A DNA stretch of 64,000 nt from contig JACVRA010000306.1 of assembly GCA_019828545.1 (NCBI GenBank), positions 2,303-66,302 of the forward strand. The letters run 5' to 3'. The notes beneath the pieces were generated by a model that was given only the letters and a program-made list of their open reading frames with translations, made no database searches and had not been told where the DNA came from. This document shows positions 1 through 64,000 of the stretch, one piece after another (the stretch's first letter is position 1; each line of letters begins with the position of its first letter). Both the position numbers and the translations under genes were made by a program. Source of the stretch: Paracamarosporium sp. OC-R06-R3. Taxonomy: Eukaryota > Ascomycota > Dothideomycetes > Pleosporales > Didymosphaeriaceae.

Positions 1-129
1 GGCCGCACGGCTCAGGCGCATTAAGTAGATATTCTTATCTGATCCGTACTGCGTACGAACAGCGGCCAATATTGCGGCTAGCAATAACACAACGTTTCCA
101 GTTAGCACAGCTGCAAACAGTTCTGGCAT
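1..129 (-). CDS. Partial membrane protein, N-terminus only (runs off left edge)
   Basis: On the minus strand an ATG at 129 opens a frame of 43 codons that is still open at base 1. The predicted N-terminus has a strongly hydrophobic stretch at residues 4-24 (rich in Val, Leu and Ala), followed by a basic, polar segment, as in a signal anchor. Such an N-terminus occurs in many microsomal enzymes and transporters, so no family can be named. It is too short to judge codon use, and the call rests only on the open frame, the hydrophobic segment and the position of the ATG. It could be a chance frame. Confidence 0.35.
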   Translation of the reverse strand, partial: MPELFAAVLTGNVVLLLAAILAAVRTQYGSDKNIYLMRLSRAA

Positions 130-1135
130 GAAGCCTGAGCATAACAAGAGCTGGTATATAGATGTACAATCAACACATTCCTTCACATACGACCATAGGA
201 CCTTGAAAACAGAGCTTCCCGTTCGCTCAGCTGTACTTAAGCAGGGTACCGGCGGATTAGTAGTTAAGTCGGTGACGATTAGCGAATACCCGCTGTTGTA
301 TGTTTTTGGATTTTTTGCGGCATTAACGAAATGAGGTGTGGGGAATGAACGGACCTTTTTGCTCCACAATGGCTGAAGAAAGTTTTGGATCTTGACCTAG
401 CGCAGGATCCTACCAAAGGAACTCCGAAAGTTTGTTTGGACACTGTGCTCTTACTTTGTAGTTGGATTTCATGTTTACTACTCGCTTGGAGGAAGTAAAT
501 CCCGTAGCCATAGAACGTCCGGTTCATCGGCCACTTGCAACGTCCACGTCTTGTGAGAATGACCGTCCATACCATAGACGGCGATAATACTGTTTTCGTT
601 AGCTATAGGGGTTTTAAATAGCTGGCACGCACAAACTCAATTTATACAGCGTTGTCAAAACTATTGTTACCATTGTATAAAGTAGTAAGGCCAAAGTTGG
701 TCATAGTTAGTTAAATACCTAGAAGGTGTAAGCTTTCAGCGCCAACCCCGTATCACAGTAAGTTTACTATGTACCTTCTCCAATCCTCTCTAGTAACCGC
801 TAGATAAAACCAGGGTACTCATGCGAAAAACCTTGCAGTGTCATGCACCTTGTTAAAACCTACCTGAAAGGGGGAGGAAGGGACAAATGACGCCAGCAAA
901 TAGCTTGTCTATGTCGTGATCGGAATGAGCTGAAATTCAGTGTACATAAGGAAAGAATGTCCAATCGTGGACTTATGTCTACCTATGTAGGATCAGAGCA
1001 ACAAGGCAATGACGGGGTCGGCACAACAGCTTAAACACAAGTGGTCGGCATGAGTCTGCAGTGAGAGGATCTCATTCATTGCTGCATGACGCGAGTCTGC
1101 AACCCGAATAAGCCACTGTAACAGCCCTCAGCCCG
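130..1135. other. Gene-free stretch
   Basis: About 1 kb between the left-edge partial gene and the decayed gene that follows. Open frames are short on both strands and none joins to another through credible splice sites. It presumably holds the promoter of the leftward partial gene. I see no repeat or RNA gene. Confidence 0.5.
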
Positions 1136-1901
1136 TTATTTTTCCCCTTGGTGAGCAGCATTCGTAACAAAGTCAGTCATAGCAGGAGCGCTGATCTCTC
1201 TGCCGCAAAACTTTGCAACATCTATCGCCACATTTTGTATAGCTGTCACTTCCGATAGAGATAAACCAGCCAGAATACTCCCTCGTTGGTGCCAAGATGT
1301 TGGCGCGGTCAAGCCTTGACAAAGAATAGCAGGAAAAACCACCATTTCGGTCTCAGCAAGCCCAAGAATCCCATGGTCTGCAAGAAACAGCCCATATACA
1401 ATGTTGGTAGATATCCAAGCTGGTAAATGTTATCGAGGAGCATTAAACAAGGAGATTTCAACCACCCATGTATATCTTTGTGCGAGCCAAAGGAAGCCGA
1501 TATCCTATTGTCCGTAAAAAGGATGTTCAACACCTTTTGCGCGTTGGCACGATTTTCTGTGACTTGCCAACCAATCCTTATATCATGTTGGCACGGCGCT
1601 CCAGCTAGTACCTATTGCAGATGCTTCCTTACCTAGATACGGTATGGTCCTGATCTACTTCTCGCTCCTGCTTCGCGAGAGCTATAATAGCAACCATGAC
1701 CGCAGGCATACCACAAAGGGGGATGCATTTAATTAATGCTTCGCGGAGTCGTCGTACGAGCTGCTGCCGTTCGTTTCAAGTTTGGTAGCCAGTCTTGCAG
1801 ATGATATAATCGTAAAGCTCGCCAATAAGAGCTGGCCGGCCAGCTCCAATCAAGGAGCCAACCTGTCTAGGCATTAGAGTGTTGTCAAAGACAATATCCA
1901 T
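1136..1901 (-). pseudogene. Carboxymuconolactone decarboxylase-type protein, broken
   Basis: Three minus-strand blocks read as one protein of the fungal CMD/AhpD-like family: 1633-1901, 1476-1576 and 1136-1419. Recognisable pieces are an RRLREALIK helix, a VYGLFLADH segment and a WHQRG motif followed by an amphipathic helix, all typical of this family. The first intron (1577-1632, 56 nt) has a normal GTAAGG donor and AAG acceptor. Two defects are visible. There is an in-frame TGA at 1776-1778. The second intron (1420-1475, also 56 nt, with a good CCAG acceptor) starts with AT instead of GT. Both are explained by single transitions. The frame stays open upstream to about 1988, so the original start may lie further out. 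Residual activity as a shorter protein cannot be excluded. The family assignment is from motif memory. Confidence 0.55.
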
Positions 1902-3361
1902 GGTTGACCCGCTGTCGTCAGATACCAGTCTTCCTGGATTGTCGCAGGAAGCGTCTGTTCTACACGTTCGAACAGTACGACGGCGTTCTCAAGTGGAGCA
2001 TTCTGGTGCGCGATAATGCCCGCTTTAGCGCCAGAGCCATCGTGTTTAGCATCGGAAGTAGGTCGAAGGCGATCGTGGCTAGTGTGGAATATCCGACTGA
2101 ATCGAGGGCGGAGAAGCAAATGTGCAGGCATCGAGAGGGGTTTTGGAGCAAGGCGCCACCCTAAATATACGAGAGAACGTGCCATTTTAAGCGCACTTCA
2201 AGCCTTCTTTTTGCTTGCAGTAGATAGCGATTGTAAGGTTTTGAATGACGCGATCAGTTCGAGCGTTTTGTCGCGTGTTTGCTTGTAGAATCCCAGATAT
2301 TGATACGAAGCAGTAGCCTTCACACGTCACTGCCTGATTCGTGATGAAGTTCGATATTCCTTTCTGGCTTGTTTGTAGGCAACACACGTGGAAATTGAAG
2401 CGGTTTAATGAGGGTATTGTTGGGTGGTTGAGCCTGTGATGGAACCATACGACGCGCGCGCAGAGCTTCACTATGTAGTTAAGGCCTCCAGCGCGCCTAT
2501 CCTGGTCCCGTCCATCTCTCTATCACGCACATCCCTATCCGCATAGAAGTCGCCGACATGGCTGACCCTGAATTAGTTCGATATTTACCATCCATAAGTT
2601 ACAGTCTAGTTTTTAAACACTCCTTATCTACCTGTAGGTTTCCTGCGGGTGCACCATTGCATTGGTTCTCGTTATAGCCTATCACCTCCACCCACACCCG
2701 TGGTTGGGAGAGACTCTGGGTTTCATCACCTCTGCCTGAGTAGCTAAGGTTTGGCGGTGGTCGGAAGACGGGAATTTCCTCGTCCCGCGACCTTAAGTAC
2801 GACTATTTTGATTACCCATCCATCAATCACTCCGCTCGCTTCTCCGTCATCGTTGCTGCGATATCATTGGTTAAGCGAGTAAGCGGTTGACACGTATAAT
2901 TCGCAACCTGGGTTTTCTGTGATCTTGCCGTCCTCCATTCTAGTGAACACGCCGTTTTCCACACTGTTTCCCACACCGTTGAGTACATGCTAACCCCGCA
3001 ATTGGGGAGCAACTATTCCCATATGATTCTTCTGCTCCATCGATAATCATGTCCATCAAGTCCGTAATGTCCAAGGACGAGGGAGGTAAGGAGGCGGCAA
3101 CATGTGATGTGCCGCATGTTTGAGGGATTGTCATCGTGTCGGAATTTTGGAAGGTGTCCCGCTCGAATTTGAACTGTGAACGGTAACTATTGATGTGACA
3201 TTCAATCCACGACTTCAGCGTACCTAGATAAGTCAGACATTGAGTCTAAATGCTCGGTGATGCGGACTTACAAGGGCAGATATGGGATTGCTCAAATGGA
3301 GAAGGAGATGCCGCTGAAAAAATACCGTTGTCAAAGGCCATATAGCCATGCTAAGACAGCA
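1902..3361. other. Gene-free stretch
   Basis: Lies between the 5' side of the decayed CMD-type gene and the 3' end of the Clr5 gene. The decayed gene's frame continues open for about 29 codons upstream to a TGA at 1989-1991, so its N-terminal remnant may extend into here. The remaining short frames show no domain or splice support. Confidence 0.45.
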
Positions 3362-6215
3362 TTAGTGATAATGAAAACGCCCATGAGTGGTTGATCGTAC
3401 GAAACACAGCTGGTGGGCAAGCCATACGATTCTTTCTATGCGTAGCTTTGAAGTGGACGCTGAATCGAGAAGTCTATCCTCCATATCCACGTGAGTTTCA
3501 AACCAATTGCTTGGGAAGTAGTTCTTCGTCCAAACCAAACCACGAAGCAGATAATCTTCAGGTAGTGGCCGTGATTGATCCGCGTTCGACTTGGGAAATG
3601 GTTCGACGACACCCTTCCGAGCCGTATCAAAGATAGGCCCGTTCAGAAATTCGCATAGGCTCCTCCACAGTACTCGCTCGAAAACGAGCTGCAGATCAAT
3701 TATTCCTGAAGCGAATCTTTTGTTAGTCAGTGTGAATGCCCGCGCAAGCGAGACCAGGAAGGTCATAACCGTATGAATGTGAGGTAAAACAAGATCCCCA
3801 TGGGAGGAACGTATAATCTCCAATGTACCGAAGAGCAGATCGCTTTTCAACTTGTAGCCCAGTCGATCAGAAACACCGACGAACAGCGGTTCCTTTAGTG
3901 CATCAGGCAGTTCCTCCTCTTCCCCAACTGCTGAGGTTGAAAGGCTCGAGAGGTAATTCCCCAACTCAAATGTGTACCGTAGCGGCGTCCAGCTACCATA
4001 ACCAAGCAACGAAGCAATGTTGATGATGGCAATTTGCGTGCTTTCTTCCAACCATCGGCCAGGAGGATAGGCTGAACGTAACTTAAAAGAACGGAGGAAG
4101 TCTACCGCTTGTTGATGGGCTTCCGAAAAGTCGTTGCGGAATAATGAGAAGTGCGTCCTCATGAAGTGGTTGATGAACGCTCTGCTTTGGTTGGTGGGGG
4201 TCCCTGAGCAATGTGCAAAAAGTTTAATAACCGTTTCTCGCGCTGACGGAAAGATACTGCCAGAGGTGAGTGATCGGCAGAAATAGAAGAGTTGTTTAAT
4301 ATATTCTGGTCGTGATAGGATCGCGAGGTGATGATAGAGCCGTCCCTCTGATGGATTTCGATCAGTCGCTGAGTTATACCATACCTGCGACATGTTTTGC
4401 CATATTATGCGGTTCTCGGTACCCTCATCTACTATCATTCCCCTGTATCTAGCGAGGTCTCCAAGGATCTCAGCCCAAGTGTCCGCAAAAGCAGGGACCG
4501 TCTCATGTAATGAGGCGTATATGTCAAAAGCAGCGGATATAAATTCAACCATATGCTCCCCAGAGTCAGGAAGATGTCGGCGTAGGAGCTCTAAAAATGA
4601 GTGACAGCCATGCTTCCACATGCGCGTTGGCATTAAGTATTCTGATGCAAGTCTCTTAAGGGCTGGAGAGGCTGACGGGTGTTGGGTGGCTAACATAAAG
4701 TCTTTGTGTTCGTGCAGTAGTGTCCGATGCAAAGTAATGAGTGTCTGCCATCCGTTGATGTTCAACTTTTGAGTCTTATCGTACGGTTGCTCTAAAGAAG
4801 GGACGAGGTAACGGATGACGCTAATGCATTTGGCTTCGACCATCGTGACGCCCTCATAAATTGCCTTCACTTCGCGGCTCCATTGTTCAGTAGTTATTCT
4901 CTTATCTTCGGATTCTGTCGGCCGAAGGCGTCCAGTCTCATGTCTTCCTAGAGAATCATTTCCGTTATTTGTGGACGAGCTCGAGGTCTTTGTAGGGGTG
5001 ATCCTATGGGAATCATTTTCGTGAGTTGCCGAAAGATCTTCGTCTAGGTGCGCTACCACAACTGATGCAACGTCGTCTCTGTCATCCATAGTATAGTCCT
5101 TAAGCTCATCAGAAAGTGTTTCGGTGATCGCGGGAGCATTGTGGTCTGGCATAGTATCGAAGTCATCACGAGGAGATTTTGGTACCAGGATACCAAGGTG
5201 GCCCATGGCATCGGCATTGGGGTCTTGTGTGATAGGTGGGGTGACTGCTGAGACTGACGTTAGGATTGGTGCTTGTTGTAGAGCTTTTGGATGAGACTGG
5301 AGCAAATGCTTATCCGCTGCCTGCGGTGAATAAGTTGTAGAGTCTGGTGTCCCTTCTACAATCGTCTGAGGTGTAGCATGGAGAACAGAAGAATCCATCC
5401 ACTTTATATGCGGCGGCAGGGCTGGGCTCATTAATATCGCGGCCAACACTTTGGGAGGCATACGTACGTACCTTGAGGGTTCAATTGGAGATGCGTGACA
5501 CCAAAGCGTTCTTTATGCTTCCGAAGTTTTTCTTGTGAAACTGGAAAACCGTGATATGTGAAGGCCGTCTGCAACCCGTGGATTTCTTTCCTGAGATGTT
5601 CTACATTGATCATGTAATCCATGTCCTCCTTGTCTATGTTCTTCCGGGGTAGTAAGCCGTTTTCATGCCATAGCTTGATCTTCGTTTTGAGCTGTTTTCG
5701 GCTTATAATAGTTAGCCACCGCAAAATTCATGCCTTTGACGGACGAACCTGGGTTTGTGGGTAGTCCTCTCCGGCAGAGCCTCAAGAATTTCCTTCAGGC
5801 TCTTCTCTAGATATATCTGTAGGACTACGTTGAAGATTTCTTGCCACTCGGCTTCCGTGAAGGGATTGGACTTGGTATTGGAAGAGGACCTTTCCGTAGC
5901 CTGTGGGGTAGCCGCTTTGAAACTATGATGGCTCTGCGGAGGTGGGTGGGGAGAATTGGCACTGGCGGGTGTGATACTCCCGTCAATGAAGGTTTCCGGT
6001 GGGAGCAAAATAGCATTTGTGGCTTCAAAGTCACATGAATTGGCGCCTCGATGGGAGTCGTCAAGGCTTTGCCATAAGGTCTTGTCGGGCTCAGCGTCGA
6101 AAAAGTCGCAGAGACGGAATGCATCGTCGAACAGGGACCCAAGATAGTCATGGTTTTGCTGAATGAACCCATTAAATTTGTCGGGATTTGGCGAAGTCGT
6201 CAGTGGAAAGTCCAT
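3362..6215 (-). CDS. Clr5-domain protein, large fungal protein of unknown function
   Basis: Three exons: 5749-6215, 5472-5701 and 3362-5421. The introns are 47 and 50 nt. The first has a GCTAAC branch site just before its acceptor and both restore frame, giving 918 aa. The N-terminal third carries a Clr5 domain (about residues 115-170), beginning WQEIFNVV and split by intron 1 before SRKQLKTKIKLW. It is a small helical domain named after a fission yeast silencing factor and common at the N-terminus of fungal proteins, where DNA binding is suspected. A Ser/Thr/Asp-rich disordered stretch follows (roughly residues 235-420). The last 450 residues look helical, with no known catalytic motif. The start is the ATG at 6215; the frame extends 13 codons upstream without another ATG. 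A nuclear role is likely but inferred only from the domain. Confidence 0.8.
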
Positions 6216-6254
6216 TTTGTGGACCTGCGATGTTCTGAGCTCTCCAAGTCCCAA

Positions 6255-6899
6255 CGGTCTCCCATGCGTTGCTCGCGGTATTACGCTCTTTTGAAGCGCA
6301 GAGTCACGTCGCTACATGAAGATCGAAAGACCTTTTGAGAATTATATGGCGACGTATTGACAGAATGCGAATATGTTGCATCATAAAGGCTGAAGGTCCA
6401 AGCTGACCTGAGCTTGGATCAGAGGGTCCAAATGTTCTTCGACGGGATTGGCTGAGCAAAAAGGTCCCAAGCACCGCCTCAGCCTTCAGCCTCACCTCAA
6501 AAGGACCATAGATTCTATTGGTTATTGCAAAAAGTCCCACGCACCGCCTCGCCATATTGATCGATATGCATGCACCCTTCCTTTTTCATCTTGTAATCTC
6601 CATAGCAAAGACCAAATGATCCCTTCCCGGCCGATCTGCTTCCATCAACCAAAAAAGACACCAATGGGCGACCCTGACCCCTGAGCTTGTATACTTCGAC
6701 CGGTAACCATCGGATCCACGGACCCTAAGTCTTTCAAAAGGGCCCTGGCCCAGGATTGCACTCATGTTTTGCTACAGCAAAAGGTCCAACAATTGGTCTG
6801 TCAATCTTTTGGGTGGTATTTATTGAAACATAATGCTGAGCTATCCTTACCTCCTCTTACCATACTTTTGGGGCTTCTATTCAAAGTTGCGACCTTGTC
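6255..6899. promoter_or_regulatory. Shared upstream region with a duplicated 34-bp motif
   Basis: Lies between the divergent Clr5 gene and the small membrane protein gene. It contains an imperfect direct repeat of 34 bp (6447-6480 and 6517-6550), both copies running from ATTGG through GCAAAA to CACCGCCTC. A third, shorter GCAAAAGGTCC match is near 6776. It may be a bidirectional promoter; the repeats are candidate binding sites. Confidence 0.4.
6447..6550. repeat. Imperfect 34-bp direct repeat, two copies
   Basis: The copies are at 6447-6480 and 6517-6550, spaced 36 bp apart. Both share ATTGG, a GCAAAAA block, a GTCCCA block and an identical GCACCGCCTC end. They lie in the gap between two divergent genes. 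Function unknown. Confidence 0.6.
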
Positions 6900-7220
6900 A
6901 TGGCCCTCAACGCTGAACCTATCATCTCTCTCATCTCTCTGTTCCTCAATCTTGCCATCTCCCTCCTCATAATATGGCAGAACCAGAAGATCATTGCTAC
7001 ACGAAAATACGAAATGATGTTCGCTCATTCGAGTAAGTTGCTCTCCAAGCGTGGTATGGTATGCAGAGGCACCAAATGATGTTCTAATCTAGATGACGAG
7101 GAGTGTTTTACGCTCCCGATTGAACCAAGCCGACTTATTACAACGGACACTGGTCTTTCGAACGCGGGGACTGAGATAGAGAAGGGTAATCACGAAGAGG
7201 AAGGGGAGGGAAAGGAGTGA
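6900..7220 (+). CDS. Small single-span membrane protein, unknown family
   Basis: Two exons, 6900-7032 and 7093-7220, joined by a 60-nt intron with a GTAAGT donor, a TCTAAT branch-like site and a CTAG acceptor. The join keeps frame and gives 86 aa. Residues 6-26 are a hydrophobic segment rich in Ile, Leu and Ser, followed by a basic patch (QNQKIIATRK). After the intron comes an acidic tail ending in repeated Glu and Lys. The layout suggests a tail facing the cytosol or organelle lumen. I recognise no family. The canonical intron that restores frame is the main reason for calling it real, as it is below the usual length cut-off of gene finders. Confidence 0.55.
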
Positions 7221-7647
7221 AGCTTGCCCCCAAACGCAGCAATAGAATGAATGGCTAAGTTGGTCTGGACGACGCCAAACACTTTCATCGGCCATGGTCA
7301 ATTACGTTGGACCTGTGTCTTGTTGATCTAATGATATACTACACTCAATGGTTTATACGGAGGACATTCCAGCCCCCAGAACTCCCTCAAGCCTATTGCT
7401 AGGTTATTTATCTAATGTACAATGGAGAATTTTGCAAGGACGGCTTGTAGAGCTCCCAAGATATCGTCAACTGATGGCTTGGTTCTACTTGAGGGTGGCG
7501 GCCAGCACACGGGCGGCATCCTGCTCTCGCTGCGCTTTGTAGTTGCAGTACACATAGTCCGACCTTGTTACTCTGTACGTTTCTTGGCTACTCCATCCGA
7601 TCTAATTCTGTAAATACATCTCCTACAATCTGCCACCTCATTCCTCC
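7221..7647. other. Gene-free stretch between convergent genes
   Basis: Holds the 3' flanks of the small membrane protein gene and of the MDR oxidoreductase gene. Nothing else is seen. Confidence 0.5.
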
Positions 7648-8824
7648 TTACAACTGCGCTCCTTTGACACCTGGCGTCTCCGCAATCCTGAACACGTATT
7701 TGGTCGCACTCGCGTTCCCCTCCTTAAGATTCGTCAAAGCCTTCTGTATGCCCTCCAAACCACCCGGCACCACCTCTGCCGGATGCGGCGTGAACCAACC
7801 CTCATCCAGTCCTCTTGCAATATACCGGAAGAAAATATACGCAAAGTCCTTATCACCCTTGTGCGCTTCGCCCACACTGGTAATCGTCTTCTTCACCGTC
7901 TCCGGTATACCTTCGTATTTCTTGCCTGGAAGGACGAGTGTAATGTGACCGTCTTTCTCAAGGACTTTTACGATGTTAGTGTAGGAGTTGTGCTCAGAAA
8001 CAGCGTCGAAAGCGTAGTTCAGCTTTTTGCCTTTCAGAGCATCCTTGATTCCTGAGACTACTGCGTCGTCGCCTTTGCGGTAATCGACAATGGCATCACC
8101 CTTAGAGCTGTCCAAGAGCTTCTCGACGAAGGGGATGCCTCGGCCAGCTACGGCAATGATTGGATGGATGTTCGCACGCTGGGCGAGCTTGATTGCATAT
8201 GCGCCCACTGCGGATGCACCGCCATATACAACGAGCAGCGTTTCCGAATTCGAAGAATTCGGAACCCAGGGAGCGTCGAGGCCGAGGCGGACGTGAAGAC
8301 CGAGGGCGGCTGTCATGGCTGCGAGAGGCAGAGCGGCAGCATCTGTGGTTCCGGTCAGTTCCTTCTTTCTCAACATTGTTTTACATTTTTTTTACGTACC
8401 CTCAAAACTCGTCTGCTTGGGGATATGGAAGGTAGTGTGCTGCCATCCTACCGCATATTCGGCGTAGCTCCCTCCACTCGTTCGCATCTCATGGAAGCTA
8501 GCGACTCGATCGCCCTTCTTGAATTCGAATACTTTGTCCCCTACAGAATGCACGATACCTGCGATATCGTCGCCGGTATTTGCTTTATCGTCTATCCATT
8601 CTGGGACCTTCCTGTAACGCTTTCCGTTAGCCCTTGCACTATACAGAATAAAGGCCAAGAAGAATCAAGAAGATAATGAGAATGGATCCTTACCAGTCCT
8701 TGGGATTGCTTCCGCTCACCACAACCTGAATGACGACCTGCTCCGGGCCTGGCTCTGGAATAGGGCTGTCTACGATCTTTACCGAGGGACCTTTAGAGAC
8801 AATAGCTTCTTTCATGGTGCTCAT
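7648..8824 (-). CDS. Zinc-independent MDR-family oxidoreductase (ToxD/enoyl-reductase type)
   Basis: Three exons: 8694-8824, 8400-8611 and 7648-8342, with introns of 82 and 57 nt that keep frame, giving 345 aa, the usual length of the medium-chain dehydrogenase/reductase superfamily. The N-terminal GroES-like half reads PEPGPEQVVIQV and SGSNPKDW, then GDDIAGIV and GDRVASF. The Rossmann half starts LLVVYGGASAVGAYAIKLAQ, which binds NAD(P)H. No Cys/His set for catalytic or structural zinc is seen. That places it with the quinone or enoyl reductase-like fungal proteins often annotated ToxD-like or zinc-binding oxidoreductase. The substrate is unknown. No polyketide synthase lies nearby, so a stand-alone role in detoxification or general metabolism is more likely than a biosynthetic cluster. 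Confidence 0.88.
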
Positions 8825-9621
8825 ATTATTCCTTCCTGATGTATTTTCCCTAATATCTATGGCTCCCGAATGTTATACTGAATGCTTTAGTAAGTGCAGT
8901 TCATTGCGGGGTAGTTGTCTCCGAGACCACTATGTTTATATCACTTAAGGGTACCCCACATCGCGCCATTGTACGTCATTAATAATGTCGCCATGTGCAA
9001 AGGGATGGCAAACGGAGATAGGTTCCTAGCGAGTTGACTGCCGCTCGGGAGTTAGGAAGCGGGCATGCGGCCGAGGTTAGCCGGTAGCTCAAGCTCAAGC
9101 TGCAAGACCCCGCTGCGACCGGAACCGTGGAAGATTGTATGCCGGTGTGCTTGTACAAAGCTATGCAGGAAAGATTACAAATATTCAAGCAAGGATAAAC
9201 GACACGGTAACCGGACTTGAAAATTTACAACAAGCTCACAATTACAAGCGTACACGTCGAAGCTCGCAGAGGAAACAAAAGACATGAAATAGAGGTATAC
9301 GTGATGCTTCATTAAGTATTGACACAGAAATACAATCTTCCAGTCCCTGAAGGGATGTTCCCCCGAAAAACGCCAGAGTCCGCTATCGCAAAGCTCGATA
9401 GACCGACCCAGCGCCGACAATGCTTGACCCAGGATGACTGCCAAAATGCGACTGACTATGGTAGGAGAGCAAACTGATATCCAACGCTCCACTCAAACGC
9501 CGCATCGCCATCACTCAACGATTTCGATAGACAGACAACGCCACCTGAAAGGCAACAACTCAACACACGAAACGTAAACGTTCTGTCTAGAACGTCAGTC
9601 AAAAGCTCGAAAAGAAGGGTT
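8825..9621. other. Gene-free stretch
   Basis: Upstream region of the MDR oxidoreductase and downstream region of the kinesin gene, both on the minus strand. No supported frame, repeat or RNA gene. Confidence 0.5.
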
Positions 9622-12600
9622 TCATCGCCAAGCACTCTTCGCAGTGCCCATCAAGCTGCCTCTCGATCCTGCCGAGCCGTTGCTAGCTATGCGTATCGGT
9701 GCCCTGTTTAGTGATCCTCCTGCACCTCGTTCTTCACCCATCATAGCCATGGTCGTTCTTCGTGCTACTCCTTTGACTATGGGGGCAGTCCGTGGGCTAA
9801 GGACGCTGTTCTTCCAGTCAGCATCGCGCTCGCCCTTCACCATTCGACGTGTCGCACTAGCAGAGAGAAGTGTATTCTCGTTTTGCGGACTGCCAGCTGT
9901 TGCGGCGGTGGGACTACGGCGGCGATGTGCACGACTCATCGGTATAGAGCCAGAAATTCCTGACGAGCGTCGCTTCATTGCTGACCCAATCTTGCGTGCA
10001 TCTGATTGATCCATGCTCCATTTCTCTTCGTCTGATCCGGAAGACGCCTCCTCAGAATTGCTGTTTGTAGCGTTTTCGACATTGCTCAATGAGGACGGGC
10101 GAATCGTGTTTGTGCCGATCTCACGGAGAGGGGAAGTGTCTGAGTCCGACGAGAAACCTGTACTGGATGGAGCATCGAACTTTTTCGAAAGGAAACCTGC
10201 CTGGAACCGGCTCGACTTTGGCTTGAGATCTATGGATGCTTTCGGTGGCGTTGGGATAGGCGAGGAGCCGCCGCTTTGATCAGGTACAGATGCAGCGACC
10301 GATACGGAGAACGTAGGCGGAGGGGCATCAATGGATGAACTCGTTGGTGTTGACTCAATCGGATCCGGTGTCTTTTGAAACTCCGCCAGTGTGCCGTTCT
10401 CGGTGTCATCTCTCCATCGGACAGCACGCTTCGTCTTCGATGGCGACTTCTTCTTCACTGGAGAGAATTGGACGACCTTCTTTACAGCTCCCACTTTGCG
10501 CCGACGAGGTGAGCCCTTTATCGGCGATGTGAGGTGGGGCGCTTCAGTGAATGATGGCGCTGCTAGTGGTCGTATCTCTGAGGGGCCTGTAATATTTACT
10601 GGTTTCCTGCGCTTTGGTGTGCCTTTGTGGGTTGGTGCGAAGAACTCCGTTACGGGGAGACCACCATCCGGCCGAATCGCTTGGGAGGTAGAGTTTGTGC
10701 AAGAATTCATGATTTGTGTGAGAACCTTCCTCGCCGCTTGGACCGCCTCCTCTTCATCCATCTGGGTGATCTGGTTCAAAATGGCGACCGTCTCAATGTG
10801 GGCTTGCACAAGTACCTGTACAACCGCAGCATCGCCACCCTTCTCTTGATCCAAAAGTATGCCAAGTGCTTCCCGTTCCGCATTCGATTTTAAGATCTCG
10901 TATTCGCGCTTGATGTTAGCAGCGTCGTGGCTGTCGCTTGAAGCATCGACTTCACTAAGCTGTCGCAAACCAAATTGCAGCGCAGTGTCAAGCTTGCTGG
11001 TCCAACTAGAGCGTTCCAGCCGACGGTGGCAATGTTGTCTTGTCTGCTCGAGCTCAGCCGAAATTCCAATGGCCGAGTCCCTCATTGCGACGACTTGCGA
11101 AGGCATAACTTCGTTTTCTCGAAGGTCCTGGACCTGATCGAACGCGGCTATCCAGGCTGAAATCAGAGATACGCGCTTCTCTGCTTGCTTCAAAGTCCTC
11201 AGCATTCCAAGTCTCTCCTTGCGGTCGGTCTCAGAATCTGTGTAAGCTTGACGTAGCCGTGCTATGGCTTCTCGCACAATGACCTCCTTCTTCTCGGTTT
11301 GCTTCTGGAACTTAATGAACGCAGTTGCATCAGAGTCCTTTTGCTTTTTCAGTAATTCATCGATCAGCAACCTCTGCTCGTCAATCTTCTTCAAGTAGTC
11401 CTTCACATGTCTATTAACGTTGAAGACGTTCTTGGTCACCTTCGTCTGGATGTTCTTCGCCCGATTTGCATATCGCAGAGTGTTCTGTGTCTCGTCGAAA
11501 TGTGCGCTCGACGGACTGACGCAGACGATCATGACTGTCCGACAGTTTCCACCGAGCGAGAACTTTAACAAGCGGGTGAGCTTGGAGTTCCGGTATGGGA
11601 TGTGGTTCCTCTTTCGTGGATCGCACAAGGCGTTGATGCAGCTTCCCAACGCGAGGAGCGATTTGTTGATGTTCGCACCTTCAATCAAGCGCTCTCCTCG
11701 GTTCTTGGTCACAGACGCGCGCTCGCTGCCGGCCAAATCGATGATGCTGAGGGTCGCCATCGTATGCGGTTCGTTTACGGAAGCATTTCGATCCTTTGAA
11801 GATACATTGATTTGGAGAACAGCGTGCGATCGCGAAGAGGTTGCGTTGGCTTCGGTCGGCGACATCGTTCGATATTCATTACCCCGTACAATGATGTCCA
11901 TGACTTCTTGTACCTTCATATAAAATCAGCAATTGTCTGTGAGATGGCGGTCGTGACTTACATTTTGCGGGTGGTGACTGGTCAATCCAGACACTGAAAC
12001 GGCCTGGTTTGCATCCTCTCGCAACATCAGGGTTTGTTTACTCCCACCTTCAACTAGCAGATCGCGAATCGTCTCATTGTAAATCTCAAGGTAGGAGAGC
12101 GTGACTTCAGTAGCCTTCTCCTCTTTGAGTTCGTTGATCTTCTCGAATAATTCCTGCATTGTAAGGAAGATGATGCCGGGTTGCTGTGCGGTTCCTCTGT
12201 CAAATGTTAGATTTGGGCCAAACGAGCGTCTTTGGTCGAGGGCCGTACGTGATTGTATGTGTCTTTCCGCATCCTGTTGCTCCATACGCAAAAACTGTAG
12301 CATTGTATCCGTCCAGCACGCTGTCAAGGAGTGGTTTTGTGGTGGACTCGTATACGTCTCCCTGCGATGTGTTCTCGTCGAATACTCGGTCGAATGCGAA
12401 AGTCTGGTCTTTTACCCGCTTTCCTTGCGGCAAGACTGTCCTAGAGAAGCGCTGTACGGGGTTGTCTTCTGGCGGGTCGAATACTCTGGGGTATCGTTAG
12501 CTTTCTTGACAGCAGACACCGGCAGTCGGGAAATCCATACAAACACTTCTCATCCAGGACTTTGATGACAGGACGAATGCCTTTCTGATGCAGCTTGGGT

Positions 12601-12737
12601 GCCGGTGCCGCAGCTAATGAGCCATCTCCAAGGAAGAGCGTCTGGTCGTCGCATCTCGCTAGTTGCGCTGCCTCTCGGATCGTAAACGGGCGCACTCGTA
12701 CCGTGACAGAGATGGAGGACGCGCCATCGGTAGCCAT
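9622..12737 (-). CDS. Kinesin-8 (Kip3-type) microtubule motor
   Basis: Four exons: 12541-12737, 12249-12485, 11962-12196 and 9622-11913. The introns of 55, 52 and 48 nt are all in frame, giving 986 aa. The N-terminal motor domain (about residues 10-380) contains the P-loop GATGCGKT, switch I NATSSRSHAV and switch II DLAGSER. The phrase VIKVLDEKCLVF, formed across the first splice, is typical of kinesin-8. A neck and coiled-coil region follows (DYLKKIDEQRLLIDELLKKQ and onward). The C-terminal 300 residues are basic and rich in Ser and Pro, as in the tails that hold kinesin-8 on microtubule plus ends. Kinesin-8 motors walk to plus ends, shorten microtubules and help position spindle and nuclei. 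The start is the ATG at 12737 in a strong ACCATGG context; an in-frame extension to 12779 lacks such a context. Confidence 0.93.
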
Positions 12738-13255
12738 GGTCGTGCTCTTGCAGTGAGTGATGCTGTTTGTTAGTCCCACGCAGCTCCCGCAGTCGTGCTC
12801 AGGAGCGTGTCGTCAGCGAGGGTCGGTGGTGAGGATAGGCGTGCGGAACTGTTTGAGCGAGCTTCGGAAAGTTGTGTTTACGCCGCACGGGCCGCAAACA
12901 CAGACAGGGGTCTGAAACTAGCAACCATGACCGACTGCCAACGCACGTTGACAACACCACCCAAGTTGGCATCGCACAAATATATGATGTCGTCGCTCTG
13001 GTTTCCAGTTGTGTGCTACTCCTGGATGCATGTTCTGCTGTATTTGTACATATCCCTTGCCGAGGATAACCGGTAGGTAAGATGCCCTACAGCATCTTGA
13101 ACGCCATACGCACGCATATATGCACCTGGTGTCTCAATCACACTCGATATAGTCCCGCAATGCATCCTTCCTGGTATATGCCTCCATATAACGCCTGTTG
13201 AACGCCGTCATGTCTTAGATTATTCGCATGCAATGCCGTCCTTCCACCAACCATA
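12738..13255. other. Kinesin upstream region
   Basis: About 520 bp between the kinesin start and the 3' end of the ubiquitin-fold-like gene. No supported gene. Confidence 0.5.
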
Positions 13256-13828
13256 TCACCCCTCGAACTCCCTGCCACCTCCAACATCCATCTCATTCTC
13301 TGCACCGTAGCTGTCCTCGTAGCTCGCCAGCTTCACACCCCACATATCCACTTTCCTCCCATCTGCCATCTCAATATCCTCAGCTTCTTGCGACCCGTTG
13401 CCTTTCCACCGAAAAGCCAACACAGCACCATCACGAAGCCCTGCGCCCTTGGGACAATCCTTGACGCTGTCTGCACCGACCGCGCCGGCCTTCTTTGGCC
13501 GTGCTGCCTTTGCCTTCCCTTTGCCTTTTGGATCTTCAGCATCACCTTCTTCCAGCGGGGAGTATTCCCATTCGCCTAATTGAAAGCCCTTGTGCGAGTC
13601 ATTGGTATTGACAGGGCGACCGAGCTCGATGTCTGAGGGCGAGGGAGGCAACGATATCGATTCAGTAGAATCGCCATCGGTCTTGAGACCGGTATCTTCG
13701 AGAGCTTTGTACAGTTGCTCCTTGATTGATGAGAAGGTTTGTAGTGGGTCGACGTGTAGGAGCACGGTGGTTTTATGTGACCTGAGGCGAATTGTCCATG
13801 TCTGCGCTGAAGGCGTAGTGAAAGCCAT
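13256..13828 (-). CDS. Conserved fungal protein with a ubiquitin-fold-like N-terminus
   Basis: A single exon of 190 aa. The start is the ATG at 13828, the first ATG in a frame that is open further upstream. Residues 9-42 (WTIRLRSHKTTVLLHVDP, then FSSIKEQLYKAL) look like the first two strands and helix of a ubiquitin-like fold. A middle acidic and Ser/Pro-rich part follows, then a Lys-rich KGKGKAKAARPKKAG patch that could be a nuclear signal. The C-terminal part, around GAVLAFRWKG and VKLASYED, looks ordered again. It reads like an uncharacterised protein conserved in filamentous fungi, but I know no function. The fold suggestion is weak. It is divergently transcribed from the Tim17-like gene with about 310 bp between starts. 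Confidence 0.65.
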   Translation of the reverse strand: MAFTTPSAQTWTIRLRSHKTTVLLHVDPLQTFSSIKEQLYKALEDTGLKTDGDSTESISLPPSPSDIELGRPVNTNDSHKGFQLGEWEYSPLEEGDAEDPKGKGKAKAARPKKAGAVGADSVKDCPKGAGLRDGAVLAFRWKGNGSQEAEDIEMADGRKVDMWGVKLASYEDSYGAENEMDVGGGREFEG

Positions 13829-14137
13829 GTTGAACTGGTGGCGGAGATCTGTCGGCGGTTCTAAAACTCGGGGCTTTGAGCTCAACAGGCCGTTGAGTTT
13901 GAATCTTCGGAATGCGCAAGAACCTCTTGAATTGAAAAACTGATCTTAAAGCCTGTCGGAGAGAGGGACAAGGCAACAGTGGGGTTCATCGAAACCCCGG
14001 TGAGGGGGGCGCGCCGATAGGTCGCGTATCCCTGTCGCGCAAACTCTTGGCAGCTTCTTGGAAGCGTGTGAGCAGACATCGAAAGGTAGAGTTGTTAATG
14101 CAACATATCTCATCTCCTCTACTATCCAAGACACACA

Positions 14138-14884
14138 ATGGCCACAACGCAGCTGGATTTAGATTCCACTTCACGTCCAAATGACGTCGATGCATCAAAG
14201 CCCAACACAACACCTCCAACCACAACGCCCTCCCCCGAGCGCCTCGGGATGCCCTTCGATCGGCGCCTCCTACTCGCAACGTTTACCTCCTTTACTTGCG
14301 GCACCACTCTAGGCTGCCTCAACACCTCGCGCCTTGCCTCCCTTCGCTTCCGCGCCGAAAACGCCCACCGCCTCCCCATCTCTCAGCCCGGCTGGTACCT
14401 CTACCATAAGTCCAAAAATTACTACAAGCTCAAGTACGGCGTCACTGCGGGTCTGCGTTCGGGCGCATACCTTGCTGCATGGGCATCCATTTTCTTCATA
14501 GTAGAAGAATCTATAGATGTATTTAGGGGGACATGGAGAGCTGGACGAACTATTGAAGAAATGGAGGGTGTGAGCGAATTGGACATTGGGAAGGTGAATA
14601 CGGGAGTGGAGAAAAGCAGGGATTTCATGAGTAGTGTGGTGGCGGGCATGGTTACAGGGGGATTATGGTCAGCGTGGAACAAATTCCCGGTCGTGACTGC
14701 TGCGAGGACAATCAGGATTGGGTTGTTTGCAGGTTTAGGTTATGGAGTTGCGCAGGATGCTTTGGCATGGGCAAGAGGAAAGACCGGAGGCGTTGTTAAT
14801 GACGCGGAAAGCTGGATATACAGGGGTGCGAAGAATAGGCGGCAAATCGACGACTCTACCGAGGATGTGGAGCAGAAAGAGTAG
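14138..14884 (+). CDS. Tim17/Tim22-like mitochondrial membrane protein (TIMMDC1-like?)
   Basis: A single exon of 248 aa. After a disordered Thr/Pro-rich N-terminus there are several short hydrophobic segments, around LLLATFTSFTCGTTLG (residues 45-60), GLRSGAYLAAWASIFFIVEE (about 104-123), MSSVVAGMVTGGLWSAW (about 168-184) and a Gly-rich IRIGLFAGLGYGVAQ (about 195-210). Four Gly-rich spans of this kind are typical of the Tim17/22/23 superfamily. The arrangement recalls fungal relatives of the complex I assembly factor TIMMDC1. Role in the inner membrane, in translocation or complex assembly, is inferred. No canonical cleavable presequence is obvious. Confidence 0.65.
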   Translation: MATTQLDLDSTSRPNDVDASKPNTTPPTTTPSPERLGMPFDRRLLLATFTSFTCGTTLGCLNTSRLASLRFRAENAHRLPISQPGWYLYHKSKNYYKLKYGVTAGLRSGAYLAAWASIFFIVEESIDVFRGTWRAGRTIEEMEGVSELDIGKVNTGVEKSRDFMSSVVAGMVTGGLWSAWNKFPVVTAARTIRIGLFAGLGYGVAQDALAWARGKTGGVVNDAESWIYRGAKNRRQIDDSTEDVEQKE

Positions 14885-16644
14885 GAAAATTCAGAATCGA
14901 AACGGCGAAGTTTTCAGGAGAAATCTCAACTCAGGAAGAAGAAAGACTAAGTTTGAAAAGCCGTTGTCTCCCCGACCAACCAAAGTGCTGCACACTCAAA
15001 GGCTAGCAATCCATCCTCCGATGAGCTACCTAGCTTAACGAATGGATATTCAGTTGGCGAGATTAAGGTTCCTTCAACGCCTCTGGTCGTTGAAACTTGC
15101 AGAAGTCAAGGTCACCCAGTAGCACGGAAGGAAGGGCGACACATACAGAGGAGTTGTAGAGCTTGCAGCGTGGTTTCTAGGTTACCGACAGTCTGGTGAC
15201 ATTGCGTCAATCCACTACACTAAGGTTCAAGAGGTGTCTTTGTACATCAAAGAGGCGAATGCGTAGCGCAGACGAAGTCGAAGACCATGCCAGTGCAAGC
15301 CTACCTAAAATGTTAAGTATTAGTTTGAGAGAAACACTGCGCATTGCAGTATTTAACAATACCACTTGAATCCAATGAATGATACCTTCCGATGCATCTT
15401 GATCCACTCAAGGGTCTCTTTTGCTAGAAGAGCATCTCAATCTTTAATCTGAAACTGCATCCCAAAGTCTTGCATACATCGTAACATGCATACACACACT
15501 AATTGTTGCCCATACATGAACGAAGCAGCTAATTATGAATTCTTCATCCTGATCATTCAAGAAGATTCAAGGCCAAGAGGATGCCCCAATCCCTATCTGC
15601 TGCCTGAACGATCCTCACGTTGTCTCGCACAGTTAGTCACCGGCCGGCCGCGAAACAACGCCCCAGGCCGCGTCACTCAAATATCGGTTTACCGACCAAA
15701 GCGCAGCCCAAGCACCCATCAATCTCAATGCAGGAAAGTCAGAAGTTTCTATCCTGGACCGTTGATGCCGGCCTGTCCAATAGCGCCAAGTGAAAGCTTA
15801 GCAATGCTTGTCCGAAGACAAGCTTCCTAGCCTAACGGGTCCTCGGCATCGTCGTTCCCAGGCTATCCCGCCATGCCTCACGCGCATGTCCTGCGAAGGA
15901 ATCTGCTTGACCAATTCAAGGGCGCGGGCTTATACCGATCGAATTTCTTCCCGGGATCTACGAACCATGCAATAATAATCTCGTTGCTCACGGCCGCAGT
16001 TGTGCACACAATTAACGAAAAGCGCATCTCATGCTCTCGCTCTAGACCTCGAGCAACACATTAGCTTCATCCAACCCTACCTACCGCTAATGTTAGTATG
16101 CCCCCTCCGCCGCCACACGTACGATCCGGTCGTCATGCCGCGTGCTTTCTTTCGCACTCAACGCCACTTCTCAATACCCATCTATGCGTGAAAAGCAGTA
16201 CTACAGTCTCAACGTGGCTGAACCGAGTCGTAGTTCCTACAATTAGTATATACCGGGCCGCAAAGCAATCACATCAGCGGTTCCGGATCACATGGAACGA
16301 TTGCTCCGATGCAACAGAGGAGTGAGGGCGGCCTACGCAAGTAGACTACGGTAGGGGCGCGCTAAATGATGAGCCGTCCGAACCCAGGCGTCCCGGCAGG
16401 TAAAGTACATAACGAGCTCGGATGCTCACGCGACACATGTCTTTTGCTGACTCTCCGTCCCAATGTTTTGTTTCCTGGCAATACTGGGTGTCTTGTTATC
16501 CTGTTTTGGTTCCACCAGCATACGGGGACGCCGGATTCCGCAGTGAGACATCAACACGCCGGTTGCGAGGTGGGAGCCCGATAACGGATCGGTATACTAT
16601 GGCCGCATTGTTCAGAAGGCGATAGCATCAGTGAAAAAGCCGAC
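14885..16644. other. Long gene-free stretch
   Basis: About 1.8 kb with only short frames on both strands, none with splice or domain support. It includes the upstream region of the LicD-type gene and the 3' flank of the Tim17-like gene. No repeat was recognised. Confidence 0.45.
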
Positions 16645-17934
16645 ATGTACATCTCGTATATACTCCTTATGCTGGGCGCCGTAGCATGGACACTTCCGAG
16701 TCCGCCTACCATCTTCAATCCCGACGGCACCCCCGCATCCACCGATTCGTCCACTCTCGATCCCTCCCTCGCCAGTTTCCAAGGGCTGACTTCGAACAAG
16801 AAAGATAAATCTATAAAATGGAAAGGTCCGCCAGAGAAATACTTCCACGAGTCAAGCGTACGTCCTTGCCGTTCTCCTTCAACCATCTTCTATTTCCTAT
16901 AGGCATAAGCTTTAGGCATTCACTCTACACACTTCCACAATGTCCCACCATACTAAAGGCAAATGGCGCAGTTCGACGGCCACTACGACGGCCGCTTCGC
17001 CGACAAAACCTACCCACCCGAAGTCCGTAACCAACACCTTCGCGCCTTGCTCCGAACATACCTATCGACGATGCACTCCATGGGTATAGAAACATGGATT
17101 ATGCACGGGTCCCTCCTCGGCTGGTGGTGGAACCGACGCATCATGCCCTGGGACTCGGACATCGACGTGCAAGTGTCGGAGCCCACACTCTCATACCTAG
17201 CGTCCTACCACAACATGAGCGTGCACAGCTTCCAGGACGTCAGCTGGCTGGGAGCCGTAGACATAGGGGACCGGAATGTAGCCAGGAGAGACGATGGCGA
17301 GGGGAGAGGGAGCACTGCGGACGCTGGGAAAAGGAAGTATCTCCTGGAGATCAATCCGCACTGGAAGAACGGAAGCTACGCGGATAAACACAATGTGATT
17401 GATGCGCGGTGGATTGATATGAAGACGGGGTTGTACATCGATATCACGAGTGTCAGGTGGAACCGTTCGTCGCCTGTGCCTGGGTCGCTGTACTGCAAGG
17501 ATAGACACCATTATCTCACCCGGCAGATTTTCCCCTTGCGAACATCGGTGTTTGAGGGTGTGCCGGTTAAGATTCCGTACGCGTATCAGGAACTGTTGGC
17601 TGAGGAGTATGGCACTGGAAGTCTGGTGGAAAGGGTGTATAGGAAGGAGGGGCACTGGTTCGATGCGGAGAAGATGGAGTGGGTGGGGATTAATAACAGT
17701 CAAGAGGACAACGCGAAGTTTAGACAATTCGATGAACTAGCGAAACAGAGAGAGGAAAAGAACAAGGTACCAAACAGGAGGGTTAGGAAGAGACCGAGTG
17801 CGAAGAATAATGCCAAAGACGAAGGGGCGGCTGGCGGCAATCTGAAGCCGGGAAAGAACCGCAAGGTGAAGACACCTCGCGAGAGCGGTACCGATCTCCG
17901 AAGCGTACTTTGGGAATTAGTCGTTGGTGTTTAA
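16645..17934 (+). CDS. LicD-family secretory protein (Mnn4-like phosphotransferase domain)
   Basis: Two exons, 16645-16857 and 16972-17934, joined by a 114-nt intron with a GTACGT donor and TACTAAA branch site, giving 391 aa. Residues 1-17 form a signal peptide or anchor (MYISYILLMLGAVAWT). The LicD domain follows, with HYDGRF formed just after the splice, then TWIMHGSLLGWWWN and the metal-binding type DSDIDVQ motif. Later come Tyr- and Trp-rich segments and KIPYAYQELLAEEYG. LicD domains belong to the nucleotidyltransferase fold. Fungal members such as yeast Mnn4 act in transfer of mannosylphosphate to cell wall glycans in the Golgi. The C-terminal 80 residues are Lys/Arg-rich and look disordered. 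The exact acceptor sugar is unknown. Confidence 0.88.
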
Positions 17935-18484
17935 TCAGTTGCTATTGATCACTCTGTGGAGGCTGGTCTCAACAATCAGACCAGTGCGAAGGGCCTTGGT
18001 AGCTAGAACAGTCACGGGATTTGCAAGTCTTTGACAGATCGAAGAGGCGCAAAACGGTAGCATGAAGCAATCATCCACGCAATTGTACGTATCGAGCCTT
18101 CGCGATACCGTATGTATCATGCTACCGCCACGGGATGAAATTCCGCATTTCGCATATCGCGTCAGTCCACTACACATCAAGCCTCATTACGGTCGTAGTC
18201 ACGCTATGATCCCATCCTCTCGGGTACCTTGGCCAAGTCCGGCCCCTCAGTCGATGCGCTGGACTTCATACCCCTCTTCATTGTATAGGCTGGTCTCGCG
18301 ACCTCGTGCGAAACCCCGCCTTTGACGATGTCATTCCGCAGGGTCCACCACCAGCCCATAAGACCTCGCGTGAGCCCAAACACGGTTCTGTTGTACTGCC
18401 TCCTAGCATCGAATCCAAACAATTACCAAAGACCATCATCACCACTAGTCGTCAGTAGCAAGACGTATCTGGCAAACACCGAAA
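17935..18484. other. Gene-free stretch with unconvincing frames
   Basis: Separates the LicD gene from the 84-residue protein gene. A plus-strand frame from 18325 (MSFRRVHHQP onward, Arg-rich) could be an alternative first exon of the next gene. A minus-strand frame at 18204-18422 lacks an upstream ATG. Neither is well supported. Confidence 0.4.
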
Positions 18485-18896
18485 ATGACGAGGCAAGTTG
18501 CATGAGCCTCACTTAACCTGTTCGACAGGTTGACTCGCGGAACCCACGTTACTAACGAGACGACAAAGCCAAGAAGATTGGGACTACCAGCTCTCGGGCA
18601 GCAAAATTGAGCCGCTCGAGTCACCTACAAAACGCCATTTCCCGCGCGACCGAACGGGGTCCGTAGGCGAGGATTTCGACATCGAGCATTCGCATATTGA
18701 GCCCCTGGATAGTCCAGTAAAAGGTAAGTTCGATGATTCGGAGTTTACATATCCGGTATTTGTGTCTTGAGCGTAGTATGGGAGTGCTAACGCTTAGGTT
18801 GCAGAGCATCCGCACCCGATGCATGATGAGAAGCTGCTACACAACCAGAAATCGAAAGGGGAAGCGTCGAAGAAGCTCGAGGAAATGAAGAAATAG
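18485..18896 (+). CDS. Small acidic/basic protein of 84 residues, unknown family
   Basis: Three exons: 18485-18492, 18569-18723 and 18805-18896, giving 84 aa. Intron 1 (76 nt) begins GCAAGT after AG, a rare GC-AG intron with otherwise ideal donor sequence, and has a TACTAAC branch site before an AAAG acceptor. Intron 2 (81 nt) has GTAAGT, GCTAAC and GCAG. The protein starts MTSQEDWDYQL, is rich in charged residues and His, and ends in a Lys-rich helix (SKGEASKKLEEMKK). No transmembrane segment or known domain. In an alternative model a longer Arg-rich first exon (from 18325) would splice from a GTATCT donor to the same acceptor and look like a mitochondrial presequence. Exons 2 and 3 are the safer part. 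Confidence 0.55.
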
Positions 18897-21234
18897 ATCA
18901 TATTGATCGAACGCGATAGGTGGAGTTACTAAATTGATTAAAAGGATGTTGGCGGGAGGAACAGCTCGACTTTCAAGTGGTTTGTTTAGGAGATTGAAAA
19001 CGAACAGTATGACGGCCGCATAGGAATTGATTATGAAATAAAAAACACCGGCTTTCTATTCTATACTTTACGTTTTGTGGTTATTGGGGCTGTTCAACGT
19101 CTAAGGCGTGGTGAGGTTGCGGTGATTGTACTGTGATCTCCCGGTGCCTGCCTGGTGTGGAGATAACTTACTGCATTTAGAAATGCCTAGCGATGATGCG
19201 GCCTTTTATTAGAGGCGCAACCAACATGGGAGCTTATTCAGCTGTAATTATCAAAATGTAGTCAGTAAAGGCTGGGTTAGGCATTCGCCACTTCTCTGTC
19301 AGGCGAGGCTGATCATCCGCAGGGCGAGCCTGTAATTTCCGACTGTCGTAATTGGAGATTTTGATGTTCAACACGTCAAATGAGCGCTTCGATGATACTC
19401 AGCGAATGCCATGCATCTGATTGTCCTCATTGACGCAGGGTAAGCCGGTTTATCGGGTGTGGTTTGGTGTCTACAAACTTGGACCTTGCCAGGCGTTCAG
19501 AATGCAGGTGAAAATTGTGAGGGGGATTTCATTGTTCGAGACGATTCGGGCATCTGGAACCTGGAGGAGCAGAGAGTCGATCGTTGCCCGGCTTTTGCCA
19601 AAGCTTGGCTGCGACTAGCATGGGCTTTAACACGCCAAGCGGAGTTGGTGAGCTGACTACAGCGAAGATGCATCAGACCCTGCCGCATAGGCTTTTGCGA
19701 CCAGGGAAAATGGCTGACACTGGTAGATAAGAGAGCTGAGGAGGGCATAACATGCAAGTGAAGCTGTAAGAGGGGTGTAATCGATGCGAGACGGCGGGGC
19801 TCTCATGGCTAGCGCAGCTGACGACGACTTGTAGCGGAGGCGGGCGCCGTCGATGCTCGCACGTAGAGACTAAGCGTATGTCACAGAAAGCTGGCCGTGG
19901 TGCTGTTGCACAGCTCAGTGATGCGGGCACGGAAACGCGTGTCTCGCAACGGTGGAGCGATGCTCACAGTGGGATCGAGATGTTGACGAGTAGGATCCGA
20001 AAACGGACTGGAGCTGCAGCGTCTGACAGGATGCAGGATCTCGACGAAGGCCGTACTCGGTTCCCAGGGCGGAAGCGGCTGTTTCAGCGCGGGTGCGACG
20101 CCCGCAAGCACAAGTGTCTGGCAGGGAAGCGGACGGCGATGCTCAGAGCGGGTTGCAATGGTTTGCGACGTCACCGGCCAAAAAGAAGGCTGGTCGGGCG
20201 GCTGCGATTGACAGGTGCAGGTTGCAACGGCGCAGGCTGGAGGGGCGCCAATATTTGCTAGTCGCGGAAGTCGAGGTGATGGACGCTCAATGCATGCAGT
20301 GCATCCCGCGGCGGACGGCCAGACCAGACCAATGGAGGCCCGTCCGCGGCAGGATGGGCTTGCCACGGCGCGCTTTGTAAGGCCTGGGGCAAATCAGCGA
20401 CGGCGGCACGATACGCGGTGGTATGGCTGCTGGCTGGGTGGCGGCCTCTGCTGCGAACGTCGCAGGGGGGCTTCCGGTACGGCGCATCGCGGAGCCTGTC
20501 AGGGGTAGCCTCGCACCTGCTGGAAGCGGCCGCGCGACGGCAGCGCGCTCGACGACGTCAAGAGCGCGAGGAGCTGCCATTGCGTGCGCCTGTGCTGTGT
20601 GCTGTGGTGAGTGAGGGCCGTCGAGGGGGCTGCGGGATGGCGACGTGCGGGTGGCGGGGGCTCAGAGGCCCAGCTGGGCCCGGGGCGCCGCTGATAGGAG
20701 CGACAGACATGTGTGCGGTACGGCACAGCAAGCAGCTGGGTCGGCCGCAAACCCGCCCTCCACGGTACCGCAGGCACAGGCACAGGCACGCAGCAGCGCA
20801 GCGCAGCGCAGCGGACAGCAGGCCAGCGCCGTCGTCGTCGCCTCTCGCCGTCGCCATCTGCCTGGCCCTCGGCGCCGTGCAGAGATTGGGGCACGTTTAA
20901 ATTAGCGCCTCTCGGCAGCAGCGAGGCCTTGCCGCTATTCCACATCGGCGCGCAACCCTTATCCACTGCGGCCTGCCCATCCCTCCCTCTTCAATCCCAC
21001 GGCGTCCTGCCACTGTTTCGTCGTCCTACACGTCTGTGGGCCGTCTGTCGTTCGTTACCTCCACCAGCTCTGCGTGCTGCTGCCTCTCCTTGCCTCCCGA
21101 CACCGCGGCCGCGCACACAAAAGGCCGCTCCTAATACCACCCGCCGCAGACGACCTCGACGACGCCCGTCCGCCTGCCCCCTCGGATGCCCCAGTAGCTT
21201 CGCCCGCCGCACTTGCACAGGCAATCCCGCCACC
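18897..21234. other. Gene-free stretch, GC-rich in its second half
   Basis: From about 19.85 kb to 21.2 kb the sequence is visibly richer in G and C than its neighbours, so long frames are open on both strands by chance. Short tandem motifs occur near 20771-20813: CAGGCA units, then GCAGC units. The frame of the next gene is open upstream from its ATG to about 20713, but the extra residues are Arg/Pro/Ser-rich with no domain. It is best read as promoter and 5' leader of the DUF3405 gene. Confidence 0.45.
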
Positions 21235-23432
21235 ATGTCTTCGCGATTCAATCTCAAGACGCCCAAGATGTTTATCCGCACGCGCTACGAGAAGCTGCCT
21301 GGCGGCGACTCGCAGGGCTCGTCGCCGCTCTTCAGGTCCGGCACCTGGTCCAAGGGGCACCGCAGCCCCATGTGGGCGAACCGCCTGCAGCGTCCGCGCA
21401 TGTCCTTTGCGCGCATCGTCATGCTCGTCATCGTCACCATACTGCTCGTGTCCATGACCGTCACAGGCATCGTCAAGGGCCGCTGGAAGCACCACCACAA
21501 CAAGGGCGACGACCGGAAACTCTACCATTGGGAGCACTACCCCAGGTGAGCACATGCACCGTCTTCCATCACCGGCCTGCAGCTGACATGCATAGGTTAC
21601 GCGGTCTGTTCAATGGCGTGCGCACTCTTGTTCCCTACAGCGACTACGTGTCGGAACAAAATTTTGTAAAGTACTCGCAGAGCTCCAACCCCGAAGACAA
21701 CATCAAACAGAAGTGGCCTGTCATGTCCAAGGAGCACAAGGAACCGCCAATGGACCCCGTCCGCTTCAGCCCTTATCCCAAGTTTGATTCCAAGGAGTAC
21801 CTCAAGAACCACGAGGAAGTCCACACCTGCTTTCTTGACGAGGACGAGAAGGTGGATCTACCTGACATTTATGCTTATCCCGGTATCCCGCAAAACCAGA
21901 CTGCTCCCTTCTTCGGCTCGTACGAAGAACTCGGCCTGAATGACAAGGTCTGCTTCGATCGCTTCGGCCGCTTCGGCCCTTACGGATATTCTTACCCTCG
22001 CGAGCAAGGTGGCTTTGGTCTTGCTGACAAGTCGGAGAAGAACGGCGCAGACAAGATCTGGGGCACGGAGCCCAAGATCGACTACGGCAAGGTCAGCTGG
22101 GGAAAGGCCCAGAAGCGTTGCTACGAGAAGAACAAGGCTCGTTTCCTGAAGAACGTGACGCAAAGCGACAGCGACGAGACACACGTGCAGAAGAAAAAGG
22201 TTCCTCGCCATGCATACATCCTCCGCACGTGGACTGGTTACAAATACAGCGAACAGCAGATCCTCACCATCCGCGCCATGATCAACGAACTTGCGCTTAA
22301 GTCTGGCGGCGAGTACGACGTCCACTTTCTGCTCCATGTCAAGGACGACAGCATCCCCATCTGGTCCTCTGACGAATTCTACGAGAAGACCATTCGTGAC
22401 AATCTCCCCGAAGAGTTCTGGGGCATGGCTACGCTATGGTCCGAGCAGCAGATGCGCCTCTACTACCCTGAGCCATTCCCTAACAACGTCTACAACCACG
22501 CCAAGGCTCCTGTCCATTCCGTGTACCGCAGCGCTCATTTCCCTCTGCAATGGTTTTCTCAGGTGCATCCCGAGTACGACTTCTACTGGAACTGGGAAAT
22601 GGACCTCCGCTTGAGCGGTCACTACTGGGAATTTAACACCAAGGTTGGAGACTGGGCACGCAGACAGCCTCGCAAGGGCATGTGGGAACGCGCGTCTCGC
22701 TACTACATTCCTGAGCTTCATGGATCTTGGAAGAACTTCACCGACATGGTTGAGGAGGAGATGTACAACAGCGACGAGAAGCCGGTTTGGGGACCACCCA
22801 AGTTTGAGAACACCGGTATGCTCGAGAGCCCACCTGAGACTGAGCCTCCACGTACGTATCTGGCCGATGACTATCAGTGGGGTGTAGGTGAAGATGCAGA
22901 CTTGATCACCTTTAACCCAATCTTTGATCCGGCCAAGACAAACTGGGTGTTCCGTGACGATGTTTCCGGTTATGACCTCGAACTGCCGGAGCCACCACGG
23001 CGGTGCGCTATCATCACTGTATCCAGGTTGTCGAAACGCTTGCTCGATCTTATGCATCGCGAAACGTACCTCATGAGGCATCACATGTTCCCGGAGATGT
23101 GGCCTCCTACTGTCGCTTTCCACCATGGCCTGAAGGCTGTGTACGCACCTCACGCTGTCTATTTTGATCACAACTGGCCTCTCGAGTCGCTCGATGGCAC
23201 CTACAACCACCCACCCAAACCTACCGACAGTGTATTCGGATGGGGAGAGCACAACCAGCTCGGCAACAGCTTCTACTACAACGCCGGATTCTCCTCAGAA
23301 CTTTGGCGACGGTGGTTGGGAGGACGCGAGTACGACCAAGGAGGACCCGTTGAGGAAGAGAACGGTTCCGGCCGGCTGTGCCTCCGTCCAACACTGTTCC
23401 ATCCCGTCAAGCATGAGAACCTCAACATATGA
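21235..23432 (+). CDS. DUF3405 type II membrane protein (glycosyltransferase-like)
   Basis: Two exons, 21235-21545 and 21596-23432, with a 50-nt intron (GTGAGC donor, ATAG acceptor), giving 715 aa. A basic cytosolic N-terminus of about 60 residues is followed by one hydrophobic anchor (FARIVMLVIVTILLVSMTVTGIV, about residues 61-83) and a large lumenal part. The lumenal part carries hallmarks of the fungal DUF3405 family: RHAYILRTWTGYKY, YDVHFLLHVKD, the acidic YDFYWNWEMDLR and GHYWEF, and late HNWPLESLDGTYNHPP and FYYNAGFS. The topology and the DxD-like acidic motif fit a Golgi glycosyltransferase, but no activity is established that I know of. Chosen ATG context is CACCATGTC. The ATG follows the GC-rich leader. 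Confidence 0.9.
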
Positions 23433-24217
23433 CCCTAATTTGCCTGTCACGCTCGATGCACCTTTCCAATCCTCAGCACGGCGCTTTGCTTTTTTTCTCT
23501 TCTGGCGTCACAAGACCGCCACATAGACTTTTCGTCAACTTTCACTTCCATACCATGGGCTTTGGCATACTCAGCGTTGTTTGATTCCCATACACTGTTC
23601 CAGTGTCTTTACATCATCGGGCGGCGTTTCGTGGCGTTTGAGAGGCGAATTGGTACTTTTCTTCAATGTACATGTTGGTTTCTTTTCTCAGTCGTTTCCT
23701 TTGTGTTCAGTGGCTTGTTCCAGCGTATACCTTACTTTTGCGGGACAACAAAAAGTCGAGGGAGATGTAATTAGCCAACATGGCGCCCATTCCTTTGCAA
23801 CGTACCACCACGGCGGGCGCTTTTGGATTGATTGAGGACACATGCAGCATCTGACTTGTTTTGGAAAGTTTGGAGAGCTGGATGCTGGTGGATGAGGTGC
23901 TAATGGCGTCCTCGTTGGGGATGGATATGTGTACATGATGAAGGAGCTCCCTGCCTCTCGCTGATTGTAGATTATGAAGTCAGATATTGGTAATATTATA
24001 GATATCTCACAACCACCTTCGTGCGAGGCAACCTGAATGTGTATTCCAACATAAGATCACGTACCCAGCGTTGGTGGGGCAGGTGCGATCGGCGTCGGCA
24101 AAACTAAAACCCCGCGTTGCTTCCGTCGTGATATTCCGAAAGAGTCATAGAGTCGCGAGTGACACAGAACGATTCCCGCAGTCTCTACGCATTCAATTCA
24201 CAATTACACACGCAAGC
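23433..24217. other. Gene-free stretch
   Basis: 3' flank of the DUF3405 gene and upstream region of the phenylalanyl-tRNA synthetase gene. No supported frame. Confidence 0.5.
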
Positions 24218-25990
24218 ATGGCCGGCGGTACGCGTGGACCAGTTCCTGTCCCCCTCAAGACCGAGGAGCACAACGTCACGCAGGATGTACTGGATCTGCT
24301 CGACAAAAAGCAGCCCCTCCAAACTTCCGAAGACTTTCCGTCGATATCACAAGCAGAGATCAAAGCAGCCCTGGACCGGCTAGCGAGTCGGTCTATGGTC
24401 GAATATCAAGCCCACGATTCCGAACAGGTACTTCTCACCGCAGAAGCCGAGTCAATTGTGGCAGACGGGTCGCATGAGTACAAGGTCTGGAAGGCGGTCA
24501 AGGATGCGGGCAAGGTGCCTATCAAGGAAATTGCGGTACGTATACTCACTTTAGCTACCAGCCATGCGAAGGTCTAACGTTTCTGTTCACAGAACATTGT
24601 CGGCGCTGAATCTGCGAAGGTGGGGCAGGGCAATGCCTTCAAAAACAAGTGGATCAAGAAAGACGGCGACTCCCTCGTACTCGTAGCGGAAACGGTCCAG
24701 GATGCGACACGCGACCTACTCAAGGGCATCCAAGAGACCAAGACTCTCTCAGAAAACAAGACGCTCAATGAGTTAAAGAAGAGGAAGCTTGTAACCTTAA
24801 CCAAAGTCATCGACTACAGCGTTACGAAGGGCCCCAAGTATGCGAAGGAGATACCCGTCGAGGTCACAGACTTGACGGCAGACATGCTAGCGAGCGGCGC
24901 ATGGGAGACGGCGAACTTCAAGCCTTACAACTTCAATGCGCTGGGTGCGTCGCAGGATGCGGGGAGCCTCCACCCACTGAATAAGGTGCGACAAGAGTTC
25001 AGGAACGTTTTTTTTTCACAAGGTTTCGTAGAGATGCCCACCAACCAGTAAGTGAGCTTGCATACACGCGGAACAGCAAGTCTGACGATTGTAGCTACGT
25101 CGACTCTGGCTTCTGGAACTTCGACGCCCTCTTTGTCCCTCAACAGCATCCTGCTCGCGACGTGCAAGACACTTTCTTCATCTCTGACCCTCCCAAGGGT
25201 GACAAGCCGCGTGCTGATCCCATTACTGAAGCTACCATGGACACAATGGAGGCAGGATCAAGGAAGCTCTTTGCGAAGCCCAATGAAACCGGCGAGAAAT
25301 CGAAGCCGCGAGACTTTGAAAAGTACTGGCAAAATGTACAAGACGTTCATCAACAAGGTGCTTTCGGCTCTGTCGGTTACAGATACCCTTGGTCAGCAGA
25401 CGAATGTCTGCGCCTTGTACTGCGGACACACACTACAGCTGTTTCCACATGGGTACTACACCGCTTGGCAGAAAACCCGCGACCTGCACGGTATTTCTCC
25501 ATTGACCGTGTTTTCCGTAACGAGACAGTGGATGCTACACATTTGGCAGAGTTCCACCAAATAGAAGGTGTCATTGCAGACTTCGGCCTTACTCTTGGTG
25601 GCCTGATGCGCTTCCTCGAGGACTTCTTCAGCAAGATGGGGCTGGAGAACTTGCGCTTCAAGCCGGCATACAATCCCTACACCGAGCCCTCGATGGAAAT
25701 CTTTGGCTTCCACAAGGGTGAGTGTTACCCTAACGAATGAACCGATCTAATCTAACACACGTGCAGGTCTTAACCGCTGGATCGAGATTGGTAACTCTGG
25801 GCTATTCCGTCCTGAAATGTTGGAGCCCATGGGCTTGCCTAAGGACATGCGCGTTTATGGTTTTGGATTGAGTCTTGAGCGGCCGACGATGATGAAGTAT
25901 GGAGTGAACAACATTAGAGAGTTGCTCGGACACAAAGTCGACTTGACATGGATCAAGGAACAGCCTGCTGTGCGGTTAGAGAAGGATTAA
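24218..25990 (+). CDS. FRS2: Phenylalanyl-tRNA synthetase alpha subunit, cytosolic
   Basis: Four exons: 24218-24535, 24593-25047, 25095-25717 and 25767-25990. The introns are 57, 47 and 49 nt and in frame, giving 539 aa. The N-terminal 200 residues are the winged-helix region of eukaryotic and archaeal alpha subunits, around [20 protein letters not shown]. The class II catalytic core follows. [19 protein letters not shown] is restored across intron 2, [13 protein letters not shown] comes next, motif 2 is in [12 protein letters not shown], and motif 3 is in [16 protein letters not shown], which holds the ATP-binding Arg. With the beta subunit, encoded elsewhere, it forms the heterotetramer that charges tRNA-Phe. 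A housekeeping gene and a useful synteny anchor. Confidence 0.96.
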
Positions 25991-26705
25991 GTAAGGGCGT
26001 GGATGCGTATGATGAGTGAGGCAGAGGTGTTCATGAAAAACGCTGCGTTGGGTTGGGCTGATGTGTATGATGATACGATAAACGAGCATTAGGCGTCAAG
26101 ATATCCGTGATAGCGAAAGGTTTGGATAGATCAATGGCGGAAAAAGAACATTTTCGAACGTAAATTTTGTTAGTCGTCAAGGGCTGCGTCAACATCATTG
26201 TTCGGCTGAGGTCTTGCTAGTGAGGTGTTACTTAGCGAAAGGAAGGTTGTGTTACTCAGCATCCGAAACCCCATTTGAGGGATCAACTCGCCTATGTAGT
26301 CGGCCGCTGTTGTCGCAACTTTATTTTACGATCGGAGAGTGGTGAAAGGTAGACATTCGTACAAAAATTAGCTTCTCTCTCGCGCCGGCCCTGTGATACA
26401 CCTCTCCTCCGGGGCCTAAAATAAAAGAGTGTACGAGCAGCGGGCACGGCGGCCGCCCATGCCGCCCGTCTATCTATCTCCGGCTTAGTTCCGTATTTTG
26501 TATAGTCTGGTAGTGTGCGTCATGCACCGGTACCACCCTGATACAAAGTCCTAGAAGTCAGATGGGGAAGTATAAGAATGGGGGCAATTTCGCCTCGAAT
26601 CATACTCTGTAGTTCTTCCTTCTCAGTTCATAGACACTTAGCGCCCACTTTACCAGTCCAAGACCATTGTATCCTCAACTTGCAAAGAACAACGACACCG
26701 CAACA
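25991..26705. other. Gene-free stretch
   Basis: About 700 bp between the synthetase stop and the first NmrA-like gene. It holds a short GC-rich segment near 26447-26470 (GCGGCCGCCCATGCCGCCCG). Nothing else is recognised. Confidence 0.45.
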
Positions 26706-27644
26706 ATGTCGAAGCAGTTACTAGTCATCTTTGGAGCCACCGGGAACCAAGGCGGCTCAGTCGCTCATGCGGTCCTCAACGACCCGGAATTGTCTAAACG
26801 CTACGCTGTTCGTGCCATCACACGCGATGCCTCAAACACCAAAGCACAGGAACTGCAGTCGAAAGGCGCCGAAGTAGTAGCAGCCAATCTAGATGACCCG
26901 TCTTCTCTCCCCGCTACATTGAACGGAGCCGACTTCGTCTTCGCCCTTACCAACACAGCCTACGACGGCAACACACGCGACTCCGAAACCCGCCAGGCCA
27001 AAGCCCTCATCGACGAAGCCATCAAACAGGGTGCCAACTACATCATCTGGTCCTCTCTGCCCTCGCCCTTGAAGATCTCCTCCGGCAAGCTCACGCACGC
27101 CCAGCACTTCGACGTAAAAGCCGAGATCGAGACGTACATCCGCGACCAGCCCGTCAAATCCGCCTTCTTCGCCCCAGCAAGCTTCATGCAGAACTTCCTC
27201 ACCAACCAGCGGCCGCGGCCCTCGCCCGCGAACGACGGCACATACGTCGTTGCGGATCTCATGCGTGACGACGGCCGTCTGCCGCTCATCGACATAACTG
27301 ACACCGGGGCGTGGGTCAGCGCGATCCTCGTGTCCCCGGATAAATACGAAGGTAAGTTCTTTGCTGCAGCGCAGGGGATGTACACTGCGAGGGAGATTGT
27401 CGAGACGATGAGTAAGGTTTCCGGGAAGACGGTCAGGCATGTGCAGCTTGAGGATGAGGTGTATAAGAATATATTGCCTGAGGCGGTTAGTGACATGCTG
27501 TATGATATGTGGGCGTTGTTTAGGGATTATGGGTATTATGGTGAGGGGACGGAAAAGGAGGTTGAGTGGGCGAAGGATCAGGTTAGGGGGGAGCTGACGG
27601 GGTTGGAAGAGTTTCTTAGGAAGTCGGGGTGGGGGTTGGAGTGA
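26706..27644 (+). CDS. NmrA-like / HSCARG-type NAD(P)-binding protein (copy 1)
   Basis: A single exon of 312 aa. It begins MSKQLLVIFGATGNQGGSV, the Gly-rich Rossmann loop typical of NmrA-like atypical short-chain dehydrogenases. Next come RAITRD, which binds the adenine phosphate of NADP, and ADFVFALTN at the end of strand 4. The usual SDR catalytic Tyr-x-x-x-Lys is not evident, as in NmrA and HSCARG redox sensors that bind cofactor without catalysis. The 3' third is GT- and GA-rich on the coding strand compared with the C-rich 5' two-thirds, a visible change in codon use. A paralogue of similar layout lies at 33894-34865, on the other side of the gasdermin/caspase-HET pair. Alternatively it is an isoflavone-reductase-like enzyme. 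Confidence 0.88.
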   Translation: MSKQLLVIFGATGNQGGSVAHAVLNDPELSKRYAVRAITRDASNTKAQELQSKGAEVVAANLDDPSSLPATLNGADFVFALTNTAYDGNTRDSETRQAKALIDEAIKQGANYIIWSSLPSPLKISSGKLTHAQHFDVKAEIETYIRDQPVKSAFFAPASFMQNFLTNQRPRPSPANDGTYVVADLMRDDGRLPLIDITDTGAWVSAILVSPDKYEGKFFAAAQGMYTAREIVETMSKVSGKTVRHVQLEDEVYKNILPEAVSDMLYDMWALFRDYGYYGEGTEKEVEWAKDQVRGELTGLEEFLRKSGWGLE

Positions 27645-27868
27645 GGGGTTGGGGGTTGATGAAGATGCAGAGGAGATTGGAATGAGAGGGTGTAGGCAGT
27701 ATCCTCACAGTGAGTGATTAATGATCTTTTGTGTACTTTGCGTATTATTTCTACTCTTGGTCTTAAGATTTTGAGCAATCACTCCAAACGGTTGTTAAAA
27801 TAGCTTTTAGATCTGCCGTGTCTAGTAAGATAAGAGTGTGATGATACTTGTCGAAAGGCTTGCATGAA

Positions 27869-28821
27869 CTACTTTGTCTCCGGTCGAGGGCCAACCATCT
27901 CAACTGACAATTGAGTAGGCCCATCTTGATCAACTGTCTCGATTGTAAATACCTGGGAGCGTTGTTTCACCTCATCCTCAGCGCCACCACGAAGGATCTT
28001 TTGCTTTTCCCTCTTATCTTCCGTCTTAACAGTCGAGGAAGAGAAGTGTTTCTTTCTAATAAGGATCCCACATATCATCACTACAACCCCCCAATCTTTA
28101 TCCTCATACATTACTGATGTGGAGTCTTGGTTGTTGTGCGACCAAGAGACATTAGGTCCAAGGGAAGCTATGCCAGCCACATCTATTGTTAGACCAATAC
28201 TGACTTCCGAGTTATCAGAGTGCAGGATGGCCATCCCGCACCGCTCAGTTTGGTACGTCTTTGTTATTATCCAAAGACCATGATCATTGAGCACATCTCC
28301 GTACCGCTCCAGTATTTTGCCTGCATTGCTCTTCACCCAGTTCAGGATGGGACGGTCATCGACGGTCATCGTGTGAACAATCGGCGATGCAGCAACCATA
28401 ACAGCGCCTTTTTCATGCCCGCGTTGGAGCTTGAATGTGACCGACAACTCAAGTCCTGGCGCTATCCTGCGCTGAAGAGTCAATGTTTGATGACTAGTCC
28501 AAGTCCCGGAGTAACTTACGGGCCACCCACACCAGGCTCGAAATTCCACTCTTGCATACGGCTTGAGACTTTAGGTCCCCACGATATACGGCCCGTATTT
28601 TGCTTTAGTTCGATGGCTTTATCAAGTTGGTTCCAGTCGTCACGCTGCAGCTGTTGTTCCTCGCGAAGCATGACGATCTCTTTCCAGGCTCCATCGGAAT
28701 CAAAATACCCGAACACGCCAGGTTCTAGATCTCGACTTGAGAATTTGTTCCATAAGGGCCAACCCTCGTGGTTCGATAATAAGGTCGTAAACAGTCTATC
28801 GTTCCTTTCTGCGTTTGTCAT
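27869..28821 (-). CDS. Fungal gasdermin-like pore-forming protein
   Basis: Two exons, 28520-28821 and 27869-28466. The 53-nt intron has a GTAAGT donor and CGCAG acceptor; the only competing acceptor five bases upstream gives an immediate stop. The product is 299 aa, within the 250-300 aa usual for fungal gasdermins (RCD-1 of Neurospora, HET-Q1 of Podospora). Family-like features are the N-terminal helix NDRLFTTLL, then LEPGVFGYFDSDGAW (residues 32-46), SWGPKVSS (80-87), and a middle region with HGLWIITKTY (163-172) and alternating strands around SIGLTIDVAG. A hydrophobic strand DWGVVVMICGILIRKK (225-240) precedes a charged segment rich in Lys, Glu and Asp (245-270) and a short C-terminal tail. 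In characterised members a protease removes such a tail and the N-terminal part oligomerises into membrane pores that kill the cell. It is divergent from the caspase-HET gene. Assignment is from motif memory. Confidence 0.8.
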
Positions 28822-29278
28822 GGTGGGTGTTAAAAGCAAAGAAATTAGAGTGTTACGTAGCTAAGAGTAAACTTGTAACTGCTAGATGACGGGCGCTTCG
28901 ATTCGGTGCGTGAGAGCTGAATAGAGAAGGCAGCAATCTCAGCTCTGCGGGGCATGCGTGAGGCTAACTACGTTGGCGACAATACAGCCGGTTAGGTGTG
29001 AAGGCTGCAGGAAAAGCAACGATAGAGAAACCTTATTCGCTCGGCTAGTCGTACAAGAGCCCTCAATGAAATGTAATCTGACAGGCTAGTTGGTCTTCGC
29101 AAAAAGCTTCTAAGACTGAGCGAGTTGCAGCTGCCTAGCTTTGATTTTCGCGAGAAAGTCTGTTCGTACCAGAAGCTGTACTACTGCTCCACTTGGGGAT
29201 GTTCTTTTCGGTGGAATCTTGCACGATTCTTGCCCTGCCTGACTTAATTCGATAGTGCGAAACCACTGGATCTCTAAG
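28822..29278. promoter_or_regulatory. Shared intergenic region of the gasdermin and caspase-HET genes
   Basis: This 457-bp gap separates the two start codons (ATG at 28821 on the minus strand, ATG at 29279 on the plus strand). No other supported frame lies in it. Head-to-head layout with one short gap suggests joint regulation. No clear TATA box or recognisable operator was seen. Confidence 0.5.
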
Positions 29279-32200
29279 ATGTTATCCAGCAATACAATTG
29301 GGAGCTCAGAGCTCACCGCAGACGTCGAATCATTCAATTTACTATCACGCTCGACTACGCCCTTCTCTCAAGCAACCACTCGTCAGTCACATTTCCTCCC
29401 TTAGATATTAAGCTGATTATATTACAACGGTTCAGAACCCGCTGACGATCCGGATCCTTGCGATAACCCTTGCAAACACCATCCATACCGACCACGTGAA
29501 GCACCCCATGGCAAAAGCTTAGAAAGGTTTTTCGCAGATCTAGAAAAGACACTGAAAAGAGTCTATCCGCGCTCACCAGGGACTTTTCGGGTCTACGACC
29601 GAGCACATATTTTGTTCTTACGATGGGAAGATGACGACTTGAACACTAAGGTAGAGATTGACGAGCTAGAAACGATTTTCAAAGCATTGCATTTGACAAA
29701 GGATCCGAAGAATCACACGTCTAAGACATTCTGCATTCCCTCAGATGATTTTCAGGACGAAATGGAGCAAACAATCATCAACGCAAAATATAATCATACA
29801 AAGAAAGCATCAGACTTGCTTGTCATATACTATGGAGGCCATGCAAGAATGGACGAATCCCAACGATGTATATGGTATCCCTCGCTGGACATTCCTGATG
29901 GATTTTTTGACATGCCTGAGCTAGATTGGACAAGCCTTCAAGATACTTTCTACTCACGAGAAGCTCACGTTGTCTTCATTCTTGATAGTTGCCATGCAGG
30001 ATCTGCAGCTCGCCAAACTAGGTATACCTCCAATTGGAAAGGGGTGAAAGAGTTGGTTGCTGCGTGCGGGAAAAATGAGCGCACCGAAGCAGTCAACGAC
30101 AATTCGTTCACAAGGGCCCTCATTCAGGAGCTGAGAGAGTTTCAAAGAAGTCAAGAGCATTGCACCATCAGAAAAATTATTTCTAACCTAGTAACCAAGA
30201 GCTATGGCTTGCGCAATGCTCCTCTCCATATAGGCTTGTCGGACAAAGCTAACACTTCCGAGACGTGGCAGATTGTTTTCCGCGGTCAGGGATCTTCTCT
30301 AATGGCTGGGAAAATGGCTGCTCGAGGCCCTTCAGCATCTGACACACGTGTTTTGCTATCACTTCGCCTTCACAATCCCCCTGATCCTTCAGACATTTCT
30401 GATTGGGACCGCTGGCTCAAACTCCAGGCACCGAAAAGCGTTGCAGATATCAAAATGACATGCGTTGGGCTTGAAGGCTCGTTTGTCCACGGATCTACGT
30501 TGATACTTCTTTCGCTGCCAGAGATCCTTTGGAAGGAACTACCGAAATATCCGGAATACAAGTTCGTCGACTATGTGAACTCCGATAACCTCCTCATACC
30601 AAGGCTTGCGCATCAGCTGCATACACCTCAAAATATGGTAGATGTTGCAGTTCAGACAGAGGGACTACTCCCATCTCGTGACATTGGAAAAGAACAGATG
30701 GCACAAGGATCAAACGTTCATTCTTGGCTCGAAGGCCAGACTCAGAACGTAGATACGATGCCACTTCCTGAAAACGTGAAGGTAGCACCCAATACTGGAA
30801 GTCAAGTTCCAGCAATATTCATCCCTCAGGACGGAGATGCAATATCCACTACGGAGACTGAGATTTCTGCTACTTTCAGTCATTCTACATCAGGAACACG
30901 TTCAACTACCATAACAAAACCCATGTTGAACTCGGTGTTGCAGAAACTACCAGACTTACCACCAAAGCATACCTCAGACTTCGACCGATTAGAGACCTTT
31001 CCTAGGTTTGATGAATATAAGTATACCCGGCTTGCTGATAAAATGTACAACATTCGACTCCTCAAGATTTATGCTGGTCGTCCCGACAACCCGGAAATTG
31101 AATGCAAACTCTTTGAGGCTATACTTGACGCTGAGAAGGGCGTGCGAAAGTTCTTAACCTCGTCCTCAGACAGCTCTACTAATAGGCCGCAAGCACAGCG
31201 AATTTCTTACCAAACCTTGTCATGGGATGAAATTGGTCTTCTACGGGATTCTGTCTACATCAGAATAAGGAAAAAAAACCAAATATGGCATCATCGTATC
31301 CCAAAAGATCTCGGCGTTGCTCTTAAGCACGTCAGAAGACAGACCGAAGACGTCATCCTCTGGGTCAATGAAATTTGTGTGGATCAGCAAAATATTGACG
31401 AGAGAAACAGCCAAGCAGCTATGTTGCGACCTATCCTTGGCGGAGCCATCGGGTTGTTCGCATGGTTGGGTGAAGAGAACAATAACAGCTCACTTGCCAT
31501 CCAGCTCATTCAGGATAATGTCAAGAGCCTAGTCAACATAGACAAAGTCCTCTCGGACATCGAAAATGCTCCGCAGTTTGCAGCACTTGCTGAGTTGATG
31601 CAGCGTCCTTGGTTCACCCGAAGAAGAAGCGTTTCGGAGATTGTACTCAGCCGTAGGGCGGAGCTCCTTTGCGGGAAGCATATAATTATCTGGAAAGACT
31701 TTGCCGTCACTGTGGAGCTTTTTGTGGAAGTGGAAACGGCAACACATCGACTTTCCGAAATTATAAAGAGAGATCGAACATCAATGTATGATTTGCACTG
31801 GACAGAGTCAATTTCTCAGCTTGGTGCCTCACTTTTGGTGGATGTCACAAACCGTTTCCATAACACTCGGACAGTCAACCGGAACCGTCGACACTTACAG
31901 AGTCTGGAAAGCTTAGCCACTAATCTTGCGATGTTCCGGTCTGGTGAACCGCATGATTGCATCTATCCGCTTGTCCACATCGCCGATGACGTGCAACCTG
32001 TGCAGCCAGATTGGTATCACTCTCGGTCATTGCGGGCCAAGGAGCTGGCATTCCGCTTTGTCACCTCATTCGCGTCTTACAAAGTTCGACCATTCATGAT
32101 TGACTACAAGGAACCTTACGTGGACACCTGCAAACGATTTGTAGAATCTTCAATCCTCCAGCAATTGGTGAATCGGTCAGGAGCCTATCCGCTAGATGTT

Positions 32201-33337
32201 ATATGTCGGCCTTGGGCACAATCTTGGCGTCATGGGAAGCTTGACGAGCTTCAGGTAGAGAATGACCTGGAAGAACATTTTAAAGGTCAGATCAATGCCT
32301 CTTCCAAAATGACTTCCCTGTCAACGAATATCGAAAGCAAGTGGAAACATTTGTTGAAGCGACCACACCAGCCAATGCATCTACCTTCGTGGGTGGCCAC
32401 CGTTGACACCGCACCATTCGGCCTTTTCAACGCACCGGGCAGCCAATTCATCAAAGTTAGTAGGAAGAATGCTGATCCCTTAGTGGGCCAATATCCGGAG
32501 AGCAATAATTCTTACAACGCCAGCAAGGGTCAGGAATTAACTTGTTTTCAGTTTTGGAAGAGGCCCAACTTAGGTCATTTCAGCCTTCACGTAGAGGGGT
32601 TTGTGTGTGACGAAGTTGACATGATCTCTCATGCTTCCCAAAATGGTGCCTTACCGGTATCGTGGCTGCAACTCGGGAATTGGTATAAATCTGGAGGAAG
32701 CCTTGACGTCCTGGACAGTCCTCCTGACGAACTCTGGCGCACCCTAGTTGCGGATAGGGGAAACCATGGGAAAAAGCCTCCAGCGTACTATCCTCGCGCC
32801 TGTACAGAGGCAGTCAGACGAGGCGGACTTTTGAGTGGTAGTGTAGACACTAACCACCTAATCTACGAAGAGCGTAATACAATTGTAGCAGAATTCTGCC
32901 GGCGGATGCAAGCTGTTATTTGGAATCGCGCACTCATACGAACCAAGAAAGGCCGGTTAGGATTAGTGTCTTCCGATGTTAGGCAAGGAGATCTAGTATG
33001 TGTGCTTTGGGGCTGCTCCGTACCAGTGATCATGAGAAGAAAGCGGAAGTCATTCGAAGAAGTGAAGGAGGAGGAGTTCGAAGATCGCTTTGAGTTATTC
33101 AAAAGAGTGCTGAAACGCAAAGAGGAGAGATACATGTATACCGAGATGCTAAATCACTTGTGGGGATTCGACTACGAACTTCCAGTTTGGGAGCGGATTC
33201 AATTTGAAGCGGGTAAAAGCGCCCAAGAATTGGTACATTACTCACTTCTAGGAGATGCATACATACATGGTATCATGGATGGCGAAGCGATAGATCAAGA
33301 GATGATTCTCAAGCCAGATATTTTCGAGATTAGATGA
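29279..33337 (+). CDS. Caspase-like protease fused to a HET domain
   Basis: Two exons, 29279-29381 and 29436-33337, joined by a 54-nt intron (GTCAGT donor, TTCAG acceptor), giving 1334 aa. The main frame has no ATG before 29632, so this small first exon is needed to start it. Residues 75-330 form a caspase-like (clan CD) domain with the fungal signature LFLRWEDDDL. A strand ends in VIYYGGHA, with the catalytic-type His at about 170. Another strand ends in FILDSCHAG, with the catalytic-type Cys at about 220. A Ser/Thr-rich linker follows. The HET domain spans about 626-800: YQTLSW, LWVNEICVDQQNIDER, FAWLGEE, RPWFTRR and LLCGKHIIIW. The C-terminus carries the usual extension of long HET proteins (QGDLVCVLWGCSVPVIMRR and YIHGIMDGEA). 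HET domains trigger incompatibility cell death. Next to a gasdermin, the protease half is the likely activator. Confidence 0.85.
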
Positions 33338-33893
33338 GATAGTAAATTGGCGAGGGAGCTACATGATCAAAATCTTAGTTTGTGCATTTCAGGTGCAATT
33401 GTTGAATAAGCCTACGCCGCACATAGCGGCAACGCGCAGAGGCTACAGAAAACGAAAAGAGAAAGAGAGCTAACGCACAACAATGGGTATTCGCGAATCG
33501 TCAAACTAGGTTCTAAACCGAGAAATCCATTACTTTGATTATGTCGCCATCTCTACGTCCTCTTTCCTAATTCGAACAATCCGTAGACTAGCTTCTACAA
33601 TTTTGAAATCCCGTCCTAAAGATACATTTCCGTCGGGGAAATTGTTACCCCGGCAAAGGAAGACAAAAGTATGTATATGCAACGGTGAACGGACTGTTAA
33701 CTTAGCCGTTGGGTCGATGAAGATTGTCCGTCGGGGACTGCTGCGAAGACAGAAGGATCGATGATGCTGAAAACCGATGGTATAAAGAAGAAGACTCTCG
33801 TCGAAGTATGTCGGATACAAAACATCGAAATCCATCTTCTCTTTGCCTATCATATTCCAAGACTTTGGTACGAGACGACGATCTAAATTCAAC
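33338..33893. other. Gene-free stretch
   Basis: 3' flank of the caspase-HET gene and upstream region of the second NmrA-like gene. No supported frame. Confidence 0.5.
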
Positions 33894-34865
33894 ATGTCTA
33901 AAGTTCTTGCTGTCTTCGGTGCAACAGGCCAGCAGGGCAGCTCCGTTGTGAACCACGTTCTACAAGACCCTGAACTCGCTCAGCAATACACCCTCCGCGC
34001 ACTCACACGCGATACTGGTTCTGAAAAGTCGCAGCAGCTCAAGGCGAAAGGTGTTGATGTTGTCAACGCCGATATCCTCAACTACGCTTCCCTCGAAGGC
34101 GCCCTCCAAGGCGTGCATACGGTTTTCGCCGTGACAACTCCCCTTATCGGACCCGGTGCCCCTGAAGGCGACGCCGCTCTAGATTGGGAGTTCGAAAATG
34201 CAAAGCGCATCGCGGACGTGGCTCTAGCTGTCGGCGTCAAGTACTTCATCTTCAGTACATTGCCGTACATACGCGACATTTCAGGCGGCAAATATACGGC
34301 TGTTACAGCATTTGATGCCAAGGCTAAAGCTGAGACTTATATACGTAGTCTGAGCCCGAAGATGAAAAGCGCATTCGTCTCCCTCGGATCCTTTATGGAG
34401 AACTTCCAGGCGCAGTTCTGGATTGCGCCGCAAAAGGATGCAGATGGAACATGGACCCTTGCCAGGCCAGCTCTTGCAAGTGATAAACTTCCATTGATTG
34501 CGGCTGTTGACGACACTGGGAAGTTTGTGGGCAAGATACTTGCTCACCCAGAGCAGTACGCCGGAAAGCGTTTCACTGCGGCGGAAGGGCGTTATAGCTG
34601 GGAGGAGATCGCGGCTGCGCTGGGAAAAAGTGCAGGGCGTAAAGTGGTGTTCAAGCAAATTGGGTATGAGGAGTGGAAAGGAATGTTTCCGTTCGCGGCG
34701 AAGCTTTTCGAGGAGGGGTTCCGTTTTGCAGAGGAATTTGGGGGATATTTTGGGAAGGAAGAAGAGAGGGAAGTGGACTGGGCGATCGGAGAGGTTGGGG
34801 GAAGGGGGAAGCTGCTTGGATTTGAGCAATTCTTGGAGAAGTATCCGTTCAAGTTGCAGGGCTGA
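33894..34865 (+). CDS. NmrA-like / HSCARG-type NAD(P)-binding protein (copy 2)
   Basis: A single exon of 323 aa. It begins MSKVLAVFGATGQQGSSVV, the same Rossmann loop as copy 1 at 26706-27644, followed by RALTRDTGS and VFAVTTPL. Both copies share the order of motifs, the same VL-DPEL segment after the loop and an acidic C-terminal half ending in a GxEEFL- or GFEQFL-type helix. They are paralogues that have diverged clearly. Expected role is binding NADP(H) as a redox or nitrogen-state sensor, or a reductase acting on small molecules. The start is the first ATG (context AACATGTC); the frame is open upstream without one. Confidence 0.88.
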   Translation: MSKVLAVFGATGQQGSSVVNHVLQDPELAQQYTLRALTRDTGSEKSQQLKAKGVDVVNADILNYASLEGALQGVHTVFAVTTPLIGPGAPEGDAALDWEFENAKRIADVALAVGVKYFIFSTLPYIRDISGGKYTAVTAFDAKAKAETYIRSLSPKMKSAFVSLGSFMENFQAQFWIAPQKDADGTWTLARPALASDKLPLIAAVDDTGKFVGKILAHPEQYAGKRFTAAEGRYSWEEIAAALGKSAGRKVVFKQIGYEEWKGMFPFAAKLFEEGFRFAEEFGGYFGKEEEREVDWAIGEVGGRGKLLGFEQFLEKYPFKLQG

Positions 34866-35063
34866 GTATGACGGCAGACGAAAACAAAGAGACCGGATGA
34901 TGAATTGGCCCCAAGGTCGGGTGCGTAGAGGGTATTGAAGAACACTATGTAGTTTTTGAATGTGCAGGAAATACTGGGATGAATACTCGAAAGCCTCGTA
35001 AAGTATAGTCGTCGAACGCCAGTCTAAAACGCTAGCCCACAACTCCAGCCTGCAACACTAGAA

Positions 35064-35894
35064 TTACCTTCCACCACCGCCCTGCTTTGCGAGGAAGCCG
35101 CCAGCATATTTGGCCAACAACTTCGGTCCCTCTTTCTTTATGACTGGTAGCGCATGCGCATAGAACATGTCTTTAGCCTGCCTCTGCCATTCAGGCTCAT
35201 TCTTCCCAGAACGAGGTCTGTCCCTCATTCTATCATCTCTCGAGCCCCTGAGCAGTCGGTCGTCATATCGATCCCGGTCTCGACGGGGCCTATCGTCATA
35301 TGCATCTCGTCGACGAGGCCGGTCGTCGTACCGCTCATCATAGGGGTCCCTCCGACGCGGCCTATCGTCGTACCGATCATCGTAGTCCCGTCGGCGAGGA
35401 CGCTCATCGTATGCGTCTCTTCGCCTGGGCCTCTCATCATATGCATCGCGCCTTGGTCTGTCGTGCCGACTGTCCGAATAGTAGTCGTCCTCCCGCGGGC
35501 GTCGTCGCCGCTGAGGTCTGTTGGGGTCGTCGTAATCATCGTAAGTGGGAGGCTCGGGAGCGCGAGCCTTCGGGCGCGGGGGAGGAGAGTCTCGTCGTCT
35601 GCGGGGTGGTGGGCCTTCCGATTCGGAGTCGGATAGAGGGGGTCGGGGGTCGCGGTACGACCTTGCGCGACGAGGACGATCCTCTGTGCTATCATGAATA
35701 TATTTCTTGACTGCGTCAAAAGCAGCTCGCATACCTCCTCGGTCTGCATATCGATCGTCGTCGAACCGTGTGCGGCGGGGTCGATCGCGAGCTGGCTGAT
35801 GGTGCCTGCCGCCGTACTCATCCATGTAGTCCGGCGGAGACGCTTCGGGCCGGCGGTTTCGTGGACCTCCGTAAGGCGAAGGGGATCGTGGCAT
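35064..35894 (-). CDS. Arg/Asp-rich repeat protein, unknown function
   Basis: A single exon of 276 aa, starting at the ATG at 35894 (MPRSPSPYGGP). Residues 1-55 are disordered and rich in Pro, Arg and Asp. Residues 56-75 are an ordered-looking helix (GGMRAAFDAVKKYIHDSTED). Then comes a long low-complexity region of imperfect tandem units built on RPRRRD-YDER and YDDRPRRRD (about residues 135-225). The C-terminal 45 residues look folded again, with EPEWQRQAKDMFYAHALPVIK and KLLAKYAGGFLAKQGGGGR. Alternating Arg and Asp/Tyr runs resemble RNA-associated condensate proteins, but the ordered ends point to a specific fungal family I cannot name. The frame stays open upstream of 35894 without an ATG. 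Confidence 0.75.
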   Translation of the reverse strand: MPRSPSPYGGPRNRRPEASPPDYMDEYGGRHHQPARDRPRRTRFDDDRYADRGGMRAAFDAVKKYIHDSTEDRPRRARSYRDPRPPLSDSESEGPPPRRRRDSPPPRPKARAPEPPTYDDYDDPNRPQRRRRPREDDYYSDSRHDRPRRDAYDERPRRRDAYDERPRRRDYDDRYDDRPRRRDPYDERYDDRPRRRDAYDDRPRRDRDRYDDRLLRGSRDDRMRDRPRSGKNEPEWQRQAKDMFYAHALPVIKKEGPKLLAKYAGGFLAKQGGGGR

Positions 35895-37184
35895 TGTGCA
35901 GTTGCCGTATGCTCGTTCGAATCCGTGGGTGGTTGATGTGGTGTGGTGAGCGAAACCCCACCGCAAGACGGTCGCACGGCCGTCCTATAAGCACTGGGGC
36001 AAACGTGACCAGGGCACAAGACCCTGCATTATTGACTTCGCATCAGTCGGGCCGCGTGTCGTCATGCTCCACTATCGCACACCGCCCGACTTCAGCATCA
36101 CGCGCAAAACATGGGTTGGAAGCATTGCAACAGGCTGTGTGAGCGTCGGCGGCTGTACTCGTGGGCTGTGTCATCGTGCATGCCGAAGTGGCGGACGGAT
36201 CCCCCCGCAAAGGGTCCTAAGCGAAATTGACCATCATGTTAGCTGGTTGAATCTTTAGAGCTGACCGGAATGAATATCTGCTGTTGTGTTGCCTTGGTCA
36301 TGCAACTCAAGTTGGCAAGGTAGCCATGTCTAGGTCTTCTTGAGAGCATGCCGGGGTGGTGTGACCGTCGAACACAAGACTTCCCCTTGCCCTGTTTGCA
36401 GAGGAACGAGGCAGTAGCATACAAACGCAGGAATTGTACAGTGTGAGCTGAATGGTAGAGTCTAGAACCCGATGTCCAGGCACCAGGTTAGCTGTGGCGA
36501 AGTGACTGCGCCACGGTGGCGATGGAACTTGATGCACTGTTTGTCGGCATGCCACCGTTACCACACGCTTGACGCGGGTTCGAGTTCCTTCTATTGTCAG
36601 GAGGTATGAAGAGGATTTTTGTATCACAATGAAATCCGTTTCGAGAACTGTACATGTGCAGGCCATAAATGCATTAGGAGACCTGAACTGAAGCCAGTTG
36701 TTGATTGATTTGATTGTTTTAGCTAGAGTGATTTGGCTCTGTTCTGAATGTGATAAAACAAACGAGGGGAATTCGATGTCTCATCGATCAATCTAAAATT
36801 ACATTCTCAGTGTTGAAGGTGATACGAAAGATCCGCCCGAACATAGCAGACATATCAATGGTCCGTACTACCCCCTCATCATTTTACGCGACGTTAGAAA
36901 GTACGAAGGAGCTCATTTTTGTTGACACTTTAGTCTCAATGCTGAGGCCATTTAGGCTGGATAGTCAATACAAACGTGCTCCTTCGTAGCCATCGTACAG
37001 CTCTTAAAGATGTCGACACAGGAGCTACAAATGCTCTTTCAGACACCTCTTCAAACAAGTACAACGCGTCTGCAATGCATAAACAATCCTGAAATCCTCC
37101 TTTGTTCCACGTCTAATCGCTGGGTATCTCGCGCAATAAGTCCAAAAGTCGTTAACAAACAATAACCAAAATTCCACCCTCAGC
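35895..37184. other. Gene-free stretch holding an 87-bp inverted-repeat element
   Basis: Upstream region of the Arg/Asp-rich protein and 3' flank of the PTH11-like gene. The only structured sequence recognised is the MITE-like element at 36902-36988. Other frames are short and unsupported. Confidence 0.5.
36902..36988. mobile_element. MITE-like 87-bp inverted-repeat element, copy 1
   Basis: The ends are TACGAAGGAGC and its perfect reverse complement GCTCCTTCGTA, with a further partly paired stem (TGTTGAC against GTCAATACA). The element starts and ends with TA, so a TA target duplication of Tc1/mariner type is possible. It aligns without gaps over its full 87 bp to the copy at 41044-41130 (67 identical positions by eye, 13 of the 20 differences transitions). 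No coding capacity. Confidence 0.7.
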
Positions 37185-38589
37185 TCACCGCTCCTCCGCT
37201 CGGCCCCGATCCCTTACCTCAATCTTCTTCTTAACAACCTCTCTCGGCCTCGACCCCGCAGCCAGCCTGGCCGAGTCCGCCTCGATATCGCGCATCTGAT
37301 TCCGACCTAACCTGCTTTCAGAGAAATCCCTATACGTCAATTCCTCTTGGCTGGAATGTCGTTTTGCTTTCCAAGCGTCCGCTTTGCGTGTAAAACGTTG
37401 GTCCGTTGTTTCTCTGGTTTCGCTTTGTTCGGCGTCCACTGACTGAGAAGGAGTACTGTTGGTTGGCGCACTGTCGCTCTTTGCACTTCGCATTTGTGCA
37501 GTGAGTCGCGTTCTCTTGCGGATTCGCCGGTAGAGATGCCGTGTCGTGGGCAGTATGCTGGCAATCATATAGATGGAAGGCTCGACGAGGGCGTAGATCA
37601 TAGGACCTCCCGAGGCGTACCATGTTGGGTCTGAGAAGAGGGGAGTGGTGAAGAATACGGCGAAGCGAAGAGCGCATGTTATTATGCCCCTGTCGTTTGA
37701 ATGAGTTTGGTCCTTCTTTACGAGATTGATCGGTACCCAGGGAAAAGTTGTGTACTTACAGGGAGGCAGCTAAGAACGTGAGAATCAGACCAATCTTCTC
37801 CGATGTTGCAATGTTCAATTTGAGAAGAATGGGCCACGGGAGTACCAGCATCGCCACGTCGGTGACCAAACTCGGGATGCTGTAGCTTTTATAAAACAAC
37901 ATGACGTCCCCACAAGATCCATCGTTGATATCGACCGCCTGGGTCCAAAAGTATCTAAATGGTCGGCAAATCGAGAATGCTAGGATAAACGCAATGATTC
38001 CTTGGAGAACGATGATAACTCCGATGCCAATGATGATTCGGCGGTAGGCTGGCAGCTCGAAAACCTGGTGATATAGAAACAAAGCTGCCAGTTTGGCAAA
38101 CATGACCGCAGGCGTGTAGGTAAATTCGAGAACTTTGGATAGCTGCAGCCAGGTTTGAAAAGTTGTTACTTTTACAGCGGCGACATGGTGACCTACGCCA
38201 CCTATTTGGGTCATCACTGTTGAGCGTTAGTAGCTATCATTCGTCCACATCTCTGTCCTGGCGTAAACTCGCAAAATATTGTACCGCCCGAGAGTACTCA
38301 ATTTTGACGTTTTCGCCCCTATATCGAAAATTGCCATTCATCTTAGGAGAGGACAAAACCCACAGATTCCCGTTGCCGCACTTCCCAAACACAGTATGTA
38401 ACACAGTGTATTGCACACCAACATAGGTGTTCCCACGGCCTTGGGGTTGTAATACCTGCTCACGTAGAACAACAGCAGGAAGAACGTATCGATCACGATG
38501 AACGCGATGCTGACCCGTTGATCCAAGTACGGATCATTAGTCTCGGCCAGAAACTCTGGGGAGGGTGGCCCCGCGCTCGAGGCGGCCAT
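37185..38589 (-). CDS. PTH11-like integral membrane protein (fungal rhodopsin-like domain)
   Basis: Three exons: 38364-38589, 37760-38216 and 37185-37689. The introns are 147 and 70 nt, all joins in frame, giving 395 aa. The N-terminus faces outside and about seven membrane segments follow, the first near residues 27-46 (VSIAFIVIDTFFLLLFYVS). Family marks of the fungal rhodopsin-like domain are LQLSKVLEFTYTPAVMFAKLAALFLYHQVF, seen here with FSICRPFRYFW, a DINDGSCGD loop and VTDVAMLVLPWPILLKLNI. The last 130 residues are a cytosolic Ser/Arg-rich tail. PTH11-type receptors sense surfaces or small molecules and feed G-protein signalling in plant pathogens, but most members are uncharacterised. 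No extracellular CFEM domain is present. Confidence 0.88.
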
Positions 38590-39444
38590 GGTGAACGCTT
38601 GGAGTAGCGGTCAAGGTGCGCTTACGGGAGTCGCGTAAGTTGAGTAAGTGGGAAGTGGGAGCTTGGAGGCGGGCGCTCCCGCGGTGGGGACACAGGCGCC
38701 TTTAAGTCGTGGATAGACGTTGAGATCTGACGCGCAGAGAGAAGCACAGCTTCAAATTGGCATTGCTGCAGCTGCACGGGTTCGACATTGTTCGGCGGGT
38801 CATCCCAAGGCTAGCTTGTGCCGAGGCGGACGCAACCCTGGAATCAAACGTGGTTGTTGCACACCTTGCAGCCCCCATTTCCGCACGAGCCTGCATCAGG
38901 CACTCCGGCCGTTAGTGTTGACTGGTGTGGAGCAAAGCTACGCCCGATGACCCCGGAAATAGTCTGTACTTCGTTCCCAATATTGCAAAGACCCACGTCG
39001 ATCAACACAATGCGAATGTGCATGCCGCGCAACAATGCGGCTAGTCACTGGTGCTGTTTGACGCACCTTGCTTTTGCTGATGGACGTGTGGCTTTGCAGG
39101 TATCAAGCGAGGATCAATTCCATCATTGCTTCTCACACCCAACAAGACCGTGTGCCATTGGGGAAAGAAAGCCTGAGCTCAACAGCACTCATAGCAACCG
39201 GCGCTATTATAATACGAGTACAACGTCTTTCGGGTTGGGTTTCGGGATGTCACCTTATCGGATTGACAACAGGGATAAGCGTGCTGCGCGGAGGATTGAT
39301 TGGATCGCATACGCGAGAGGTGCACATTTCGGCGTTACCACCCCTGTACATTACCCTGGATCAGCGTCCGAAATGACGCTTCCGAGGATGACGAGAGGTT
39401 CAGATGAACAACACAGTAGTGGCCCTTGATTATTTCGTTTTTCT
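38590..39444. other. Gene-free stretch
   Basis: Upstream region of the PTH11-like gene and 3' flank of the hydrolase gene. Long plus-strand frames around 38818-39429 have no domain and no splice support. Confidence 0.45.
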
Positions 39445-40698
39445 TTAGTGCTTTTCTAACCACTGATAGACCCGATCTGCAATCTCGAGGTTGTTCTTCT
39501 CCATGAAGAACATATGTCCGTTGCCATGAATACCCTCCTTTCCCAGGTCCGCAAATTCAACATCTACCCCGACTTGCTCCAGATACTTGACAGTGCAATA
39601 GTCGTATGGTGCATGAAATGATGCTTCTCCAGTAACAACAAGCTCTGGGATTTTGGCCAGGTTCGTCACTTGCTTCGCTGGTGACTTCTGCATGATGCAT
39701 TCGTTGTGGTCGGCATCGATTGCTGGCTCGACAACAGTTTCAATGTTAGACGCATTCGTGCCTGCGGAAGGCTCGTATGCGATTGCGAGATCAGTCAGGC
39801 CAAAAGCGAAAGCTGGGTCGTTTCCAAAGGGTGGGCGGAGCGTGAACGGCGGACCGGACGGCTCGAGCTGAACAATGCCCTTGACAAGGTCTGAGCGCAT
39901 ATCTCCGACCCTCCAGCCTATTCATTGTTAGCTACCGCAGGAAGGCAAGTAGTTGTTGGCTCAAGCTACCGTATGCACCCGCTTGTGAATGACTGATGAC
40001 ATAACAGTTGCCTATGAGGTCCACCAGAGCTGCATATGCTTGTGCATTTTGTTCTTCGCTAATAAATCGATCGAATTGGAATTGCACCTGGCTTCTGTAG
40101 AAATTGTCGAAAGTCGAGTCACCAATGCGACCGGTACCGGGCCATTGTGTATGGAGCTTTGCTTGTGGCCACTGGTTGCCGTTATTCGCTAAATCGGTGA
40201 AAATATCGGAAACAGAGCTTGGTGAGCCGATGTATCCGACATTCCCTTGCCCGGGGAACCAAAAGGAGCGACCGCGCGAAGGCTGGTCTGAGAGGTAGAC
40301 TGTGTGACCTTTGGATAAAAAGTATGATGCCCAACCTGGTCGCCCATCTGGGGTATCAAGAAAATTTGTTCCTGTTTGAGCAGAGCCTGCGATGAAGATG
40401 ATGGGTAGTGGTGGGTTTGCGGGAGCCGGATGAGGAGAGAGCTTCTCAACATATATTTGCCCTATCAGGGCCGTCGACGGGGAGCCAGTTGTGCTATCCT
40501 GCTTTCCAGCGTTAGGTGCGCAAATAATTTGTGGAACAGGAGACTCGCTGTTATGTTCGTGTACTTTCCGCCAACGTAGAGGACCTCGCGTTTCGGAATA
40601 ATGTCTAAGAGCAGAGAGCTGTTGGTATGCGCATTGCCACCCAAAAAAGCAACTTGCGCCAAATATGTCGCACAAGTGAAAGTACGAAGGTTAATCAT
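39445..40698 (-). CDS. Secreted or vacuolar alpha/beta hydrolase
   Basis: Proposed exons are 40565-40698, 39970-40493 and 39445-39917, giving 376 aa. The second intron (52 nt, GTAGCT donor, GCTAAC branch, ATAG acceptor) is firm. The first is less certain: several donors lie around 40564, and the chosen GTACAC-GATAG pair is the one that keeps frame. A hydrophobic N-terminus (about residues 5-23) suggests a signal peptide. Hydrolase features are PIIFIAGSAQTGTNF near the oxyanion hole, DGRPGWASYFLSKGHTVYL, the nucleophile elbow SHSQAG and a late GNGHMFFMEKNN holding the catalytic His. This belongs to a fungal family of secreted esterase-like proteins with unknown substrates. Confidence 0.82.
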
Positions 40699-41653
40699 GG
40701 TCAATCGATCCTGTAGCCACCGAAAAGCCACGGAGGAGGCGTTTATTGAGGGAAAGGATGTTTCTGGCGCGAACCAGCTTGAATTTGTAGAATAAAGGAA
40801 AGAAACCAGCGGAGATGGCCATTGCATACGATTCATGATGGGAACGACTCCGGCCGCGCCGCGGCGGCGCGAAGGAACTCGTTTAATCAAGGTCTAGTCT
40901 AATCTCCTGCAGTCTAGAGTCTGGAGAAATTACCAGACGACTGTAACGTAAGCTCTCGCTTCCACTAGTGCGGATTTGACTACTTACGTAACCGGTTCAT
41001 CCTTCACTCGACGCTTTCTTCGTATCAGAAGCAGAGAGGCCACTACAAAGGAGCCGGTTTTTATTGACTATTCGGTCACAGTGCTGAGGCCACTCAAGCT
41101 GAATAATCAATAAAACCGAGCTTCTTCGTACTATTACTCCATCGTTGTCATCACGTTCTGATGCCCGGAAGTATATAGAATACACTGCTATCTGAGCGAT
41201 GGCCTAATGTGTGGGTAAATCAGGGCTCCAGACGATGGAAACGCTATTCGAGAAATGTAACGGCTTCATGCTTGAAGATAGTATGCCCTAATATTTCATT
41301 CTCTCATCGAAGAAGACTATCTCCCAGGAATATTGTAGCAGATAGTGGATACGCATTTCTGTAGGATATTTGATTTGTGCATACGATCAATAACAGTTAG
41401 ATACACAGCAGTTTGATGCCCGTTCTACAAAGTAGCGACTGCTTAGTGTGTATGCGTTTGTATCTCGAGGTAGATCTGCTATCTTGGTGAGCGACACAAT
41501 TTTGATCGTTTGGAGATTGTAGTTCACGCACTTCCAATAAAGACTATGCATCAAGGGCTGGAAATCAGTATCACTCGTGTCATTCTTAGTTAGTAATATG
41601 TAGTTAGATCTCAGGCTCAGAGCAACTGACTATGCAAAGCCGAGACGCACCAT
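40699..41653. other. Gene-free stretch holding an 87-bp inverted-repeat element
   Basis: Upstream region of the hydrolase gene and 3' flank of the amidase gene. It contains copy 2 of the MITE-like element (41044-41130) and a short GC-rich palindromic segment near 40852-40870. No supported frame. Confidence 0.5.
41044..41130. mobile_element. MITE-like 87-bp inverted-repeat element, copy 2
   Basis: The left end TACAAAGGAGCCGG and the following TTTTTATTGA pair with the right end over about 30 bp with few mismatches (right end reversed: TACGAAGAAGCTCGG, then TTTTATTGA). The whole element could fold into a near-complete hairpin around the central TGCTGAGGCCA, which is identical in copy 1. Same length and TA ends as copy 1. 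Confidence 0.72.
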
Positions 41654-43499
41654 TCAATCCACTTCAAGCAGCCGATATCGTTCACCGTGCTTCCCAAGCG
41701 CGTCCTCAACTCGTTCCATAACTGCAAGCACCTTTTCCTCCTCCAGACGCCGGCCAACCACCTGTACGCCGACGGGCAGCCCAGCCATCTTCGTAGCATC
41801 GTAATGTTTGTATGCGCCTTTAGCCACGCCGTTCAGCTTCTTGAAGTTGAAGGTAGCCGGCAGTTGATCTTTTGTTGGGTCAACGTGGGTGACAGGCAAG
41901 ACGCCCGCAGTATAATCAAGCTACGTAGATGTTAATAACATGTTAGTTACAACGCGTGGTCGTGACCTACCAAATTAAACAAAAACGTATAGCCACAACT
42001 GCTGACCGCATCGTGCATTCCATCGTGAGGCACGGCGGGCGTAGCGTTCGGTGGGGTAATCATGAAATCCATCTTTGCTTCATCGTTCCACCACTGGAAA
42101 AATCTGGCCTTGTACGCCTCGCGTTTTCCGGCCAATTGCCAGTACTCGTACGCCGATTTCGGATGCCAGTCTCGCAGCAGGCCGGCCCAGATGCTGTCCC
42201 GTTTGATGTACTTCACCCATAGATAATAGAGGTATTTGATAGGTCGAGAAAGGTTCATGTAATACACCATTTGCTTTGCCCCGGGATCGTTCCATTCGCC
42301 AGTGCGGAAATTCGACATGAAGGTGTTGCCTCCGTCGCTAAGAAGGAGCTCGGAGGCGAGCTGAAGCGCTTCGTAGGGTGATGGTGGGTACACATCGTAC
42401 ACCTCGTGACCTTCAGCGGTGAGAGCAGAAGCAACCTCGTCGAGGGCGCGGGCACAAGCTGGAGACGGGTCAACAACGCCATCTGTACGCAAGACGCCGA
42501 CTTTTAATTTCTTCTTATCCCTGTACTCATTCTCGATATTTTCTCTCCATTCTAGCGGGTGTACGGTATAATCGAGCCTCCAGGGCTTTGTCTGGATGAG
42601 GCTCCGGGTGAAGTAGGTCAAGTCATTCAAAGTTCTGGCCATGGGACTGAAAACGCTCGGTATAGCTTCTTGGCCAAACATGCTTGTGTTCATACCAACT
42701 TTTGGCCATCGGCCAGTTGAGCAACGTAGAGAATAACATCCTGAAAAGTGTGCGGGGACTCGCACGGAGCCTGCGACGTCCGAACCAATGCCAATGCGGC
42801 TGCCACCAAAAGCCAACAGCGCCGACTCTCCTCCTGTAGATCCACCAGGCGAGTATTTGTTGTTATGTGGGTTGGTGGTGCGGCCCCAGACGTCATTGGT
42901 CGATTCGAAAGACAAAAGGGTGATGGGAAGGTTGGTCTTCACAAAAGGTATGGCACCTTGCAACGTGAGCAAGTTTCAAATAACGATATTTGATGAACCT
43001 ACCGGCTTCCTTCAGTAACTGTACGAGCGGTCCATCTTTAGCGTACGGTTTCCCAGTATGTCCAGAATAACCAATTGATATATCGAAGCCCTTCACCTGT
43101 ATAGAGTCCTTCAATGAAACGGGAATACCGGCCAACGGGCCCTTGAGATTGACCTCATTTTGCGCCCACTCCTCCGCTTCAGGAAACAATATTTCCGTCG
43201 CGCAGTTTGTCTTCTCATGCGCCTTCAACGTCACCTTGCCGTAGGCACGCAGAATGTCGATGGGGCTCGTGACTTGTTTATGTACATCCTGGACAAGGTC
43301 CTGGATTGGCTTGCCGAGGATGGTGCGCTCGTCCGGAGAGAGAGGGTCCAGGTATGCTTTCGGAAGGGTAGCGATCTTGGAGGCACGTCCAGCCTGCTTG
43401 CGGTCACTATAAACGGTCAGCTTATCATGCTTGGTTTGGGTGGGGTACGGAGGATAGCTACCAGTCGCGCCGGTGTTGCCGGTATTCAAGGATACCCAT
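41654..43499 (-). CDS. Amidase (amidase signature family)
   Basis: Four exons: 43462-43499, 43003-43406, 41971-42956 and 41654-41920. The introns are 55, 46 and 50 nt, all in frame, giving 564 aa, normal for fungal amidases. The Ser-cisSer-Lys triad is visible: Lys in GIPVSLKDS (about residue 110), the bridging Ser in YSPGGSTGGES (about 188) and the nucleophile Ser in GSDVAGSVRVPAHFSG (about 212). The C-terminal GLPVGVQVVGRRLEEEKVL is typical of the fold. The enzyme hydrolyses carboxylic amides. Similarity is to general fungal acetamidase and fatty-acid-amide hydrolase-like proteins, so the substrate is open. The 13-residue first exon is the least certain part. Confidence 0.93.
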
Positions 43500-44271
43500 G
43501 GCTCCTATTTCTGCTCCAACAAAAGAAAGGAATTCCAGAAGACAGTGTCCAGCTTCAGCTGCCCTTTTAAAGCGCCAGCTTAGGTGGAACTAGGTCAATT
43601 AGTCGCATGCTTCTGAGTGAGCACCAGGTGCCCACGTAGAGACCCGCCCTGGCGCGCGCTTTGCCAGCCGAAGCGAGGCAAGCCGAAGCCCTTATCTGGG
43701 GTTGAGCCGAGGATGAGCGCTCGGTTGTAGCTGCCAAAATGGAGTAGCGCGAGTTGGACATGAACTGACCTCCGCATATCTCTACCGTATATCTCTTCGC
43801 ATGAAAAGTGCAGACTTCTCAGCACCATTATGGAACTCCGATATTCGTGACAAGGCAGCGTGATGCAAAAAGGAATGCGGTCAGCATAAAGCACCTGCGA
43901 CCTCCCAAATAGCACTTCCAGCTAAATCTTGAGGTTCGCACGCGTGATACTCCACTTCCAATAATGGGAAAAGCCACTCCATCCTGCTAGAAATAGTGTC
44001 AGTAGTCGCACAAGCTAGGCCAGCGTAGATGGCCACCCATTCAAAGTGACTTCAAATGTCGGACAGAGAACTGTATTCCAAACATCACAAATACAGCGCA
44101 ATATCTCAAATGTAAAACCATGGCGAACCGTTGCACTTCACACTATACTACGCTACCGTCCTAGTAACACCTTCTCCACTTCAGCTCCTCCAAATCGAGC
44201 ACCTTCCACTTGCGGATGGACACCGCCGATGGCCTCGTCACGTTCCACCTTCAGATCCTTAGCGTCTGCAT
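43500..44271. other. Gene-free stretch
   Basis: Upstream region of the amidase gene and 3' flank of the DUF4360 gene. No supported frame or repeat. Confidence 0.5.
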
Positions 44272-45021
44272 TTACTTGGTGCACTTCTGCCACTGGACGT
44301 ACGCAATCTGGGTGAACTTGAGATCGGTCGAGTCGGTCGTGAGAAGACCGGTGGCAGCCGTCGCAGTTGATGTCAAGCGGACCTGGGAGTTGATGTTGAG
44401 CATGCCGGTAGCACCACAAGGCGACCAGACGGTCGAGGTCGAGTCGGCCTGGTCGTGCTTCAGGTAGTCGCCTGTCACCGGGCCGGTGAAGGTGTACTCA
44501 GTCGAGGACTATCGTACCAGTCAATATCCTGCATGACAAGAAAAAGGTAGGAAGGGGCTATGAAATGTGAAGGTACCTGGTCAGTCTGGCCGGAGAAGTA
44601 GTAGGTCGATTTAAGAGTGCCAGTAACGCCCTTCTGGATGGCGGCATAACCGCGGTAGTCGGCGCTGAGAATGGAGTACTGGAAGCCTCCCGGGTACTGG
44701 ATGTCGATGTTGAGCTGGCAGTTCTTGCGCTGCTCAGTGACGGCGATGCCCGGGCCAATGGAGGCAATGTACGAGTCAAAGATGAGGGTAATGAGGGTCT
44801 TGTCAGCCGAGAGTTGGGAGCTTAGAGTGCCCTGGGGGCATCCAGTTCCTCCATAAGTGACACCTCGGATGGTGACCTGGACGTATAAGTAACAGCATAT
44901 ACAAGGGCAAGGGCGAGACAAAATTTACCTGGCCTGCTGGCGGAGCATCGCCAAGCTCAACAGGGTTGATGGGGATGGTGGCAGCCAAAGCGGCGGGAAG
45001 GAGGGCAAGGAACCACTTCAT
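44272..45021 (-). CDS. Secreted DUF4360 protein
   Basis: Three exons: 44929-45021, 44577-44876 and 44272-44508. The introns are 52 and 68 nt, in frame, giving 209 aa. A signal peptide (MKWFLALLPAALAA) leads into a beta-rich secreted domain. The features VTIRGVTYGGTGCPQGT, ITLIFDSYIASIGPG, RKNCQLNIDIQYPGGFQYSI and a late WSPCG match the DUF4360 family of small Cys-containing secreted fungal and bacterial proteins. Four or more Cys could form disulphides. The function is unknown; members occur in fungal secretomes. Gene size and secretion make it a possible effector-type protein, but the family also occurs in non-pathogens. Confidence 0.9.
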
Positions 45022-47082
45022 GGTGAATGTGTTGAATAGATGAGCGAAATGCAAAGCTGCTGATCTTAAGCGTAGTACCGAATTGACTGTGAAAGGCAAC
45101 TTGATGACGATCAATCTGGGGGATATGAGCGTCTTTATATACCAGATCCTCGGCAAAACTATGCTACGCAGTGAAGTCTTGCATGTAGTCCATTGTTGCT
45201 ATCGTATGGTGCCATTGCGCTTACGGAGAGACAACTATCGCCAAGGATCAACTCCAATATACAGTACGGCAGGCCCGGCGGATCGGGCCTGATCATAGGT
45301 TGAGCTGGTTCGATTCTGTCAGGTGAACTCGTGTTTCGACAACGTCTGATGCTACTTTCCAAGCGCGGAGCAGAATCTAGCCTAGGTTGCGAAGGAAACC
45401 TTCAATTGGATCCGTATTGACATGGTCAACTAGCGTCTTGTCATACAACGCAGCGTTTGTAAAGTGGGTCGATATCTAATGCTCGGGTAGACCGTGCAGA
45501 GCCTGGATGGAGGTTGCTGACTGCCGAAGTGGCCTTGTTTTTCATTTATGAGGCCAGGAAAGCAGCGGCGTCACACCTCATTCAAGGAGAAGTGTTTTCA
45601 AGCGTTCCCCCAAAGTGAAAAGAGACTTGCACTGCGGTTGTGTGCAAATCGAACTGCTCTTGCCACTGCGTGGTTTGACGGCTGTGACTCGGGTATACTG
45701 TCACTTACTCCGAGCATTGGTTGCTTAGCCCATTGCTTCACCGTGTCAGACGCTCGCCTGGAACGGTAAATTGAGATTGAATTGAGTGAATATACGATCC
45801 TGGGAACCGATGCCTGAATTAGAACATATGGACGGGGTTCGGGTGCAGGCGAGCAGAGGGCAGCCGACCAACTCCACATGCTCAGCAGACTTCATCTACA
45901 CCGTTCGTATGACAGCGAAATGAATATTGTAGTGGTACCGAGTGCTGAAAATAGCAGCTCAATCGGTTGAGGGTCGTTGTGGTTGTCGCCTCAAGAGGTG
46001 ATCCATGCTAGGATCTCGAAACAGCATGCAGAGATGGAGTCTAGATTAACCTTAAATTAAAGCTTGTCATCCTCACCACAGTTAGCCATTCGTACAATAT
46101 ATGTTAGCGAAAACGAACTCATGCAAGGGCAATGAGTAGATCTGGAGTGCGGGCTAAAAATAATGTCTTTGACTGGACCCTGAGGCTATATTTCACAGGC
46201 GGCGGGGATGTACCACGAGGCATCGCAATGGATCCAGACCCGGTCTTTGCAAGTTGCAACCGTTCATAAGCCAGCCGAAATCCAAGAATCGAGCGTGATA
46301 GATTGAAAATTGATTGCGACCATGCCGTTCACGAAAGTGACAACCGCAGAATGCCGAAGAGCGACTTGGCAACAGACCACTGCTGAACTCTGGTGAGAAA
46401 GCGAGCATTAACAACGTCCAGAACGACGCTAAAGGAACGACAGGCAGAAGTGAATACGAGGAGAGAAATCGCTTGGAGCTTTGGGATGAAGAGTTTCGTG
46501 GTCCGATGCTGCGAGCTACATGGTTATGAGTCTTGAAGCAGGTGCTGTCGCAGCAGTACCGCAGTCAATCAAGTACAGTGTGGAACGATACAAGAAGAAA
46601 TTGATGACGACGCAGAAGGGCTTCGAGAAGGCAGCAGGGAGTCTGCCTCGTGCGCTGAAGCGACACAGGCTCGAAAGTACTATTCCACCTGGCTCCGGGT
46701 CCGGGTAAACAGAAAGTTCGGTACCGTGCGCGAACGCTATGGAATCAGCCAGGCGAGTGTATGAGAACCCGATAAGAACAGAAGAAGCTCGCAGAAACTG
46801 CTCACAAACATTCTGTGGCGATTCAAAGCTGATGTCGGAGGGTTGGTGTTGTCGATTCGGAATCAACGCACCCAATCCGGAAAGCTAGCACGCCATTGCC
46901 TCGGCGCGGGGCATTTGTCACCAAAAATGGTGGCGTCAGAGAAAGCTCCACGCCTCACTGGGCGCAGGCGAATCTCAAATCGCATTGTGCATACAAAAAA
47001 CACCGCGAAACCCTCTCCTCCATAATATTTCAATCTGAAGCTTCTCAGCGCCTTCCTCCTTATTGCCGTCTCCTACCTCTCT
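45022..47082. other. Long gene-free stretch
   Basis: About 2 kb between the divergent DUF4360 and MsrA genes. One plus-strand frame of 62 codons at 46520-46708 encodes a basic, Lys-rich peptide (SVERYKKKLMTTQKGFEK) and might be a small gene, but it has no intron or family support. No repeat was recognised. Confidence 0.4.
46520..46708 (+). CDS. Possible small basic protein (weak)
   Basis: The ATG at 46520, or 46526 as a second Met, opens a 62-codon frame without introns. The product starts with small residues (SLEAGAVAAVPQS), continues as a Lys-rich amphipathic helix and ends in a Gly/Ser tail. The opposite strand is also open over the same stretch (119 codons), so the frame may be chance. 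Confidence 0.2.
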   Translation: MVMSLEAGAVAAVPQSIKYSVERYKKKLMTTQKGFEKAAGSLPRALKRHRLESTIPPGSGSG

Positions 47083-47722
47083 ATGTCATTTATTTCTCGT
47101 TTCATCCGCCCATTCTCGATGAATTCCGCACCTGCTACCCCGATGAACGTGCCTGCGGGCGCGCAGACGGCAACCCTCGCCGCGGGATGTTTCTGGGGTG
47201 TCGAGCACATGTATAGGAAGGCATTCGCGAACAAAGGCCTATTAGACGCGCGGGTGGGATACATTGGTGGCGATACAGAGAACCCGAGCTATCGCGCCGT
47301 GTGCAGCGGGCGCACAGGACGTAAGTGATGCTACACCTCTGCCATGGCGCAATGCTGAATCTGCCATAGACGCCGAAGCTTTGCAAGTCGTGTACGATCC
47401 CGAGAAACTCACATACCGTACCATCCTTGAATTCTTCTACAAGATGCACGATCCTACCACCTCGAACCGCCAGGGCCCGGACGTCGGATCGCAGTACCGG
47501 AGTGGTATCTTCTATCACAACGCAGAGCAGGAGAAAGAGGCAAAGGACATTACGGACAAAATAAACAAGCAGTGGTGGAAGGGCGGCGTCGTAACTGAGA
47601 TCTTGCCCGCCGGCCAGTGGTGGGACGCAGAGACGTACCATCAGCTGTACCTGGACAAGAACCCGTCTGGTTACGAATGCCCGTCGCACTTCCTCCGCAG
47701 TTTCCCACCGCTTGCGGATTGA
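47083..47722 (+). CDS. MXR1: Peptide methionine sulfoxide reductase A
   Basis: Two exons, 47083-47320 and 47370-47722, with a 49-nt intron (GTAAGT donor, CATAG acceptor), giving 196 aa. The catalytic motif AAGCFWGVEH places the active Cys at residue 36. GYIGGDTENPSY, RTGHAEALQVVYDP (formed across the splice), HDPTTSNRQGPDVGSQYRS and the C-terminal HQLYLDKNPSGYECPSH are standard MsrA segments. The enzyme reduces methionine-S-sulfoxide in oxidised proteins, using thioredoxin. A short N-terminal extension rich in Phe, Arg and Ser (SFISRFIRPFS), with another Met at residue 13, could give alternate mitochondrial and cytosolic forms. It is convergent with the GFA-family gene. Confidence 0.95.
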
Positions 47723-48111
47723 GTTTGGTTGAAGAATAACTAGGGGTGAATGAAGGAGGAATTACATATGGGGCATATGATACCAACGTGCAATCTCTTT
47801 GTGGAGTACTTGATCAGGTGTTATTTTCGGTGGAGGGTGTATTCAGAATTCTTTATGGGATCATCGGCATGGAAAGCCAGAGCTTGGCCTGTATATATGT
47901 ATGCTGGAAGGAGGTGACCCAAAATAAAAACATCATAGATTGGCCAAACGTCACGTGCACCTACACTAGAAAGCATCACCAGAGCCGGTTCGTTATTTAT
48001 TCCCGTCACTGTTTATTGCTGTCTTCAAAAATACGCAGACCATGGAGTTAGATCATTTCGTCAGATGTCATTCATAAGGTAGTATATTTTATCTGACCCA
48101 TGTAAGACAGT
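47723..48111. other. Gene-free stretch between convergent genes
   Basis: About 390 bp of 3' flank of the MsrA and GFA genes. Nothing further is seen. Confidence 0.5.
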
Positions 48112-48644
48112 CTACGACGGCGGCAGCGTCTCGAACGTCTGCGCTACCTCTTTCTCCCACGGCAACTTTGCCTTGCCGAAAATCTCAGCAGCAGGCTTGA
48201 AGTTCTTGATGCCCTCGTCCAACAGTCCGGTACGTAGGACGATAGTATCGGGCCCCATGACCTCCTGGTGGTGGTATACGTGGGAAGTGCAGTTCTTGCA
48301 GAAGTAGCAGTGGACGCCCTTTCCTATGCAAGCGTTAGCAAGGAACAAGACCATTGCAGGTGAGCGGGTGGCTTACCGGACTCGCCGTAGTATGTGTACT
48401 TGCCGAGATCAGACCCGCCCTTGGTGATGTTCAGGGCAGACTTGGGAATGATCTGGTTGAGGGTGAAGGTCGAGCCTGAGAGAGCCTTGCAAGTGTCGCA
48501 GTGGCTGGGCAGGGTTCATCAGCTCCCGCTTTGCATGCACGTCGGCGGTACTACTCACCACAGGATATGTCCCTGCTGCTCCTGCTCCAGCTTGGCCTCC
48601 CATTCGGTGTTTCCACAGTGGCAGTGTCCCTTGTAGCTCGACAT
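48112..48644 (-). CDS. GFA/CENP-V family zinc protein
   Basis: Three exons: 48559-48644, 48377-48504 and 48112-48323. The introns are 54 and 53 nt, in frame, giving 141 aa. Zinc-binding Cys sets of the glutathione-dependent formaldehyde-activating enzyme (GFA) fold are visible: GHCHCGNTEW near the N-terminus, CHCDTCKALSGS restored across intron 1, and CYFCKNCTSHVY after intron 2. The family includes bacterial GFA and eukaryotic CENP-V. Fungal members are small, numerous and mostly uncharacterised, and formaldehyde-glutathione chemistry is not established for them. The ATG at 48644 gives MSSYKGHCHCG, a typical start. Confidence 0.9.
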
Positions 48645-50242
48645 TGTGATTCGATCGGCTGCTAATAGACTCGATTCGGAATGGTGCGTTGGAGTGTAGA
48701 CATCAGGGTGTCCGGGCGGGCGAGCGCCAGTTTATATAGCTTGCCTGGCAGCCTGCGCGCTGTGCGACTCCGCTTCCACGGAATCCTCTTCTTCCAAATC
48801 ATCAGCTCCCGGCTTGTACACGGCCGGGCGCAGATCCGGTAGCAGCTCAGCTTCTCACTGGAACAGCACCAACGGAGAGCCCCTCCTATGACGCGCATTG
48901 GGTTATAGCGCAAGCTGAGAAGCTCCCAGAATAGCCATACGACCCATCCGCCCTCCAGCCAAGCACCCAGATGCTCCGTCGTCGCCTCGAAAGCACGTTA
49001 TGTCCGGTCCGGAGGTCTCCAACCTTCTCACTCCGCAGTTGGAACAAGAGGAGCGGGAGCGGAGTACGTGCCAGGTACATTGCGCCGCAGAGAGGAAGCT
49101 CACCGCATTCCAAATAACCGTCGTGGTTGGTGGGGTAGCTGGAGCACGGACGTCGAGGAGCTTGGGCGAGAGGGGCTGCCGCTCCAGATGGCCATGACGC
49201 CAACGTGGGGCGCTTCTCCAAGCTCAAAGGGGCCGAGTGCAGAGCGGCAATGGACGGAGAGAGCAGAGGGTGAGGATGCGGTGAGGGTAGATACGAACAC
49301 GGACCCGGAGTTGGAGGGCTTCGATACCGTTTATACTGTTCTGGGAATACTAATCTACGTACAGGAACCGGCTTTAGATTAGTAAACTTTGCAGTTGTGT
49401 ACGCAACATCGTTTGTGAGATGCAGATGCTGTGTAAAGAGTCTTCATCATTACGCAGAAATCTTTTGGATCGGTCTCCTCCCTCATGTACTTCTCATTGA
49501 GCTAATGGAACGGCAGCATGGTTGTCAAAAAGTGGTGAGTGCGTCTGGAAGAACATCACCCACTTAGTAACCACTGGCCCCCAAAATCACTAAGCATCAT
49601 ACTCTTTTCTGTACAAGACCCAGCCAACACAGGAAGCCCAGCCTCTCATGTACTCGAGCACCCATGAATGCTGTTTACCTTGTCCTTATGTTAGTATCTC
49701 GCAAAATATTGACGGAACCCGTTTTACTGGTGGCTTGGTATGCTTGGTATGCTACAAGTTTTCTGTTGACAATGGGTAAGACGGCTGGTGACCACGTTAC
49801 ACCCACTGTCAGGTTCGTATCTGCATCCTGCCAAAGGTAAGCGGTGGGTGTGAGATAAGGGATTAGGTAGCAAGAAGGATGTTATATGGTGCCTGATGTG
49901 AGTGGTGGAAAGAGTGAGGGAAGCGCTTGAAGCGTGTACGAGGAAGGCAGCAACCAATCTACCTACTTCTGACGTTCATTACTGCGTATAAGCGTGTGTT
50001 CTCAGGAACCACTCGGAGACGCTCTTATCCCAAAGTCTCAAGTATATACTGACTACCTATAACTCCGCTACTCAAGATCGATATACGTCTCTGTGATACC
50101 TCCCAAACAAAAGCGTAAGTTATTCCAGTCCGCAATATACCTCGATGTACAACTGAGTACTCACGGATTTCAATATATCACTGTAAAGCTGTAATTGATG
50201 TCATGCCTATCACCTTGTGACAAAAGTGTGAACCTCCACGCT

Positions 50243-50304
<62 letters not shown>

Positions 50305-50685
50305 CACGATCTCCAAGACATCACATTCATCTTCTGCACCTACGTATGCAATCCACACACATCACACGCATATACAACCCATATTCCACAAGCACCAACC
50401 TCGCACGCAAACATTCTAAAGCAAAAGCAAAAACAAAAACGCGCGACGTCGTACAATCGACAAAAACCCATCGCGACGCTGGACTCAGTCTCAGATTTTG
50501 CCCTTCAGAGAGAACATTGAACGTAACGCCTTTCGTGTAATGCAAAACAGGACATGGAAAGACGAGATAGATGCCCACCCATTGCAGAAAGAAAAGAGCC
50601 CCAACATATCGGTAACCAAAAAGACATCGCCTCATCAAAATCATCTCGTCAACAGTCATAGATCGTTTAGATCCCCCAGCGTCCT
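48645..50685. other. Long gene-free stretch with a microsatellite
   Basis: About 2 kb between the GFA gene and the 3' end of the transporter gene. It holds the (AC)28 run at 50247-50302. Short frames on both strands lack support. Confidence 0.5.
50247..50302. repeat. (AC)28 dinucleotide microsatellite
   Basis: An uninterrupted AC repeat of 56 bp, counted directly from the sequence. It is likely to vary in length between strains. Confidence 0.98.
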
Positions 50686-52526
50686 CTAACGCCTTCCTCT
50701 CCTCTCTTCCGCATCCGTATTGCTCACACTCCCGTAATCCGCCACGCCAACGTCCGCCCCGGGCATTAGTCTCTCCCTTGCGCCCTCCGCCTCTTCTTCA
50801 ATGGTTTCTCGCTGAATCTTGTGACTCTTCTTCGCCACGAAGCCTACTAGTGCAAGGCCAACTAGTAGCGCGCTGGAGAGCAAGATGACGTTGACGGGAA
50901 TGGGGTTGTTGCGGAAGGTGAGATGAGTTGCAGCATCGAGGCCGGATTGTGCAAAGTTGAGGATGCCAGCAAGGCAAATGATGAGACCGTAAACTTTACC
51001 GAAGGTGGCGAATCCAAATACTTTGGCAGAGTAGTCGCTATATCAATGTTAGTGTCAGACATTAATGTAAATTTTCGGAACGAAGACTTACGATACGGCC
51101 GTGTAATAGAGAGGGCGGTAAATGACGAAGAGGCAGATGTTTGCGTAGGCGGCCCAGGCTTCGGGGATGACACCTAGGACACCAATGGTAGTGGCGATGG
51201 TAACGAGCATGGACATGCAGAACGTGGTGCTCGTGTTGTCGAGCAAGAGCCCGATGAACGGAACGGAAATTACACCACCAACCGGTAGTGCAATGTCGAA
51301 GAAGTTATTGATCTCCTCGGCCTTCGAAGGGCTATGGAAGAGATAGGTGTACTGCGAGCGGATGGTAGCGACAAAATAGTTGATGCGCAGCATCTGCAAG
51401 ACGGTGAAGAGTGTGATAAGAATGAACCAGGGAGTGCGTATCTGCTCTGCTGCTGTTTTTCCATGAAGTGCACCCCATACACCAGAAATATTCTTCTTCT
51501 TAATCTCCTCCTTCGTCTGCTCGGTCGCGTCCTTTGTGCCTAGCAATTCGGTGATTTGGCTGACAATACTGTCGCGATGTATACGACGGGCATCCTGGAG
51601 TTGCTGGACTATTCTCTCGTCGTCAATTTCGTCGTCGCTATCGTGAATAACGTCGTTGGAGGTGCTCTCCACAGTCTGTGCCAACTCTCCGACAGTCTTG
51701 TATGAAGTGGAGGGCATGAAGAAGATCTGAATAATAAGGATGTAGGCTGGTACTACGAGGTATACCAGGAAGAACTTTTTAGGCGTGAAAGCGCCGTCGG
51801 TGGCCTGGTAAATGAGCCTGTATGCCAAGAATACCGCGCTCGAAGTATCGAAAGCGCCCGTCAAAAGCGCCAGGATCAAGCCGGAGTATTGCGGAAACGT
51901 ATTGCTAAGCTGGAACGAGGAAATGAATATGAAGGGACCGCCCAATGCAAGGAAAAGATAGCCAGGAATATACGCATCAAAAGGTGCCTCGCTCGCAAAG
52001 GCAAACAGCACGGAGCCGACGGTTATGAAGATGGCGCCGAGGATGCCACTCACGCGAGGGCCAAAGCGGTCGAGGATGGTGCCGACAGGCAGGGCGACGA
52101 CGTTTGTGGAGACTGCTGCTACGGTGAACATGAGGTTGAGCCGGAGCTCTTGTCCGTAACACACCAGCACGTCGTCCTCCAGCTCCTCCTTTGTGCACTG
52201 GTTTCTATACACGTCCTCCTCCAGCAGCACAGGTTTTATCGCGGCGAAACCGAAGACGACACCGGCGGCGAAAAGGCAGTATATCACGGCGGACAGGACC
52301 TGGACTGGCCATTGTCAGCGCTGGCTGCATATCCATAGTGAATTGACGTACGTATTCTCTTCCACTTGGGCACCTCGAAGGCGCCTACGGGTTCCTCGAA
52401 AGGCGCAGGTGTCCACGTGCCCACGGGATTAAAAGACATTTTCCTATGTCTGCTGTCCGGGCTTGCCTCGCGACTCCACGGCCCTTCATACTCCTCCATG
52501 GTCGTCACCCTCTGCGTCAACGACAT
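50686..52526 (-). CDS. MFS transporter, Fmp42/SLC43-like
   Basis: Three exons: 52352-52526, 51092-52304 and 50686-51037. The introns are 47 and 54 nt, in frame, giving 579 aa. A cytosolic N-terminus of about 60 residues is followed by some 12 membrane segments. Six of them lie before a long acidic loop (VIHDSDDEIDDERIVQQL), and the rest begin after WFILITLFTVLQMLRINYFVATIRSQ. NVVALPVGTILDRFGPRVSGILGA resembles the MFS signature loop with its D-R-G pattern. The overall layout recalls yeast Fmp42 and human SLC43 (LAT3/LAT4) amino acid facilitators. The substrate is unknown. The C-terminal tail is cytosolic, acidic and Gly/Arg-containing. Confidence 0.9.
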
Positions 52527-53488
52527 GATGGGCAGCTATTCCTCGCCTTCGCCCCTTGTATGACAGATATCTGGATTGTCGCGCTATGCCGGCAGCAGGT
52601 GGTGTCGCTGTAATAAGCTCTCGGGGCGCAGCAGTTGGGTGGACGGGTGCTATCTCGGAGGACGATAGGGCGAATGACGTCGGGGTAGATGGGCTCGCTC
52701 GTGGATGCAGGGTCAGCGCGGCGGGTGACAGGCAGGCGGCAAGCGTGAGAGAGAGGGCAGAGGGCAGTAGTTGTAGCGTTCGCACATGGTGGGCGAATTG
52801 CGAGGGGCGGGGGAGCGATGATGAGGCCTGCTTGGCTTGGTGGATGGAGCTATGGCCCGTTCCCCCGCGTGACTTGCGCGGTCACGATGGTCACACAGCC
52901 CTTTGATCTTTGATGTTACCGATCTGCCGGCGCCTGGCATGCATGCTGGTATGCATGCTGGCGGCCCCATCCGTCACTTTTTTACACAATAATTACTCCC
53001 ACGCTGCACCTTCTGCTGCAATTGATGCAACGCCAGCGATTCTAAGGCCCGGCGGCCCCACCGTTACCCGCCGCGCGAGTCAGGCCTTCTGGGAGCTCTG
53101 ACCACGCTGCAGCACAAATCTCTGCCTCTCGTCGTCGATTGCCACATTATTGTGCAGGGGTTGCATCACAGTCACCAATAGCATCGTACCAAAGTCTCTT
53201 CATGAGCTGCTGCGATGGAAAGAAATTTTATTCCTTGTTGCTTCAAGCCATTATGATTAGGGACATTCAATGCCCAGACTAGAAAGAAACAAACGCTGCC
53301 AAAAGAACTCCTCCCAATGCAAATTTTTTTTGTCTGGTTTATAACCAATGGAATTGTAAGCCGAACACCGTGCTTGTCAGATTGATTGCACACTCAAGAT
53401 ACCCTGCTGGGCAATCTGCAGCAATCGCCCCCTCAACTTGTCATGAGAGTCATGCTCCCAGCGAACAGACAAACATCTGCGACGACAT
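52527..53488. other. Gene-free stretch
   Basis: Upstream region of the transporter gene and 3' flank of the MARVEL-like gene. It contains a small GCATGC-based repeat near 52934-52962. Frames on both strands are unsupported. Confidence 0.5.
52934..52962. repeat. Short direct/palindromic GCATGC repeat
   Basis: Two copies of an ATGCATGCTGG unit lie back to back, each containing the palindrome GCATGC, about 400 bp upstream of the transporter start. It could be a protein-binding site or a chance repeat. Confidence 0.35.
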
Positions 53489-54189
53489 CTAAGCCTCAAC
53501 AGACTTGGGGACGGCAGTAGCCTTCTTGTTCTTGTACCAAAGCGTAGGCAGAAGCGCGCACGAAGTCGTGAAAAGAATGCTATTCCAAATCAGCCTCTGC
53601 TCGTACACACGTTCTAGGAGTACTCACCACATGGCAATGGCCAACCCCCAAACCGTCTTCGCCTGGAAGCAGTTGCCCCTCGTAACGCCCGCCCAGTGGC
53701 CCAGGCTCAACTTGTCACCCATCTGGTTCAAGTTGTTCTTGACTGATGTCGTGAAGGCATAGGCGTACGCCGCATCTACCTCAGTGCTTGCCTTGCCAAT
53801 GACATAGCAGTTCAGGTAGCTCACAGGCTTGCCCACCGTGACCGCGACCACGATGAAGGCGATGAGTAGGAGGGAGTCTGCACCAGCCATGACCAACAGG
53901 CCTAGGTTGGCTTCGGACCAGTAGTAGGCCACACTGACGAGGATGTACAGGGCTGCGATGCACGTCTGGTAACCAGTTAGTTGTGTAAGAGACATGAGGG
54001 AAAGATGGGTCGACGTACGATACTAATAGTACCCACGAACTCCTTTGGTGGCTCGACGCCCAGATTGACAATATTGCCGATGAAGTTGGAGGTTATTCCA
54101 ATGATCACCACCATGCTGATGACCTGCATGATGCGGACGAGCAAGAAGGTCTTGCTCAAGGGCATGGCACCATAGCTTGGGACAGGCAT
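53489..54189 (-). CDS. MARVEL-like four-span membrane protein
   Basis: Three exons: 54019-54189, 53628-53965 and 53489-53579. The introns are 53 and 48 nt, in frame, giving 199 aa. Four hydrophobic segments: around LLVRIMQVISMVVIIGITSNF, TCIAALYILVSVAYYWSE, LLVMAGADSLLLIAFIVVAV and, in the last exon, CILFTTSCALLPTLW. A polar loop with Cys (YLNCYVIG and GNCFQAK) precedes the last span. This is the layout of MARVEL-domain proteins, which occur at membrane contact and vesicle sites such as eisosomes (Nce102 family in yeast). The pattern fits a filamentous-fungal MARVEL family of unknown role. Confidence 0.82.
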
Positions 54190-55497
54190 CTTGGATAGTG
54201 TGGTAGTTGTTGAGGGACTGCTCGTAACGAAAGTGCTGAGTATTGAGGAGTTGTAAAGTCGGGCGAACTTTTATGCTGCAACGAACGAGGCGCAATCTGC
54301 CAGCAGAGGAGTGAATGCGTGTTGGCTGATGGCTTTTGGAAAGAATGCGATGACGACCAAGAGACGGACAAATGAAACAAGGAAACAACTCAAGGAAAAA
54401 GAGACAAAAAGGAAACTCGTCAAGAGTAGATGTGATGAGTTGATTGCTGAATTGGCTGATGGCCTCTCTTCGCTGGCGTCCAGCATATCTTATATGCAAC
54501 ACGACCAAGCTCTGTGCTCAATACCATCACTCCAGAAACCAGATGGCTGAATCGATGCTATTCCTGTCAGCCGATTGTCTGGTTGTCTCCGTTTCATGGC
54601 ATCTTGAGTAGTCGCTGTGTAGGCCAATCAAAGGGGACAATCGCGCTGCGACAGAAAATCTCCGAATAAGCGAGTTCAAGCGGCCGTCGCACAGACACAT
54701 CGCGGCGGCTACATCACGACCGGACCTTGTCAAATAAGAACTATGGTTTTGTGACGCGCCACTCAGGTGCGAGACTTGTTTGGGGCTTTAAAGGATCTGG
54801 AGCCGCACTTGGCGGGGGTTGACGAGTGGATGAGAGGCCTCGGCGGGAGCTGCGTCTGCTGCCCCGGTCCCACTTCAGCTCTCCGACTAGCATCGCGCGC
54901 GGGAGCCATTGTTGAGGCTCAATCAGAGAGCTAATGGAGGTCTAGATCGTTTTGCTTCGCGCCGAGAATGTCTAACTTTGTAGGTGGTTGCCTGTTCCTA
55001 ATTCGATTCCCTTCCATCCCCAATGAACAGCAAAGTGCCAACCCGCAATAGATCAACAGATACGCTATCGCGTCACGTAGATTCTACGCGCAATTTGGGA
55101 GCTTATGCCTTGTGCACTAAATAGTCCTTCAACATCGTCGACTTGGACTTTGCACAGGTCATCTTCCAAAAACCTATCGTAAGTAACATTCTGGTAGCCT
55201 TTTCTTGGGTGATTGAGTGGACCGTGCTTAGCGTTTGTGGTGAATGAAAACTGTTTGGAGGGGTGTCCTCCAGCTCTACACCATCACCCATCCAGGACTG
55301 TCATGTTCATATCCCTACGAGGGCAGTTGGCTGGCTGAAACATGCATAGTTTTGATGGCACGAAATACATTTAATGACTTCTCAAGGAGTAAGGATCACT
55401 GGCCGTCTTCAAAGCAGTCTGCGAATATGAGCGATATGTCCTGATCTAGATTGAGATGTTTCGTGAAATGGTCTGCCTAGCCAACGCGTCCTCCAAT
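54190..55497. other. Long gene-free stretch
   Basis: Upstream region of the MARVEL-like gene and 3' flank of the DUF1996 gene, about 1.3 kb. No supported frame or repeat. Confidence 0.5.
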
Positions 55498-56752
55498 CTA
55501 CGCGACTTGGACATTGCCAGGAATCTCTTGGAGCCCTGAGTTAAAAATTAGCGTTGAGTTTGAAACATCTAGAGACAGCCACGTACAGTTGTTTGTTCCG
55601 ATATCTTCTTGAGCTTGCTGTGCCTTAGTGCAAGCGATAGCATCCTTGCCAGCTTGGATCTTCAGGATCTTAGTGCAATCCTCACTGGCGCAGCCCTTCC
55701 CTAGGTTGTCCATTGCTCTCTGGAGCGCGTCATCCTTCCAACCAAAGAGATAGTCTCCATGTGCACCGTACCCTGTTCTATAAATACGTCAGAGACCGCG
55801 GGTATGCTGAGGGTTAAGTACTCACGGGTCGCCAAAGCTGTACACAAGTGGTTGCTTGCCATCCTTGAAATACTGCGGGTCGCTCATCGGTCCGCTTGTA
55901 TCATACATAATCTCGTACATCACCTGAGGAATGCGGACTGGATGTGTTGAGGGGCACTTATCGCCTGCAAGCGCGCTATTGCCAGGCGCATACGCGACGT
56001 GGCTTCTATGATCGGGACTGTCAACGTTCTTCCCATCCCAGCATGAGGGAAAGATGACTGTAGCACGGATACCTCCAGGACAGGGCTTGTTCGGAAAGTT
56101 TGCAGTGTCACTGCTGGAACAAGGGGCGCCAGCACCGCCCTGGACGCGATCACTCTTCGAGAGACAGCGGTGACAGATTCCTGGATATTTGTTGCTCTTC
56201 GATCGGAGCGTAGGATCTCCGGCGAGCATGCGAAAGCCCTTCAGGTGATCAGTTTCTATAGGAATGTTGTACCAGTAGTGCACTCACCGGCCTCATAGCG
56301 GTCATCTTCATCGTTTTGGTACCCGAAAACGGACGCATGTAGTAGACCGTGAGCCCTCCGTCTTGTTCCAGCAAGGTGTTGTTGAGTCTTCCATTCGCCA
56401 TCTGAGGGACGCGCTTATATGTTCCATTTTCAGGCGACTTGAAATAGATGGATGCGGTCCAGTAGTTGCTTGTATCCTCAGTGTAGATACAGCTCGTGCA
56501 CGTCGATGTCTTAGGCGGATCGATGCTGTCAGGGTCCATGGTAATGTTGAAGCTGTTGCCTCCAACAACCTGATGCATATGCGGAGACGGAAGTAGCCCA
56601 GGATTGACTAAGGGATCCGTCCTTTCTACGACGAGCTGCGAACAGCCGAAGCGTAAAAAGTCTGCGGAGCCTGAGCTCCCACCACCAGCTTGGGGCACGG
56701 CTGAGGCATCGCGCGCAAAGAGCGCAGAGATCGCAAGCGTTTGCCAAAACAT
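55498..56752 (-). CDS. Secreted DUF1996 protein
   Basis: Four exons: 56288-56752, 55826-56238, 55587-55777 and 55498-55535. The introns are 49, 48 and 51 nt, in frame, giving 368 aa. A signal peptide (LAISALFARDASA) precedes the DUF1996 domain: FGCSQLVVERTDPLVNPG, SPHMHQVVGGN, then MRPGFRMLAGDP across intron 1, IFPSCWDGKNVDSPDHRSHVAY and VMYEIMYDTS. Conserved His, Asp and Cys residues suggest a metal-binding or carbohydrate-active secreted enzyme, but no activity is established for the family that I know of. Many fungal members carry a C-terminal WSC or chitin-binding region; this one ends soon after the DUF1996 core. Confidence 0.92.
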
Positions 56753-57419
56753 AATTGGTAGTCTGTTTCCGAATTCACGTTGAGTTCGGAGCTGGGAGGG
56801 TCACTATTGCAACGCTGAACAACTGCTTCCTTTTGTTTCTTCAGAGGCATGCCCCAACAATGCTCCTGCAGGCTTTTCATGCATATGTTTTTGTACGGCT
56901 TTGAGTTTGCTTATATTGACTTTGTAGTAAGTTCAATAACAGCACCATGTGGCTGCCATTGTGCCGGTTTTACTATTCCTTGGCGGCACCAATGAATAAA
57001 GCCAAGTAATTAAAAGCCCCTCGCGTCGATCGTTTTGACGATACTCCTCTACAACTGCCGAGGAGATGCTTTCTGAATGATCGGTTTGACCAAGCCGAAG
57101 GTCTTGAAGGTAGAAGATACTGTTAACTTTGCATACCGATAAGAGGGTTCTGCGTGACCCGAACGAGTTGCAAACACAGAGCTAGCCAAGTCTGAGTATT
57201 TGAGTTCAGCACTATTATGGTTATATTTGTTGGTCTGTTGTCCAACATAACGAAGTTTTGGTGGTATAACATTCCTAACGGTTGCCGTGCAAGATTAGAG
57301 AGGCTACTTCTACCATCACTTGTCTATAGTGCTGCACGTGAAGCGTGAGTACAGTCAATCGTTATATTGACTACTCTGGAGATAGATTGTACTCATGACA
57401 TCGGCACCCCAATGTAAGA
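56753..57419. other. Gene-free stretch
   Basis: Upstream region of the DUF1996 gene and 3' flank of the RGG-tailed protein gene. Nothing recognised. Confidence 0.5.
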
Positions 57420-59620
57420 TCAGAAGTTTCCGGAACCACGTCCATGACCGGGATCACCATGGCTGGGACGATAACCGCGACCATAACCATAAACGTCATT
57501 GTACCCTCTCGGAAGTCCTGATCCGCGAGGTCTGTTCCCTCTTCCACGCATATTCTCGGGTTGCTGTTGATCATGGTATCCTCCTTGCCTGTGACGAGAT
57601 GGGTGATTGCCCCCTCTGTAGTTTTCAGGCCGTTGTTGAACATTCTGTCCTCCATATACATGGTGGCGTCGAGGATCATTCGTCCCATGACTTCCAGAAT
57701 GCGACTGGTATTCATTATCTTGCATACCATGCGACTGGGTATTATAGCCTTCCACACCAAACTGTGGCCGAGCTTGATATGATCTGTCTGCCCTCGAGCG
57801 ACCCCTCACATTGTGATTGCGAAGGGTACTAGGAGGCCTACGTTCCCAATGTGTCGTAAAAGACTCTCTGCCAATGATGTGTGATTTTCTTAGCATGGTC
57901 CTCAACTCCAACGGGCCATCTCGGCTTGGGCGCACGAGTATCCCAGCCCGCATAGGCCCATCTTGTTGCTTCAGCACGGTGCGAATTCGCGTAAGCAAAT
58001 CCACAAGCTTCCGTAGAGCATCTTGGTTCTTTTCTTCCCATCTGTTAATTCTCTCTTGCGCGTTCTCATACTTGATGCGGAGAACCTTTCCCTTGCCATT
58101 TTCCATCTGATATATACCAGTCAGCAAATGAGTAGTGCGGCCGAACCAGAGCTGATCTTGACACGCAACACTGACAGTCCCTTCTTCCCTATAAGTCGCC
58201 GTCTTCAATTCTGCTATCTGGGCCGTTGGTACGATGTGACCCTTCTGAAAGAATCGAACAGGAGCTTTGAAGTCAAAACGTGGTCGTTCTGCTAGCAAAG
58301 CGCCCGTCACAGCATCGATCTCCATGGAGTCTAGATCATCTGATGTAGACTCCTCATAATAGGCGTCAGCTTCAAAACGTAATACAATTTTGAGGGGCCC
58401 CATGGGGTATTGAATCACCCTATAGTGGCTTGTTGCATCCTCCATGTCATTTCCGGGCTGAGTAAAATTCTTCTCAAAGTTGTTTCCAATTCCACTAACT
58501 TGTCGTCTCCAAAATTTCTCTCCTTTACGAACGAGGACTAGGGTGTTGTATACCATATGTACGTCCAAACGAAGAGGGCCATTTGCTTTTCCTTGACAGA
58601 ATTCAAGAAGTATCCTGAGGTTGTTTCTGTCAGCTAGAATATCAACGTCCCAGAATTGGAAGCCAGGGTTCATGACGTTCAAAGCAGTAAATAGTGGAGA
58701 GTAAGGTTCCCAAGGTTTTCGTACATAGTTATAATCAGCTGCTTGGAAGCCTGAATCCGTCTCTAGAATAGAAGGTAGAGTCCTATGTGATATAAATTTG
58801 GGTGGGCCTCCAGGGACGAAGATAGTATTGTTGCCGTCATTGGCGCCCTGCCAATTGTAAGAACAAAGAAGTTTGATCGTGTCATTGTCCCAAGTGACCT
58901 TCGAGGGAGTCGGAGTAAGCTCGTTCTGTTCCAGGGTAAGGATTATATCCCCAGCTTCTTTTTGCACGATTTTTGACAAAACTTTCAATCGTTTCTTCAT
59001 TTTAGCGGTTAGCTCTTTGGGTTTGTCTTCAACATCTTGGCCTCCTTCCGCATCTTCATCCTCATCATCGTCATCAAAGTCCAGCTCATCCTCGGCGATT
59101 TCTTGCTCTCCGTCTTCTTCAGCAATGTCGAGATTCTTTGGCTCTGCTGAGTTCACCTCGGAGCTTTTTGCGATTTTTTTAGGAGCTCCGCTCATGTCAT
59201 TCTGTGGCATAATCCCCAGGGGACGACGTGGTGTCTGATTTCGCGATTTGGTCTGCTTTGGCTCTGGCTGTGGCGTAAAATCTTCGTTACGGCTTGATCT
59301 AACCCGTTTTGTTCCATGTCCACTGCCAGATCCTCGAAGTGACTCATTGCCAACGCCTTGAAGAACAAATTAGAACGATGAACATATAGGGCGCTGTCGC
59401 GGTGGGATACTCGACGTACCATTCATCCTTACGGCGATTTTAGAAGGCTTCCAGCGCTCAATGAAGATTGACGCGCGTAAGGGGAAGCAGTAATTATGCT
59501 GCGACCACTTAGCGTAGCCTTTCAAGCTGTTAGAAATCTGTGTATGTCTAGACTTGCTTCGCGACACTTGACGCGTCTGAGAGGTACGTACACCTGCTGA
59601 TCAATGTAGTTGACAGTCAT
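57420..59620 (-). CDS. RGG-tailed fungal protein often labelled geranylgeranyl pyrophosphate synthetase-like
   Basis: Three exons: 59592-59620, 59420-59526 and 57420-59356. The introns are 65 and 63 nt with GTACGT donors, in frame, giving 690 aa. After a basic N-terminus (WKPSKIAVRMNG spanning the second splice) comes a very acidic stretch (ELDFDDDDEDEDAEGG). A globular core follows (about residues 185-480) with SYNWQGANDGNNTIFVPGGPP, FTALNVMNPGFQF, YNTLVLVRKGEKFWRR and VLRFEADAYYEE. The 170-residue C-terminus is disordered, with many RGG/RG and Gln/Tyr/His motifs (ending PGHGRGSGNF), typical of RNA binding. No aspartate-rich prenyl-diphosphate motifs (DDxxD) of a true synthase occur in the core. 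The core pattern instead recalls DXO/Rai1-like decapping nuclease relatives, but this is weak. Confidence 0.82.
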
Positions 59621-59976
59621 ACGGCGTGTGTACATAAATAAGTGAGCTACTTCTGTACAGAATAATAACACTGATCGTACGTTGGATTTTTCAGCGCAAG
59701 TGATGGCCTTAAAGAGTGGTTGAGAGGGAATTCCAGCGGATGCGAAAGGGTGATGCCCAGCGCGAAGCTAGCTAACCAGAATGGTACTAGTACAGCAACG
59801 TCACCAAACAGGAACAGCATATCGGAAACACAAAAGTCTTCTTTTATAAAACCATAATCGATTAAGACGATATAAAAAATATCCACCTCGTATTGCTTCT
59901 CAAAGTTGTTTCTCCCTCCCTCAAGTCTTAGTAGAAGCAACGTCGCCCCCCATCACATTGGCGTCGTACGATCCAG
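59621..59976. other. Gene-free stretch
   Basis: About 350 bp: upstream region of the RGG-tailed gene and 3' flank of the transcription factor gene. Nothing recognised. Confidence 0.5.
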
Positions 59977-61922
59977 TTAAAACATGAACGCAAAAGGCTT
60001 GTAGAAACACTCCTCCCACCCAAGGTTCCCGCTAGCCCAATATTTTTGCATCACAATCTTCAGGTTTAATGCACAGTGGGTCCCCAAGCATTGGGCTAGA
60101 TCCACACAAGTGTCCTCAACCCATTTGCGCCTGGCCTCCCCTCGATACCCTGCATCTGCTCCTGCAATGACCAACGGCCAGCTAGCGAATCTTCTAATGC
60201 GTGGCGTTGCAAACACTGTTCTAAGGTGCGTTCCAAGAGCGTCACTGTGGCTCTCAAGTTGTTCGAACGTATGCGTATCGTTCGGCAACAAAGCTAGCGA
60301 TTGGAGTGACATGATGCAATAGATAGCTACCGCATGCTTATACGCTAAGCCAATGGTAACCCAGTCAGCATGATCAGGACCTGGCTGTGCCCAGTCATCA
60401 ACCGAGAATGATTCGATCTGCGAGAGCAGCTCGTTGGCCGACAGAGAAAGCGCAGTCAGGTCGTTTTCTAAGATAAGCGCCTGGGACGCCTCTCTACGCA
60501 AGTGACTGACCCGGATTATATAGAAGAAGACGGGAGGCGGGCAGAGACAGTAAGGGAACAACTCGTGGTAGAGCTCCTCCACATTCTCAAGCTCTTCGTT
60601 CAATGTTGGAGCTATGACAACCTGGTCATGAGCTGGGCTGGTGGAGTTGCTAAGAACTATGATCCTACGATATCTTAGATCGACACTGAAAAAGGAGGTG
60701 GCGGGACTAAGACCACTTACAGGTGAAAGAGCACGACCGTTGCATGCATGTAAAACGTGTTGCGGTACATGTGCATTAGCCCTCCACGTGCTTTGATTAT
60801 TCGCAACAAAACGTCAATGTGTGTTCGCCACTCTGGATGCGTCCGAGATTGCAACTGACATTCATCAGCAAACAGAACAGGATACCACGAGTCGTGTCTA
60901 GCTTACTTCTTGACTGAGGAATACCACAACACTGGTAACAGTTGCTAGGCTGTACGTTGTTCTCTGGTCCGCTACCCTTTTGCTCAATTCGCGAATAGCC
61001 TCCCCTCGGTGCTTCAATATCTTCGGTCCAATATCTATGAGTGCTCGTTCACTTGCTCCGGATGGAAGACACATCGCGTAGTGCTGTAGAGCAATGCAAA
61101 CAAAACTGCTCTGCGCAGTAGGAGTCAGGAGATGTAACCCAGAAACTGGAAAGAAGGCGACTTGAGGGTTGCGAACTAGGGCAGCGTCTGGGCTCGTAGA
61201 TTCCGGAATCACACGTGTGTTCACTAACAGGATATCAGCTTAAACAAAAGCAATACAATACTAATTCTTTGACCCTGCATATATTGTTTCTGTGGGGACC
61301 AAAGATTTGGTATTGTTGAGGTAGGATTCGGCGTACAGTAATTGACCGCTTGCACCACCTCGCATGTCTCGCTCTGCAGGTTGTATGTAGGGAGATTTTC
61401 CCTTCGCATATAACGCAATATACGTCGTAATCCTTTCAGAGGGTCTTTCTCAACTTTGAGAAGCTTCGCTGCTTCATCTTGCAGGCCCTTCGATACAATC
61501 TCCTCAATTTTATCCTTGCTCGCAAGCACCGTGATTCGATTGATATCTTCAATGGACCGCACATCTGCAATTGCCTTTTGGTAGATAAGGCGAAGTTCTT
61601 CTCTTTCGGGAAAGTCTGAATCCTCGCTGTTGATAGTGTCGTTGCTCCCACTAGTGGCGCTGTTAGATTGCTTCATTGGTGGCCTGCTTTGAAGTAACGG
61701 TATGACTAGTTCCGACTTCTTGGACGTCTTGGTCCGCTTTCGCGAAGTGACCTTCCCTGGCTCGACCCACTGAAGTGGTTTCTGTGCATCGTAGCCAGGA
61801 CATTCTCTGCCTCTTTTAAGGCACTTTTTGCAGTGTGGCAACGTGTAATCACATACTAGCCGACGTTTGAGACACTCCCAGCACTGTCGAGTGGCTGTTT
61901 GTGATTTACACTCCGGATCCAT
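59977..61922 (-). CDS. Zn2Cys6 fungal transcription factor
   Basis: Four exons: 61337-61922, 60907-61223, 60721-60854 and 59977-60685. The introns are 113, 52 and 35 nt. The last is unusually short but is the join that keeps frame. The product is 581 aa. The binuclear zinc cluster is at residues 14-41 (CWECLKRRLVCDYTLPHC, then CLKRGREC), starting close to the N-terminus. A basic linker follows (KVTSRKRTKTSKK). The C-terminal part is the helical middle-homology region of fungal regulators, including NYLNTRVIPE restored across intron 1 and THPEWRTHIDVLLRIIKARGG after intron 2. The target is unknown. It is divergent from the RTA1-like gene 1.2 kb away, which could be a target. Confidence 0.9.
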
Positions 61923-63107
61923 CTTGTAAAAGTCCGACCTCGCAACGGAAGCTCAAGGATACTCTCGCTTGCTGCTCGGCAATGCGCTCAGGAAGCAACA
62001 GTATAGTACTCTTGGCTTGGCCCTGTGAGTTTCCTAATATAGGCTAAAACAAGGCTACTATCTGTACGGTATAATGGCCCGATCGTCATGCCCACAATAT
62101 TCCCTGGAACCGTTGAATGCAATGCGAAGGGAGCAAAGTTAATGGAATGAAGAGTGAGGCTGGCACCAATGAAGGCCAAGACAGGTGGAAGGTGGCTGCA
62201 TGAACCGTCTGGCGTCGAGAGCCCGGAGCGTATTCTGCATTTTAATTTCCTCGCCTGGAACAAGCAGAGGTTGCGGTGCTGAAGCCTGAGCTGATCGACA
62301 CAAGGTTGAGAACATCAAGCGGAGGTGAGGCTGAGGACTTTACGTATATATGGTCTGTGCGTCAAACTTTTATCTCCATTGGGTTTAGTGAAGGGGCGAA
62401 ATTTCGGTCCGTTCCAGGGCTTATCTTCAAATGTTCCTCGTGCTTAACGAGCCAGCCAACGTTCTTGCGTCTGCTAACATCGGTGCATCCGAATACCTCC
62501 AGATGCGCTCTGACATTGGCTGTCAGCAGTTGTTCTATTCCAGATGGCTCATAAGCTGAAGCGGTGAATGGTGGACCGCCTTCGCTTGTTCCGCTCGATC
62601 TCAGCCGCAACAGGGCCTGCAAGATGACCTGCGCACAACAAAACCATCACACGTGTAATAGTATGCACGCATGCCACTATTCGATGGACTATTTGCTCAG
62701 TCTCTCCCTTCTCTCGTGCATCCAAACAACCTAGCAATAATAGTGTTCTGTTCAAACACTTGGGTGCTCGTTTTGCACACTTAGTTTGTGACTTCCAGTA
62801 GCCCTCAAGTAACTTACACACGACTAGAATAAGGGTTGTCTGTTGCGTACGTCGTACTCCAGACTGCTCAGCCTTACTTAGTCGCGGTTCCTCTTCGACT
62901 TTCAGCCCTAGGCGGGCCTGCGTCATTGCTTGGCCGTCTTAATTTCCATTTCGGTTTAGACTGTGGAGGCTATGGAGCTCTCTGAGTGGGCAGTTGTTCC
63001 GCAACGGTATCTCTACTTGAGGTATGTAAATTCATACATAGGTATAAGTAAGTTGTTTCGGGTAGTATGGAGTTGTTGTTTTACTCGCTCTCTCTCACTT
63101 TTTCAAC
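61923..63107. other. Gene-free stretch between divergent genes
   Basis: About 1.2 kb between the transcription factor and RTA1-like starts. Frames at 62276-62622 and 62549-62926 have no domain, and the former lacks an ATG. It is probably the regulatory region of one or both genes. Confidence 0.45.
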
Positions 63108-64000
63108 ATGCCCGACGGGAAACAAGTCCCTGGCAGCCTCTATTTCTATCAACCAAGCAAGGTTGCACCGGCAGTCTTCGCAGCTCTTTTCTTTATCTCG
63201 GGTGCCTGGCATCTTTGGCAATGCATCCACTATAAGTCTTTCAAGATCACCGCACTTCACCCCTTTTGTTGTTTATTATTCGTAGTGGGTTTTGCACTTC
63301 GTGAGTATGGTGCATTCAACGTATCTCATGTCACGATATACCTCGTTAGCACAATTTGCATCTATAGCGCCCCGTAAGTCATTTCGTAGTCTCCTTCTAC
63401 TCTTTTTTGCGTAAGCTAACGTACATAGGCCAATATTAGAGCTCGCAAACTACCACGTCCTCGGCCGTATACTTTACTACGTCCCATACTTTGCTCCATT
63501 GCACCCAGGGCGCACGCTCACGACGTTCGGTGCTATTTCGGGTGTTGTCGAGATTTTGAACGCACTTGGCGTTGCTCTTCTCGCCAATCCTAACGTCAAG
63601 TCACAGTCGACGCAAAATCTTGGACACATACTTATGAAGACTGCCTTGATCGTACAGATTGTTGTCATCACCGTCTTTGTGGCAATCGCGGGGCTCTTCC
63701 ATCAAAAGTGCCGGAAGGGGAATATCAAAACTAGCAAAGTGCAACAGCCTCTCCTAACTTTATACGTTAGTACATTCTTAATCATGATCCGCACTATTTA
63801 CAGAACCGTGGAGCATTTTGGTGTGTCGCGCGCACCTGCGAAACCGGGACCTGATTGGGATGCGATGAGTCTCTCGCCTATCGTCCGTTATGAATGGTTC
63901 CGTAAGTCCAGTTATGTCCTTTCCCACACGCTTGGAGTTGAGCTTACTTTGATCGTAAGTCTATACTTTCGAAGCCGGCCTCATGCTGAGCAATTCTTTC
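63108..64000 (+). CDS. RTA1-like membrane protein, 3' end cut by window edge
   Basis: Exons 63108-63373, 63429-63901 and 63960 to the right edge. The introns are 55 and 58 nt, in frame, giving about 260 aa so far. After a short start (MPDGKQVPGSLYFYQPS) come at least six membrane segments. Family marks of RTA1-like proteins are the N-terminal GSLYFYQPSKVAPAVFAALF, PPILELANYHVLGRIL restored across intron 1, and IYRTVEHFGVSRAP. FEAGLMLSNSF after intron 2 leads into the last segment, cut here. Members include yeast Rta1 and Rsb1, linked to azole-type drug tolerance and to export of sphingoid bases. The substrate of this one is unknown. Confidence 0.9.

Follow-up and report, generated by a model that had tools for sequence, protein, structure and literature searches.

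The window, that is, the whole stretch of 64,000 nt that was analysed, lies on contig C137 of a 43-Mb assembly of 337 contigs. Its genes are those of a filamentous ascomycete, probably one of the Pleosporales, and among the named protein matches are Kalmusia, Paraphaeosphaeria, Parastagonospora, Didymosphaeria and Periconia. Two of these genes, encoding proteins of 299 and 1334 amino acids (aa), are arranged head to head. The following features were assigned to the pair:

27869..28466, minus strand: exon 2 of the gasdermin-like gene, running to the stop codon and matching itself in the genome
27959..28048, minus strand: basic linker, residues 241-270 (K248, K252, R253, K255, K257, R260, K268 and R270)
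28004..28381, minus strand: bacterial-gasdermin-like stretch, residues 130-255 (PDB 7n52 and 9v2s, Runella)
28467..28519, minus strand: intron of the gasdermin-like gene, 53 nt, GTAAGT...TTCAGCGCAG
28520..28821, minus strand: exon 1 of the gasdermin-like gene, residues 1-100 plus two bases of codon 101, with the ATG at 28821
28822..29278, no strand: intergenic stretch between both ATGs, 457 bp
29279..29381, plus strand: proposed exon 1 of the caspase-HET gene, uncertain and based on splice logic only
29436..33337, plus strand: exon 2 of the caspase-HET gene, an open frame to the stop codon
29594..30286, plus strand: caspase-like (C14-type) domain, residues ~88-318
30332..30625, plus strand: second conserved block, residues ~334-431, behind the caspase domain and conserved in the relative P0001
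31271..31624, plus strand: HET domain (PF06985), degenerate, 54.5 bits (Pfam cut-off 22.5)

The small gene consists of 299 codons in a two-exon, one-intron model on the minus strand, and the GTAAGT donor of its intron was present in just one of the open models tried. The large gene consists of 1334 codons in two exons on the plus strand, separated by a 54-nt intron. Its 5' exon was sought from seven upstream ATGs, each with one intron of 40-199 nt; an open model was obtained from 29279 alone, with 10 alternative splice choices. Because the frame of the large gene is open throughout, it is no obvious pseudogene. The first-pass annotation had placed the two genes head to head with 457 bp between their ATGs and had assigned a His/Cys caspase-type dyad and a HET domain to the 1334-aa protein. 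The arrangement agrees with the gene models (splice logic, in the case of the large 5' exon), the dyad is present as H170 and C220, and PF06985 was matched well above its cut-off. The 457-bp stretch may serve as a shared promoter.

The pair is flanked by two NmrA-like genes (PF05368; 26706-27641 and 33897-34862), which lie on the same strand and share 40% identity. They are perhaps tandem duplicates separated by insertion of the pair. The GC content of the two genes, introns included, was 0.48 and 0.47, compared with 0.57 and 0.53 in the NmrA-like neighbours. Elsewhere in the window, the most GC-rich 2 kb (20001-22000) had a GC content of 0.634, and a gene encoding a DUF3405 protein (21213-23432, 659 bits) starts inside it.

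In the N-terminal domain of the 1334-aa protein, H170 lies in YYGGH (codon at 29840) and C220 in ILDSCHAG (codon at 29990), with D218 two residues ahead of C220. Peptidase_C14 matched this protein with 17.5 bits (E 0.0035), under the Pfam cut-off of 21.4; because this is below the gathering score, the claim is that the domain works like a caspase and not that it is a member of the Pfam family. A fold search with a low-confidence model of the caspase part (pLDDT 40.3) listed caspases, with TM-scores of 0.32-0.43 in the top rows, and the predicted caspase fold of the N-terminal domain is well supported. An Asp also stands two residues before the catalytic Cys in TbMCA2 (Asp211, according to the accessible text of PMC4357240; Cys213, from the title of 4afr), which makes metacaspase-like cleavage after Lys/Arg likely.

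Other protease families were also considered. Neither CHAT nor S8 (PF00082) matched the large protein at E<=1, and no match of PF00082 or PF12770 was reported on contig C137. A CHAT protease was ruled out on this basis.

The large protein does fuse a caspase part to a HET part, and at least one further sequence, P0001, shares this layout; the caspase part of P0001 is 56% identical and has the same His/Cys dyad. Few caspase-like genes were found in the genome. The second conserved block has a counterpart behind a caspase-like paralogue on contig C203; the match covers residues 241-338 of the 1241-aa ORF of the large gene that served as the query. This paralogue (L012:155-1078) has Arg in place of the catalytic His (YYGGRG) and keeps the Cys, and it is a probable pseudo-caspase.

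The identity of the 299-aa protein is the weakest link of the whole reading, and sequence comparisons suggest that it is probably a gasdermin. A phmmer search against 177,635 distinct PDB sequences returned three matches at E<=10, the best two of which were the bacterial gasdermins 7n52 (E 0.05) and 9v2s (E 0.064); these are nearly identical proteins and therefore count effectively as one match. When the Runella zeae gasdermin and a close relative were aligned to the small protein with hhalign, the score was 31.0 (P 8e-4), and the maximum among 200 shuffles was 24.3; these two bacterial gasdermins scored 34.4 against a profile of 66 fungal gasdermins. When the 43-Mb genome was searched with the Runella zeae gasdermin behind 7n52, the small gene was the lone reported match (E 0.196); the prefilter of this search let through one candidate, and the genome's true gasdermins were missed. 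The two proteins share 23% identity across about 120 residues. Because this query was chosen after the small protein had matched it, the match is reciprocal and not independent.

In addition, the small protein was compared by phmmer with 719 sequences, comprising gasdermins, HET fragments and ORFs, from which decoy ORFs carrying the motifs of the query gene, the Runella gasdermin or the gasdermin on contig C81 had been removed. A score was reported for 452 of the 719, and gasdermins took the top four places and seven of the best 10. With a true gasdermin of this genome (L018) as the control query, the two bacterial gasdermins ranked just 18th and 28th in the same set, which shows how coarse scores from single sequences are.

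The first-pass annotation had called the 299-aa protein a gasdermin on account of two supposed fungal hallmarks, LEPGVFGYFDSDG and SWGPKVSS. The weak, consistent similarity to bacterial gasdermins speaks for the assignment, but the quoted motifs do not. An alignment of 20 of the 66 fungal gasdermins shows YMVTGxKIARGA and SSDFVFAYRL as family hallmarks instead, and both of these signatures are absent, as judged by eye, from the 299-aa protein. The proposed HMM check likewise went against the assignment, as the protein had no match to any Pfam, PADLOC or NCBIfam family. The profile of the 66 fungal gasdermins gave it 2.3 bits, with one of 500 shuffles scoring higher (3.6), and hhalign gave 1.5%; by this profile and by both signatures, the protein falls outside the RCD-1/HET-Q1 family. 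Moreover, no similarity was found between the small protein and the C81 gasdermin, nor with the other four gasdermins of the genome (best E 0.089 in the set of four), and the PADLOC bGSDM profile did not find the small gene in the genome.

Exon 2 alone, modelled from the single sequence with AlphaFold, reached a pLDDT of 41.9, and Foldseek returned no matches at E<=0.001 and no gasdermin among the 50 listed. No homologues of the small protein were found at E<=0.001 among 393 word-sharing candidates, and the search for paralogues in the genome returned the gene itself alone. A DNA pattern of the PGxxG(Y/F)FD type occurred in two places, the small gene and contig C314 (in a frame with a stop), compared with one place for the reversed control pattern; this motif was absent near the caspase-like paralogues (C203, 28000-43079; C305, 1-9000).

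Five loci of canonical fungal gasdermins were counted elsewhere in the genome, on contigs C81 (L018/L024, 152648-154733), C49 (L041), C229 (L042), C104 (L043) and C209 (L044); two rows on C209 were joined, and a weak sixth match on C330 (E 0.04, 47 residues, one stop) was omitted. The C81 gasdermin was reached through the PADLOC bGSDM profile (22.5 bits), and 65 proteins of its family were found. A profile of 20 of these matched RCD-1-1 (E 4e-29), RCD-1-2 and HET-Q1 (E 1.9e-11) in the PDB, and this is therefore the canonical fungal gasdermin family. A further, weak match of the bGSDM profile (17.2 bits, E 0.054) lies within a 1214-aa open frame on contig C131 (L019/L026, 31994-32167).

At all five canonical loci, a match to an S8 protease lies within about 0.6 kb of the gasdermin, tail to tail. 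Together, the five loci form a textbook collection of pairs of the HET-Q1/HET-Q2 kind within a single genome. The pairing logic put forward by the first-pass annotation, in which gasdermin genes sit beside protease genes, fits the literature as well as these loci. Since all five pairs are convergent and of the S8 type, the arrangement of the window pair is distinct within this genome: it differs from the canonical pairs in its caspase-like protease, its HET fusion, its divergent orientation and its non-canonical small protein.

It is possible, though doubtful, that the small protein is some other fast-evolving fungal protein, for example a guard target or regulator, and that the caspase-HET protein kills alone or acts on another substrate, as part of a different module. 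Such a protein would fit the three libraries without a family match, the lack of signal from the true fungal gasdermin family, the uninformative model of exon 2 and the failure to find homologues among the 393 candidates. It would be harder to reconcile with the bacterial gasdermins as the best two PDB matches, with gasdermins as the top four of 719 sequences and with the reciprocal match of the Runella gasdermin, lone in the whole genome; moreover, the gene adjoins one for a caspase-type protease, where gasdermins are expected.

The HET part of the large protein was compared with its family by means of 120 homologues, listed and used out of 160 matches. Among these 120, 185 columns were at least 95% conserved, spanning the HET domain and the region behind it. 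The window protein retains 156 of the 185 (84.3%), and 16 of its 29 changes fall at residues 628-793. The listed relatives, each judged on its own leave-one-out columns, keep 89.9% at the lowest and 99.4% at the median, so that the window protein keeps a smaller share than each of the 120, a contrast that is inflated by the mutual resemblance of the listed homologues, though the nearest relative, P0001, is normal; the full set of family residues is not present in the window protein. The residues gone include one Trp in SWxWG, the Asp in LWIDAxCINQ, and both the Trp and the Gln in RRWVVQE, the Glu of which is retained. P0001 is not among the lowest eight of the 120 in residue retention, and its HET domain scores 101.4 bits, compared with 54.5 bits for the window protein. 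The HET-family proteins share the C-terminal two thirds with the window protein, whereas 119 of the 120 listed have no match to its caspase part.

The loss of conserved residues suggests, short of proof, that HET is the regulatory rather than the killing half of the large protein. Meanwhile, the label of a HET allorecognition sensor, used in the first-pass annotation, goes beyond the evidence, given the residues lost from the HET part. Conversely, HET might be the main death effector, with the caspase-like domain as a self-processing switch and the gasdermin-like neighbour as an optional second effector. Cell death on overexpression of HET domains is reported (in the available sections of PMC12881547), and the HET part of the related P0001 is better kept; in the window protein, however, the share of conserved columns lies below that of each listed relative and the SWxWG, LWIDAxCINQ and RRWVVQE residues named above are lost, and we regard this reading as quite improbable. 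It is very improbable that the two are unrelated, fast-evolving genes brought together by chance in a low-GC spot between the NmrA-like genes: their GC content is under that of the neighbours, as for any variable spot, but the lone reported genome match of a bacterial gasdermin sits 457 bp from one of the few caspase-like genes found, and protease neighbours are the rule for gasdermins.

We lean slightly towards a death module of two genes, of the known fungal "protease + gasdermin" type, built from unusual parts and controlled by HET. The 299-aa protein would be a divergent gasdermin that a short segment at its C-terminus (about residues 255-299) keeps inactive, and the 1334-aa protein would be its activator. 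Once the HET region was triggered, the metacaspase-like domain would cut the basic linker after Lys/Arg, and the pore-forming part of the small protein would be freed. Cleavage of the linker by the large protein is proposed because residues 241-270 are rich in Lys/Arg and because the tail would have a mass like that of HET-Q1; a cut after residue 252, 253, 255 or 257 would release a tail with a computed mass of 4.6-5.3 kDa, and residues 241-270 are accordingly designated the proposed cleavage region. The HET region, from which several conserved residues are gone, would act as the sensing or regulatory half, and the trigger might be allorecognition or a virus. We infer cleavage, its P1 preference, pore formation, the role of HET as regulator and the trigger, that is, all steps beyond a caspase-like domain with an intact dyad.

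A bolder version, which we consider unlikely, is that the small protein represents a second lineage of fungal gasdermins, nearer to the bacterial ones than to RCD-1/HET-Q1 and with caspase-fold activators as in bacteria. HET would then have been captured and turned from killer to sensor, so that allorecognition or viral sensing could drive pyroptosis-like death via a single protein.

If the two-gene module is real, HET and gasdermin, two large families of fungal self/non-self death genes that the available part of PMC10197012 lists as separate, partly intertwining ones, would be brought together with a caspase-fold protease in a single unit of two genes. The pair would also offer a small, testable fungal parallel to caspase-gasdermin pyroptosis, and fungal gasdermins would be more diverse than the RCD-1/HET-Q1 family detected by profiles. 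A search rule is suggested, namely to look for ~300-aa orphans that lie beside caspase-fold genes and match bacterial gasdermins.

According to the accessible portions of PMC10197012, PMC12881547 and PMC10989679, ~1900 gasdermins occur in 400 fungal genomes. For ~80% of them, a protease gene lies in the same cluster, of the S8 type for ~63% and of the CHAT type for ~19%, and some of these proteases are parts of NLRs. The protease partners named in these portions carry repeat domains, NLRs or kinase-like domains, and HET is not among them. In the accessible part of PMC1325252, HET is joined to NACHT, WD repeats, ankyrin, coiled coil or LRR, and not to a caspase. No description of a caspase/C14-HET-gasdermin layout appeared among the matches listed in the open-licence literature, seen in part; the tables of the primary survey, Clave et al. 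2022, may include one.

Among known systems, RCD-1 of Neurospora crassa is a fungal gasdermin that governs allorecognition death. It is not under the control of proteolytic cleavage, as far as the available text of PMC12881547 goes, and the small protein of the window has no match to the RCD-1/HET-Q1 profile. The small protein finds its best sequence match in the bacterial gasdermin of Runella. In Runella zeae, this gasdermin immediately follows a 324-aa ORF that matches COR-B and, weakly, CHAT (E 0.21; L016:156-1941), in an apparent protease-gasdermin operon; this protease-like ORF shows no HET, unlike the window protein. In the CHAT systems, a caspase-related cysteine protease in a large protein is tied to gasdermin death or heterokaryon incompatibility. 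In the accessible text of PMC12881547, a gasdermin of P. anserina has a TPR-containing CHAT protease as its activator, and in that of PMC11138114, the gasdermin link of the hetB CHAT protein of Aspergillus fumigatus is merely suggested. The window protein differs from these in having no CHAT match at E<=1 and HET as the partner.

The likeness is also seen with HET-Q1/HET-Q2 of Podospora anserina and the Q2-like clusters, in which, by the available parts of PMC10197012, PMC12881547 and PMC10989679, a short-tailed pore former of ~280-300 aa neighbours a protease gene, as the candidate pore former does here. A protease-like gene lies 457 bp off, and the gasdermin side of this candidate adjacency rests on the identity of the small protein. 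Additionally, the predicted tail of the small protein resembles the ~5 kDa lost by HET-Q1 (accessible text of PMC12881547). The differences lie in the protease, which is S8 or CHAT in HET-Q2 and Q2-like proteins and caspase-like, of the C14 type, in the window; in its partner domains, which are WD40/ANK/TPR repeats or an NLR in the Q2-like proteins and HET in the window; in orientation, the S8 pairs of this genome being tail to tail and the window pair head to head; and in the small protein, which lies outside the sequence family to which HET-Q1 belongs. The window pair probably belongs, as an unusual case, to the known protease-gasdermin suicide pairs of fungi.
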